From positions 1 to 41,730 of the IMG/VR virus record IMGVR_UViG_3300046698_000118: DNA of 41,730 bases. One strand, 5' to 3'. Below are positions 1 to 41,730 of this stretch, piece after piece; positions within the stretch are counted from its first letter, which is position 1; every line of letters starts with the position of its first letter. The notes under the pieces are model-generated. The model was not told the origin of the DNA. It searched no databases and saw nothing but the letters and a program-made list of their open reading frames with translations. Source of the DNA: a virus. The position numbers and the translations under genes are program-made.

Positions 1-45
1 CCCGCCCCGACGCCAGCCGATGAAAATGAAGGAATTACACCGTGA
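1..45 (+). CDS. 3' end of a very short gene cut by the window edge
   Basis: Frame 1 from the first base reads PAPTPADENEGITP and then TGA at 43-45. The TGA overlaps the GTG start of the next gene as GTGA, which is the usual spacing of coupled phage genes. If the window is circular, the last nine bases supply GTG AAC ACC in the same frame, giving a 17-residue peptide preceded by a GAGGAAG ribosome binding site at 41708-41714. No function is recognised. It may be the tail of a longer gene if the window is not circular. Confidence 0.35.
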   Translation, partial: PAPTPADENEGITP

Positions 46-263
46 CCAACAAAAATGAATCCAAAACGATTGAACGTGCTGGGACGCCGGCTGTTGCGGT
101 GCGGCGCGGTGTTAGATGGCTGGCCGCACTCGTGGACAGCCAACCTGACTGGCTAAAGGCCGCTCTGTTAATAGTGATAATGATACGCGGTGCGTTTCTA
201 ATGGTGGAAATGTTCATCGGCCTCATGTGGCTCATCGTCTATCTCGCCGTGAAAGCCATCTAA
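42..263 (+). CDS. small single-span membrane protein
   Basis: A 73-residue protein with a GTG start preceded at good spacing by AAGGA, one of the few clear Shine-Dalgarno sites here. Residues 37-70 are strongly hydrophobic (LLIVIMIRGAFLMVEMF, then LMWLIVYLAV), giving one long or two short membrane segments. The N-terminus is polar and contains AGTPAVAVRRG, encoded by a repeat that recurs in the next gene. It lies downstream of the holin, hydrolase and another small membrane peptide if the ends join, so a lysis-accessory (spanin-like) role is possible. That is inference only. Confidence 0.55.
   Translation: MTNKNESKTIERAGTPAVAVRRGVRWLAALVDSQPDWLKAALLIVIMIRGAFLMVEMFIGLMWLIVYLAVKAI
81..101 (+). 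repeat. coding repeat, copy A (encodes GTPAVAV)
   Basis: The 21 bases at 81-101 match those at 332-352 at 16 positions. Both are read in the same frame, and both give GTPAVAV inside otherwise unrelated small proteins. Confidence 0.45.
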
Positions 264-304
264 CGCGGAGCTATCCCGCGCCGGCGCAAATCCCAAAACG
301 TAAT

Positions 305-622
305 ATGCGGAAAAAATCGAACCAATCTGAAGGAACTCCCGCCGTCGCGGTGCCGATGGGGCTACTCGCTATCGCCTGCATCGGCTTGTTCAGCGGCTGC
401 GACCAACCGCAAAAGCCAAAAGACTCCATATCAAATACTGGCCGATTCGGGTCAGAACCAGCTACATCGTGGGATGGTAACATCTGGTGCAACCGGGACG
501 GTCACGAAGATTTCTACGCGCAAGATAAATCCGGCCAAGTGTTTGAACTGGTCCAGTGCCGGACAAACAGCAATCTCTATGTAGTGTGGAGGGCAATGGG
601 TGAAACAAACGGAATCCGCTGA
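305..622 (+). CDS. putative lipoprotein
   Basis: A 105-residue protein starting at ATG 305; an in-frame upstream extension overlaps the preceding gene and was not used. A basic N-terminus, a hydrophobic run (GLLAIACIGLF) and the lipobox LFSGC with Cys32 mark a signal peptidase II lipoprotein. The mature part is polar with two further cysteines. The signal region starts with GTPAVAV, encoded by the repeat shared with the preceding gene. Lipoproteins next to phage lysis genes are often outer-membrane spanins. This one lacks the usual proline-rich short form, so the role is open. Confidence 0.6.
   Translation: MRKKSNQSEGTPAVAVPMGLLAIACIGLFSGCDQPQKPKDSISNTGRFGSEPATSWDGNIWCNRDGHEDFYAQDKSGQVFELVQCRTNSNLYVVWRAMGETNGIR
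332..352 (+). repeat. coding repeat, copy B (encodes GTPAVAV)
   Basis: Second copy of the 21-base element at 81-101, again read as GTPAVAV, here just before the hydrophobic part of a lipoprotein signal. Confidence 0.45.
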
Positions 623-637
623 ACACCAAGCTGAACC

Positions 638-949
638 ATGACGGATAAACCACCATTCGATTTCAAACTGGACGCCGAACCGTCATTGGCTCCGGCGACC
701 GGTTCGGCATACCGGCCACTGGCGCACAAGGACGGAATAAACCTCGTCTTCGGGCTGCTAATGGCAAGTGGCGCGATGTGCCCGAAGTGTGACTACGGAA
801 CGCGGGTAACGAGCAAGAAGTGGGCACGATGCAAGAAATGCGGTGAACGAGTCGAGCGCGTGAAAATGTCCGACATAAAAGTGGTAGAAGGCCGTCCGCC
901 CGGTATGCCGAACGACGCGGCTCTACGACAGCCGACCAGCGACGTATGA
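638..949 (+). CDS. small zinc-ribbon protein
   Basis: A 103-residue protein with CPKC (Cys48, Cys51) and CKKC (Cys65, Cys68) spaced as a four-cysteine zinc ribbon. The stretch between them is basic, consistent with nucleic-acid or protein binding. The N-terminal third (FDFKLDAEPSLAPATGSAYR) has low complexity. Its stop overlaps the start of the next gene (ATGA at 946-949), so the two are probably translationally coupled. I do not recognise a family. Confidence 0.6.
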   Translation: MTDKPPFDFKLDAEPSLAPATGSAYRPLAHKDGINLVFGLLMASGAMCPKCDYGTRVTSKKWARCKKCGERVERVKMSDIKVVEGRPPGMPNDAALRQPTSDV

Positions 950-1716
950 ATGACCTGAATCCGAAGCGAAAAACCAAGACGCCCAACGGCTGTTCGCAGC
1001 AGCCGCTTGTTCGGCGAATCCTCACGACCGGAAATGACGGACAAGCCACACACCGCGCCGACTTCAAACACTGCCCGCACTGCGACCACCCAATGGAGAA
1101 TGAAGCGTGGGACAAGGCGGCGACCACACTAATACTGGAACCGATGTGCTACAAAGCTGGGTGTGTCTCGGTCTCGGCTGAATGTCCCAAATGTTTCAAA
1201 TCGTCTTGGAGACATGAAGGGATGGATTGCTTTCAATGGAACGATGCGTGGCCCGCTGACTGGAAAGCCGCCGTCAAAAAACGTGAAGCTGCCGTCAAAC
1301 TTGCCGCCTTGCGCGAATGGGGAAAAGGACTTTGCCACAACTGCAAGCATCTCGAAAGTGGTGAAATCAAATACCACGCTTGGCGGCATTGTATTCGCGG
1401 CTGCGGTGGCGAGGAAACCGAATGCCCTAAGTACGAAGCGTTAAATTCGCCAACGCCGCGTGATGAGCCACGCGCAAATTTTATGAAACCAACCAAATCG
1501 AAAAAAACCAAACGAAAACCCGTAACCCGCGTTGGCTCCGGCACGCTTGTTAGCCTGCGGCGGTGGTGGAAGAAGCGAATCGAAGACCTCAACAACGGCA
1601 AGAACTGGGCCATAAATGACCGAGTGTGCAAGGAAGCCAGAGCCAACAAAGCCGATGGAGTTCAAGAGTGTATGATTGACCTGAACTATCTCATAAAACA
1701 TGGGCGAGCAGACTAA
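946..1716 (+). CDS. multi-zinc-finger accessory protein
   Basis: A 256-residue cysteine-rich protein. CPHC at 43-46, Cys68, Cys73 and CPKC at 80-83, followed by FQWNDAW, loosely resembles Lar-type restriction-alleviation zinc ribbons. A second cluster, CHNC at 130-133 with Cys149, Cys153 and Cys160, forms another likely zinc site. The C-terminal 80 residues are very basic (KSKKTKRKP) and suggest nucleic-acid contact. Residues 13-25 (PNGCSQQPLVRRI) are encoded by an imperfect palindrome at 981-1015 that looks inserted. Start chosen from the ATGA overlap with the upstream gene. The Lar comparison is weak. Confidence 0.55.
   Translation: MNDLNPKRKTKTPNGCSQQPLVRRILTTGNDGQATHRADFKHCPHCDHPMENEAWDKAATTLILEPMCYKAGCVSVSAECPKCFKSSWRHEGMDCFQWNDAWPADWKAAVKKREAAVKLAALREWGKGLCHNCKHLESGEIKYHAWRHCIRGCGGEETECPKYEALNSPTPRDEPRANFMKPTKSKKTKRKPVTRVGSGTLVSLRRWWKKRIEDLNNGKNWAINDRVCKEARANKADGVQECMIDLNYLIKHGRAD
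981..1015. repeat. imperfect palindrome inside a coding region
   Basis: Outer arms GCCCAAC (981-987) and GTTCGGC (1009-1015) pair with one mismatch. Inner arms GGCTG (988-992) and CAGCC (1000-1004) pair perfectly. The layout recalls the outer boxes of integron attC sites, but at 35 bases it is too short to hold both box pairs. Confidence 0.4.
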
Positions 1717-1942
1717 CGCAGAGTTCAGGAACGCCGTAAGTGGCGCTCCCGGACTCGATGGAGGCGTCCAATAGGCGTTTCCTGCAACGAAAAGAACACA
1801 GGCACTATCAACAGCCGAAGAAAAAGCAGCGTGGAAAGCCAGCAGAAAACTCGGCTCGCGCTTCATATTCGTCGGAACCGTCCAAAATGACTTTGCATTC
1901 CCAAAGCGTAAATACGATGAACAGGGAAGGCGAATATCGTAA
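1700..1942 (+). pseudogene. small gene interrupted by an in-frame amber codon
   Basis: From ATG 1700, which overlaps the upstream gene, the frame reads 24 codons (MGEQTNAEFRNAVSG and on) to TAG at 1772-1774. It then continues for 55 codons in the same frame (KAAWKASRKLGSRFIFVGTV and on) to TAA at 1940. The second half looks protein-like: charged, then a short beta-type stretch. No good restart codon lies right after the TAG. It could be a nonsense-broken gene, a readthrough gene, or two fragments. No family is recognised. Confidence 0.35.
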
Positions 1943-2053
1943 CACTTAAAGCCGGGGCGCTCTTGGCCTGTTGCCAAGCGGTCTTAAAATCCACCGTCAC
2001 GCGCTCCGGCTCCATTTCGGGCGTTCTGGGGTATCCTGGACCATCCGACAGCG

Positions 2054-2091
2054 AAAAGCCCGCCTCAAGTCATTTAAGGCTTGAAACGGGC
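2054..2091 (-). terminator. rho-independent terminator of the leftward accessory block
   Basis: On the minus strand, GCCCG (91-87) and CAAG pair with CTTG and CGGGC (62-58), followed by CTTTTCG. It lies 20 bases past the stop of the last leftward gene (2112) and also faces the rightward block ending near 1942. The T-run serves the leftward direction only. Confidence 0.6.
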
Positions 2092-2111
2092 CTGTGTGGT
2101 GGATGGACGGT

Positions 2112-2282
2112 CTATCCCGATGCCATTTCATGCGTCTGTGGCTTTGCTGGGCGCGTTTTAGGCGTGTGACCCTGCCACCGTGCGGCATTAGCCTTTCGAG
2201 CCGCTGCGGTCTTGGCCGGGCTTTTGGCTTGGCCGCCTTTGCGTCCGATCTCGGATAGGTAGTTTCGTGTTTCTTGGTTCAT
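2112..2282 (-). CDS. small basic KGG-like protein
   Basis: A 56-residue protein: MNQETRNYLSEIGRKGGQAK, then SPAKTAAARKANAARW. The GRKGGQAKSPAKTAAARKANAAR pattern is typical of small basic proteins found in plasmids and phages, with a repeated Gly-Gly-x-Ala-Lys-Ser/Ala-Ala-Arg module. The gene at 3424-3630 carries the same module (GGLAKSAAKTAA). It is the last gene of the leftward block, just before a terminator. Function unknown; nucleic-acid binding is plausible from composition. Confidence 0.6.
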   Translation of the reverse strand: MNQETRNYLSEIGRKGGQAKSPAKTAAARKANAARWQGHTPKTRPAKPQTHEMASG

Positions 2283-2298
2283 CACTTTTATTTGAGTT

Positions 2299-2316
2299 GC
2301 CGCCAGTTAGGGCGGC
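2299..2316. repeat. intergenic hairpin GCCGCC/GGCGGC
   Basis: A perfect 6-bp stem with a 6-base loop lies between two leftward genes. There is no T-run, so it is more likely an mRNA-processing or stability hairpin than a terminator. Confidence 0.4.
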
Positions 2317-2325
2317 GAGTGGGGG

Positions 2326-2763
2326 TTAGTCGTTTTCGCCAGTTTGGTCACAATAGGCGCGGCTGACTTCTTCACCAGCATACCACGCCAGCGCGTTCAA
2401 AACAGGGGCGGAATCTTCGCCTTGCCAACCGGCGTAAAGCGCTTCACCGACTTCGGCGCTTGTCGGCTTTGTGCCGTTGCGAAAGCAACCGAATCCCTGA
2501 ATCATGGTGATCGTATCTTCGCCGAGTTCTTCGGCTTGGTTTGATGCCATTGCCGCAATGTCTTTGCGATTACGTTTGGCGAAAGGCTCCGTGTCCGCGT
2601 TGTAAATGAAGCCGTGAAAGCCTCCATCAATTCCGCCCCGGCAAATGTCCGGCGCGGACTGTTTGAACGATTCCCAACCGCCCATTTGGCGGATGACGGC
2701 GCGCACAAGGCGGGCGGGAATGTTTGAGTTTTCAACTAACTGTTTCATGGTTATGGTTTTCAT
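2326..2763 (-). CDS. conserved phage/plasmid protein, DUF7222-like
   Basis: A 145-residue protein. The core NSNIPARLVRAVIRQMGGWESFKQSAPDI followed by GGIDGGFHGFIYNADT resembles a family of phage and plasmid proteins of unknown function that I believe is DUF7222. Acidic, with no membrane segment and no recognisable catalytic motif. Two starts are possible, 2763 or 2748, because the N-terminus reads MKTITMKQL. The first is favoured, since neighbouring genes also begin MKT. No ribosome binding site precedes it. It belongs to the leftward accessory block. Confidence 0.65.
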   Translation of the reverse strand: MKTITMKQLVENSNIPARLVRAVIRQMGGWESFKQSAPDICRGGIDGGFHGFIYNADTEPFAKRNRKDIAAMASNQAEELGEDTITMIQGFGCFRNGTKPTSAEVGEALYAGWQGEDSAPVLNALAWYAGEEVSRAYCDQTGEND

Positions 2764-2780
2764 TTGTTCATTCGCCGACT

Positions 2781-3278
2781 TTAATCGCCCTGGCTCCGGG
2801 CGTTTGGTTGTTTACTATTGGGGAAATTGAGCATGGCGAATTCTCCATGATGCCTTATCGCTGACTCATCGTAAGCAGAGGCGGCAATGTCCGCCCTTTG
2901 GAACGTTCCTAAATGACGCACCCTGCCATTCAAGCGAATTTGGGCCGCGAATTTGCCGCTTCTTTGCAGCCTGACGCCCCGATAGCCGGTCAGGTTTTTT
3001 CTGGCGACATTGATATTGTTTTGCGAATGAGTCGCGGGCCTCAGATTGCTGCGAAGATTGTTTAGCTTGTTTCCGTCCCGGTGATCCGCCTCTAATCCCT
3101 TTGGGGGGTGAATGATTTGTGAGGCCATAAAAACCCACTGGGTTGAATGTTGGCGGGCGCTTCCAACTCGCCTAGCTGCATATCCTTTATGGTTTTGCCA
3201 AGTGAAAATCGAAAGCGGAGCAAAGTCTAAATCATCAACTTGAGTTTGGCTACCATCGGAAAGCGTAATTATTTTCAT
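2781..3278 (-). CDS. HNH endonuclease with AP2 DNA-binding domain
   Basis: A 165-residue protein. An HNH-type core includes GLEADHRDGNKLNNLRSNLR (residues 61-80), with Asp65-His66 and the following Asn residues, then SQNN at 85-88. An AP2-like domain follows at about 98-147 (TGYRGVRLQRSGKF, then HLGTFQRADIAASAYDESAI). This order is characteristic of phage HNH-AP2 homing endonucleases, which cut DNA lacking the gene. Start chosen at ATG 3278, where the family N-terminus begins; an in-frame extension to 3557 overlaps another gene and looks non-coding. A structured, promoter-led leader of about 108 bases precedes it. Confidence 0.85.
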   Translation of the reverse strand: MKIITLSDGSQTQVDDLDFAPLSIFTWQNHKGYAARRVGSARQHSTQWVFMASQIIHPPKGLEADHRDGNKLNNLRSNLRPATHSQNNINVARKNLTGYRGVRLQRSGKFAAQIRLNGRVRHLGTFQRADIAASAYDESAIRHHGEFAMLNFPNSKQPNARSQGD

Positions 3279-3279
3279 G

Positions 3280-3421
3280 GTTGCAGTTTTTAGAAGCGTC
3301 TCGGCTCGCCCTGCAACAGTCCCGCGATGAACGCGAAATGGCCGGATGGCCAGCGAGCCAAGACAGATTGATTTCAGACTGTTGCATGAAACAAACATAG
3401 ACCTTATTCGGTTTTTGTCAA
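3280..3421 (-). promoter_or_regulatory. promoter plus structured leader RNA of the HNH-AP2 gene
   Basis: Reading leftward: TTGACA (3421-3416), 16 bases, TATGTT (3399-3394), so transcription should begin near 3387. The RNA then starts with TGCAACAGTC (3386-3377), which pairs perfectly with GACTGTTGCA (3321-3312). Interleaved with it, GGCTCGC (3359-3353) pairs with GCGAGCC (3309-3303), giving a pseudoknot-like A-B-A'-B' order. Hairpins TGGCC/GGCCA and CGCG/CGCG lie between. The A' strand can instead pair over 7 bases with CTGCAAC (3286-3280), right beside the start codon at 3278. This looks like a translational switch. Confidence 0.5.
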
Positions 3422-3423
3422 AC

Positions 3424-3630
3424 TCATTTGCGGTTAATTCCGCGCCCAATGCCCCGCAAGGCACTGGCCGCGAGTTTAGACCAGCTAGCACGCCTGCGGA
3501 GGCGCTTGGGTTTTCGCGGCTTTCCTTTTGGCCAGCCGCCGGGTTTTGCGTTTTCACACACTGCGGCAGTCTTGGCCGCTGATTTGGCCAGACCGCCGAG
3601 GCGTCCGGGTTGTTGTGCGGCGGGGTTCAT
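3424..3630 (-). CDS. small basic KGG-like protein
   Basis: A 68-residue protein: GRLGGLAKSAAKTAA at about 9-23, then a proline- and arginine-rich tail. It shares the Gly-Gly-x-Ala-Lys-Ser module with the gene at 2112-2282, so the two are probably paralogues. Its start overlaps the stop of the upstream gene (ATGA at 3627-3630), which supports coupling. No function known. Confidence 0.5.
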   Translation of the reverse strand: MNPAAQQPGRLGGLAKSAAKTAAVCENAKPGGWPKGKPRKPKRLRRRASWSKLAASALRGIGRGINRK

Positions 3631-4082
3631 TTTCCGAAGAAGTCGCGGTTTATGTTTTCGAGTTCGGCGTCGAGGTCGCCGCCCCCAAAGTCCCGATATG
3701 CTTCATGGACGGCCACGTCGTGGTAGCCGCGTTCTTTTGAGTCGAGATCGTCGCGGCATGACGGCACGAACGGTTTCCGCTCCACAACCGGGACGGCCCA
3801 GCGTTCGATTACATGCAGGTATTTTTCGCCCGAAAATTCGGCGGCGTTGCGGGCGTCGCAGCGGGACTGAGCTTCCTCGCGAGTTGCGAAGAGCGGTTCG
3901 TGTTTGCAAAAGCCCGGAGTGCTTTGACTCTGTATTTGTTTGGCCAGAGGGACGCCGTTGCGGTTGTGGCGGCGCTGCGCACTCGGCGGGAGGTAGCACA
4001 GCCCAAACATGAGAGTTTTTTCGGTCACGCCAGCCACTTCGTATTCCAGCCTCAAGAGTCCGTCGTTGGTTTCGGTTTTCAT
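3627..4082 (-). CDS. hypothetical protein
   Basis: A 151-residue soluble protein beginning MKTETNDGLLRLEYEVAGV. The middle is rich in charged residues, and the C-terminus is acidic (GGGDLDAELENINRDFFGK). No motif I recognise. It is preceded by an A/C-rich stretch (AACCAACAAACAACA) resembling that before the 4505 gene, with no Shine-Dalgarno. It belongs to the leftward accessory block and is coupled by overlap to the 3630 gene. Confidence 0.6.
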   Translation of the reverse strand: MKTETNDGLLRLEYEVAGVTEKTLMFGLCYLPPSAQRRHNRNGVPLAKQIQSQSTPGFCKHEPLFATREEAQSRCDARNAAEFSGEKYLHVIERWAVPVVERKPFVPSCRDDLDSKERGYHDVAVHEAYRDFGGGDLDAELENINRDFFGK

Positions 4083-4148
4083 ATTTTTGTCTGTGTTGTT
4101 TGTTGGTTAAATTATGCGCCTTGGTCACCCCGGCGCAACCGGAGCGAA

Positions 4149-4505
4149 TCAAGCAACCGGCAAAGGGATTTCCGAATAGACATTGTGGCAACATCCGACT
4201 TGCCCGCATTCGCGGCAGTATCCATCTTCGGGCAATACAATCAAATCATCCGCGTCAATCACATGGCGGTGATCGTCACCGACCATGACCGCCACGATTC
4301 TTTCCGTGGCTTCCAACCCATAATCGCCAGATTCAATCTCAATTTCGTTTCCGTCGCCGTCGGTCGAATAGCACATTAAAGGCTGGTTCTCCGCCTCATG
4401 GCCGAGCAGATAAAAGGCAATGCCGCGATAGCCTTTGACTTGATAGTGCGCGTCAAAATCAATTCCATTTTGAACGCCTGACATTTTAATAAACTGTGTT
4501 TTCAT
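4149..4505 (-). CDS. hypothetical protein with C-terminal zinc-finger-like motif
   Basis: A 118-residue protein: MKTQFIKMSGVQNGIDFDAH, then an acidic middle, and near the C-terminus CRECGQVGCCHNVY, a CxxC-x3-CC-H arrangement able to bind zinc. It is the first gene of the leftward block. Its upstream sequence is A/C-rich (AACCAACAACAAAAAGCG) like that of the next gene, which may be a shared translation signal replacing a Shine-Dalgarno site. Family unknown. Confidence 0.6.
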   Translation of the reverse strand: MKTQFIKMSGVQNGIDFDAHYQVKGYRGIAFYLLGHEAENQPLMCYSTDGDGNEIEIESGDYGLEATERIVAVMVGDDHRHVIDADDLIVLPEDGYCRECGQVGCCHNVYSEIPLPVA

Positions 4506-4749
4506 TTTGATTCGCTTTTTGTTGTTGGTTTACTGTTACTGTCAATACAATCTCACATGCAAAGCCGGTTGGCAACTTATTTCGCATAATGTTTCTCTCT
4601 ATCCACCAATCACTTGCGGTCGCTATACTGTATAGACACCTGAAAACATGCGGATTTTGTCACCCCAAACACTCAACCCAAGGTGTATAGACTGAGCATA
4701 TACTGACAGTCTGAGTTGACAGACAGACAGCCAAAGCGTAGTTTGCGCC
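4506..4749. promoter_or_regulatory. divergent control region with operator-like palindromes
   Basis: 244 bases between divergent blocks. CTATACTGTATAG (4623-4635) is a perfect 13-base palindrome. TGTATAGAC recurs at 4629 and 4683, and GTATA/TATAC arms flank 4684-4704. Rightward, TTGACA (4716-4721), 17 bases, TAGTTT (4739-4744) ends five bases before ATG 4750, predicting a leaderless transcript. For the leftward gene I find TTGACA near 4540 but no convincing -10. Repeated half-sites suggest binding by a repressor, though no repressor gene is visible in the window. Confidence 0.5.
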
Positions 4750-5136
4750 ATGCTTGCCCCACCCTTTACACCCGAAGCCGCAAGACTCAACGGAATCAAA
4801 TCCGGCGAAGCCAGACGCCGCAGAAGGGATGAACTTGACGCCTTGCGTAAAGCTGAAGCCGAAGCCAGAGCAAAGCAATCCCCAGTTCAAGACATGGTTG
4901 AAGCAAGACAGCGTAGGGTTTTAACCCAGATTGATTCTACACTCGATAGGCTCAATGATTGCGATGATGATGTCCTGCGTGTAAAGCTGGTTGCTGCACT
5001 CGATACGCTCTGGAATCTAGTTTGGCCCAGGGCTGGCGTATCCAAGCCGCAACGATCTGGCCAACGCCGCACAGCGCCCAGCGTAGAGCCAGCACCACAA
5101 GCGCCCAGTCCTGCGCCGAGTCAGCCGCCTGTTTGA
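4750..5136 (+). CDS. hypothetical coiled-coil protein
   Basis: A 128-residue protein. The N-terminal FTPEAARLNGIKSGEARRRR recalls small DNA-binding proteins, followed by a charged helical region (DELDALRKAEAEARAK) and a proline-rich C-terminal tail (PAPQAPSPAPSQPPV). It could be a terminase small subunit by position before endonuclease genes, but it lies far from the large subunit and I see no diagnostic motif. It is transcribed from the TTGACA promoter at 4716, apparently leaderless. Confidence 0.6.
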   Translation: MLAPPFTPEAARLNGIKSGEARRRRRDELDALRKAEAEARAKQSPVQDMVEARQRRVLTQIDSTLDRLNDCDDDVLRVKLVAALDTLWNLVWPRAGVSKPQRSGQRRTAPSVEPAPQAPSPAPSQPPV

Positions 5137-5160
5137 CTTTATGGGCTTTTGGCGTAAATT
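5133..5160 (+). promoter_or_regulatory. promoter of the endonuclease VII-like gene
   Basis: TTGACT (5133-5138, overlapping the upstream stop codon), 16 bases, TAAATT (5155-5160). The start codon follows nine bases later at 5170, so the mRNA would have almost no leader. Confidence 0.45.
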
Positions 5161-5169
5161 ATTCAATAG

Positions 5170-5493
5170 ATGAAAGGTAATTGGAAAGCAAAGGCTGTTG
5201 CGTGGTCTGAGTCTAAACGGGAAGCTCATCGAAAGGCCGCGCTGATTACCCGTTATGGGATTTCCCACGACGTTTACATGGCCTTGGTTGAGAAACAGCA
5301 TGGCCTTTGTTCAATCTGTGGAAGGCCGCCGTCTGGCAAGCGGTTAAAGCTGTTCATTGACCATTGCCATGAAACAAACATTGTGCGAGGACTGCTCTGT
5401 CAGAACTGCAATTCGGGGCTTGGACATTTCAGAGACACACCACAATTGCTGCGCCTTGCTGCTGTTTACTTGGAACAAAAACCATACCACTAA
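5170..5493 (+). CDS. endonuclease VII-type HNH nuclease
   Basis: A 107-residue protein with the recombination endonuclease VII signature: CSIC at 47-50, [19 protein letters not shown] at 63-81 (Asp64, His65, His67, Cys77, Cys80, Asn81), and GLGHFRD. Two CxxC pairs bind structural zinc, and the DHCH motif is the metal-dependent catalytic site. T4 endonuclease VII resolves branched DNA before packaging; short versions like this are also common as mobile nucleases. There are no replication genes nearby, so either debranching or homing is possible. Confidence 0.85.
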
Positions 5494-5879
5494 TAGACAA
5501 TTGTGGCATCAGCATCATGCCTGCATTGCGTATAACACACAAGTATGCGTAAGTCATTGATACAACGATGCATTCAACTAAAGACTTCAGCACTTGTTAA
5601 ACCATAATTGAATGGTGTAAGCTTTAACTCTTGTGTGGTCTAAAAAGAATTACTTTCATGGCTAGGGAGGGGGTGGGACTACCTGCCAGGGGAGGGGCTT
5701 TTGCTATTGGCCCACTTGAGTGGGACTCCCATGCCGTAACCAAGCTCTTATTTTTGAAATGGTTCTGCTCTGATTCGGATTGGGGTTTGGATTTGTGCAA
5801 AGTACGCCCTTAATAGACCGAGAGGGTCACAGACGCCGTGCGGAGAGTTGTCCGCTTCGGGATGCTGCCAGCCTTCGAC

Positions 5880-6206
5880 TCACACACCCCACGCAAAGGG
5901 ATGTTCGGGAGCAGCGGAATTCAGTTCTTTCTGGTGAGTTCGGAGGGGGGCGGATTCAGGGTGAGCGGATTGGGCTGTCCTTAGCCATGAGCGGGCATGG
6001 CGACCACAATGCAGCGGGTTCCCGTGCTGGCGGGTTCCCCCGATGACAAAAAGAACGCCGTTCGTGTGTGAAAAGGATTCGGCGGCCTTTGAGGGTTGCC
6101 CCTCCACGAACGGCAAAACGATATTTAATTGACCGGATTCAATCACGCAAGACAAATCGCACGGAAGATTTCTCTTGTCAAATGTGAATTTAATTGTTGA
6201 CTTCAT
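5880..6206 (-). CDS. doubtful small gene
   Basis: 108 residues. The first half looks protein-like (MKSTIKFTFDKRNLPCDLSC, then GQLNIVLPFVEGQ), while the second half is composed like translated non-coding DNA (many His, Ser, Pro, Arg). It spans the long hairpin at 6057-6114. It may be a truncated remnant. No family recognised. Confidence 0.25.
   Translation of the reverse strand: MKSTIKFTFDKRNLPCDLSCVIESGQLNIVLPFVEGQPSKAAESFSHTNGVLFVIGGTRQHGNPLHCGRHARSWLRTAQSAHPESAPLRTHQKELNSAAPEHPFAWGV
6057..6114. repeat. long hairpin with 10-bp perfect stem
   Basis: GCCGTTCGTG (6057-6066) pairs perfectly with CACGAACGGC (6105-6114). Directly inside the right arm, GAGGG-TTGC-CCCTC forms a second hairpin (6091-6104), stacking on the outer stem. 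No T-run follows. Confidence 0.5.
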
Positions 6207-6224
6207 GTGTGGTTATATTATATT
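6197..6224 (+). promoter_or_regulatory. promoter of the 6232 gene
   Basis: TTGACT (6197-6202), 16 bases, TATATT (6219-6224). The ATG at 6232 is where transcription should begin, so the mRNA is predicted to be leaderless. This fixes the start at 6232 rather than an in-frame ATG at 6175, which lies upstream of the promoter. Confidence 0.55.
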
Positions 6225-6231
6225 CAGTGGC

Positions 6232-6735
6232 ATGAGCAATCCCGGTCGTCCAGTTGGGACGTTCAAAAATCCTGTGCGGAATGATTCCGCCGCGTATCGT
6301 CGGTGGAGTGGCATGAAAAGTCGGTGCATGAATCCGAACAGTCACATTTGGAAATACTATGGCGGTCGCGGAATCAAGGTATGCGAACGGTGGATTGGAA
6401 GGAATGGGTTCAAGAATTTTTATGCCGACATGGGTGAGCCGAATGGATTGACGCTTGACCGGATAAACAATTGTGGGAATTATGAGCCGGGGAATTGCCG
6501 GTGGGCGACGATGAAAGAACAGGCACAGAATCGCCGCAAGACTGGAGTTCCACCCAACCCGAACAGCTTGAGGCAGAGAGCGAAGGCTGCTGGATTGACA
6601 TATCTGCTTGTTTATTTCCGAATCAAGCGCGGCGGGTGGTCTGAGGAAAGGGCGCTTTCGACGCCCAAACAACCAATGGGCAGAAAATTTGGTTTTAGGC
6701 CAAATGCTGCCGAAAAAACTTGGAAACAACAATGA
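6232..6735 (+). CDS. HNH-type homing endonuclease-like protein
   Basis: A 167-residue protein of a widespread phage family: YRRWSGMKSRCMNP at 22-35, KYYGGRGIKVCERW at 41-54, FYADMGEP at 63-70, LTLDRINNCGNYEPGNCRWA at 73-92. The LDRI-N-x-Y-x2-NCRWAT block corresponds to the second half of a degenerate HNH motif. Such genes are usually mobile endonucleases. A basic helical tail (residues 100-167) may contact DNA. Start chosen from promoter position and family N-terminus. It is followed by a structured, gene-free stretch. Confidence 0.75.
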   Translation: MSNPGRPVGTFKNPVRNDSAAYRRWSGMKSRCMNPNSHIWKYYGGRGIKVCERWIGRNGFKNFYADMGEPNGLTLDRINNCGNYEPGNCRWATMKEQAQNRRKTGVPPNPNSLRQRAKAAGLTYLLVYFRIKRGGWSEERALSTPKQPMGRKFGFRPNAAEKTWKQQ

Positions 6736-6880
6736 TTCAACAAAATTTACCGGCGCGAATCGGCGGATTCATTTAGAGGGGCACGGCGAGGCTCCTTAGT
6801 TCCGATGTGCGTGACGACCTCTGACCGATTGCCGGGACCTTGCTAAGGTCTAATTGGAACGACTCGCCGAATTTAATTTT
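6736..6880. other. structured non-coding stretch after an HNH gene
   Basis: Within 145 bases: GAATC-GGCG-GATTC (6757-6770); AGAGG/CCTCT around 6775-6822 enclosing GCAC/GTGC; GTTCC (6799-6803) opposite GGAAC (6856-6860); and CCGATT (6825-6830) opposite AATTGG (6852-6857) enclosing the perfect hairpin GACCTT-GCT-AAGGTC (6836-6850). These pairings compete in part. The density of helices suggests a folded RNA. I do not recognise a group I or II intron core. Confidence 0.35.
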
Positions 6881-7051
6881 ATGAAATCCAAAGTCAAATC
6901 CTTGCGCGATTTAATAAAAAGGCTCGATGCGGCGATAATCAAATCGGAAAGACATCTTGAAAATTGTAGCGGTCGAAGTTTTCAGATTGAGTCTAGAGAT
7001 TTTAAGGAGGGTTACATTGAAGGATTGAAACAGGTTAGAAAATTCATATGA
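6881..7051 (+). CDS. small charged coiled-coil protein
   Basis: A 56-residue protein from ATG 6881 (MKSKVKSLRDLIKRLDAAII), with heptad-like leucine/isoleucine spacing and a C-terminal FKEGYIEGLKQVRKFI. A TTG nine codons upstream is possible but less likely. Its stop overlaps the next start (ATGA at 7048-7051), indicating coupling. Unknown function. Confidence 0.55.
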   Translation: MKSKVKSLRDLIKRLDAAIIKSERHLENCSGRSFQIESRDFKEGYIEGLKQVRKFI

Positions 7052-7431
7052 ACCCACTTCAACTCTGGCGCGATTTTCGGTCGTTCCGGGCTACGATGAA
7101 GGAATGGCTCGGAGAAGGTGGTAGGCCAGTCAGTCCACAGGTGGCGGATAAACGTGCGCTGCAATGCCGCCATTGCGTTTTTAACCAGCATGGGGCCGGT
7201 TACACCCAATTCACCTCCGGAGTGCTTAAAAGGCATCTGGAAGCGAAAATGAAAGCCCGGTTGAGCGTGTTGAAAGAGGCGGAATTGCACACCTGCCAGC
7301 TTTGCCGATGCCCGCTCGTTCTAAAAATCCACGTTCCGTTCACCCATATTCGTGCGTATCAACGGGAGGAAGTGCGGCGGGCAATTATGGATGGTAAGCC
7401 GACATGCTGGCAATTGCGAAACTACGGTTAA
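7048..7431 (+). CDS. cysteine-rich conserved phage protein
   Basis: A 127-residue protein: MNPLQLWRDFRSF at the N-terminus, CRHC at about 44-47, CQLCRCPLVLKIHVPF at about 82-97, and a final Cys near CWQLRNYG. Five or more cysteines in CxxC pairs point to a zinc-bound fold. I have the impression of similar proteins in other phage genomes but cannot name a family. It converges with the ATP-grasp gene: the two stop codons overlap within the single tetranucleotide TTAA at 7428-7431. Confidence 0.6.
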   Translation: MNPLQLWRDFRSFRATMKEWLGEGGRPVSPQVADKRALQCRHCVFNQHGAGYTQFTSGVLKRHLEAKMKARLSVLKEAELHTCQLCRCPLVLKIHVPFTHIRAYQREEVRRAIMDGKPTCWQLRNYG

Positions 7432-8726
7432 GATTCTGCCAAGACAACCTCCGGCTCTGGCATGGGCTGTTCAGTGAACTTAATGCCTTGCTCGCCTTCG
7501 GATTCAATTTCACGGATTATATCTGCCAGAGCTTCAACATTGGCGTCCGCGCCGTCGGGTAGTTGATCTGCCAAAAAATTCATCCTTTCGGCAGCCTCGG
7601 TTGGCGTGTCGCCGGTTGCCCGGAGCCAGCCGATTTCGGAAATGCTGCCTTCCTCGTCGGCGGGGAACCAGACTTGTCCTTTTACTTCGCAATAATCCGC
7701 CAGCATCAGGTTTTCTTTGACCTCTTTTGGAAGGTCAACCGTATCCCATGCTCCCTGCTGGCCGCTGATTTTCACCATGCACTCGGCGGAAAACTTGAAA
7801 CCATAATCAATCTCGCAAAGCTCCCCGTGCGCGCCGTAAAAAATGACTTCCGGCGTGTTTTTCGCCTTGAGGAAGGACGCGGTGGACGGCAACCCCCCGC
7901 GCATGGTGGCGTCAATGAAGAAACTTGCGTCGTCTTTCACCCGCGTTTCCATGCTCCATTGAGAACAGCACCCGGTTTCTTTCAGATACGGAGAAAAAGC
8001 GTCCATGATGGGCAACAGTTGTTCCGGCATTTCCTTGCGCGGCGTGACGGCGGAAAAGTAAGCGGCGTCTTTCGCCTCCAAACCATGCAGTATCATTGAT
8101 GGCCACTTGCCGTTGACGCAGTAAGTGTCCGCGCCAATTTCCAAATCAGTTTCAATCTTTGGGAAACATAAAAAAATGATGTGGTTTTTGATGCCGCCGA
8201 ACTTGAACCGCCAAAAATCAATGTTGTGCGCGTCCTGCTTCCAACTGCGCCAGTGAAAAGTTTCCCATGAGCCTCGCCATTTTGAAACCTTGATCCAAAT
8301 GTCCTCTTTGTCCTTCAAAAATGCGGCAAGATTTTCCAGTCCGTGTATCACTTCATAGGGCGGAACATCTAAGTCGAGTTCCTCAAGTTTTTGCAGAAAG
8401 AAAAGCCGGTCGAGTTCAAGTGCCATCGCCTTGCCTGCTCCCCATACTGCGAACCCTTGTGACCGGAGTTCCTGTTGCTCGCCTTCAAGTCCAACATCTG
8501 GAAAAACGAAGCAATCAATTTCGTTTTTAACCAGCCAGAAATCTTCGCAATGCTCAACGTCGGGAAGTCCCGCGCCAATCACGGCGTCATTGATGAGATG
8601 TCGCTTGTCCTCCGGTGTGTGATATAAAACCCTTGCTCCACTTTCGGCTAGACGACGGGCAAGGCCCACGAACAGCCCGCCAACGTCACAGATACAAAAG
8701 CACCTCTTTGAAAAGTCCTCGCTCAA
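7428..8726 (-). CDS. ATP-grasp protein, PurD-like
   Basis: A 432-residue protein. Residues 71-110 (CFVFPDVGLEGEQQELRSQG, then VWGAGKAMALELDRLFFLQK) follow the pattern of phosphoribosylglycinamide synthetase just before its ATP-grasp domain. WIKVSKWRGSW (144-154) supplies a nucleotide-binding lysine, and FFIDATMRGGLPS (269-281) stands where the family has its metal-binding strand (E-x-N-x-R becomes D-x-T-x-R). ATP-grasp enzymes ligate a carboxylate to an amine. The substrate here is unknown, and the diverged metal site makes purine synthesis doubtful. Coupled by ATGA overlap to the membrane protein upstream and co-transcribed with SET, portal and terminase genes, so a virion or peptide substrate is conceivable. 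Confidence 0.7.
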   Translation of the reverse strand: MSEDFSKRCFCICDVGGLFVGLARRLAESGARVLYHTPEDKRHLINDAVIGAGLPDVEHCEDFWLVKNEIDCFVFPDVGLEGEQQELRSQGFAVWGAGKAMALELDRLFFLQKLEELDLDVPPYEVIHGLENLAAFLKDKEDIWIKVSKWRGSWETFHWRSWKQDAHNIDFWRFKFGGIKNHIIFLCFPKIETDLEIGADTYCVNGKWPSMILHGLEAKDAAYFSAVTPRKEMPEQLLPIMDAFSPYLKETGCCSQWSMETRVKDDASFFIDATMRGGLPSTASFLKAKNTPEVIFYGAHGELCEIDYGFKFSAECMVKISGQQGAWDTVDLPKEVKENLMLADYCEVKGQVWFPADEEGSISEIGWLRATGDTPTEAAERMNFLADQLPDGADANVEALADIIREIESEGEQGIKFTEQPMPEPEVVLAES

Positions 8727-8917
8727 TTTTTTATTCTCCGTTCAATATCGTCCGCTTGTCCGTCCAGAAACAACAATACAGCCGCGCATTCAACAATCAT
8801 CATCGCAGCAATCAATGACCCGCCAAGCATCCACGCCTTGTGGTCGAGTTCTATGCCAGCCCAAACACTCACTGGGATTTGGATGGCGTAGAGGATTGCT
8901 GACAGATATTTTTTCAC
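8723..8917 (-). CDS. small two-span membrane protein
   Basis: A 64-residue protein with two hydrophobic segments (YLSAILYAIQIPVSVWAGI and LGGSLIAAMMIVECAAVLLF) and a charged C-terminus (ADDIERRIKN). It overlaps the SET gene upstream (8914-8917) and the ATP-grasp gene downstream (8723-8726) by four bases each, so the three are translated as a coupled unit. It may be a membrane anchor or a second holin-like protein; neither can be shown. Confidence 0.65.
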   Translation of the reverse strand: MKKYLSAILYAIQIPVSVWAGIELDHKAWMLGGSLIAAMMIVECAAVLLFLDGQADDIERRIKN

Positions 8918-9330
8918 AGATTAAGCGCGCCATAAGTAGAATAATCCACTGTCATTTCTTCGCCGGGTTCGATGTCGCGCAACGCGAAAAAGTCACCATC
9001 TTCCTCGCGCAGATTTGGAGTTTTGGAATGATTGATAAAATAACCGATGCCAAGCTCGTTGAGTGAGTAATCCGGGAACCAGAAAGAACCATCTTCCTCC
9101 GGGCACATGTCAACAACCAGCTTCTTAACCGTGTCGGGAATATCATGGTCGTTGTGAATTAAATCCGCCAACACCCCGAAAAATTGCGTTGGCCGGGTTT
9201 CAGGAAACGGGTTGATTTCCTTGGGAATCTTTTTAATGGAGAAAACGCCCACACCACTAATGGGGCTGGACATCAGACGACAGAAGATTTTTTCCTTCAG
9301 GCTTTCAATGATTTGTTGTGGTGTGTTCAT
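8914..9330 (-). CDS. SET-domain protein, putative lysine methyltransferase
   Basis: A 138-residue protein consisting of little more than a SET domain: SPISGVGVFSIKKIPKE (22-38, the GxGV strand that binds AdoMet), GYFINHSKTPNL (96-107, the NHSxxPN knot motif) and LRDIEPGEEMTVDYSTYG (117-134, with the catalytic Tyr130). There are no pre- or post-SET cysteines. SET enzymes methylate lysines on proteins using S-adenosylmethionine. The gene sits between portal and ATP-grasp genes with overlapping starts and stops. Likely targets are host or virion proteins, which is inference. Confidence 0.8.
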   Translation of the reverse strand: MNTPQQIIESLKEKIFCRLMSSPISGVGVFSIKKIPKEINPFPETRPTQFFGVLADLIHNDHDIPDTVKKLVVDMCPEEDGSFWFPDYSLNELGIGYFINHSKTPNLREEDGDFFALRDIEPGEEMTVDYSTYGALNL

Positions 9331-9416
9331 GGCAGAGTTTTCCTTGTTCGTTTCGGTTCGCGTTTTGGTTTTTTGAGTTTCAATCTTTCCAGTTCCATCC
9401 CGGCATTGCGAATCAT
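9327..9416 (-). CDS. 29-residue basic peptide coupled to the SET gene
   Basis: MIRNAGMELERLKLKK followed by a tail of lysine, arginine and proline. The stop TGA overlaps the SET start (ATGA at 9327-9330), the same arrangement as the other gene pairs here, which is the main reason to believe it is translated. It could act as a translational coupler or as a small nucleic-acid-binding peptide. Confidence 0.45.
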   Translation of the reverse strand: MIRNAGMELERLKLKKPKREPKRTRKTLP

Positions 9417-9453
9417 GGTCGGAACTGGTCTTGTGTGTTGAAATGGCGGCGGA

Positions 9454-11697
9454 TTATTCATCCGTGTTTTTGTTTAAACTGGTCAGTGACCCGCGAAAAG
9501 TTTCCGCCACGGCCTGTGCGTTCTTGCGCCGTTCATCGCCGACGAACGCGGCGTCCTTGTGCGCCCGTTTTTGGCGTTCGGCCAGTTCCTTCGCCTTCAA
9601 TTTCTGCTGCGTCTCGGCGGTCTTGCCAGCAATCTTGGCCTGTGTTTCTGCCATAACCTGTTGAATCTTGCCATTGCCATTTTGCTGCTGCTGTTTCTGC
9701 ATCTCCATTTGAAGATGCTGCTGCAACTTTTTGATTTCGTTGTTCAACTGGTTCAACGCCTTGGCAAATTCCTTCATCTTCGGCTCGTTGCCGGGGTCGC
9801 CCTGCATTCCCTGCACCAGTTTCTCGATGGTGGCGGCAGTGTTTTGCAGGCCGATAAGTTCTTCGGGTTTGGGAATTTTGGTTGTCTGTTCAATCATGGC
9901 CACCTTGCGGACGGCCAGTTCCAACAGGGTTTGAATCTGTTCAATGGGATTCAATCCTTCGGTAACGATGTATGGCATTCCCAACATCAAGGACGGGAAC
10001 GCAGCGGCGGCGGCGCTGGCGGCAGTGGAAATGGATTTCTTGTCCGATTTGAACCAACGGCGGGCACGTGCCGTTCCGATCATGGACACGGCGGCATCGT
10101 GAGTCATCTCCTGCTGCGATGACGGGTCGGCAAGCGGGCGTAGCTGCATGACATTTTGGGATTCAACCATTGCCATCGTTGGGTCGCCGTTGCCAAGTGG
10201 AGCGGTTATTTCAACGCGCCATTTTCTAACATCGAGCCATGCCTTCGGTATGCCTTCTTGTTGGCAGGCTTTTTGAAATGCGATTACATCTTCGTCGTCG
10301 GAATTTGTCAGACAGAAACGGCGGCATATTTCCTGACAGGCGGTTTTTTCAAATGCCTTGGCCATGTTCATAATGCCACTTTTCATGGCGTTGTTTTGCT
10401 GCACCTTAACGCCGGTCTCGAAGGCTGTCTGTTCGCGGGCAGTCCCGTTGTCAACGCTCTGCGTGTATGCCGTGGACGCTTCCGCTTGAAGCTGTTTGGT
10501 CTGCGCCATTACGCTCTCAATGAGATTGGCGTCAACCTGATGGCGCTCTGCTGCGGGCACGATGTTGATTCCCGGCTTGAGGATTGATAGGTTTTGGAAT
10601 GTCTGCACCGTTGCTTTTGCCCGGTCAACCGGGTCGGAGATTCGGAGCAGGATATTGAATTGGTCAAGCGTGTGTTGCAATAACCGGCAGCGAGTAAAGT
10701 CTGTCCAATAACACGGTTCGAAAAGGGCAAAACCAAGCGAGCGGACGGAATGATAAAGCAGCGGGGCTTTATTGTTCAGGTCGGCAAACTGGACGTGCAA
10801 GATTTCCCGCCAGCTATCAGCCACCGGCCCCTCGCTTTTGCAGATGAACTTTTCACTGGTTTCCGCCGTCACTCCTGACGTGGTGTTTTCCGGCACCACC
10901 TTAAGAAACCATTTTCCCTTGTCGTCTTTGTGGTAGAAATGCCAGAGATTGATGGTGGGCATGGCATCGCCCGACCAGTAACCGGAATTTTGTTTTCGCA
11001 ATTCCTCGAACTTTTCCGGCACGGTTTCAAAATCATAATTATTTTCCGCCATCGTCGCCTTGCACTGGTCAACATTTTTGAGGATGTCGGCGACGGATTT
11101 TTTATCCCAAATGAACTTGCTGCGTGTTTTGGAAAATGCCTTTTGTGACAGTTCTCCGGGCGAATAGGGGATTCGGGCGGCAAACCAAGTCAGATTGCGA
11201 AAGCTGATTTCCGTGTCCGTGGCAATCCTCAAATCCTCAATGGCAAGATAGCGCGGAAGCCATGAGTATTTATCTTCCCACAGCATAGGCCCGATGCCAT
11301 GCGCGGCAACCGCCTTCCATTTGGATAAATGCAACATGAAATAATCCATCTGGCGCGGCCCCTCTTTCATGCAATTATTGATGAACTCAGTGATGAAGCC
11401 GCCCCAGTCAGCGCGCGATTCTTCCGGGGCTTTTGGAATGGCGATGGTGCAATAGGTGTCTTGGGATGTAAAATTGGTCAGGAATTGGCGCGATGCGCTG
11501 GCCAGCGCAATCATAAATTCCCCCCACCGATTGAAAATCTTCATGCCAATTTTCTTGGCTTCTTCGTCAGATACAAGCGGTTCGTTGTTCGCGGCCCGAT
11601 TTATTAACACCCGGTTTCTGCCGCGCTCGGTTTCAACATCATCGCCAGCTTGTATTGTTTCCAAAACTGTTTTCGGGTCATTCCAGTCGTCGTTCAT
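9454..11697 (-). CDS. portal protein (podovirus type)
   Basis: A 747-residue protein, the size of P22-like portals. The N-terminal half has the expected mix (IFNRWGEFMIALASASRQFL, then HLSKWKAVAAHGIGPMLWED), the middle has VRSLGFALFEPCYWTDFTR, a probable stem region, and residues 610-747 form a long Gln/Lys-rich coiled coil with KKLQQHLQMEMQKQQQQNG, like the barrel of short-tailed phage portals. It lies two small genes after terminase, as usual. The portal forms the dodecameric DNA channel at one capsid vertex. Start at ATG 11697 lacks a ribosome binding site. Confidence 0.85.
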   Translation of the reverse strand: MNDDWNDPKTVLETIQAGDDVETERGRNRVLINRAANNEPLVSDEEAKKIGMKIFNRWGEFMIALASASRQFLTNFTSQDTYCTIAIPKAPEESRADWGGFITEFINNCMKEGPRQMDYFMLHLSKWKAVAAHGIGPMLWEDKYSWLPRYLAIEDLRIATDTEISFRNLTWFAARIPYSPGELSQKAFSKTRSKFIWDKKSVADILKNVDQCKATMAENNYDFETVPEKFEELRKQNSGYWSGDAMPTINLWHFYHKDDKGKWFLKVVPENTTSGVTAETSEKFICKSEGPVADSWREILHVQFADLNNKAPLLYHSVRSLGFALFEPCYWTDFTRCRLLQHTLDQFNILLRISDPVDRAKATVQTFQNLSILKPGINIVPAAERHQVDANLIESVMAQTKQLQAEASTAYTQSVDNGTAREQTAFETGVKVQQNNAMKSGIMNMAKAFEKTACQEICRRFCLTNSDDEDVIAFQKACQQEGIPKAWLDVRKWRVEITAPLGNGDPTMAMVESQNVMQLRPLADPSSQQEMTHDAAVSMIGTARARRWFKSDKKSISTAASAAAAAFPSLMLGMPYIVTEGLNPIEQIQTLLELAVRKVAMIEQTTKIPKPEELIGLQNTAATIEKLVQGMQGDPGNEPKMKEFAKALNQLNNEIKKLQQHLQMEMQKQQQQNGNGKIQQVMAETQAKIAGKTAETQQKLKAKELAERQKRAHKDAAFVGDERRKNAQAVAETFRGSLTSLNKNTDE

Positions 11698-11701
11698 AAA
11701 A

Positions 11702-12025
11702 TCAAGTGGTTGCTACCGGAGTGCCGCAGGTCGGGCAATCCTCTTGGAAGAAAACATGGGTTGAACGTGCGGCTTCAAATGTTGAATCGGTTTCGCGGCA
11801 GAATTGGGGATTGTTATTAAGCTGGCGGCAGAGGAAGGTGTCAACGTCCTCAAGGGATTCACCAAGACTGGCACGTCGAAGGTTGTTTCCAATGCGAAAA
11901 TCACTGACAGATTTTGCGACATCCTCGATTGACGGACGCTGTTTGAAGGAATGACGGATTTCATCAGTCTGCTCATAACGATAGCTTCCCGGCGGCGCGA
12001 CATTGTAAGATTTCAGTATCCACAT
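11702..12025 (-). CDS. conserved phage hypothetical protein between terminase and portal
   Basis: A 107-residue protein: MWILKSYNVAPPGSYRYEQT, then VAKSVSDFRIGNNLRRASLG, ESLEDVDTFLCRQL, and a C-terminal CPTCGTPV zinc ribbon. The PPGSYRY opening followed by a helical region with an arginine/asparagine turn and a late Cys is common in small phage proteins near the terminase. Start ATG 12025 lies two bases after the terminase stop; the in-frame upstream extension overlaps terminase and was rejected. Role unknown, possibly packaging or host takeover. Confidence 0.65.
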   Translation of the reverse strand: MWILKSYNVAPPGSYRYEQTDEIRHSFKQRPSIEDVAKSVSDFRIGNNLRRASLGESLEDVDTFLCRQLNNNPQFCRETDSTFEAARSTHVFFQEDCPTCGTPVATT

Positions 12026-12027
12026 GG

Positions 12028-14769
12028 TTAATGTTTTAATAGGCCCGCATTGATTGCAGCATCCCACTCTCTGACCTCGTTGTCAAAATAATCCTCGTCA
12101 GGTTTGCTGGATTGAACCTCGCGCCCGATTCGCTCAATCCTGAAACCGAGTCGGCGAGCGCCCTCAAGGGCGATTGCAAAATAATCGTAAAGGTCGGGAC
12201 TTTTCTTTACCCGCTCCTTCATGTCGTCCTTAGATTCGACCTCGACCTTATTTCCGGCCACGATTCTGAAAAGCCGCAACTGGCCCTCTTGTGCAACTGG
12301 CATGGAAAGATTTCTGACCTGATTAGATTCAATGGCCTCGCGTGTGGAAAACCACATCTCTGTAACAAATTTCGAGTAATGTTCCTTGCATGTTTTTAGG
12401 CGTCTCTCGCCATTTTTTTCATCAATGAACAAATCAAATCTGACGGGCCTCTCGGTGGTCGGCGCGCCGGAATCAACTGGTATTGGGCAGGTGCTTCCAA
12501 ACTTCTTGGCGAATGAATTGCCAAGCGTTCCCCGGCCAAATGAATCGTAAAAGAAATTCTCAGGCGGGATGTTGAGTCGTTTGTGTTGGTTAAAAATAAA
12601 CTCAGCAATCTGATCTTCTGGCTCAATGCCGCAATTTAGTCGGATAGGAATTATTTCAGGAGTTCCAACGGCAAAGATGATATTGCCGTCCTTGTCCTCT
12701 CCAAATTCGCACTCACCGCCAACGCAGCGGTCGCCTCCACCAAATGCTGGATCACAGGAGAAAAGTTTCGTCCGAGCCGTCCCTTTCCAAGCGGCGGATT
12801 CAAATGCGTGATGCTTCTCACACAGGCCAATGGTGATGACTCGGTTTGAAACCATGCCGCGAGACGGCTTCCCAATGGCTTGCTGGAAATACTGCCACGA
12901 ATCAAGCCCATGAGTTGAAGCCATCAAGTCAATGAACTTTTGGGTTATGAGATAGGGGTAACGATTCTTCGGCTCATCGTTGTTTGGCGTATCGCGCCCG
13001 TCAAACGCAACGACATGGGCATCATACCAGCGCGAAGTCCATTCCTGAGTCTTGCCGGTGTCAATGAACGAGTCCCAACCGCCCCTTGGTTCGGCAGCGG
13101 TGCAAAGCGGGTCTGAAATATCGGTCGGATTTCCGCCCATGACTCCCTTGAAACCATCGTTCACCATCCAATTTGCGTAGGCATCAAGAAACGAAGTCTC
13201 CATGACGGCGCAGTTATGGACTAAAAATCCATTTACGGAGTAGCTTGGATGTCCGGCAATCTCAAGATTATAGACCTCAATTCCTCTGTCACAATCTGAG
13301 GCGTTTGTAAAACTCGACGGTTTGGATACCTCAACACTGTCCACCCAAGACGAATGAGAAAGTTCGCTTTCTTCACATCCTGTTCCTGCCGGGCAATCGC
13401 ATTGTGTGAGGCTCCGTCCAATTCCACAGCTAGTTTTTTGTTCGGAAAAGCAACATCTACTTTGTAATGGGTTGGGTATCCGCTTCCAGCCCTCATTTTG
13501 GTTTTCACAGGAAAATTGTTTTCCGAATCGGGAAAAAATTCCAGCAAAACTAACTCCGCTTTTGTTGGGCCGGTTCCATTCCCACCACGAATTGGGGGTT
13601 TGTGTCCGGCCAGCTTCAACCTTATGCTGATAGCTGTATTGCGTTTCTTTTTTTGCTCCGCTGTTAGAGAATCGCAAAAGCTCTGGTAGCCTGCTTCCAT
13701 TTTTGACCGCATTGCTTCGTAACGCTCTGGGTGATTCTTGAATAACAGACTCCGCGATTTCTGAATTTTTGCAGAGCGTTCTGGCGTATAAAGGTTCTTT
13801 CGATATTCCGGCTGTGCTGACCACCACTTCGCTCTGCAAGACCGACTGCAAAAAATCTTGTTTAATTTGGGGTTGGGATTTCCACAAAGTTTGCACTTTG
13901 TTTCCGGCGATGATTTGATTCGCTTCATGTTGTGTTATCATAACACAACTCTGGTTAAGGTCAATAGCCCTTTTCCAGCCGAATTGAGTTAAAAACGGAT
14001 GTTTTTCGGTGCATAAAATTATTCGTCCATCTTTGGTTTTTATTCTGCAAAGACGCCTTGCCGTCCGTCTCATCGTGGAGACAACAGTAGAAATTCCGAT
14101 TGCTGAACAAACCGCGTCTCCCGCACTAATTGATTCAATCGGGATTTTCCCGTTAGGAGTATCAACCAAAGTTCCGGCGGGAAAACATTCATCTCCATAA
14201 TGCACCATTATTCCATCCATTTTTCCGGGAGTGTTCGGGGGTTTCGATCCTTGAAACTTTCCCATCCCGACAAATCTGCCATTGGACACACAGGCAACCG
14301 TTCCGATTCCGTGGTCAAGGGTGCGGGCGACTTCATTTTCGTCGTCAATGTCGTCCGGGGTGATTTGCCGTTTTGAGTCCAGCACGAATCCATCCAGCCA
14401 AGGATACCTTTCACGACCACGATTGAACATTTTTTTCAATCGTCCCCATACTTTTCGTTCCAAAGAAATAATGTCCGTCGTGGAAAGGATGGCCAGAGAA
14501 GTATGGGGAAATGCCCAGAAGTTAATCAGTGCGTGAACGGTGAAAATATACGTTTTGTTACTAGAGGCCGCCCCAAGGAAACAAATTACCTTGTTCTCGC
14601 ATATTCTGGTCATGCCAAGAACAAACCACCGATGTTGGTCGTCCTCTGGCCAAATCAATTTGTGTGCGGCAAGATAATGTTTAACCACTCCCGGCTTTCC
14701 ATACCCTCGCCGGATGGCGTCAAATTCTCTCGCCAGCGCGAATTCTTCCGCCGAGTATTGGTCTGACAC
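12028..14769 (-). CDS. terminase large subunit, interrupted by an intein
   Basis: 913 residues including a 325-residue intein, leaving a 588-residue terminase. The ATPase has a variant Walker A (GAASSNKT, 66-73, with Asn for the usual Gly), a Walker B ending HYGDE (190-194) and motif III GGNPTD (545-550). The nuclease has acidic residues at SCDPAFGGGD (671-680, Asp673), FFYDSFGRG (739-747, Asp742) and SPDLYDYFAIALEG (857-870). The enzyme pumps DNA through the portal and cuts it. The intein splits the protein between Glu194 and the Cys after it, beside the catalytic glutamate, so packaging requires splicing. The start is GTG, apparently leaderless, under a TTGACA/TAAATT promoter. Confidence 0.9.
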   Translation of the reverse strand: MSDQYSAEEFALAREFDAIRRGYGKPGVVKHYLAAHKLIWPEDDQHRWFVLGMTRICENKVICFLGAASSNKTYIFTVHALINFWAFPHTSLAILSTTDIISLERKVWGRLKKMFNRGRERYPWLDGFVLDSKRQITPDDIDDENEVARTLDHGIGTVACVSNGRFVGMGKFQGSKPPNTPGKMDGIMVHYGDECFPAGTLVDTPNGKIPIESISAGDAVCSAIGISTVVSTMRRTARRLCRIKTKDGRIILCTEKHPFLTQFGWKRAIDLNQSCVMITQHEANQIIAGNKVQTLWKSQPQIKQDFLQSVLQSEVVVSTAGISKEPLYARTLCKNSEIAESVIQESPRALRSNAVKNGSRLPELLRFSNSGAKKETQYSYQHKVEAGRTQTPNSWWEWNRPNKSGVSFAGIFSRFGKQFSCENQNEGWKRIPNPLQSRCCFSEQKTSCGIGRSLTQCDCPAGTGCEESELSHSSWVDSVEVSKPSSFTNASDCDRGIEVYNLEIAGHPSYSVNGFLVHNCAVMETSFLDAYANWMVNDGFKGVMGGNPTDISDPLCTAAEPRGGWDSFIDTGKTQEWTSRWYDAHVVAFDGRDTPNNDEPKNRYPYLITQKFIDLMASTHGLDSWQYFQQAIGKPSRGMVSNRVITIGLCEKHHAFESAAWKGTARTKLFSCDPAFGGGDRCVGGECEFGEDKDGNIIFAVGTPEIIPIRLNCGIEPEDQIAEFIFNQHKRLNIPPENFFYDSFGRGTLGNSFAKKFGSTCPIPVDSGAPTTERPVRFDLFIDEKNGERRLKTCKEHYSKFVTEMWFSTREAIESNQVRNLSMPVAQEGQLRLFRIVAGNKVEVESKDDMKERVKKSPDLYDYFAIALEGARRLGFRIERIGREVQSSKPDEDYFDNEVREWDAAINAGLLKH
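13233..13928 (-). CDS. Vsr/DUF559-type homing endonuclease nested out of frame in the intein
   Basis: A 231-residue protein in a frame shifted by one relative to terminase. The N-terminal zinc finger is CKLC (12-15) and CSRSC (27-31), followed by a basic helical linker. The nuclease domain spans about 121-226: TKAELVLLEFF (Glu125), YKVDVAFPNKKLAVELDGAS (155-174, Asp158, Glu169, Asp171), His175 and LGWTVLRYPN (194-203). This is the Vsr/DUF559 fold with an EDxHD-like set. ATG 13928 is the first possible start, since an in-frame TAA lies three codons upstream. It has its own promoter and a palindrome at the start. The end overlaps splicing block F in another frame. Confidence 0.88.
   Translation of the reverse strand: MKRIKSSPETKCKLCGNPNPKLNKIFCSRSCRAKWWSAQPEYRKNLYTPERSAKIQKSRSLLFKNHPERYEAMRSKMEAGYQSFCDSLTAEQKKKRNTAISIRLKLAGHKPPIRGGNGTGPTKAELVLLEFFPDSENNFPVKTKMRAGSGYPTHYKVDVAFPNKKLAVELDGASHNAIARQEQDVKKANFLIRLGWTVLRYPNRRVLQTPQIVTEELRSIILRLPDIQATP
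13929..13964 (-). promoter_or_regulatory. promoter and palindromic operator of the nested endonuclease
   Basis: On the minus strand, TTGACC (13964-13959), 16 bases, TATGAT (13942-13937), then eight bases to the ATG at 13928. The -10 box is the centre of a perfect 21-base palindrome at 13929-13949 (arms GTTGTGTTAT and ATAACACAAC around one base) that abuts the start codon. A protein bound there would block the promoter. The predicted RNA start is one or two bases before the ATG, so it is nearly leaderless. All of this lies within intein coding sequence. Confidence 0.6.
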
Positions 14770-14775
14770 GATGAA

Positions 14776-14813
14776 AATTTACCGTTGCAAAAATGGATGT
14801 CAAGTGGTATAGC
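14776..14813. promoter_or_regulatory. overlapping divergent promoters for terminase and tail operons
   Basis: Rightward: TTGCAA (14785-14790), 17 bases, TATAGC (14808-14813), ATG at 14821. Leftward: TTGACA (14803-14798), 16 bases, TAAATT (14781-14776), GTG at 14769. The two promoters interlock within 38 bases, so one polymerase should exclude the other. Both start codons sit six to seven bases beyond their -10 box, predicting leaderless mRNAs. Confidence 0.6.
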
Positions 14814-14820
14814 AGATTGC

Positions 14821-15039
14821 ATGAGCGCAATTTCACTTGTTCCGGTATCGGAATTCAGTATTGGAAATCTGCCGGTCGCCGCCAATCCGCCCATGTCTTA
14901 TGACGTGACTCTGGGAACGCCAACCGCCCAAGGTATTGTGCCGCCGTTCACGAATCTCGCGGCGTCCATCTATGAAATTAACGGGGTCGGGCCGGCCTAC
15001 GGGTGGAACGCCGCATTGGGAGCGTGGAAACAAATATGA
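14821..15039 (+). CDS. small tail-operon protein
   Basis: A 72-residue protein: MSAISLVPVSEFSIGNLPVA, then a Pro/Thr-rich middle and the C-terminal YGWNAALGAWKQI. The start is set by the promoter position. It overlaps the next gene (15036-15039). The aromatic end resembles the SNGVW-type ends of the genes at 15036 and 35637, a pattern often seen in small fibre-associated proteins. No firm function. Confidence 0.55.
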   Translation: MSAISLVPVSEFSIGNLPVAANPPMSYDVTLGTPTAQGIVPPFTNLAASIYEINGVGPAYGWNAALGAWKQI

Positions 15040-15797
15040 AAAGACTTTTCTGCCTTCTTTTTTTCCTGTCACCGTTCGCCGCCAAAGCGGATTGGTATGC
15101 GTCTCAATCGTGGGTCAAAAACTACGTTGCGACAAACTCATCCGCCGCGACCCCTTTGACCACCAACCAGCTTAACATCATTAACGCCGCAGTTACCAAC
15201 CCAGCCGGTGGGAACCTTTCGTTTCAAAGCGGAAGTTACCAGCCGGTTTCTAACAATTTCACCTCCTACGGTTATCAAACCATCTTGAACAACAACATGA
15301 AGTTGGGAGCGGATGCGTTTGGAACCCTGACGATAAACAGCCTAAAGTCGTTCACCTTTACGGGATTCCCATACAACAATCAGGACTATCTCTACGGTTT
15401 GAATTGGCTGGCGTATTCGGCTCCGGCCACAAATGTTTTCACTGTCATAGTGGGTGGTGGCGTTTCAGAGATTGATTTCTCAACAACTCCAACCGTTACT
15501 CCGAGGACAACGATCAACTGGATGATTGACGGGTATGGAAACCTTCAACCCAAATCCGCGAGTTCTGCCATTACACTTGGCTCTGCTACCAACCGAGTGT
15601 CAGCCGGATATTTTTCAAACTTGGACGCCGCCGTATCCATCAAGACGGCGGTTATCACGAACGGCAACATGATTCTTTGGAGCAGCACAAACTCTCCCCC
15701 ACCAAACGGCAACCCGAATTATATCTGGTTGGCGACCTCGACCAACGCGCCGGGATTTTTCTTCGTCAGCAGCAACGGAGTGTGGACGAAGCATTAA
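15036..15797 (+). CDS. secreted fibre-like protein with signal peptide
   Basis: A 253-residue protein. MKRLFCLLFFLSPFAAKA is a classical Sec signal peptide with cleavage expected before DWYASQSW. The mature part is Asn/Thr/Ser-rich and beta-rich (NAAVTNPAGGNLSF, TINSLKSFTFTGFP), the composition of tail fibres or surface adhesins. The C-terminus FFFVSSNGVWTKH matches the end of the 35637 gene. It is surrounded by virion genes in one operon. A cleavable signal on a virion protein is unexpected; it might instead be displayed or released by the host. Confidence 0.6.
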   Translation: MKRLFCLLFFLSPFAAKADWYASQSWVKNYVATNSSAATPLTTNQLNIINAAVTNPAGGNLSFQSGSYQPVSNNFTSYGYQTILNNNMKLGADAFGTLTINSLKSFTFTGFPYNNQDYLYGLNWLAYSAPATNVFTVIVGGGVSEIDFSTTPTVTPRTTINWMIDGYGNLQPKSASSAITLGSATNRVSAGYFSNLDAAVSIKTAVITNGNMILWSSTNSPPPNGNPNYIWLATSTNAPGFFFVSSNGVWTKH

Positions 15798-15803
15798 AAT
15801 GAT

Positions 15804-16979
15804 ATGGCTGGCGAAAAGCGCATTTACGGCTCCCTCCGGTCTTTCCCAAAAGGTCAGAATTCTGATATAGACCCGCTGTTGCTTCCACCAGACCAACTTT
15901 CCTTCGCCACCAATGCCACGGTGCGCGGAGATTTTGTAACCCAACGCCCGCCATTCAAAAATCTTCCTCTTAATTTTGCCGACTCTCAAACTCAAACAGA
16001 TTTTCAGACCGGACTTTTTCAAGGAGCGTGTTACTACCGGAACGGGGCGAATGGTTTCATCATGGCGGCTGTCGGAGGAAACCTTTTCCAAATCATTTTT
16101 GATTCCAGCGGGATGCCCACCGTTTACGAAATACCACTTGGTGCATCGCCAGTTCCATTACAAGTTCCGTCAGTTCCGACCGGATTGGTCGCAACAGCCG
16201 GAAACGCTGAGGTCGGCTTGGCTTGGTTCGCAGCCAATAACGCGACAACTTACACCGTTCTTCGGTCAACCGTATCTGGCTCCGAGACTTCTCTGGCCAC
16301 GCTGGTTTCTGGAACGTCATACACCGATACAACGGCAGTCAATGGAACGACGTATTTTTACACCGTCATATCCGTCAATGCCGTTGGAACGAGTGCGGCA
16401 TCAAATGAGGCAAGCGCATCCCCGTTCGTTCCCGCAACCGCGCCATCTGCGCCAACAAACCTTGTAGCAGCGGCAGGAAACGCACAAGTCGGATTGACGT
16501 GGAACGCATCGGCAACTGCGGTCAGTTATGCCGTGTTGCGTTCGGTGACAAGTGGAAGTGGATATGTTGTGCTTGCCGGTGCAACTGCACTCACTGTCAC
16601 AAATTGGACTGATTCCACGGCTGTCAATGGAACGGCCTATTATTATGTTGTGACGGCCACAAATGCAGTTGGAACAAGTGGAAACTCGAATCAGGCGAGT
16701 GCCACGCCCGCCGTACCTGTTAATAATCTTATACCAGTCAACGCGGTATTTTCCAATTACGGTCAAGGCATTTCTTATTATGGTCTTGTAATAAGTCAAA
16801 ACACACTCTACACAGTAACCTTTTCTGGGCAAGGCGAGGGGTTTCTGTTTGGAGCAACGGGGATTTATATATCAAATGGCCAATATAATTCTGGTTCTAA
16901 TACCATAATATCTTTCTTTTGCATCATTCCGTCGGTTGGATCACTTGTTAGACAATGCACAACTGTAACCACTCCTTGA
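15804..16979 (+). CDS. gp10-like tail hub protein, N-terminal part, with two Fn3 domains
   Basis: A 391-residue protein. The first 115 residues (SDIDPLLLPPDQLSFATNAT, then GDFVTQRPPF and YYRNGANGFIMAAVGGNLFQ) resemble the start of P22 gp10-type DNA-stabilisation/hub proteins, which have D-x-P-x-LLPP followed by N-V-x-G-x2-x-RPG. Two fibronectin type III domains follow (about 122-210 and 215-303, each starting P-x-x-P-x-x-L-x-A). The remaining tail is Asn/Gly-rich. The next gene, in another frame one base later, looks like the continuation of the hub fold, so this may be one protein split after a domain insertion. Confidence 0.65.
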   Translation: MAGEKRIYGSLRSFPKGQNSDIDPLLLPPDQLSFATNATVRGDFVTQRPPFKNLPLNFADSQTQTDFQTGLFQGACYYRNGANGFIMAAVGGNLFQIIFDSSGMPTVYEIPLGASPVPLQVPSVPTGLVATAGNAEVGLAWFAANNATTYTVLRSTVSGSETSLATLVSGTSYTDTTAVNGTTYFYTVISVNAVGTSAASNEASASPFVPATAPSAPTNLVAAAGNAQVGLTWNASATAVSYAVLRSVTSGSGYVVLAGATALTVTNWTDSTAVNGTAYYYVVTATNAVGTSGNSNQASATPAVPVNNLIPVNAVFSNYGQGISYYGLVISQNTLYTVTFSGQGEGFLFGATGIYISNGQYNSGSNTIISFFCIIPSVGSLVRQCTTVTTP

Positions 16980-16980
16980 C

Positions 16981-19545
16981 ATGCCCACCAACTCACCATC
17001 CGTTCCGAAAAACTGGCTTCGTCAGGCCGAACAGTTTTTGATTTGGAATGACGGCATAAATCTGCCAGTGATATGGGATGGCAATTCGGCGCGGCGTTCG
17101 CTAGGGCCGTCAACTTCCGGCGCGGGACTGACTTCGCTGGCAACCATAGCCGCCAGCGATTCAAATGGGGATGGGTGGAATCCGCCCCCGATAAACCAAT
17201 ACATTTCGCTGTTGCTCAATGCGCCATACACCGGCCCAATTGGGATTCCAGTTTTAATAAACACCGCGACCTACTATCTGCAAAGCGCGTCCACGCTTTC
17301 AGGAGCATCGGGCTTGAACTATTTAGTATTTGGTCTTGTTTCCGGTTCAGGCTCAGATTCAATTCCAGTCGGAAGCAAATTTTCTCTCAATAACAAAATC
17401 TGCGGTGCGATTTTGTCTGCGGTGGATGGGAGTGGAAACTCCATTTCTAATTGGCCCGCAATCCCCAGTTCGACCCCTCCCGCAACTTTGACCTGTATTG
17501 TGGGCGGGCAACTGACAGAATTTGCAGTCTCTTTTGGATTTGACTTCAGAGATTATTCAACCGGGAAAACTCACGCGCATGGGATTGTAGATACGGTAGC
17601 TTTTAATTCCACAACAAGTCAGACAACCGTTACTTGGCGGAATCCACTTTCTTCTTCTGACCAATCAGCCACGTCCACAGTTAATAGTATCTATTACGGA
17701 GGCACAACTTGGTTTGTAGTTTCATGGAATCTTACAAATTTTCCTTCGATTGCCTCAACGGTTATTCTGAATTATGTCACTTTAACATTAACCCAATCCT
17801 TTCGGGGCAATGTTGGCGACACGCTTCAAATCGGGACTGCGCTGATGACGGTTACGGCAATAAACGGCGCACAAGTCACTTGTCAGATGCAGACCAACGG
17901 CCAGCAGGCCATACCGTTCATCGCCTCAGCCTCCACCGTTCCGACAACCGCCCTGCTTTTAATGGACAACACGGCCAGCGGCAGCCTGACTACTGTGGCG
18001 ACTTATCCGGCAACCGGCCCGAACGGGGCGCAAACGGACACAACGGTAACTGGACTGGCGGGCGGAGCCTATTGTCAACCCGGCAGTGTCGTTCCGGCGG
18101 CGGGCATGGTGGTTCAGGTCACAAATCCGACCACGAATGTAACAGACACTTTGTTCATCACCAGTTCAAGTGGGGCGGCTCCCGGCCAAACATCTTATTT
18201 CGTCCTGTTGAAAAATCTGAATGACACAAGCAGTAACACGGCGGGTACGGCCTATTCAATCGCGGCAGGAACCCCCATCTACTCGCTTCCCGAACTCCCG
18301 GTCGGAAATGTTTTAGTTTATGGCATGGGACGGATTTGGATGGCGCTGCCAGACGGACAGCATTTCATCGGTGGCGACATTGTTGGCGCAGCTTCCGGCA
18401 GCAACTCACCGCCGACCAACTACAACTTCGCAGATGCAATTCTCAAAATCAGCCAGAACTTTATGCTGGCGGGCGGGACTACATTTTCCATTCCTGGTTC
18501 TGGGGAAACAATTTGCGCGATGGCATTTGTGCAGCAGCTTAACGTCGCGCTTGGACAGGGGCCGCTGATGGTGTTCACCGATGACACGGTGTTTTCCTGT
18601 CAGGCTCCGACCGATGCAACAACTTGGTCGAACCTCACCAGCCCGATTTTGACCGAGGCGTTGCTTGGGTCGGGCGGAATATCAGACGACGATGTTTCTC
18701 CCTGCAATGCGGATTTGATTTTCCGAACTTCCGATGGCGGGATTCAGTCCCTTCAAATGGCAACGCTCGCCTTTGTGCAGTGGGGGAACACTCCAATCAG
18801 CAAGGAAGTTTCTCGCAGCATCCAAAACGACGACCCCACACTACTGCCATTCAGCAAGAGCATCATTTTCAACAATCGCCGACTGACAACCTGCCAGTTC
18901 CAACAGGCGGCGCGCGGAGTCTATGGCCCGGCGATGGTGTCGCTTAATTTCGACCCTAACAGTTCACTTTCAGGGAAAGCTCCTTCAGTTTGGGAATCGG
19001 AATGGAACGGGTTGAACGTGCTGGAATTCATCGTGGGGAGATTCAACGGCTCGATTCGGTGTTACGCGCTCTGTTTGTCCGCCGACTTGTCGCAGATTGA
19101 ACTTCACCAAATCCAACTCGACGATGACGGTTATCTCGACGACGGAGTGACGCCGATTACGATGACCGCCGAAAGCCCGATGCTGTTTCCTGAAAAACCG
19201 AATGCGGCGCGGGAATACAAGCGGCTGGCGAATGGCGAATTTTCGGTGAAGAACATCGTCGCTGACGTGGACTACTCATGGTGGTATCGTTCCGACCAAA
19301 ATCCGAACTGGACGCTTTGGTATTCTTCGACTATCAAATATCAGGGAGTAAGCGACCCCGGCTATCGCCGCAGAATCTCGATTGGGATGCCCGACCCGAA
19401 AAAGTTTGATGCGACCAACAACCAGCCCTTGCGCGAGGGTTACAATTTTCAGGTAAAACTTTCTTTCACCGGACAGGCGACCTTGACCAATGCAAGATTT
19501 GCCGCCGACATAATTCCAGAACCCGATTTCGGAACGCCAAAATGA
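16981..19545 (+). CDS. tail hub protein, main part
   Basis: An 854-residue protein. The N-terminal NWLRQAEQFLIWNDGINLPV, then WDGNSARRSLG, corresponds to the hub-family strand where a continuous protein would have IIQDG-x-P-x-x-WDG-x-SAR. The middle is beta-rich and Thr/Ser-rich (residues 190-480). The last third has globular sequence (RLTTCQFQQAARGVYGPAMV, FNGSIRCYALCLSADLS). It should form the tail tube or stabilise packaged DNA below the portal. ATG 16981 follows the previous stop by one base in a different frame. It overlaps the next gene by ATGA. Confidence 0.65.
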   Translation: MPTNSPSVPKNWLRQAEQFLIWNDGINLPVIWDGNSARRSLGPSTSGAGLTSLATIAASDSNGDGWNPPPINQYISLLLNAPYTGPIGIPVLINTATYYLQSASTLSGASGLNYLVFGLVSGSGSDSIPVGSKFSLNNKICGAILSAVDGSGNSISNWPAIPSSTPPATLTCIVGGQLTEFAVSFGFDFRDYSTGKTHAHGIVDTVAFNSTTSQTTVTWRNPLSSSDQSATSTVNSIYYGGTTWFVVSWNLTNFPSIASTVILNYVTLTLTQSFRGNVGDTLQIGTALMTVTAINGAQVTCQMQTNGQQAIPFIASASTVPTTALLLMDNTASGSLTTVATYPATGPNGAQTDTTVTGLAGGAYCQPGSVVPAAGMVVQVTNPTTNVTDTLFITSSSGAAPGQTSYFVLLKNLNDTSSNTAGTAYSIAAGTPIYSLPELPVGNVLVYGMGRIWMALPDGQHFIGGDIVGAASGSNSPPTNYNFADAILKISQNFMLAGGTTFSIPGSGETICAMAFVQQLNVALGQGPLMVFTDDTVFSCQAPTDATTWSNLTSPILTEALLGSGGISDDDVSPCNADLIFRTSDGGIQSLQMATLAFVQWGNTPISKEVSRSIQNDDPTLLPFSKSIIFNNRRLTTCQFQQAARGVYGPAMVSLNFDPNSSLSGKAPSVWESEWNGLNVLEFIVGRFNGSIRCYALCLSADLSQIELHQIQLDDDGYLDDGVTPITMTAESPMLFPEKPNAAREYKRLANGEFSVKNIVADVDYSWWYRSDQNPNWTLWYSSTIKYQGVSDPGYRRRISIGMPDPKKFDATNNQPLREGYNFQVKLSFTGQATLTNARFAADIIPEPDFGTPK

Positions 19546-20363
19546 GAAATTCAATCATCATGCCGGTCGGAACCATTGTTGGTTCGGTGACATCAACGCT
19601 TCCGGTTCAGACATTCACTGACTCGATCTCCGACCTTTTCATTTCAGGAACCGTTACGGTGAATGTCATCCGGGCGAGCGCGAACACCCTAAAATATGAC
19701 GCGCTGGACGTTGGCTCGGCGCAGAGAATCATCCAGCAAATTAACAAGGCGATGAGTGGCGGCGGCGGGTTGATTGCTATTGTGGATACTCCATCTCCGG
19801 CCATTCCTTCAGGACTGGCGGCAACAGCGAAAACTTTGGAGATAGACTTGGGCTGGACTTATGCGGTTCCGGCAGCAAGCCAATATAACGTCTATCGCTC
19901 GACAACTTCTGGCGGGCCATACGCCCTGATAGGCTCGTCAACCACGAACTTTTACAACGATGTCGGCCTGACGGTGGTGCAGGAGTATTTCTACGTCATT
20001 ACCAGCGTGTTGAACGGATTAGAGAGTGCATATTCAGCAGAGGTTGGGACAACGCCAAGCGCCCCGCCGACACCAACATTTGCCAGCGTAACTCCCGACA
20101 CAATGGCGTCAAGTTCTACAACCCCATTTGCACTTGCTGGCACTGGGCTGTCTTTCATTAACCAAATCAAGTTGGACAACAGCCTTGGAAATCCGCCTTA
20201 TATTGTTCCTCCCTTTACCGTGGTTCCGTCTTCGGTTAGCTCAACTGAAATTGATTTTACGGTTCCAAGCGGAGCATTGTTTCCAAGTTACTTCACCGTT
20301 TATTATTCAATAGATAATGGAACGACGTGGACAACCACAGGATTGACAATCCATACAACATAA
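19542..20363 (+). CDS. virion-associated protein with Fn3 and TIG-like domains
   Basis: A 273-residue protein. Residues 1-80 are unrecognised. An Fn3 domain spans about 86-172 (PSGLAATAKTLEIDLGWTYA, YNVYRSTTSGGPY). A TIG/IPT-like beta-sandwich covers about 177-272 (FASVTPDTMASSSTTPFALA, FTVVPSSVSSTEIDFTVPSG). Such domains decorate phage particles and often bind carbohydrates weakly. Coupled to the tail hub gene by a four-base overlap. There is no signal peptide, unlike several fibre genes elsewhere. Confidence 0.65.
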   Translation: MRNSIIMPVGTIVGSVTSTLPVQTFTDSISDLFISGTVTVNVIRASANTLKYDALDVGSAQRIIQQINKAMSGGGGLIAIVDTPSPAIPSGLAATAKTLEIDLGWTYAVPAASQYNVYRSTTSGGPYALIGSSTTNFYNDVGLTVVQEYFYVITSVLNGLESAYSAEVGTTPSAPPTPTFASVTPDTMASSSTTPFALAGTGLSFINQIKLDNSLGNPPYIVPPFTVVPSSVSSTEIDFTVPSGALFPSYFTVYYSIDNGTTWTTTGLTIHTT

Positions 20364-20376
20364 TGGAATGTGACTT

Positions 20377-21399
20377 ATGCTAACGCTCGGACAGATTAAA
20401 AGCGGGCCATGCGGGAACATTGCCAGCGTGAACGTGCAAGACCCGCAGTTCACCGCCTATGTCAACGAGGCTGTCCAGATTTTGATGGATTTGGGAAGCT
20501 GGTGGGCGACGGTGGTTTCGATGCGGGGAATTGTCATGGGCGGTTGCATGACGTGGCCTCACAAGATTGAAGCAGTGCTCGCCATGAACCTGAATCATCG
20601 GGCGGAAAAGCTGGCGAACCTCTGGTATTCGTATATCCCGGTCAATGACAACTTCGCCGGAATGATTGCAAATCCAGGCTTCTACCGCAGTTGGGGGCCG
20701 GGGGGTTGCCATCACAACGCCGTTGAGTTTTCCGGTACACAGCCGATGTTCGCCGGGCCGACGCCAAGCAACCCGTTTCAAATTCAAGTCACCGCCGACA
20801 ACCCCGCTGATTATGGAAAGCACGTCACAATTTATGGACTGGACACAAACGGGCATGAAGTTTTCTCCAACCAATTTGACGGCACTCAAAACGCCATCAT
20901 CCCGCAACGGGGCGTTCAACTGACTTTGGCCGCTGCTTCAACATTCACGACACAGGTATTTGCCGTTGTGACTGCCGTTACAAAAGACATCACGGCGGGC
21001 GATGTTCGGGCATGGAAATATAGTCCCACCGGAATCATGGGAAACCTGACGGCGGCATGGCGCGGGTCGCAGACCTCGCCGGAATTCCTTTTCAGCCGAA
21101 TTGCCGGGGCGGAACATCACCGCATTTATTTCATGGATGCGCTGGTCAAGTTGGCCTTCGAGCCAGTGACTCAGGATTCGGACATTCTTACTTTGGGAAA
21201 CGAGGCGGCGATCAAAATGATGATTCAGTCTATCCGCGCAAGGGAAGCGGGAGATGATGACGCTGGCGACAAGAAAGAATCGCTCGCCATCCGGCGGCTC
21301 AACATGGAGATGAGCAGCCGATTTCCTGATGAACAATTTGTAGTCGAAAACGAAACTTTTTCCGGGGTGAACATGAGCCGGAGAACCAGAATCTTTTAA
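20377..21399 (+). CDS. putative head-tail connector/adaptor protein
   Basis: A 340-residue protein: MLTLGQIKSGPCGNIASVNV opens with an N-terminal helix-turn that marks many neck/adaptor proteins, followed by VNEAVQILMDLGSWWATVV, a mixed beta domain and a C-terminal helical bundle (NEAAIKMMIQSIRAREAGDD, ESLAIRRLNMEMSSRFPDEQ). The FTAYVNEAVQILM pattern is typical of proteins that attach beneath the portal and recruit the tail. Position between the tail hub and the ejection proteins fits. Exact homology to P22 gp4 or other adaptors is not established. Confidence 0.5.
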   Translation: MLTLGQIKSGPCGNIASVNVQDPQFTAYVNEAVQILMDLGSWWATVVSMRGIVMGGCMTWPHKIEAVLAMNLNHRAEKLANLWYSYIPVNDNFAGMIANPGFYRSWGPGGCHHNAVEFSGTQPMFAGPTPSNPFQIQVTADNPADYGKHVTIYGLDTNGHEVFSNQFDGTQNAIIPQRGVQLTLAAASTFTTQVFAVVTAVTKDITAGDVRAWKYSPTGIMGNLTAAWRGSQTSPEFLFSRIAGAEHHRIYFMDALVKLAFEPVTQDSDILTLGNEAAIKMMIQSIRAREAGDDDAGDKKESLAIRRLNMEMSSRFPDEQFVVENETFSGVNMSRRTRIF

Positions 21400-21402
21400 T
21401 CT

Positions 21403-22083
21403 ATGACAAATTACAATATCGCCCCTACGCCAACGGCGGGGAATGGAGCCTTCGGTTTAGTTCCAGGAGCCACCCAAACCCCACCGTCTCTCTGGGAGCA
21501 ACTCAACCAGAACGTGCCCAACTACGGCGCGATGACAACCAGCGCGACCGGCGACATTTCAGGCATGTTGAATGGCCAGTTATCGTCGTCCACGATGAAC
21601 AACATCGGGAATTATGCGGCTTCACGCGGCGTTGCGCTTGGCCAGCCAAACAGTCCAATGTCCAATGAGATTGGCATGGGATTGACCGGAACGACCACCG
21701 AAGGATTGCAGCAACAGGGATTGACTGATTACAACACGCTCACCGGCACGGCGGGAGGATTACAGCAAAACCCCGCGCTGATGAGTGAGATTTCTCAGTC
21801 CAACGCGGTTCTCGGCTCGGCCCCAAGTCCATCGGATGCGGCGTCCTACGCGCAAAGTTTGTATGACCAATATCTGAAAAATGCGAATCCGAGTTCATGG
21901 AGTCTCAATCCGGCAGGGGGCACGGGCATGATGTTCGGCGGCGGAACGGCATCATTGTCCAATCCATCTCAAGTTCAAAGCAGTTACCAAGGCATTCCCG
22001 GTCAGGCGGGTTCAAACCCGTATCAGGCCTATTCAACTGGCGGTTACGGGAATGATAATGTTGATATGTCGGGATTCTATTAA
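21403..22083 (+). CDS. putative DNA-ejection protein 1
   Basis: A 226-residue protein rich in Gly, Ser, Asn, Gln and Thr (GGLQQNPALMSEISQSN, GGTASLSNPSQVQSSYQG), without membrane segments or cysteines. In podoviruses, low-complexity proteins at this place are internal head proteins injected with DNA. The following two genes look like the other members of an ejection set. No Shine-Dalgarno; short TTTAATCT spacer from the preceding stop. Confidence 0.5.
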   Translation: MTNYNIAPTPTAGNGAFGLVPGATQTPPSLWEQLNQNVPNYGAMTTSATGDISGMLNGQLSSSTMNNIGNYAASRGVALGQPNSPMSNEIGMGLTGTTTEGLQQQGLTDYNTLTGTAGGLQQNPALMSEISQSNAVLGSAPSPSDAASYAQSLYDQYLKNANPSSWSLNPAGGTGMMFGGGTASLSNPSQVQSSYQGIPGQAGSNPYQAYSTGGYGNDNVDMSGFY

Positions 22084-22088
22084 AATTT

Positions 22089-22988
22089 ATGCAACTTCCG
22101 CCGTGGCTCAACCTGAATCCGATGGATTACCTGCAAGCGGCAGAGGCGGGCACTCGCGCCGGGGTGTCGCTGCGCCAAACCGCCGACAGCGAGAGAGAAC
22201 GGCAGGCACGACAAGATTTGGACGAGGAAAAATTTGCGGCACAGGAAAAAGACCACCAAGAGGCTGTTCGGCGCCAAGCTCAGGCATTCTCGGCGGGACA
22301 GGGATTGCAGCGCGACAAGTTGATGGCCGATGTTTTGCAGGCAAGACAGAGGCGCGGCGAGGCCATAGCCTTGAATCAGGCCAAGATGGAGCAAGCCGCC
22401 ACGCTCGCCGCCAACAGGAACGATTTAACGGAGCAACGCAACACCGACTTGGCAGCATTCCAAAGGGGGCAACTTGACAGCAAGAGCGACCTTCTGGACT
22501 TGAAACAGAAAATTGCCGAACTGAACGCATCCGGCAAAACGCCATTTCCTGAACAGGAAAAGTTGAAATACCTTTACACCCAACTTCTTGCCGCGAACAC
22601 GGCGTTGCCAGTGGAAAAAGACCTCGACAAAAAAGGTGCGCTGGTCGGCACCATCAACGCCCTGAAAAGGCAGATTGCAGCACTCGCCCCGCCCGCTCCC
22701 GCCGCAACCAGCTTGCAGCAGACCGGAGCACCTGCATTGCCGGATGTTCCCGCCGCCATGCCGTCGCCTAATTTCCCGTCGAATCCTTTGGCCGATTCCA
22801 GATCGCCACAGGGCAATTATTCATCTCCAGAGTTTCAATCTTCGGCGGGTTCGTCGCTGACTTCCTCGACCGGAACCGGACAGCCAATGCAGCTTCCAGA
22901 ATCAAAGGATGAACTTGAAGTCGGACAACTTTATCAAACGGCTCGCGGGCTGGCGGTGTGGGATGGAAGAAAATTCACCACACAATGA
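22089..22988 (+). CDS. putative DNA-ejection protein 2, coiled coil
   Basis: A 299-residue protein. Residues 25-160 are a long charged coiled coil (DSERERQARQDLDEEKFAAQ, EKDHQEAVRRQAQAF) rich in Gln and Arg. A Pro/Ala-rich linker follows (about 195-270), then a small C-terminal domain (ELEVGQLYQTARGLAVWDGR). The architecture suits an internal virion protein forming part of the trans-envelope conduit. Stop and next start are separated by three bases. Confidence 0.55.
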   Translation: MQLPPWLNLNPMDYLQAAEAGTRAGVSLRQTADSERERQARQDLDEEKFAAQEKDHQEAVRRQAQAFSAGQGLQRDKLMADVLQARQRRGEAIALNQAKMEQAATLAANRNDLTEQRNTDLAAFQRGQLDSKSDLLDLKQKIAELNASGKTPFPEQEKLKYLYTQLLAANTALPVEKDLDKKGALVGTINALKRQIAALAPPAPAATSLQQTGAPALPDVPAAMPSPNFPSNPLADSRSPQGNYSSPEFQSSAGSSLTSSTGTGQPMQLPESKDELEVGQLYQTARGLAVWDGRKFTTQ

Positions 22989-22991
22989 GCC

Positions 22992-25900
22992 ATGAGTTCT
23001 TTCACCTTTGAAGAAGCCACTCAACCGCCTCCGACTGGGAATGGCGATGCTAAGGCGTTTTCATTTGAGGAAGCGCAACAGCCAATTGCCGCGCCTGCAA
23101 CGCCTGCATCACAATCATTAGACAGTCGGCCAAAGTTGAGCCAGTGGAATCCGACTATTGGAGAACGCCTCAAAATGGGGTTGAGCGAGTTGGAGCAAAA
23201 ACAACCCCTCAAATCTGTCGAACAGATTCCCGGCATTACCAGAAGTTTGGGTCATAGTGTAGTCGAATTTGCGAAAGCTTCGTTTGGTAAAAATCCAGAA
23301 CATCCGTTGCCGCCTTCGCCACTATCGTTAATCGAAGTTCCATCAGGGGCGGATTTGACTAGGGACACCGGATTACCATCAACCATCACGGAAACTGCCA
23401 GCGCGATTGATAAGACAGTTATGGGGCTGGCTTCATTTGTCACGTCACCGCAAGGAGCGGAACAAATGGCGACTTACGGCGTCCCCGTGCTGAAACTTCC
23501 GATGGCGGCAAAGTGGATTTCTGACATGGTGAAGGGTGGCTATTTGAACGTCAAAGACGCCGTGGACGCATTCAAGAAAGGCGACACCCAAAGGCTGCGA
23601 GACGACATCATCGGAGCAACGGCGAATTTCTTGGGCGCGATTGGTGTTGCTGGTGGAGAACACGCCAGAATCAAAGACTATTTCAACAAGCTCGACAAAC
23701 CGGAAGCGGTTGCTCCTCCTGCATCACGAGAGGCACCAGCCCCGATGAATGAGCGGGATGCTGTTTCAAACATTCCAGCAGCCGCGCCTGTTTTGACCGG
23801 AGCGAGTCTGTATCCGCTGCCGAAAGGCGCACAGCCTCCAAAAGAAACGCCACCAGCGAAGCCACAGGAAGCGCAGCACCCCAAATCTACTGAGGACGCA
23901 TATCGGATTGGATTGGCCATCAAGACGCCCGAAGAACTGGCCAACTTGAAGGCGCAACAAGAGTCTTTTGGCGCGGCTGGCCGAAAAGCAATGGCTGAAA
24001 AGAGAATCAACGATGCGTCTGGACTGATTACAACGGCGGGATTTTACCGTGAGGCTTACGAGGCCGCAACGGGAACAGGAAGCGCGGCATATCACTTTCG
24101 AGACGACCCAAATTACAAACCCCCATTTCCTCAACCCGAAGTTGAGTCCAAAAACGCTTCGGTGGTAGCACCGCAAGAAGCCAGCGGGGTGGCACCCGCA
24201 GCAGCGACACCACCGGAGCAATCTTTCAAACGACCATCTCCGCCACAGGTGGCGCAACCTTTAGCCTTGGGCGGTTCATCGAAACTGCCAAATGGCAAGA
24301 TGGCTAAGAATTATGCTATTCCAGGATTTGAAGAATACCGCACAGCATTGCTTCCGCCCGAAGGAAACAAAGCCAAGGGAACAAAGGCTGGATGGCGCGT
24401 CGTCGAGGCTACTACCGGACTTGAGATTTCTCATCCGTATCTAAATCGGCTTGAGGACACCCCGCAAAGCGCGTTGGAGCAAGCCAGAAAGAAAATGCAG
24501 CAAGCTGGAAAAGAGAAGTTGGACGCCGCGATTCAAAAAAGCCTGAATCCTCCTGAACCAAATGCCGCAGGATGGGACAAGCCCGTTCAGGACATGACCA
24601 CGGAAGAATTTAAGCAGCATCAGGCAGACTGGAAAGAAGCGCGAATCAGAAATCCAATGGCAAGCCAAGAGCAGCTTGCAAAATACGTTGCTGAAAAAAG
24701 AGCAAAGCAGCCCCCGACCCCGTCAGCCAAACCGCCAGCGCCGGAGCAATCTTTGGCTGCTGCTCCGGCGCAGGAGGGGGTGAAGGAGCCGTGGGAATAC
24801 ACCAAATCGGAATGGTCGAAATTGATTAAATCTGAATATGGGATGCAGGGTTTTCCAGACCTTGCTGCAAAACAGGCCACAGATGCAACGCACGCAAAGG
24901 AGGTTGCTGATGCGGTCAAGGCTGGCAAGCCAGTCCCAGTTCATGTTCTTTTGGATTATCCGAATCTGATTCCAAAACCGAAACTGAAATCAAGCGCGGA
25001 ATCTTTGCGGTCAGCATCTTCCCCCTCGCCATCCGTGGTGAAGCCGGAATTGCCAAAACTATCGTGGGGAACAACCATTCCGCATGATGGAACTGGAAGA
25101 TATTCAGACTTGCGTGGAAAGGTTTCAGTAGGCGATTACGTTGTGGGTATGCGTTATGTCCCAGAAGGACAATACAACCAGCAGGAATTTGGAAGGGTTG
25201 TAAAGGTCTTGAAAGGAGCGTTAGAAATTGAACGCCCAGATGGAACAAAAACGAGAATCTCATCTCAACTTTCTCGCTATGAAAGACCTCAAGAATTGTC
25301 TGACGCAAAACAGGTATTTGAAGCAAACAAAGAATCGCCCCCGACCCCGAAGTCCGAGACGCCAGCGATTGAGCCGGTTGCTGCAAAACCTGCCGACCTA
25401 TCCGGCCCCGGAAGCCCGTCAGTTAGGCAAGGGCCGGATACTGGCGGTGGTTGGGCGGAAGGCGATGGCGGTGACGTTTACGGCATCGCGCAGCGCGTTC
25501 GTGAGGCTCGCGCAAAGGCTGGACAGGTTGCTCCCGTGGCATCCGGTCAGGGCGTCAGCGCGGAAGCTGCCGTTGACTGGGGACGTGAGATTTTGAAAAA
25601 CGGTGGCGATGCTGAAAAGGCATTGCGCCAGTTTGAGTCTGACAAGAAAACTTCATTCGACCTGATTGCCGTTGCCCGCGCCAAAGGTGAAGAACTGGCC
25701 AAAGCCGCCCGGAACATCGAGGAAAAGTTTGGGACGGATTCAAAGGAATTCCGAATGGCTCAAAAAGCCCTGTCCGATTGGGACACGCGCACAAAGTCCA
25801 TCCAAACGGAATGGCACAAGCAGGGCATGGCGCAACAGGGCGAGACGGACATTGACACTGGCTCATTCACCGGCATTGCCCGCGCCGTGCGCGAAGTCAC

Positions 25901-28085
25901 TGGCGAAGATTTGAACTCGGCACAGGCCAAGACAGCCAAACAGATTGCCAAAGGCGTTGCCGATGCCGATAAAGCCGTTGAGCCGGCCAAGGTCAATCTG
26001 CAAACCGCCATTGACAACCTGACTGAAACTGGCGCACCGCGTTATAGCGACACCATCATCAAGATTGCTGAAAAGATTGTTTCCAGCCTCGACAAGCGAG
26101 CAGATGCCGCCCGCGCCAGAATCCGCGCAAGGGCTTTCACATTCTCAGCCAACATTGACCCGACCGTGTTGCGTGACGTGGCCGAAATTGGGGCGTCACA
26201 TATCGCGCATTGGGGACTCGACTTCGCTAAGTGGTCAAAGGTGATGGTGGACGAGTTTGGGGACAAGATTAACCCGCACCTGAAAACCATATTCGATGCG
26301 TCTCAAAAGCTGGTGGACGCCGAGGGTGACAAGCATGGGCCAAACGCTGAAACGGTCAAGAAAGCCGTCAAGAAAACTGGCGGCACAAAAGCCCCGACCG
26401 ATTTGGCCGAACAGCAGAAGGTTTTCCAAGATTATCAGTCCGGCAAACCGATGACGCCGATTCAGGTCAAGACGCTCTGGCAACGTGCCAAGGACGAATA
26501 CATTAACGGGGGCGATACCAACATGGGCGACACGGTTCACAAACTCGCCGATGATTTGGGAATCCCCGCCAAGGACGTTCTAAGCGGATTATCCCAGACC
26601 AAACAGGTCAAGCGGATTGCCGATGACGTGTGGCAGAAGCAGCGTCAGGCGCGATTGCTCAAACAGTCTGCAAAACGATGGGTTGAACACTCACAGGAAA
26701 CTTGGCTGCAAAAGGTTTTGCCCGCGACGGCCAAGACGTTATTCACATTGAAGGTGAATATGCACGGCACGGTTGCAATGGGGACTCACGCGCCGCTGGT
26801 CGTCGCCACTCATCCAATCGTGTTTGCCAACAATTTTGGAAAGATGTATAAACTCGTGGCCAGCCCGGAGTATTTCGAGATGCAGAAATCCGCGCTTGCC
26901 CGCCGACCGAATTACAATATTGCACAGCGCAATGGACTGGTGAATGACATGAACAAGATGGAGGATTTCAACGACCCCCAACTTGCTCAAGGTTTCCCCA
27001 AAATGGCCGCATGGTTTAAGGCTCAACTCGACCGGGTTCATCTTGGCCGGTTTCAGGGCATGGGAACACGCGGTTATTCCGTCCTGAAAATCCTTCGCCA
27101 AGACCTTTTCGATCACGAATGGGACAAACTCTCTGAATCTCAGAAGTCCGACAGCATGGCAAAAGCGATTTCCGATTCAGTGAACCACATTACAGGCGTC
27201 ACAAAGGCTGGTGCTGGACAGCTTGGAAAAGCCGCCAGTTACGCATTGTTCGCGCCGAAGTTGGAAGCGTCCCGCGTGGCCGTGATGGTTGCCGACCCGC
27301 TCAAGGCGGCAAACAGCCTGATTAAAATGGGCAACATGACGGAAGCTGAGAAGTGGTTTGTTAAAAACCAGTTCAAAGAAAAGGCCAAAGTCGCCGCCGT
27401 TGGATTTGGCCTGTTGTTGGCCAATCAGCAGTTGAACAATCTGTTCGGGGACAAAAAGAAGCTCAATGGCGTTCCCGCTTCGCTTGGTGGCGGCGGGTGG
27501 AATCCGATGGCGTCCGACTTTATGAAATTCCGCGTTGCCGGGATGAACTTCGCCTGGGGAAGTCCGTTCCTGACAATGGCACGTTTGCCGTTGAGACTCT
27601 ACCAAATCGGCGCGGGCAGTGGAGGTAAAACCAAGTATCTGATTTACCCGGATGAATCCATGTATAAGACGGCTGGTTCGTATCTGAGAACACAGGCAAG
27701 CCCGTTTTTAAGCCCGATTATTTCCGTCATCACCAAGGGCGATTATGCCGATAGGCCGCTGCCTCAAATCCCCGGCTACGGTGAACCACCGCCAGTTCCA
27801 AAGCGTCTCGCCGCACAGGGCGTAAAACCCTACACATGGCCGGAGTTTCTGTCTGACATCGTTTTGCCAATTCCCGTTGAACAGGCGATGAATGACATCT
27901 GGCACAGCCATGAACTTTCAAATACAGAGCAACAAGACCACGCTTTGACCAAGGCGTTTGTCACTGGAATCATCATGGCCGGAACAGGCGGCAGAGTGTC
28001 CGATGACTGGAACAAAGGCGAAACAGCCGCTCCGACAACTCGCCCGGCCGCCAACCCCTTCAAAATTCAAAAGCCCCGGTTGTAA
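22992..28085 (+). CDS. giant internal virion/ejection protein
   Basis: A 1,697-residue protein, the largest here. A duplicated N-terminal motif (SFTFEEATQP and AFSFEEAQQP, within the first 35 residues) may be a docking tag. Long Ala/Pro/Gln-rich linkers with repeated APxxPEQSL elements alternate with helical segments. The C-terminal 500 residues are a well-conserved-looking globular region (WVEHSQETWLQKVLPATAKT, KMAAWFKAQLDRVHLGRFQG). Similar C-termini occur in large polyvalent and internal proteins of podoviruses, injected with DNA. The 3' end contains the hairpin that terminates the opposing operon. Enzymatic activity is not evident. Confidence 0.65.
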   Translation: MSSFTFEEATQPPPTGNGDAKAFSFEEAQQPIAAPATPASQSLDSRPKLSQWNPTIGERLKMGLSELEQKQPLKSVEQIPGITRSLGHSVVEFAKASFGKNPEHPLPPSPLSLIEVPSGADLTRDTGLPSTITETASAIDKTVMGLASFVTSPQGAEQMATYGVPVLKLPMAAKWISDMVKGGYLNVKDAVDAFKKGDTQRLRDDIIGATANFLGAIGVAGGEHARIKDYFNKLDKPEAVAPPASREAPAPMNERDAVSNIPAAAPVLTGASLYPLPKGAQPPKETPPAKPQEAQHPKSTEDAYRIGLAIKTPEELANLKAQQESFGAAGRKAMAEKRINDASGLITTAGFYREAYEAATGTGSAAYHFRDDPNYKPPFPQPEVESKNASVVAPQEASGVAPAAATPPEQSFKRPSPPQVAQPLALGGSSKLPNGKMAKNYAIPGFEEYRTALLPPEGNKAKGTKAGWRVVEATTGLEISHPYLNRLEDTPQSALEQARKKMQQAGKEKLDAAIQKSLNPPEPNAAGWDKPVQDMTTEEFKQHQADWKEARIRNPMASQEQLAKYVAEKRAKQPPTPSAKPPAPEQSLAAAPAQEGVKEPWEYTKSEWSKLIKSEYGMQGFPDLAAKQATDATHAKEVADAVKAGKPVPVHVLLDYPNLIPKPKLKSSAESLRSASSPSPSVVKPELPKLSWGTTIPHDGTGRYSDLRGKVSVGDYVVGMRYVPEGQYNQQEFGRVVKVLKGALEIERPDGTKTRISSQLSRYERPQELSDAKQVFEANKESPPTPKSETPAIEPVAAKPADLSGPGSPSVRQGPDTGGGWAEGDGGDVYGIAQRVREARAKAGQVAPVASGQGVSAEAAVDWGREILKNGGDAEKALRQFESDKKTSFDLIAVARAKGEELAKAARNIEEKFGTDSKEFRMAQKALSDWDTRTKSIQTEWHKQGMAQQGETDIDTGSFTGIARAVREVTGEDLNSAQAKTAKQIAKGVADADKAVEPAKVNLQTAIDNLTETGAPRYSDTIIKIAEKIVSSLDKRADAARARIRARAFTFSANIDPTVLRDVAEIGASHIAHWGLDFAKWSKVMVDEFGDKINPHLKTIFDASQKLVDAEGDKHGPNAETVKKAVKKTGGTKAPTDLAEQQKVFQDYQSGKPMTPIQVKTLWQRAKDEYINGGDTNMGDTVHKLADDLGIPAKDVLSGLSQTKQVKRIADDVWQKQRQARLLKQSAKRWVEHSQETWLQKVLPATAKTLFTLKVNMHGTVAMGTHAPLVVATHPIVFANNFGKMYKLVASPEYFEMQKSALARRPNYNIAQRNGLVNDMNKMEDFNDPQLAQGFPKMAAWFKAQLDRVHLGRFQGMGTRGYSVLKILRQDLFDHEWDKLSESQKSDSMAKAISDSVNHITGVTKAGAGQLGKAASYALFAPKLEASRVAVMVADPLKAANSLIKMGNMTEAEKWFVKNQFKEKAKVAAVGFGLLLANQQLNNLFGDKKKLNGVPASLGGGGWNPMASDFMKFRVAGMNFAWGSPFLTMARLPLRLYQIGAGSGGKTKYLIYPDESMYKTAGSYLRTQASPFLSPIISVITKGDYADRPLPQIPGYGEPPPVPKRLAAQGVKPYTWPEFLSDIVLPIPVEQAMNDIWHSHELSNTEQQDHALTKAFVTGIIMAGTGGRVSDDWNKGETAAPTTRPAANPFKIQKPRL

Positions 28086-28105
28086 GCCGGGGCCGTGAAA
28101 TGATT
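28073..28105 (-). terminator. hairpin terminating the leftward scaffold operon
   Basis: GCCCCGG (28073-28079) pairs perfectly with CCGGGGC (28087-28093). Read leftward, the hairpin is followed by TTTTGAATTTTG, so it should stop transcripts coming from the scaffold gene. It lies inside the last codons of the rightward giant gene. In the rightward direction no T-run follows. Confidence 0.6.
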
Positions 28106-28113
28106 TGGTGAGA

Positions 28114-29292
28114 TTATTCCGACTGGACAGCCTTTGTCAATCCTGTTCCCCAATCTTCTTCCGTGCCCGCGCCTTCCGCCCCGCCCGGTCGCTGGACTTT
28201 TCCGGGAGCCGCTCCCTTCAACTCATCAACTTGAGCCTGTAACGCCGCGATTTTCTCATTGGCGCGGGTCAACTGCATTTTAATCACCGGGAACGCCCCG
28301 ACACGCTGCCGGACATGGGCATCGCGGAGAATCTTCTTCTTGATAAATTCGGCGCGATCTTTCGCCTGAATCTGCGAGTCGAATATGGACAGGGCGTGTT
28401 TTCGGGCGTCGTTCAACTCGGTATCTTCCGGGTCGTTCTTGTAATCATCAACGGATTCGGAAAGGCGGGCGTTGGTTTCCTGCCATGTCTTGCCAACCGT
28501 TTCCCGTTCGGTGGCTTGAGTGGCGATTTCAGTGTCGGTCTTTTCCTTCCACTTCGCCCGTTCCTCTGCCAGCGCAGATTTGCGTTTGTCGTCAAGGTTG
28601 TTCAGTTCGTTGAAATAGCGCAGAGCAAGACCGGCCCCGGCTTCACCGAACAATTCTTTTGCCGCCGTCTGGGCACTCGCTTCGTCCATTGCATACAGCT
28701 TTTGAAAGTCGCTCCACGCCCCCTTGCGGGTCGTTCCGTCCTCGTTGGTGATTACAATGTTTGGAATGACGGTTTGAGCCTTTTCTGCCATGCGATTGAA
28801 TGGCTCGTCGTAATTCTTTTTGTATTCCGGGCTTTCCTGAAAGTTTGCCGCCCGGAGTTTCCCGGCCAATTCATCTTTCTCTTTTTCAAGAGCGGTCAGG
28901 CGGGCAGTCAGGGCACTTGTGTCCTTGCCCTGCGACTCGAAGGATTTGATTTTGGCTTCCAGTTCCTTGACCTTGCTGCCTGATGACATGGATTCAGTCC
29001 GCAACTGTTTGACTCGCTCGCGCAGTTCCTTTGGGGCGAGCTTGTCAATTTCATCTGGTGCGGCGGCGGGAACGACAGCAGGCTTTGCCGGGGCTGTGGC
29101 GGGCGCTGGTTTCTTCGGAGGCTCAAACGGGTCGTCGCTTGGCTCTGGTGCGGCGGCAGGCGCGGAAGCGGGGGCTGCCGGAGCAGGGCTGGCCGGGGCT
29201 GGACTTGGTGTGGCGGCGGGTTTGACCGGCGCGGGAGCGGCAGTTCCGCCACCCGCAACGGCAATGGGGTCGAGTAATAGGCGTCTTAGCAT
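28114..29292 (-). CDS. putative scaffolding protein
   Basis: A 392-residue protein. Residues 12-85 are an Ala/Pro linker. About 88-145 is a coiled coil (DKLAPKELRERVKQLRTE, TALEKEKDELAGKLRAANF). The rest is helical and charged, ending EEDWGTGLTKAVQSE. Acidic, helical and elongated is what scaffolds look like, and the C-terminal helix normally binds the capsid protein. A similar end (EEDWGKGLQEA) closes the 34445 gene beside the capsid gene, which suggests a shared capsid-binding tag. It is transcribed away from the capsid gene in a separate operon. Confidence 0.65.
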   Translation of the reverse strand: MLRRLLLDPIAVAGGGTAAPAPVKPAATPSPAPASPAPAAPASAPAAAPEPSDDPFEPPKKPAPATAPAKPAVVPAAAPDEIDKLAPKELRERVKQLRTESMSSGSKVKELEAKIKSFESQGKDTSALTARLTALEKEKDELAGKLRAANFQESPEYKKNYDEPFNRMAEKAQTVIPNIVITNEDGTTRKGAWSDFQKLYAMDEASAQTAAKELFGEAGAGLALRYFNELNNLDDKRKSALAEERAKWKEKTDTEIATQATERETVGKTWQETNARLSESVDDYKNDPEDTELNDARKHALSIFDSQIQAKDRAEFIKKKILRDAHVRQRVGAFPVIKMQLTRANEKIAALQAQVDELKGAAPGKVQRPGGAEGAGTEEDWGTGLTKAVQSE

Positions 29293-29295
29293 GGA

Positions 29296-29574
29296 TTATT
29301 TCCCTTTCTTGGATTCTGTGGTTTTACGTTTAGTGTCGAGATTATGTTGCAGTCCGGGCTGCGGGAAATCAATGGCAGGGGCGTCTTGATTTGAGAGTGT
29401 CAGAAGGATGTCTTTGAATCTCAAGACGCCTTCGCGCTGTTCGGCTGATGGACACGCCTCGAATGCCACATTGCTCGCGTAGAGCAAAACAGAATCGAAC
29501 TTCGGGTCATTCGCGATTGACGCCCACCACTCTGCAAGCTCTTTGTGAGAGATGAATTGATTTTTTGAGTCCAT
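29296..29574 (-). CDS. hypothetical protein next to scaffold
   Basis: A 92-residue protein: MDSKNQFISHKELAEWWASI, then EGVLRFKDILLTLSNQD and a basic tail (DTKRKTTESKKGK). Helical, soluble, no cysteine motif. Three bases separate its stop from the scaffold start, so the two are likely co-translated. Homology not recognised; a capsid-assembly accessory role would fit the position only. Confidence 0.55.
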   Translation of the reverse strand: MDSKNQFISHKELAEWWASIANDPKFDSVLLYASNVAFEACPSAEQREGVLRFKDILLTLSNQDAPAIDFPQPGLQHNLDTKRKTTESKKGK

Positions 29575-29577
29575 AAA

Positions 29578-29754
29578 TTATTTCGCTCTCTTTTTTGTTT
29601 GGCTGTTATCAGTCCACACAAAATTATCTTTCCAAATCCGTTCCAAAATTTCCGCAAGTTCTTTTCTTGTTCCTCTAAATTTACGATGTTTCTCATACCA
29701 CTCGGCATGTTTGAAAAACTCACTTTTGGTAAATGTGTTTGGTAGAATGCTCAT
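29578..29754 (-). CDS. small basic protein
   Basis: A 58-residue protein: MSILPNTFTKSEFFKHAEWY, then KHRKFRGTRKELAEILERIW and a basic end. Its start overlaps the stop of the glycosyltransferase gene (ATGA at 29751-29754). The RGTRKELAEILERI portion could form a helix-turn-helix. Not assigned to a family. Confidence 0.5.
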   Translation of the reverse strand: MSILPNTFTKSEFFKHAEWYEKHRKFRGTRKELAEILERIWKDNFVWTDNSQTKKRAK

Positions 29755-31421
29755 TTCAAAATATCTTCCGCGAGTTTTGATGGTATCACAGTCCGCTTTA
29801 CCCCATCAATCCATATTTCTTGCTCTTGGTCTGGTGGTCTATGGCTCCAAAATTGAATAACTGGATACGGGCTTTTATCTGGATTTTCCTGTTTCGAGCA
29901 ATCCATCGGGGAGTACAAATCAATGAAATCATGCAGGGCTACCGCGCTTAAAGTGGGTAGCTCTGCGAATTGCTGGGGATATTCGTTCTTTCCAGATTTG
30001 ACGTAATCATTGAACTTCATTTTGGTCTTTTGCTCAACCAGTTCGCGGGTTCTGGCGTAAAGTCCAAGATGATAAACCTCCGGGTGGCCCCTCATACCTT
30101 CATCGGGGCATGAGAATGGTAGTGCGTTTTCACAAGCAATTTTCCAGTTCCATATTGCCGGATGCCGTTTGGCAAGCGACTCGAAAGACTCATACCGCAA
30201 CATCGGCTTTCCGTTCTTGAAAAACGTCTCTGGAAATACCGGCGCTGTGAAAATGCAATCAGCGTCCCAATGGGCAACGTAGTCAGCGTCGGGACACCAT
30301 TCGTCCGAACGGCATTTCTGCATCAGGTGCCAGAGCATCCCCTTGCCCTTCCATTCGTAACCGCTCTTTACAGTGACGTTTTCAATTCCAACCTGACTGA
30401 TTATTTCACGAAGCGCGTGAACATCTTTGGTTGGAACAAGAATCGTAACGCCAGAGAATCCGATGGCGAATTTCTTTATTGATCGCAGACAATACTCCAA
30501 ATAGGAAAAATCATTCGCATAGGTAACTATGAAGATGCGAACCTTCTTTGCTGGAATTGACGCCACAGGAACGATTGGCGCTGCTTCCGCTGAAACCGCT
30601 TTCGGTTCCGGCCCCTTCCAATCGCTCTTGATTTGATGAACGCCAACAATCTTGCCCTCGGTCAACCATTGCTTCCGCTCATCCTCAGAACACAGGATAT
30701 TGCCATACCCGGAATAAATTGATTCTAGGCTGACGACATGCTGGTAAGAGTTTTCCTTGAACTCATTCCAAAGTTGAATCCCAATCTCGTAATCCCAAGT
30801 CTTTTGTGTTTTCGACAGTTCAATGTATTGCTGTGGCGTCCCCAAAACTTCCGGGAATATTTTCAACAGCCAATCCAGTCGGTAGATGGCAAAAGCACCA
30901 TTTGGGAAAATGCACGACGGCCTCTGCTCCGCAAGGTGGCTTGTGCCGCAAACCGATAGCGGCATTATCCGATTGCCAACTGACTTGGAAAGAAGCTCCT
31001 CAAATCCTTGTGCCGCTTTGCGGTTAAAAGAACACGGATTGAAAACAACCATTGACCCACCCATGATTGCGCTTGGATTCTTGGAAAGAAATTCCTGCCA
31101 GATAATGTCGTCCCATCCAGCAACATTCACGCGACAGTCATGTTCGAGTATCATTACATGGGTGTATCCCCTGTTTGCAGCAATGCGAAGTCCCAAAAAG
31201 AACACTAAATTGTTTACTGCCGTCCGGTTCTTTTCGGTCTTGGCGATTTCAACGTCACCGCTCAGCTTGAACACCACCGGCCATTCCGCACTGTAATTGT
31301 GGTCGGAATAAATGATGAGTTCGTGCTTGGCTGGAAAGTTCCGCATGTTGGCAAGGAAAGCAGACGCCCTCACCAATTTGGGCGGTGCAAGATACATCAG
31401 GATGCCTAGCTTTTCGTTCAT
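29751..31421 (-). CDS. two-domain glycosyltransferase
   Basis: A 556-residue protein. The N-terminal domain (1-270) is a GT-A-like fold with YTHVMILEHDCRV (86-98) as the metal-binding acidic motif and SAIMGGSMVVFNPCSF. The C-terminal domain (293-556) begins VRIFIVTYANDFSYLEYCLR and carries ADYVAHWDADCIFTAP (379-394) with the DxD pair Asp386/Asp388; it resembles the DUF6492 family. A linker of about 20 Ala/Pro residues joins them. GT-A enzymes transfer sugars from nucleotide donors. Start at 31421 chosen because it overlaps the upstream stop as ATGA. Placed between scaffold and capsid blocks, it may glycosylate virion or host surface components. Confidence 0.75.
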   Translation of the reverse strand: MNEKLGILMYLAPPKLVRASAFLANMRNFPAKHELIIYSDHNYSAEWPVVFKLSGDVEIAKTEKNRTAVNNLVFFLGLRIAANRGYTHVMILEHDCRVNVAGWDDIIWQEFLSKNPSAIMGGSMVVFNPCSFNRKAAQGFEELLSKSVGNRIMPLSVCGTSHLAEQRPSCIFPNGAFAIYRLDWLLKIFPEVLGTPQQYIELSKTQKTWDYEIGIQLWNEFKENSYQHVVSLESIYSGYGNILCSEDERKQWLTEGKIVGVHQIKSDWKGPEPKAVSAEAAPIVPVASIPAKKVRIFIVTYANDFSYLEYCLRSIKKFAIGFSGVTILVPTKDVHALREIISQVGIENVTVKSGYEWKGKGMLWHLMQKCRSDEWCPDADYVAHWDADCIFTAPVFPETFFKNGKPMLRYESFESLAKRHPAIWNWKIACENALPFSCPDEGMRGHPEVYHLGLYARTRELVEQKTKMKFNDYVKSGKNEYPQQFAELPTLSAVALHDFIDLYSPMDCSKQENPDKSPYPVIQFWSHRPPDQEQEIWIDGVKRTVIPSKLAEDILK

Positions 31422-31591
31422 AATGAAGCCAACCAAATGCAAAATCTGTTAATCAAAGCCTCGCCGCGTAGATGTCGTTCGTAATGCACGGTATGACCAT
31501 CGTGAATCTTGTAATACTTGAAAAATAAACACCACGGAAGCCGATGTTTTTCCTGTTCCCAAATTACTTTGTGTGAGTAATGTTCGTTCAT
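31418..31591 (-). CDS. small aromatic-rich protein
   Basis: A 57-residue protein: MNEHYSHKVIWEQEKHRLPW, then FFKYYKIHDGHTVHYERHLR. Seven His plus many Tyr and Trp residues. It overlaps the glycosyltransferase start (31418-31421). I cannot assign it; its position makes a glycosyltransferase partner conceivable. Confidence 0.5.
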   Translation of the reverse strand: MNEHYSHKVIWEQEKHRLPWCLFFKYYKIHDGHTVHYERHLRGEALINRFCIWLASL

Positions 31592-31605
31592 TTTTCAGGA
31601 CAAGG

Positions 31606-31803
31606 CTATTTCTTCCTTGCGATTAGAAAAAAATTATAGCCCGTTATATCAAAATCATTACAATCGGGCAGTAAAACCTCTGGATGCGTCAATTTTATGA
31701 TTGCACTGGCCGACCCAATTCCCCCCAACATTAAGGGTCGCCTTTCCAGAAATTCAGCAAGCAAATATGGAGACTGACATTTCGATCTGTTTTTCTTAGG
31801 CAT
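31606..31803 (-). CDS. small hypothetical protein
   Basis: A 65-residue protein with a basic start (MPKKNRSKCQSPYLLAEFLE), a middle GGIGSASAIIKLTHPEVLL and an end YNFFLIARKK. No motif recognised. It belongs to the leftward operon led by the HNH gene. Confidence 0.45.
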   Translation of the reverse strand: MPKKNRSKCQSPYLLAEFLERRPLMLGGIGSASAIIKLTHPEVLLPDCNDFDITGYNFFLIARKK

Positions 31804-31821
31804 AGTGGCAAACCTCTTTCA

Positions 31822-32094
31822 TCAGTTGCTCGCCGGTTCGACAGGTTTTGGTTGAGCAAGAACCACCACGTTTTGGTGCTGAAATAGTTTGCCCGTTGTG
31901 CTGCAAGGCGCATTCGGGCTTCTCACATCGCTGCACGGAAGGTAGAATTGCTCGCCCATTACAAGGTCGGTCATCTGGAATTTGCGGCAGCGCGGCAATG
32001 CCCCAAGTCGGTCGCCTTCCTCAACGGCTATAAAGTGGGCGCAATCTTTGCAGAACGGCATCGGTGGTTTGGGGGGCGAGGTTTGTTTAGCCAT
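31822..32094 (-). CDS. small zinc-binding phage protein
   Basis: A 90-residue protein: FCKDCAHF at 14-21, then RC at 35-36, LPCSDVRSPNAPC at about 52-64 and a GKLFQ end. Five cysteines in the pattern C-x2-C-x17-C-x17-C-x9-C should hold one or two zinc ions. Similar CxxC-H-F plus CSDVR-x-PxxPCG proteins occur near phage structural genes; function unknown. Confidence 0.6.
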   Translation of the reverse strand: MAKQTSPPKPPMPFCKDCAHFIAVEEGDRLGALPRCRKFQMTDLVMGEQFYLPCSDVRSPNAPCSTTGKLFQHQNVVVLAQPKPVEPASN

Positions 32095-32097
32095 AAA

Positions 32098-32541
32098 TTA
32101 TTTAGGGGTTTGATTTTGCTCGGTTTCTTTTGCCGCTTTGACGACAACTTTTCTGACCCACCTGAGAAACCACCGCTCGCCAGCAAGAACAGACGCCGTT
32201 CGAGCAGCTTTCCATTCTTCAAAAGACAGGGTTATTTTAACTATTTTATCACATTCTTGGAAGTTTTCCGGCTGTTCTCGATGTCTTAATTTCATGTGGC
32301 ATGACTTGCAAAGCCACAGGATTTCGTTGGTAACGTAATTAACATGATGCCCCTCTAGGTTCTCGGAATTAACCCCGCAGCCTTCGCAAGAGATGGCAGA
32401 CTTCGGTTTTTTCGCTCTTACCAAGTAACAAATTAACGATGCTGACGCGCCATATTTTCCAGCCACATCGTTGTAAGAATACCCGTCTTGAAGCATCTGG
32501 CGGATTTCTTTTTCGTGATCTCTCAATTTCGATTTGTTCAT
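32098..32541 (-). CDS. HNH endonuclease with N-terminal helix-turn-helix
   Basis: A 147-residue protein. Residues 12-42 (EIRQMLQDGYSYNDVAGKYG, then SLICYLVRA) form a likely helix-turn-helix. The HNH part has CEGC (52-55), EGHHVNY (63-69), LWLCKSCHMKLRH (75-87), with paired cysteines for zinc and His65/His66 as catalytic candidates. The C-terminal basic helix may bind DNA. It heads the leftward operon under a weak TTGCGT/TAAATT promoter. Either a mobile endonuclease or a packaging-related HNH nuclease. Confidence 0.8.
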   Translation of the reverse strand: MNKSKLRDHEKEIRQMLQDGYSYNDVAGKYGASASLICYLVRAKKPKSAISCEGCGVNSENLEGHHVNYVTNEILWLCKSCHMKLRHREQPENFQECDKIVKITLSFEEWKAARTASVLAGERWFLRWVRKVVVKAAKETEQNQTPK

Positions 32542-32809
32542 CTACTTGGACTAATTTACCAGCAAGAACCAGAAACGCAAGCACAAATTTGACATTTTCT
32601 TTCCGCGAGATTATTGCTCCATCAGCGATTGAAACTGTCACCCCCGGAGAAATCCGGCAGCGCGGGTGAAACCAACCGAAACTACGGTGGTATTGGTTGG
32701 ACAAAGTGATTCGGAAAACTACAAACCGAATCGGGGGTCACTTCCCCAACGCAACCGAAAAACGTCAGTCAACAATCACGCACAATTAACAATCAACACA
32801 TAAAATCAA
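32542..32809. promoter_or_regulatory. capsid-gene promoter and structured leader; divergent HNH promoter
   Basis: Rightward: TTGACA (32589-32594), 17 bases, TATTGC (32612-32617), predicting a leader of about 185 bases. The leader holds CACCC/GGGTG (32639-32668) around CCGGA-GAAA-TCCGG, a GNRA-capped hairpin; CCAACC (32672-32677) with GGTTGG (32695-32700); GATTCGG (32708-32714) with CCGAATC (32726-32732); and GGGG/CCCC (32734-32747). An A/C-rich, unstructured stretch without a ribosome binding site leads to ATG 32810. Leftward: TTGCGT (32580-32575), 16 bases, TAAATT (32558-32553) for the HNH gene. Confidence 0.45.
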
Positions 32810-34381
32810 ATGCCACTCAGCACTAGCCAATGCCAACAATTCCACTCGTATTTAGGCGCACGTCCGTATCCCTGGGACAAGAAAATCTCCGAAGATCGTT
32901 TCCCGCAGGAGTTCATCTACGCCGGGATGTACTCAACCAAAAAATGGGATTCTTTCACCGAAACCCAACATTTGTGGGAGCAAGTCCACGTTGCCCGCGC
33001 GAATGATCCTGGCATGTGGTCGCAGTTCTTTGCCGACCCCTGCTTGGGTGCGCCCTGCGCGATGAACATTCGCTACATCGGCCATGGTGTGACGCAGAAG
33101 AAATTCGGGCGTTACCGTCAGGAATACCGTTCATCGGTATTCTGCCTTGACCAGTTGAACACGATTGAGGAAGCCCCGCGCAAGCTGGACATCATCGTCA
33201 AGGGTTACAAGAACATCCCCGAAGAAGTCGCTGGCGGGTTCATCCGTCAACTGTCTTTGGTCAACGCTGGCACGACTGCCGAAGGCGGCGGTTTATGGTT
33301 GACTGGTGTGACCGATGCTTCCGGCAACCCTGTTGCGATTGATATGGACCCGGCGATGCTCGCCGTCAGCGCAGGTGGCGCGGCTGGCACAGTCAACGGT
33401 CTGTTCATCAATCTCAATGCGATTGGCGGTTTGGATGCACTGGTTACGGCGGGTAGTATTACTGCCGCGACAACGGCTGGTCTTTTGGCCAATATGGGAC
33501 AACTGAGCATGGAATATCTGGCCAACCAGCAGGAAGATTTGGCACTCGCCGGTTATCACAATCAAAAGATGGCCGTGAACGGCAAGTTTGAAATCACGAT
33601 GGATGGCACGACTTCGCGGCTGCTGACGGCTGCGAATCCCGCCCTGACCGCGCTTTACAAGGCGTCGGACTTCACCAAGGCTGGTGAGTTCTACGGCTTG
33701 GGCGTTGCTGCGGGCTGTGGTGACTGGCTGTTCAAGCGCGACAACATGCAGATGCGCTTCCGTTTCCGGTCGGACTTGGACGGCAAGACGCTTGCTGGTG
33801 GCGCACTTACCCGCGCTGTGTGGGTTGAGCAGATTCAGCCGTTTCAAAATGTGCCGGCTACGTTCGGCCTCAAACCCCTTCCGAATCCGCAATGGAAATC
33901 GGCTCCAATCCGCATTTACCACTGCTACAATCGCGATGCCCGAGAGATTTATGTGGGCGACATTACCAGCGTCAATTCCGAAATGAAGTTCGGTCTGGCG
34001 CGGTCGTTCATGGGCAAGTGGACATGGAAACACCCCGACCTGTTCAACGCGACCGATCCCGGCACTGGCACGGTCTGCCAATACGACAACGTGAAGCAGA
34101 ACATGGGTTTCTTCCTCGGCGAATATGACCTTGGCTGCAAAACGATCTATCCGAACATCGAACGCTGGTTCATGGCGCTTGGTGAGGCCACGCCTTACGT
34201 CCGCCGTCCGAACACGGTCACGCCGTCCGCTTACCCGACGAGCGCATCGGATTATCAGGACTTGGTTGCGTACAATCAGCACTGCGCTGACAACCCGCAA
34301 ATCTGGTCGCCGTATGATGTGAGCGAGAACCCGGATGGGACGCCGAACACGAATCCGTGGAGCACCTACGGTTACGCATAA
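32810..34381 (+). CDS. major capsid protein candidate
   Basis: A 523-residue protein without signal, membrane or cysteine-motif features. Sequence blocks such as QHLWEQVHVARANDPGMWSQ, YRSSVFCLDQLNTIEEAPRK, KWTWKHPDLF and VCQYDNVKQNMGFFLGEYDL suggest a large single-domain shell protein. Codon use looks noticeably more G/C-ended and regular than its neighbours, as expected for the most highly translated gene. It has its own promoter with a structured leader and is followed by a strong hairpin. The HK97 fold cannot be verified from sequence alone. Small decoration-like genes follow. Confidence 0.75.
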   Translation: MPLSTSQCQQFHSYLGARPYPWDKKISEDRFPQEFIYAGMYSTKKWDSFTETQHLWEQVHVARANDPGMWSQFFADPCLGAPCAMNIRYIGHGVTQKKFGRYRQEYRSSVFCLDQLNTIEEAPRKLDIIVKGYKNIPEEVAGGFIRQLSLVNAGTTAEGGGLWLTGVTDASGNPVAIDMDPAMLAVSAGGAAGTVNGLFINLNAIGGLDALVTAGSITAATTAGLLANMGQLSMEYLANQQEDLALAGYHNQKMAVNGKFEITMDGTTSRLLTAANPALTALYKASDFTKAGEFYGLGVAAGCGDWLFKRDNMQMRFRFRSDLDGKTLAGGALTRAVWVEQIQPFQNVPATFGLKPLPNPQWKSAPIRIYHCYNRDAREIYVGDITSVNSEMKFGLARSFMGKWTWKHPDLFNATDPGTGTVCQYDNVKQNMGFFLGEYDLGCKTIYPNIERWFMALGEATPYVRRPNTVTPSAYPTSASDYQDLVAYNQHCADNPQIWSPYDVSENPDGTPNTNPWSTYGYA

Positions 34382-34397
34382 GCGCCGGTCAACATTT

Positions 34398-34427
34398 GGG
34401 CGGGTTTGGAGCAATCCAAGCCCGCCC
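34398..34427 (+). repeat. strong hairpin with GNRA loop after the capsid gene
   Basis: GGGCGGG (34398-34404) and TTTGGA (34405-34410) pair with TCCAAG and CCCGCCC (34415-34427), a 13-bp stem with one G-U pair closed by the tetraloop GCAA. No T-run follows on either side, so it is more likely a 3' stabiliser or attenuator than a simple terminator. Confidence 0.55.
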
Positions 34428-34444
34428 CAAAACCAATATAAAAT

Positions 34445-34693
34445 ATGACCGACCAAAACCAAACTCCACCCGAAGCCGCTGGTGATTCGCTCGCCGCTGC
34501 CGGGGCTGACTCAAAAACCATTTCTGTTCCAGCCGATCTGTTGCCAGAAGCTAAACCGGGTGATACCTTCAAGGTGCAATCGGTTGCTGATGGCAATGTG
34601 ATGCTGGAACTTCAACCCGGCGAATCAGGCGAGGAAGATTGGGGCAAAGGTTTGCAGGAAGCCGCGCCACGAACCGATGAAGGGATGATGTAA
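34445..34693 (+). CDS. small acidic capsid-associated protein
   Basis: An 82-residue acidic protein: Pro/Ala-rich start, then TISVPADLLPEAKPGDTFKV and VMLELQPGESG, and an ending EEDWGKGLQEAAPRTDEGMM. The EEDWG-x-GL element also ends the scaffold-like protein (28114-29292). A beta-rich middle and its position right after the capsid gene make a decoration, head-maturation or second scaffold role plausible; none is shown. Confidence 0.6.
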   Translation: MTDQNQTPPEAAGDSLAAAGADSKTISVPADLLPEAKPGDTFKVQSVADGNVMLELQPGESGEEDWGKGLQEAAPRTDEGMM

Positions 34694-34695
34694 TT

Positions 34696-35124
34696 ATGTC
34701 AATGACACTTGTAGCACTACCACAAATCACGCCGCCGCCGACACGCGCAAGCAATAATGCGCTGTTGCAGGACATAGCGGTATTATCCGCTCTCAACCCG
34801 AAGGAGCGTTTGGCGCTAGCTGTTTATTTCAGGGCGAAAGAATTGGCCAATGACACCAGTTCGCCACTGACCAATTATAACCCTGCGGTTGCCGGTGATG
34901 TCACCGCGCTGGTTCAGGATGCCAAAACCGTGATGGGCAGCATCCCGGTTGGCGACCTTGCCATTGTTGCGCTGGCCATTGATTGGGCGAACTGCAAAGC
35001 TGTTTATGCGGCGTTGCCGTCTGACGTGGATACCCTACGGGGTTTGTTGGGGCATCTGGCTCGCCGGGACGATGATGAACTGCGCCGGATTTTGCTCTAT
35101 CTGCGCCTCGAAATTGGGGAATAA
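34696..35124 (+). CDS. hypothetical helical protein
   Basis: A 142-residue protein: an N-terminal Pro-rich stretch, then helices (LLQDIAVLSALNPKERLALA, VYFRAKELA; GDLAIVALAIDWANCKAVYA; DTLRGLLGHLARRDDDELRR). Short hydrophobic helices but no clear membrane span. It follows the previous gene by two bases and precedes a family of AIAAG-x-DRLS repeat proteins. Possibly a head-completion protein; unassigned. Confidence 0.55.
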   Translation: MSMTLVALPQITPPPTRASNNALLQDIAVLSALNPKERLALAVYFRAKELANDTSSPLTNYNPAVAGDVTALVQDAKTVMGSIPVGDLAIVALAIDWANCKAVYAALPSDVDTLRGLLGHLARRDDDELRRILLYLRLEIGE

Positions 35125-35130
35125 CGAATT

Positions 35131-35619
35131 ATGACCGCTGCCACCTTGCTTGCGGGTGCGCTGGCAGGAGGCGCGGACGAGTTAAGCCCGCGTGACTGCT
35201 GGCTGTGCTTGGCGTATCTCTACTCGACTGGCAATTCCGCTCAAATACAGATTGACGCCGCCATTGCCGCCGGTTGTGACAGGCTCTCAGATGGCGACAT
35301 TGAAAAGTGTCTGGCTTACATGCTGACCAGCGGGTCATCTCCCGTTCCTGGGCCTGTGAACCTGATACCAGCAGGGGCTCACTACAATGATTGGGCGTAT
35401 GATGTCTCAAATCTCCTCCAACCGGGGGGAACCTACAAACTAACTTGGGGCACAAACGAGTTGGATTTTTCCTATGGTAATTCTGTAACGATAGGGAACC
35501 CTGGCGCCGGACAAACATCTACATTCACTTATCCTCAAATCGGTGGTCCTGCCGATTTGGATGAAATAGGAGCTGTTAGCGCAGGTCTGCCCGTCACCGC
35601 AACCATCTACGCAATCTAA
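35131..35619 (+). CDS. protein with repeated LSxRD-CL module and beta domain
   Basis: A 162-residue protein. The N-terminal half carries two copies of a helical module: ADELSPRDCWLCLAYLYSTG and AAIAAGCDRLSDGDIEKCLA. The C-terminal half is beta-rich (GGTYKLTWGTNELDFSYGNS, FTYPQIGGPADLDEIGAVSA). The next gene carries a third copy of the module. Such modules before a variable beta domain look like a common attachment tag with exchangeable displayed parts, which is inference. Confidence 0.6.
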   Translation: MTAATLLAGALAGGADELSPRDCWLCLAYLYSTGNSAQIQIDAAIAAGCDRLSDGDIEKCLAYMLTSGSSPVPGPVNLIPAGAHYNDWAYDVSNLLQPGGTYKLTWGTNELDFSYGNSVTIGNPGAGQTSTFTYPQIGGPADLDEIGAVSAGLPVTATIYAI

Positions 35620-35636
35620 TTTAACACCAAACTATT

Positions 35637-35882
35637 ATGGATGCTCAAACTACACTTAATGCGGCGATTGCCGCCGGATACGACAGACTCTCGCCGCGCG
35701 ATGTCATGCTCTGTGCCCTGTATGGTGCAAGCAATGGGGGCGGTGGTAATGGCGGCTGGACGCACGGCGCAGGCTCTCCAATCGCCAACGGGATTTCGAC
35801 CACAAATTACGGCATTTACACGAACGACACAGACGGCACGTTTTGGACGGTATCAAACGGGGTCTGGATTGAAGAAGTTTAA
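35637..35882 (+). CDS. small protein sharing the AIAAG-DRLS module
   Basis: An 81-residue protein: DAQTTLNAAIAAGYDRLSPR, then DVMLCALYGASNGGGGNGGW, a Gly-rich hinge, and the C-terminal NDTDGTFWTVSNGVWIEEV. The first part matches the module of the 35131 gene; the end (SNGVW) matches the end of the secreted fibre-like protein at 15036. It appears to combine a common anchor with a fibre-type terminal motif. Confidence 0.6.
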   Translation: MDAQTTLNAAIAAGYDRLSPRDVMLCALYGASNGGGGNGGWTHGAGSPIANGISTTNYGIYTNDTDGTFWTVSNGVWIEEV

Positions 35883-35885
35883 TTT

Positions 35886-38039
35886 ATGAAAAACCTACTC
35901 ACAGCCCTATTTTTGACAGTGGCGATCACCTGCTTTGCCGGAGTTAATCCGGTATTGCAAAACCCATACACCACGAATAATCAGGCTGCTGCCGATGCTC
36001 ACGTTACAGCCATCGCCGGAAATGGCGGTCTCTCCAACAACACCTATACCACCAGCAGCCAAACTGTGGCGGATAACTATGTGAAGAATCTGGTGGGAAC
36101 ATTAACCAACAGCAGCGGGGTCATCTTCACCAACATTCAGTTTCAGTTCACCAATAGGTTGAACGGAGGTGGTTTTCCAGTATATTATACAAATCATTGG
36201 GCAAGTTATATTCAGATTCAGGGACTGGTTGCCACACTTACTGGAAATGACTATAACAATGCGGGGATTGTTACTTATGGAGTAACCGGGCGATGGGCAA
36301 AAACTAATTCAGTTCAAGCTGCTGCAATTACAGGCGGAACGATTAACATTGATACCATACCCACTTTTGGCGTGTACACCAATGAGGTATTTTGGTTTGG
36401 GGCACCCAGTGGTGCTTATGGGGTAATTCAATATGCCGGTGAAATTCAGTGGGTGATTGGTGGAGGGGGTGGTGGCGGGAGCAGTTATGTTCTCACAACG
36501 AATGCACTGGCTGCACTTGCTCAACCTCTACCAGTCAACATCAGCGGCTCCGCAGCCACGGCAGGCTACGCCACCATCAGCGGCTCCGCAGCCACGGCGA
36601 TGAGCCTTTCCAAAGTGTACTCTGGTATAAATGTGGCATTTGTGGATTGTATAAATGGAAGTAATTCAGTTGCGCAGCTTGGAAATGAAACATATCCGTT
36701 TAGAGATTTCTCGAACGCGGTGGCGGCAATTGCTTCTGGGGGTGTTGTTGTTTTGACACCAGGCCAGTCGAATTTGATTGGGAGCCTTGTGTCAATCTCC
36801 AATGACATCACGATAATTGGATGTGGAGCTTGGGTTGTCAACACAAACACGTCCGCCTCATCAATTTTCGACGTGAAGGGATTCAATACAGTTTTTACAA
36901 TTATTGGCGGGGCTTATATGTCTATGGGCGGAAATAGCTATGGAACTCAGTTAGGAGTCGATTCCACCAACGGTGACATTAAGCTTTACAATGCTAACTT
37001 TTTTGGGGTAACAGATGGAATGCAGTTCTATGGTCGGTCGAACCACGTTTATGCCGTTGGCTGTGATTGCGAATCTTATTGGGACACGTCGAGTGGTGGA
37101 AATCCTACGGATAGTGGATTATTTCAAAGCTGTAAATTCCATTCAAAGGCGGACCCGGCTCACAGTAATCCCAATGGGACTGAACTAGACTGCGTTTCTC
37201 ATTCTGGCGGTAGTTGGAAATATCAAGCCTGTGATTTTTGGTCGTCAAATGCCGTGACAATAAACTTTGGAATTTTGAATTGTGGGGCGACTATTGAATT
37301 AGACAACTGCTCGCTGGAAATTGGCAGCACGAACTCGGGGGCAGCAATCCTGTTGTTTTACTCCCCCCTCCCACCAGCCGGAGCGATAACCATATTTAAT
37401 AATAGCACCGTCAACGGCCAACTCTACAACGGGACCTATGTCGATGGTTTCCTTACGAATACCGGGGTTCCCTCAATTCTGTCTCCGGTCATGTCTCCAA
37501 ACGTGACTTCATTCGCCGGCACGTTTTATTCGTTGACTATATCTGGTTCAACCAACGCATCAGTCAACATCGCCCCCTATCTTCCGGGCCCTAGCTTTGG
37601 TCATCCAAATGTTTATGTTTGGACAAACTCGGCTGGAATATGCGTAGTTTCCAATGACCCTGGAGCCAGTGGCTTTTACATAGTGGAAAGAACAAACGAT
37701 ATTAACCAACAAACAGGGAACGTTTTACTGGTACCCACAATTCGGCAGGCGTCAACCCCTCCTTGGGGTAATTTGTCCGACTACACAGACGCAGCCAGTG
37801 ACACCAATGTTTTTATTTTTCCCTCCGCTCTGCAATATATTCCGGCTTGTTCAGTCGGAACTAACTTCACCGGCAACGGCTCCGGGCTGACCAACATCAC
37901 TTCACTGTCAACGGTTACGGGCATCCACTATGTATCCAGTTTGACGTTCAGCAACATCCTGACCGGCTACATGCTTGGGACAAATGCGCTTAACCAGCCG
38001 GTAATGTGGGCAGTTTCAACCAACATCATTACCTACTGA
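35886..38039 (+). CDS. tail-spike-like beta-helix protein with signal peptide
   Basis: A 717-residue protein. MKNLLTALFLTVAITCFAGV is a Sec signal. Residues 20-230 are Asn/Thr-rich fibre-like sequence ending with a duplicated ISGSAATA. From about 245, GINVAFVDCINGSNSVAQLG, then ETYPFRDFSNAVAAIASGGV, begins a right-handed beta-helix (pectin-lyase-like) running to about 480, as in tail spikes that bind or cut polysaccharides. A C-terminal region (500-717) is beta-rich. It sits in the fibre operon. The signal peptide is unexpected for a virion protein. Catalytic residues cannot be assigned. Confidence 0.65.
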   Translation: MKNLLTALFLTVAITCFAGVNPVLQNPYTTNNQAAADAHVTAIAGNGGLSNNTYTTSSQTVADNYVKNLVGTLTNSSGVIFTNIQFQFTNRLNGGGFPVYYTNHWASYIQIQGLVATLTGNDYNNAGIVTYGVTGRWAKTNSVQAAAITGGTINIDTIPTFGVYTNEVFWFGAPSGAYGVIQYAGEIQWVIGGGGGGGSSYVLTTNALAALAQPLPVNISGSAATAGYATISGSAATAMSLSKVYSGINVAFVDCINGSNSVAQLGNETYPFRDFSNAVAAIASGGVVVLTPGQSNLIGSLVSISNDITIIGCGAWVVNTNTSASSIFDVKGFNTVFTIIGGAYMSMGGNSYGTQLGVDSTNGDIKLYNANFFGVTDGMQFYGRSNHVYAVGCDCESYWDTSSGGNPTDSGLFQSCKFHSKADPAHSNPNGTELDCVSHSGGSWKYQACDFWSSNAVTINFGILNCGATIELDNCSLEIGSTNSGAAILLFYSPLPPAGAITIFNNSTVNGQLYNGTYVDGFLTNTGVPSILSPVMSPNVTSFAGTFYSLTISGSTNASVNIAPYLPGPSFGHPNVYVWTNSAGICVVSNDPGASGFYIVERTNDINQQTGNVLLVPTIRQASTPPWGNLSDYTDAASDTNVFIFPSALQYIPACSVGTNFTGNGSGLTNITSLSTVTGIHYVSSLTFSNILTGYMLGTNALNQPVMWAVSTNIITY
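36541..36599 (+). repeat. 23-bp direct repeat encoding ISGSAATA
   Basis: Bases 36541-36563 recur exactly at 36577-36599, a 36-base period, in frame. The segment encodes ISGSAATAGYAT followed by ISGSAATA. It marks the junction between the fibre-like stem and the beta-helix and could expand or shrink by recombination. Confidence 0.7.
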
Positions 38040-38881
38040 TGAAACAGATCGTAACCATACTGTTTGTAGTTCTGTCTGGAATCGCATTCGGGCAGAATGT
38101 GACAAACCAGTTTGGAGGACAGCCATCATTTGCGGGTCAACTACTGTCCGCTGTGCCAAGCACCACGACTGTTTCTTATCCTTGCTTGATGGACTTCAAT
38201 CCTGCCTTGGGCACTTTCTCTGATTTGGGAACTACGCCAGCAACCAATAATGGTGCCATTGCCCAGTGGAATGACCAGAGCGGTCATACGAATAATGTCA
38301 TACAGCCTGTCGCAATTATCCAACCCCAATTGGTGCCTAACATAGTTAAAGGACTTCCGGTTGTTAGATTTACCGGGCAAGCAAACGATGTTTTGTACAA
38401 TCTTACTGTCTCTAATGCTCAACCAATCGTGTTTTATGTTGTATTATCTAGTGCTGATTTTACGTCGAAACCATACGATATCTGTTACATGGGAACCAGT
38501 GGCGTATTGGGGTTATTTTTAACATCCTTTTCGGGTGGGGGTGATCTTATGGCATTAACTGAAAAGGTTGGAGGGATAGCAAGCAACACCACATCAAATA
38601 ATGTTCATTTGGCCACCAGTGGGTTCAACATCGTTACCGCCATTTGGGACACTAATTCTCCCTACATCACACTCAGAACTAACGGGGTTACCGTTGGGAT
38701 AGCGACTCCCGGTTCTGGCCCCGACTTTCCACCAGTGAATGTAAGGCCCATTGGTTTTACCCTGTCAATGTCTTTGTTCTATAACTGCGACATCGCCAGA
38801 GTGATTATCAGCACTAACGCCACACTGTCGTCTGTTACCAACATCGAGTACATGCTGAGGACTAATTACATTACTCCATGA
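38039..38881 (+). CDS. secreted LamG/jelly-roll-like protein
   Basis: A 280-residue protein. MKQIVTILFVVLSGIAFGQN is a Sec signal with cleavage after AFG or so. The mature region (NNGAIAQWNDQSGHTNNVIQ, LPVVRFTGQANDVLYNLTVS, VFYVVLSSADF, FNIVTAIWDTNSPYITLRTN) follows the pattern of LamG/concanavalin-type sugar-binding domains. Start at 38039 overlaps the stop of the spike-like gene (TGATG), and its own stop overlaps the next gene by ATGA. Likely surface or receptor binding. Confidence 0.65.
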   Translation: MKQIVTILFVVLSGIAFGQNVTNQFGGQPSFAGQLLSAVPSTTTVSYPCLMDFNPALGTFSDLGTTPATNNGAIAQWNDQSGHTNNVIQPVAIIQPQLVPNIVKGLPVVRFTGQANDVLYNLTVSNAQPIVFYVVLSSADFTSKPYDICYMGTSGVLGLFLTSFSGGGDLMALTEKVGGIASNTTSNNVHLATSGFNIVTAIWDTNSPYITLRTNGVTVGIATPGSGPDFPPVNVRPIGFTLSMSLFYNCDIARVIISTNATLSSVTNIEYMLRTNYITP

Positions 38882-39411
38882 CCAACCACCATCAACTCTT
38901 TCGCGGACTCGGCCTTGCGACCATTGGCCTCGTCGCGGCTCTACTGGCTGGCTGCTCGACTCAGCAGCCGCTGACTGTGCCGCTGCCGCAGGCTGGCGCG
39001 CAGGCGATGGTTGTTCCGGCGACCAATATGGTGACTGTGCCGCAGAATCTTTCAGTGACAACTGTGGCTGGCCAGAATGTCCCGGTTTTCATCCGTTCAA
39101 GCAACGAGTGGTTCCAAGCGTCGGGTGATTTGAAGAATTGGGCAAACGTGTCCAGACTGACGGCGAACGTGACTTTTGGTTGGACTGCGGAGATTGGCGC
39201 GGAGAGCTACAACCTTTACCAAGGACAGTCCAGCGGCAGTTACGCAGACCCCATAAACACCTTAACCAATCATGTCACCGTGCCAGTCGTGGCGAACGTA
39301 ACAAACTTCTTTGTCGTGACAGCGGTGGGGGCAGATGGAATCGAAAGTGTCTACTCGGCTGAACTGGCCTACGCGCCGCCGATAGTGGCGCCAAGGTTTA
39401 TCATTCCATGA
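38878..39411 (+). CDS. lipoprotein with Fn3-like domain
   Basis: A 177-residue protein. LATIGLVAALLAGC is a lipoprotein signal with the lipobox LLAGC (Cys26 or near). The mature part has a short beta N-domain and then an Fn3-like domain (ESYNLYQGQSSGSYADPINT, NVTNFFVVTAVGADGIESVY). Lipidation would fix it in the envelope of the infected cell, so a role in superinfection exclusion or host surface change is more likely than a virion role. Confidence 0.65.
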   Translation: MTNHHQLFRGLGLATIGLVAALLAGCSTQQPLTVPLPQAGAQAMVVPATNMVTVPQNLSVTTVAGQNVPVFIRSSNEWFQASGDLKNWANVSRLTANVTFGWTAEIGAESYNLYQGQSSGSYADPINTLTNHVTVPVVANVTNFFVVTAVGADGIESVYSAELAYAPPIVAPRFIIP

Positions 39412-39716
39412 CCATCATCCTCCAAACATTTTCACAGTTGCAAACGGAAATCAATGAAATGGAGAACCTCCGGCTTTATTACGAAAGCCGGATATTAGCA
39501 AAGCGCATTGCCATGGCTGAAATCGTTCACAGCGCACAATGTCAGCAAGACCAAATTGCCCGCGTTGACGACGCGCCCGCCGCCGCAGCATCGCCGGTCC
39601 CGGCCAAACGCCAGGCGAGCGAGGAAACCCGCCTCAAGATGAGTGAAGCCCACCTGAAGCGGTGGGAAAAGCGTAGGCTTCAACAAGCGAACCAAACTAA
39701 CGGGGTGAATGGATAA
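39408..39716 (+). CDS. hypothetical coiled-coil protein
   Basis: A 102-residue protein: MTIILQTFSQLQTEINEMEN followed by a charged helix (LRLYYESRILAKRIAMAEIV), an Ala/Pro linker and a basic end containing SEETRLKMSEAHLKRWEKRR, a short motif seen in nuclease-associated modular (NUMOD-type) DNA-binding segments. It overlaps both neighbours. Function unknown. Confidence 0.55.
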   Translation: MTIILQTFSQLQTEINEMENLRLYYESRILAKRIAMAEIVHSAQCQQDQIARVDDAPAAAASPVPAKRQASEETRLKMSEAHLKRWEKRRLQQANQTNGVNG

Positions 39717-40071
39717 TATGAACAAAATAAATTGGACAGCGGTAGCAGCAAGCATTGCAACCGGCCTGCTTGGATTCTGTGTCGCCTTGCTGACCGTGCA
39801 TTTAACTTTGGCCGGCACGCTGGCGTCCCTAGGTAACACCTTAGCCCGCCATGACGTTCAAATTGGCGCACTGGCAGATGCACAAAGGAGCGAGGCGATA
39901 AACCGGGCTGCCGGGGATGATTTTGTATCCCGACAAATTTCAGATGACCGCGTTCACAACGACCGGGCTATAACCGAACTGGTCGAGTTGCAGGTAGCAA
40001 CGGTTAAACACGCCGACGAATTGATTTCAATGTTGAAGCTGCAAAGACAATTCGACACAAAACCAAACTGA
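39709..40071 (+). CDS. membrane-anchored coiled-coil protein
   Basis: A 120-residue protein: one membrane span at about 9-36 (WTAVAASIATGLLGFCVALL), then a long soluble helix (GALADAQRSEAINRAAGDDF, ELVELQVATVKHADELISML). This N-in/C-out layout is that of inner-membrane spanins, and it lies just before the holin-like gene. ATG 39709 or ATG 39718 may start it. Spanin assignment is tentative. Confidence 0.55.
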   Translation: MDNMNKINWTAVAASIATGLLGFCVALLTVHLTLAGTLASLGNTLARHDVQIGALADAQRSEAINRAAGDDFVSRQISDDRVHNDRAITELVELQVATVKHADELISMLKLQRQFDTKPN

Positions 40072-40075
40072 ACTG

Positions 40076-40423
40076 ATGAATCCAATTCTCGCCTCTTTTC
40101 TTGGCAGTCTCCTGCGTTACGCGCTGATGTTGCTCGTTCCCTATTTCGTCAAACACGGCATCTTCACGGAAAGCGTTGCTGAGGGATACGTCGAGGCCGC
40201 CGTTGCTGGCCTGCTCGCGCTTGGCTGGTCGTGGTGGAAGATTCACGGCAATCGGGTCAAGTTGCTCACGGCGCTCGCCCTGCCTGACGGCGCGACCGAG
40301 AACGACCTTAATGCTCACATGGCTTCTGGTGCAACTGCTCCGAGCGTCCTGACGCCGCCCAATGTCGTGCCGGTGTCAGTGCCAACATTTCAACCAACTC
40401 AACCAATTCAAAAAACACCATGA
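40076..40423 (+). CDS. putative holin
   Basis: A 115-residue protein with two hydrophobic segments (about 8-26, SFLGSLLRYALMLLVPYFV, and 38-54, VEAAVAGLLALGWSWW) joined by a short turn, followed by a polar tail (KIHGNRVKLLTALALPDGAT). It resembles small phage holins of the two-span type; holins form inner-membrane holes that time lysis. The neighbouring membrane-coil gene and hydrolase support a lysis module. Overlaps the next gene (40420-40423). Confidence 0.65.
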   Translation: MNPILASFLGSLLRYALMLLVPYFVKHGIFTESVAEGYVEAAVAGLLALGWSWWKIHGNRVKLLTALALPDGATENDLNAHMASGATAPSVLTPPNVVPVSVPTFQPTQPIQKTP

Positions 40424-41055
40424 AAACCAAACTCAAACTCATAACGGCGATGGCAGTTCCGCTGGCCATCGGTTTTACAGCACAGGCACAGACCAACAAT
40501 ACCTTGCCGACAATCGGCGGCTTGACCAGCACGTTCAGCTTGTGGGTCAGCAGCTTCGATACGAACCTGTCCTACCAGGACTTCATTGTTTGGGACGGGC
40601 CGGTGTACCAGAAGAACGTCAACATTATGAACGAGTTCGGCGCGAGCTACGATGTATGGCGGCAGAAAATTAGCACGAACAACACCAGTCTTGCCAGTGT
40701 CGGCAACAAGCTCGGCGGGCAGTTGTTCCTCGCACCTGAAGGCAGGTTCCGGCAAGCGAACATCGCCGGGGACTGGGTGAGCATGGGTGGCGGTCTTGAG
40801 TTCGGCTGGATGAAGTACGACTTCCGCTCCGGCGCTTTCATTGACGGTGTTTACCTGAACAACCCGGAGGCGTTGGGCCGTCCGCATTCTGAGCGTGAGA
40901 CAGCGGAGTTCGGACTGTTCGCTGACAAGATGCTGAATAAGGCGACGGCGGCTGGAATCTTCGTCAGTGACCAATTGCACCAGAGCGCGCCATTCTTCGG
41001 CGTGAATTTGAACGTGTCGTTCGGCAACGGCACAGGATTCCTCGGCCTGTTCTGA
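40420..41055 (+). CDS. outer-membrane beta-barrel-like protein with signal peptide
   Basis: A 211-residue protein. MKTKLKLITAMAVPLAIGFT, then AQAQ, is a Sec signal. The mature 187 residues alternate polar and hydrophobic residues (GGQLFLAPEGRF, GGGLEFGWMKYDFRSGAFID, FFGVNLNVSFGNGTGFLGLF) and end in Phe, the C-terminal signature recognised by the barrel assembly machinery. Size fits an eight-stranded barrel. Temperate coliphages encode comparable barrels (Lom of lambda). Here it could alter the host surface during infection. It is followed by a terminator. Confidence 0.6.
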   Translation: MKTKLKLITAMAVPLAIGFTAQAQTNNTLPTIGGLTSTFSLWVSSFDTNLSYQDFIVWDGPVYQKNVNIMNEFGASYDVWRQKISTNNTSLASVGNKLGGQLFLAPEGRFRQANIAGDWVSMGGGLEFGWMKYDFRSGAFIDGVYLNNPEALGRPHSERETAEFGLFADKMLNKATAAGIFVSDQLHQSAPFFGVNLNVSFGNGTGFLGLF

Positions 41056-41071
41056 TTTTGGGTTAGGGTTG

Positions 41072-41105
41072 GCCGGGGCGGGACGTTTCACCCGCTCCGG
41101 CTTTT
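41072..41105 (+). terminator. rho-independent terminator
   Basis: GCCGGGGCGGG (41072-41082) pairs with CCCGCTCCGGC (41091-41101) with one mismatch across an 8-base loop, followed by TTTT. It ends the rightward operon from the capsid gene. Confidence 0.75.
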
Positions 41106-41172
41106 CCTTCCGGCACTACATTTTAATCGAAGCAACCAAAGCCGCGCCCGCGCAGCCCAACAAGGTCCTATC

Positions 41173-41640
41173 ATGAAGATTTTAATTTGGACGGCAGCGC
41201 CTTCCGATTTCGTCGAAGGGGCCATTGACTTTTTAACGCACGGCCCGGCGCATCATGTCGGGTTCTTGAGGTCAAACGGACTGGTGCATGAATTGTATCC
41301 GCCGAAGCTCCGCGACCGCGCCATTTCTGACGATGAAAAGAAGATCGTCCAGGTGTTCTCGCTGGCCGGGTTGCCGCCCGAACTGGAAGCCAAATTCGAG
41401 CGGCTGTTTGACTTGGACAATGAGGCCGGGATTAAATACAGCGATGCGGATTTGTTCCGGTTCCTGTTCAACGAGGAAATCCCATTCGACCTGTCCGGCT
41501 ACTGCTCTTGGTACGTCATGCGCTGCATCAGCATGTGCGCTCCGATGTGCCTTCCGCTGGTCAGGTGTGAAATCGGTCAGGTCAGTCCCCGCGATCTTTA
41601 CATTTCACCCCGGTTAATTGAGGAAGGCTGGCCATGCTGA
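41173..41640 (+). CDS. papain-fold (permuted NlpC/P60-type) hydrolase, possible lysin
   Basis: A 155-residue protein: FLTHGPAHHVGFL (20-32) gives the histidine pair, VHELYPP a following strand, and GYCSWYVMRC (109-118) the candidate catalytic Cys111. His before Cys is the order of circularly permuted NlpC/P60 (YiiX/YaeF-type) proteins, which cleave or modify peptide-type bonds, often in cell walls or lipids. There is no signal peptide, so entry to the wall would need the holin. As no other muramidase or amidase is visible, this is the best endolysin candidate, though not proved. Confidence 0.6.
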   Translation: MKILIWTAAPSDFVEGAIDFLTHGPAHHVGFLRSNGLVHELYPPKLRDRAISDDEKKIVQVFSLAGLPPELEAKFERLFDLDNEAGIKYSDADLFRFLFNEEIPFDLSGYCSWYVMRCISMCAPMCLPLVRCEIGQVSPRDLYISPRLIEEGWPC

Positions 41641-41717
41641 CATTTGCCATCGCTATTTTCCTGTTCTCAGCCTCGGCACTGATGCTGATTCTGGCCATGT
41701 TCTTTTTGAGGAAGTAA
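41634..41717 (+). CDS. 27-residue membrane peptide
   Basis: MLTFAIAIFLFSASALMLIL followed by AMFFLRK: one membrane span with a basic end. It overlaps the hydrolase stop (41634-41640), so it is probably co-translated. Such peptides accompany phage lysis genes as holin or antiholin partners. Confidence 0.5.
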   Translation: MLTFAIAIFLFSASALMLILAMFFLRK

Positions 41718-41730
41718 TGGGGTGAACACC

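Follow-up and report, generated by a model that had tools for sequence, protein, structure and literature searches.

A probable mobile terminase intein with a DUF559 nuclease gene in a second reading frame

The window, which here means the whole stretch of 41,730 nt of viral DNA that was analysed (IMG/VR IMGVR_UViG_3300046698_000118, positions 1 to 41,730), contains a terminase large-subunit gene whose 913-aa frame (12028-14769, minus strand) is a single ORF, uninterrupted from end to end. Both exteins can be aligned with intein-less terminase homologues. Precursor residues 195-519 are an intein that begins with CFPAGT, ends with VHN|C and is inserted at a Walker B-like site, 'DE|C'. Wholly inside the intein DNA lies a second ORF, encoding a nuclease, its codons displaced one base downstream from those of the intein and its stop 20 nt short of the intein end. 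An earlier note, made from sequence alone, had pointed out such a Vsr/DUF559-type nuclease nested out of frame, and both the coordinates (Table 1) and Pfam agree with it.

Table 1. Features of the terminase locus in the window
Feature	Position	Strand	Remarks
Terminase large-subunit precursor ORF (exteins + intein)	12028..14769	-	913 aa, GTG start
N-extein, 194 aa	14188..14769	-	GDE end, presumed Walker B motif
Intein, 325 aa	13213..14187	-	Cys1, TxxH block B, penultimate His, C-terminal Asn, +1 Cys
Intein N-terminal splicing half	13831..14187	-	Hint fold confident as far as about residue 100, then a helix up to 119
Intein-frame middle	13348..13830	-	Open frame of low confidence, presumably disordered, where the nuclease coding prevails
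C-terminal splicing block F/G	13213..13347	-	13233-13347 doubles as nuclease C-terminus; both frames constrained
Nested DUF559/Vsr-like nuclease gene, 231 aa	13233..13928	-	+1 relative to intein; ATG start
C-extein, 394 aa	12031..13212	-	Begins with CAVM

The splicing residues are kept in the terminase frame, as the note had also claimed: C1, T60/H63, H324, N325 and the +1 C. Among 73 aligned inteins, a set preselected for C1 and the final N, C1, H63 and N325 are invariant, and 80 C-block matches have either C (70) or S (10) as the +1 residue. Pfam Intein_splicing matches the intein part with an E value of 8.8e-7, a match that falls short of the curated cut-off. In the AlphaFold model the Hint domain is confident, with most of the two splicing halves exceeding a pLDDT of 90 (86-98 per ten residues up to residue 100, then 70 and 93), and the low-confidence middle spans roughly residues 121-280. 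The best Foldseek match of this model in the PDB is the gp41-1 intein (E 1.2e-6). By its splicing residues, Hint fold and precise intein-less alleles (described below), the element is a class-1 intein, predicted to splice. Pfam found no nuclease domain in the 913-aa terminase frame, that is, no in-frame endonuclease.

The nested protein matches DUF559 (PF04480) with an E value of 9.2e-12 and 45.2 bits versus a curated cut-off of 20.6, and can be described as zinc-finger-like/DUF559, having a CxxC...CxxxC motif close to its N-terminus. D158, E169, D171, H175 and D184 are invariant across 71 nuclease sequences and would form the putative catalytic set, which we take to be EDxHD-like; four cysteines are at least 90% conserved in the same sequences, and the window copy has all of them. 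When the nuclease model was searched with Foldseek, the I-Bth0305I catalytic domain (3r3p) came at ranks 2-3 (probability 1.00, a weak E of 3e-3, TM by target 0.65), and the top-ranked match above it was a mitoribosomal protein.

The chance that the intein frame stays open, given in the note as about 3 in 100,000, was reproduced by the 61/64-per-codon arithmetic (about 3e-5). With expected stops derived from pooled codon use at codon junctions, and conditioned on the nuclease protein, the window has 69 stop-capable junctions with 16.1 stops expected and 0 seen (P about 1.1e-9). In 80 nested loci, 0 intein-frame stops occur at 4,554 risk junctions, versus 974.8 expected. Part of this deficit is context bias, because 59 stand-alone DUF559 controls share it, having 200 stops at 1,507 junctions versus 320.5 expected. 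Moreover, a locus was called nested when both intein halves lie within one shared ORF and is thus stop-free by definition, so that the stop test depends on the scarcity of exceptions (5 of 108 loci). In the remaining alternative frame of the same 80 regions the mean is 14.0 stops; this value and the junction test rule out that base composition alone keeps the frame open. The equivalent frame of a free-standing relative (L109) likewise has 0 stops.

The two-frame comparison of substitutions that the note had called for was carried out with pairwise counts and no phylogenetic model, using 12 pairs at 60-97% identity and 33 at 40-60%. In the middle, the rate per site is 0.598 for nuclease-silent, intein-altering substitutions, 0.223 for those altering both proteins and 0.190 for those altering the nuclease only. 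The nuclease-silent, intein-altering rate falls to 0.263 in the C block (p 5e-27). There, the rate of 0.138 for altering both versus 0.187 for altering the nuclease only is not a significant difference (p 0.07), and the same C-block contrast disappears when the 33 pairs at 40-60% are used (0.294 versus 0.302). The nuclease frame evolves under purifying selection. In the intein-frame middle, openness alone is conserved and amino-acid constraint is undetectable from the substitution rates; only over the final ~100-140 nt, which form splicing block F/G, are both frames constrained. These rates rule out strict dual coding over the entire overlap. The earlier suggestion of selection on the intein frame therefore stands as far as the frame is held open, but does not extend to the amino acids of its middle.

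The arrangement was surveyed among relatives, each scan providing its best 80 loci. A 108-locus set, comprising the window, an independent contig (L003), seven phage records and contig scans, with the 59 stand-alone controls (L112-L170) set aside, divides into 103 loci where the nuclease is nested at +1 and a single ORF holds both halves of the intein, 3 that are partial and 2 that are free-standing. A 155-locus set from two later scans, whose contigs partly overlap the earlier ones, has 150 loci with the +1 nesting, 3 free-standing ones and 2 truncated where the contig ends, the C half of these two lying at +1. Pooled with intein-centred loci, there are at least 305 nested loci including repeats, 0 of those listed having the nested DUF559 in a register other than +1. 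The nested form is not the rarity it had been taken for: at least 177 distinct nucleases (at least 160 at 90% identity and at least 63 at 50%) share the +1 arrangement, which a large and divergent family of phages has kept. Neither nuclease survey turned up a locus of the split type, in which two ORFs each hold one intein half and the nuclease lies between them.

Isolate phages carry the same unit. Seven of 42 phage records with a match were fetched, and 7/7 are nested at +1. The carriers are phages of Vibrio, Pseudomonas and Corynebacterium, the host genes of the family are mostly helicases, one such helicase precursor being that of phage phi673 of Corynebacterium glutamicum, and in the seven records the nuclease gene is unannotated, the sole feature there being the host gene, usually named helicase. 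A plasmid search gave just two weak DUF559 matches. Because the same +1 register is common to terminases, SF2/SNF2 helicases and clamp-loader-type genes, the nested unit appears to be old. The nuclease frame opens downstream of Cys1 in 80/80 loci and stops ahead of the intein end in 79/80; the rule used set the intein boundary wrongly at L029 and L103 and also the ends of a few inteins, and insertion sites were recounted. Nuclease and intein N-domain distances are correlated (Mantel r 0.48, n 80, p 0.001), as expected for a nuclease and an intein travelling together, though not tightly.

Intein-less alleles are precise. Three intein-less terminases (L172-L174) have amino-acid identities of 93% on the N side and 99% on the C side of the site, which reads DE|A; in these, in L176, L180 and in others with DE|A, the extein is ungapped. 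Compared with L172, identity drops next to the insertion and stays at 100% between +200 and +1100, while the upstream side is mosaic. This profile is suggestive of a co-conversion tract only, the fit being imperfect owing to the upstream mosaic. In each of L015, L102, L408 and L437, a free-standing relative overlaps the candidate start of an ATPase gene that lacks an intein and is related to the nested hosts; the sites in these genes read DE|L, DE|S or DE|A. The near-identical intein-less terminases and the four free-standing nucleases support homing by a separately made enzyme, and the nested nuclease probably spreads the intein by cleaving such alleles.

We consider it very likely, from these sequence comparisons, that the window element is a mobile class-1 intein with a homing endonuclease gene overprinted in +1, not fused in frame. 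Translation of the terminase frame would yield a precursor, in which the Hint halves would fold round the disordered middle, excise the 325-aa intein and restore terminase. Internal initiation at ATG 13928 would yield the separate 231-aa nuclease, which would cut intein-less alleles at the DNA for the Walker B 'DE' motif, and break repair would copy the intein plus the hidden nuclease gene. Intein-frame stops would be purged so that the host gene remains translatable, the middle otherwise evolving as nuclease.

The main role of the nuclease could instead lie in competition between phages, where it would cut the terminase or helicase genes of rivals and intein mobility would be a side effect. 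Marker exclusion by free-standing homing genes predicts copies beside target-gene homologues, which is where the four free-standing copies are found. However, almost every copy found is carried by an intein at the target, and alleles without the intein coexist, their flanks near-identical, as simple homing predicts; we regard competition as the main role as unlikely, if worth keeping in view. The competition and simple-homing ideas overlap.

How the nuclease is translated bears on another alternative. With the start taken as the last ATG ahead of the first CxxC, a start codon is present upstream of that motif in 79/80 loci, and the nuclease frame is closed a median of 9 codons further upstream. 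An SD-like 4-mer accompanies 28/79 chosen starts versus 81/568 ATGs of the intein N regions, all ATGs there being counted with the chosen starts included (Fisher p 1.6e-5). Free-standing homologues start at about the same place as nested nucleases. We infer separate translation of the 231-aa protein from the internal ATG. If +1 ribosomal frameshifting from the intein frame produced an N-splicing-half/nuclease fusion instead, the register would always be +1, as it is, and no SD-like motif would be called for at the window's own ATG, where it is indeed absent, as in 51/79 loci with the window counted. The conserved start codons, the upstream closure, the SD enrichment and the free-standing starts all argue against frameshifting and make it improbable.

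Less probable again is a nested frame that no longer works as a gene, being either a relic in decay or a passive by-product. Homing genes usually decay after fixation. Two mini-inteins in the scans lack a nested ORF, and one of these, the 426-nt L354 at a DE|C site, resembles such an end state, retaining a C-terminal remnant of the nuclease. This mini-intein has lost the middle, instead of keeping it without a nested frame as the earlier note had proposed for a counterexample. Against a relic, purifying selection acts on the nuclease frame, the putative catalytic residues and the cysteines are conserved as described above, and L003 retains both frames with a full nuclease ORF at 72% identity. 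Finally, a sequencing or assembly frameshift splitting a true in-frame endonuclease, also foreseen in the note, has practically no chance, being refuted by the at least 177 distinct sequences and isolate phage genomes from separate projects in one register, with both frames open across the whole overlap and no relative needing frameshift repair.

The usual description of an intein homing endonuclease is that of a domain in frame with the intein. Homologous inteins contain other out-of-frame nucleases as well, namely HNH_3 in +2, HNH_2-like in +1 and, in one case, a weakly Vsr-like nuclease in antisense; in L298 the +2 frame is open. We somewhat favor a wider reading in which inteins with overprinted homing genes are widespread, overlooked phage mobile elements of several origins, represented by these three and by DUF559 in +1, the last now across Walker B sites of many P-loop ATPases. 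The nuclease would alternate between nested and free-standing states beside the same targets, and breakdown of the open frame would lead to naturally split inteins with stand-alone nucleases, whose origin the arrangement thus bears on. A host gene can be forced open across a second gene, and an intein middle can be almost free sequence. Because the two functions would be separate proteins on one DNA, splicing and mobility could be separately regulated or lost.

In-frame inteins of the PI-SceI type have a LAGLIDADG or HNH endonuclease. The window intein shares with them the Hint domain, an endonuclease coded between blocks B and F and insertion in a conserved active-site motif, but its endonuclease is encoded in a different frame as a protein of its own, and its in-frame middle is low-confidence and presumably disordered. 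The 'fractured genes' of Dassa et al. 2009 reportedly pair a split intein, gp41-1 for instance, with a free-standing Vsr-like endonuclease. The best structural match of the window intein is gp41-1 and its nuclease resembles the Vsr-like I-Bth0305I, whereas this intein is contiguous with the nuclease overprinted on it; we hypothesize that one arrangement gave rise to the other. Free-standing homing genes beside a target gene are known as intronless or collaborative homing. The four free-standing relatives likewise adjoin an intein-less target-gene homologue, while the window copy sits within the intein.

No description of an intein containing a homing gene in a different frame was found in the literature, as judged mainly on titles and abstract starts, and a 2025 actinobacteriophage preprint on 'non-canonical' inteins may hold cases. 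The closest published parallel found is the ShiLan domain, which like Pacc40 gp60 is an out-of-frame HNH insertion in phage methylases (PMC11855218). Its authors found no intein or intron for the ShiLan-type insert and suggest that it may loop out without disturbing the methylase (PMC11855218). In both systems an out-of-frame homing nuclease lies inside an insertion that is open in the host frame; ShiLan and Pacc40 have HNH and no splicing domain, whereas the window has DUF559 and Hint (PMC11855218 for the former).

A DUF559 (Vsr-like) nuclease is encoded out of frame inside the terminase intein of the window, as listed in the table. The Intein_splicing match of the intein in Pfam (E 8.8e-7) falls short of the curated cut-off, and the terminase exteins gave no Pfam domain match. 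In the AlphaFold model of the intein (mean pLDDT 70.2), a Hint domain predicted at high confidence is interrupted by a middle of low confidence (means below 60 per ten residues over 121-280), and the closest structure to this model is the gp41-1 intein (E 1.2e-6). The nuclease has four conserved N-terminal Cys and invariant D158, E169, D171, H175 and D184. Its confident model (pLDDT 90.5, pTM 0.56) resembles the catalytic domain of the homing endonuclease I-Bth0305I (probability 1.00, E 3e-3, ranks 2 and 3), a mitoribosomal protein being rank 1, and its profile finds 3hrl, an endonuclease-like protein, best in the PDB (E 5.5e-14), with I-Bth0305I only at E 0.02.

Features of the window and overprinted nucleases of homologous inteins
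Feature	Position	Strand	Remarks
Terminase ORF, 913 aa	window 12028-14769	minus	uninterrupted frame over full length
Intein, terminase residues 195-519	window 13213-14187	minus	CFPAGT at start, T60xxH63, VHN at end, Cys next
Intein middle	window 13348-13830	minus	
C block (splicing block F/G)	window 13213-13347	minus	
Nested nuclease ORF, 231 aa	window 13233-13928	minus	register one base downstream of intein codons (+1); DUF559 E 9.2e-12
Inverted repeat	window 13929-13949		perfect, 10 bp, one-base centre; adjoins nuclease start codon
HNH_3 in +2 frame	intein middles of L301, L322, L324, L326, L327, L339-L344, L346-L348 and others		intein frame open
HNH_2-like nuclease, +1, intein at another site	L338:2649-3524		Pfam just below cut-off
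HNH_2-like nuclease, +1, intein at another site	L351:2649-3473		Pfam above cut-off
Antisense ORF, 306 codons, weakly Vsr/DUF559-like	L333:2699-3616	minus	all Pfam matches below cut-off; own intein frame open

The arrangement is widespread. Matches to the nuclease were found by tblastn in 42 phage records, and all seven isolate records examined hold it nested at +1 within an intein, with no annotated nuclease CDS in any of the seven stretches; they come from Pseudomonas phage MR14, five Vibrio phages and Corynebacterium phage phi673. The host gene is a helicase by annotation or Pfam in six; the seventh (104E43.1), annotated as hypothetical, is near-identical by eye to the 159E43-1b gene. When phage records were combined with viral and genome contig scans (best 80 loci per scan, 59 stand-alone DUF559 genes set aside), 103 of 108 loci were nested at +1 within one ORF, three were partial, namely L109 and two truncated at contig ends whose C half is at +1 (L080 and L106), and two were free-standing. 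Two further viral scans, of contigs partly overlapping the earlier ones, gave 155 loci: 150 nested, two cut and three free-standing, of which L211 is the same contig as the free-standing L015. With an intein-centred scan included, the pool reaches at least 305 nested loci, repeats counted, all 305 in register +1, and at least 177 distinct nested nucleases (at least 160 at 90% identity and 63 at 50%). Because each scan returned its best 80 loci, the nested family exceeds this sample.

One nuclease, 100% identical to that of the window, lies on a 5.5 kb contig in an Anaerolineae MAG bin (PLNY01000004.1), which is either a phage fragment caught in the bin or a clue to the host. Three loci in bacterial assemblies (L103, L108 and L110) have the same nested element in clamp-loader-type ATPase genes; some adjacent ORFs in L103 and L110 are phage-like, judged by eye.

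Asp-Glu directly precedes Cys1 in 75 of 80 representative nested loci (L082 included) and sits one to four residues upstream in the other five. We read this site as the Walker B motif. Extein domains in 51 host proteins were Helicase_C (36), ResIII (30), SNF2-rel (6), DNA_pol3_delta2 (3) and Terminase_6N (1). Among 36 relatives of the window's terminase, 30 lack the intein, three are cut by contig ends and the three that bear it (L171, L177 and L184) are the window's own sequence. For the intein-less L172-L174, amino-acid identity is 93% in the N-extein and 99% in the C-extein, and the site reads DE|A (the bar marking the insertion point); in L195, L201 and L202 there is no intein, yet Cys already follows DE. 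At the DNA level the window and L172 share 72% and 78% of positions in the 50 nt that flank the insertion on each side; identity is 100% between +200 and +1100, and the upstream side is a mosaic.

In L015, L102, L408 and L437, a free-standing nuclease, 46-55% identical to its best nested match, overlaps a terminase or helicase gene at its candidate start; that gene lacks the intein and reads DE|L, DE|S, DE|A or is frame-broken at the motif. The intein-equivalent frame has 6 stops in L015 and 19 in L102. Such copies are as would be expected of an enzyme aimed at terminase/helicase genes and produced independently of the intein.

Selection was examined in both frames. Over ~212 codons the intein frame has no stop in the 80 representatives, and the remaining frame averages 14.0; the 59 stand-alone genes have a mean of 3.4 stops over 116 codons in the equivalent frame, which is open in two of them. 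An intein-frame stop forms if a nuclease codon ending in T precedes AA, AG or GA. Stops occur at 0 of 4,554 such risk junctions in the nested loci versus 974.8 expected, and at 200 of 1,507 in the controls versus 320.5, the expectation being taken from safe junctions of identical amino acids. Since the controls also show a deficit, context bias explains part of it, but not all.

Per-site rates, counted over sequence pairs, are given as changes silent in the nuclease only, altering both, and silent in the intein only. In the middle they were 0.598, 0.223 and 0.190 for close pairs (60-97% identity, n = 12) and 0.726, 0.407 and 0.319 for distant pairs (40-60%, n = 33). Controls gave 0.429, 0.153 and 0.119 (close, n = 22) and 0.604, 0.393 and 0.258 (distant, n = 23). 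In the C block the rates were 0.263, 0.138 and 0.187 (close, n = 12) and 0.448, 0.294 and 0.302 (distant, n = 33). The drop of nuclease-silent changes there has p 5e-27 with sites taken as independent, and the close-pair difference between both-altering and intein-silent changes is not significant (p 0.07). Together with the stop test, these substitution patterns indicate that the nuclease protein is selected along its whole length, that the intein middle is held open, its residues looking free, and that in the C block both frames are under constraint.

The nuclease frame opens downstream of Cys1 in all 80 representatives and ends ahead of the intein end in 79, L031 overrunning by 217 nt. A start codon lies shortly upstream of the first CxxC in 79 of 80, and the frame is shut a median of 9 codons farther upstream (within 15 codons in 55 of 79). 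SD-like 4-mers precede 28 of 79 nuclease starts versus 81 of 568 ATGs in intein N regions (p 1.6e-5); none precedes the window's own start. Containment, start position and SD enrichment favour internal initiation as the probable route to the nuclease. The inverted repeat at the window's start codon, possibly an operator or hairpin or else chance, retains one arm only in L003, an independent contig with both frames at 72% nuclease identity.

Other nucleases are overprinted on homologous inteins. The intein-centred scan was tallied for 79 of its best 80 loci (L076 was counted earlier): 52 carry DUF559 at +1, and 21 have a +2 ORF of 178-299 codons with an HNH motif. Pfam HNH_3 was found in 15 of 16 +2 ORFs scanned, the 16th (L298) having been scanned one base off frame, and the intein frame is stop-free in 12 of 12 correctly framed cases counted. 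These inteins occupy sites other than DE. Besides the HNH_2-like and antisense ORFs of the table, there remain two mini-inteins (L354 and L359) and one incomplete intein. By an HNH pattern, the only in-frame test applied, no nuclease was recognised in the intein frame of the 79. L354, a 426-nt mini-intein at a DE site, has a C-terminal nuclease remnant at +1 (42.9 bits) and is likely the end state once the nuclease gene is lost. These different families and registers suggest more than one origin for the overprinting of homing genes on inteins.

The literature searched, one relevant preprint being beyond reach, yielded no homing gene overprinted on an intein. Ordinary inteins are defined by in-frame endonucleases. 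Split inteins accompanied by stand-alone Vsr-like nucleases have parts like those of the window in an unlike layout. The closest report found is the ShiLan element, in which an HNH gene lies out of frame within a methylase gene, differing from the window by the absence of an intein or intron (PMC11855218).
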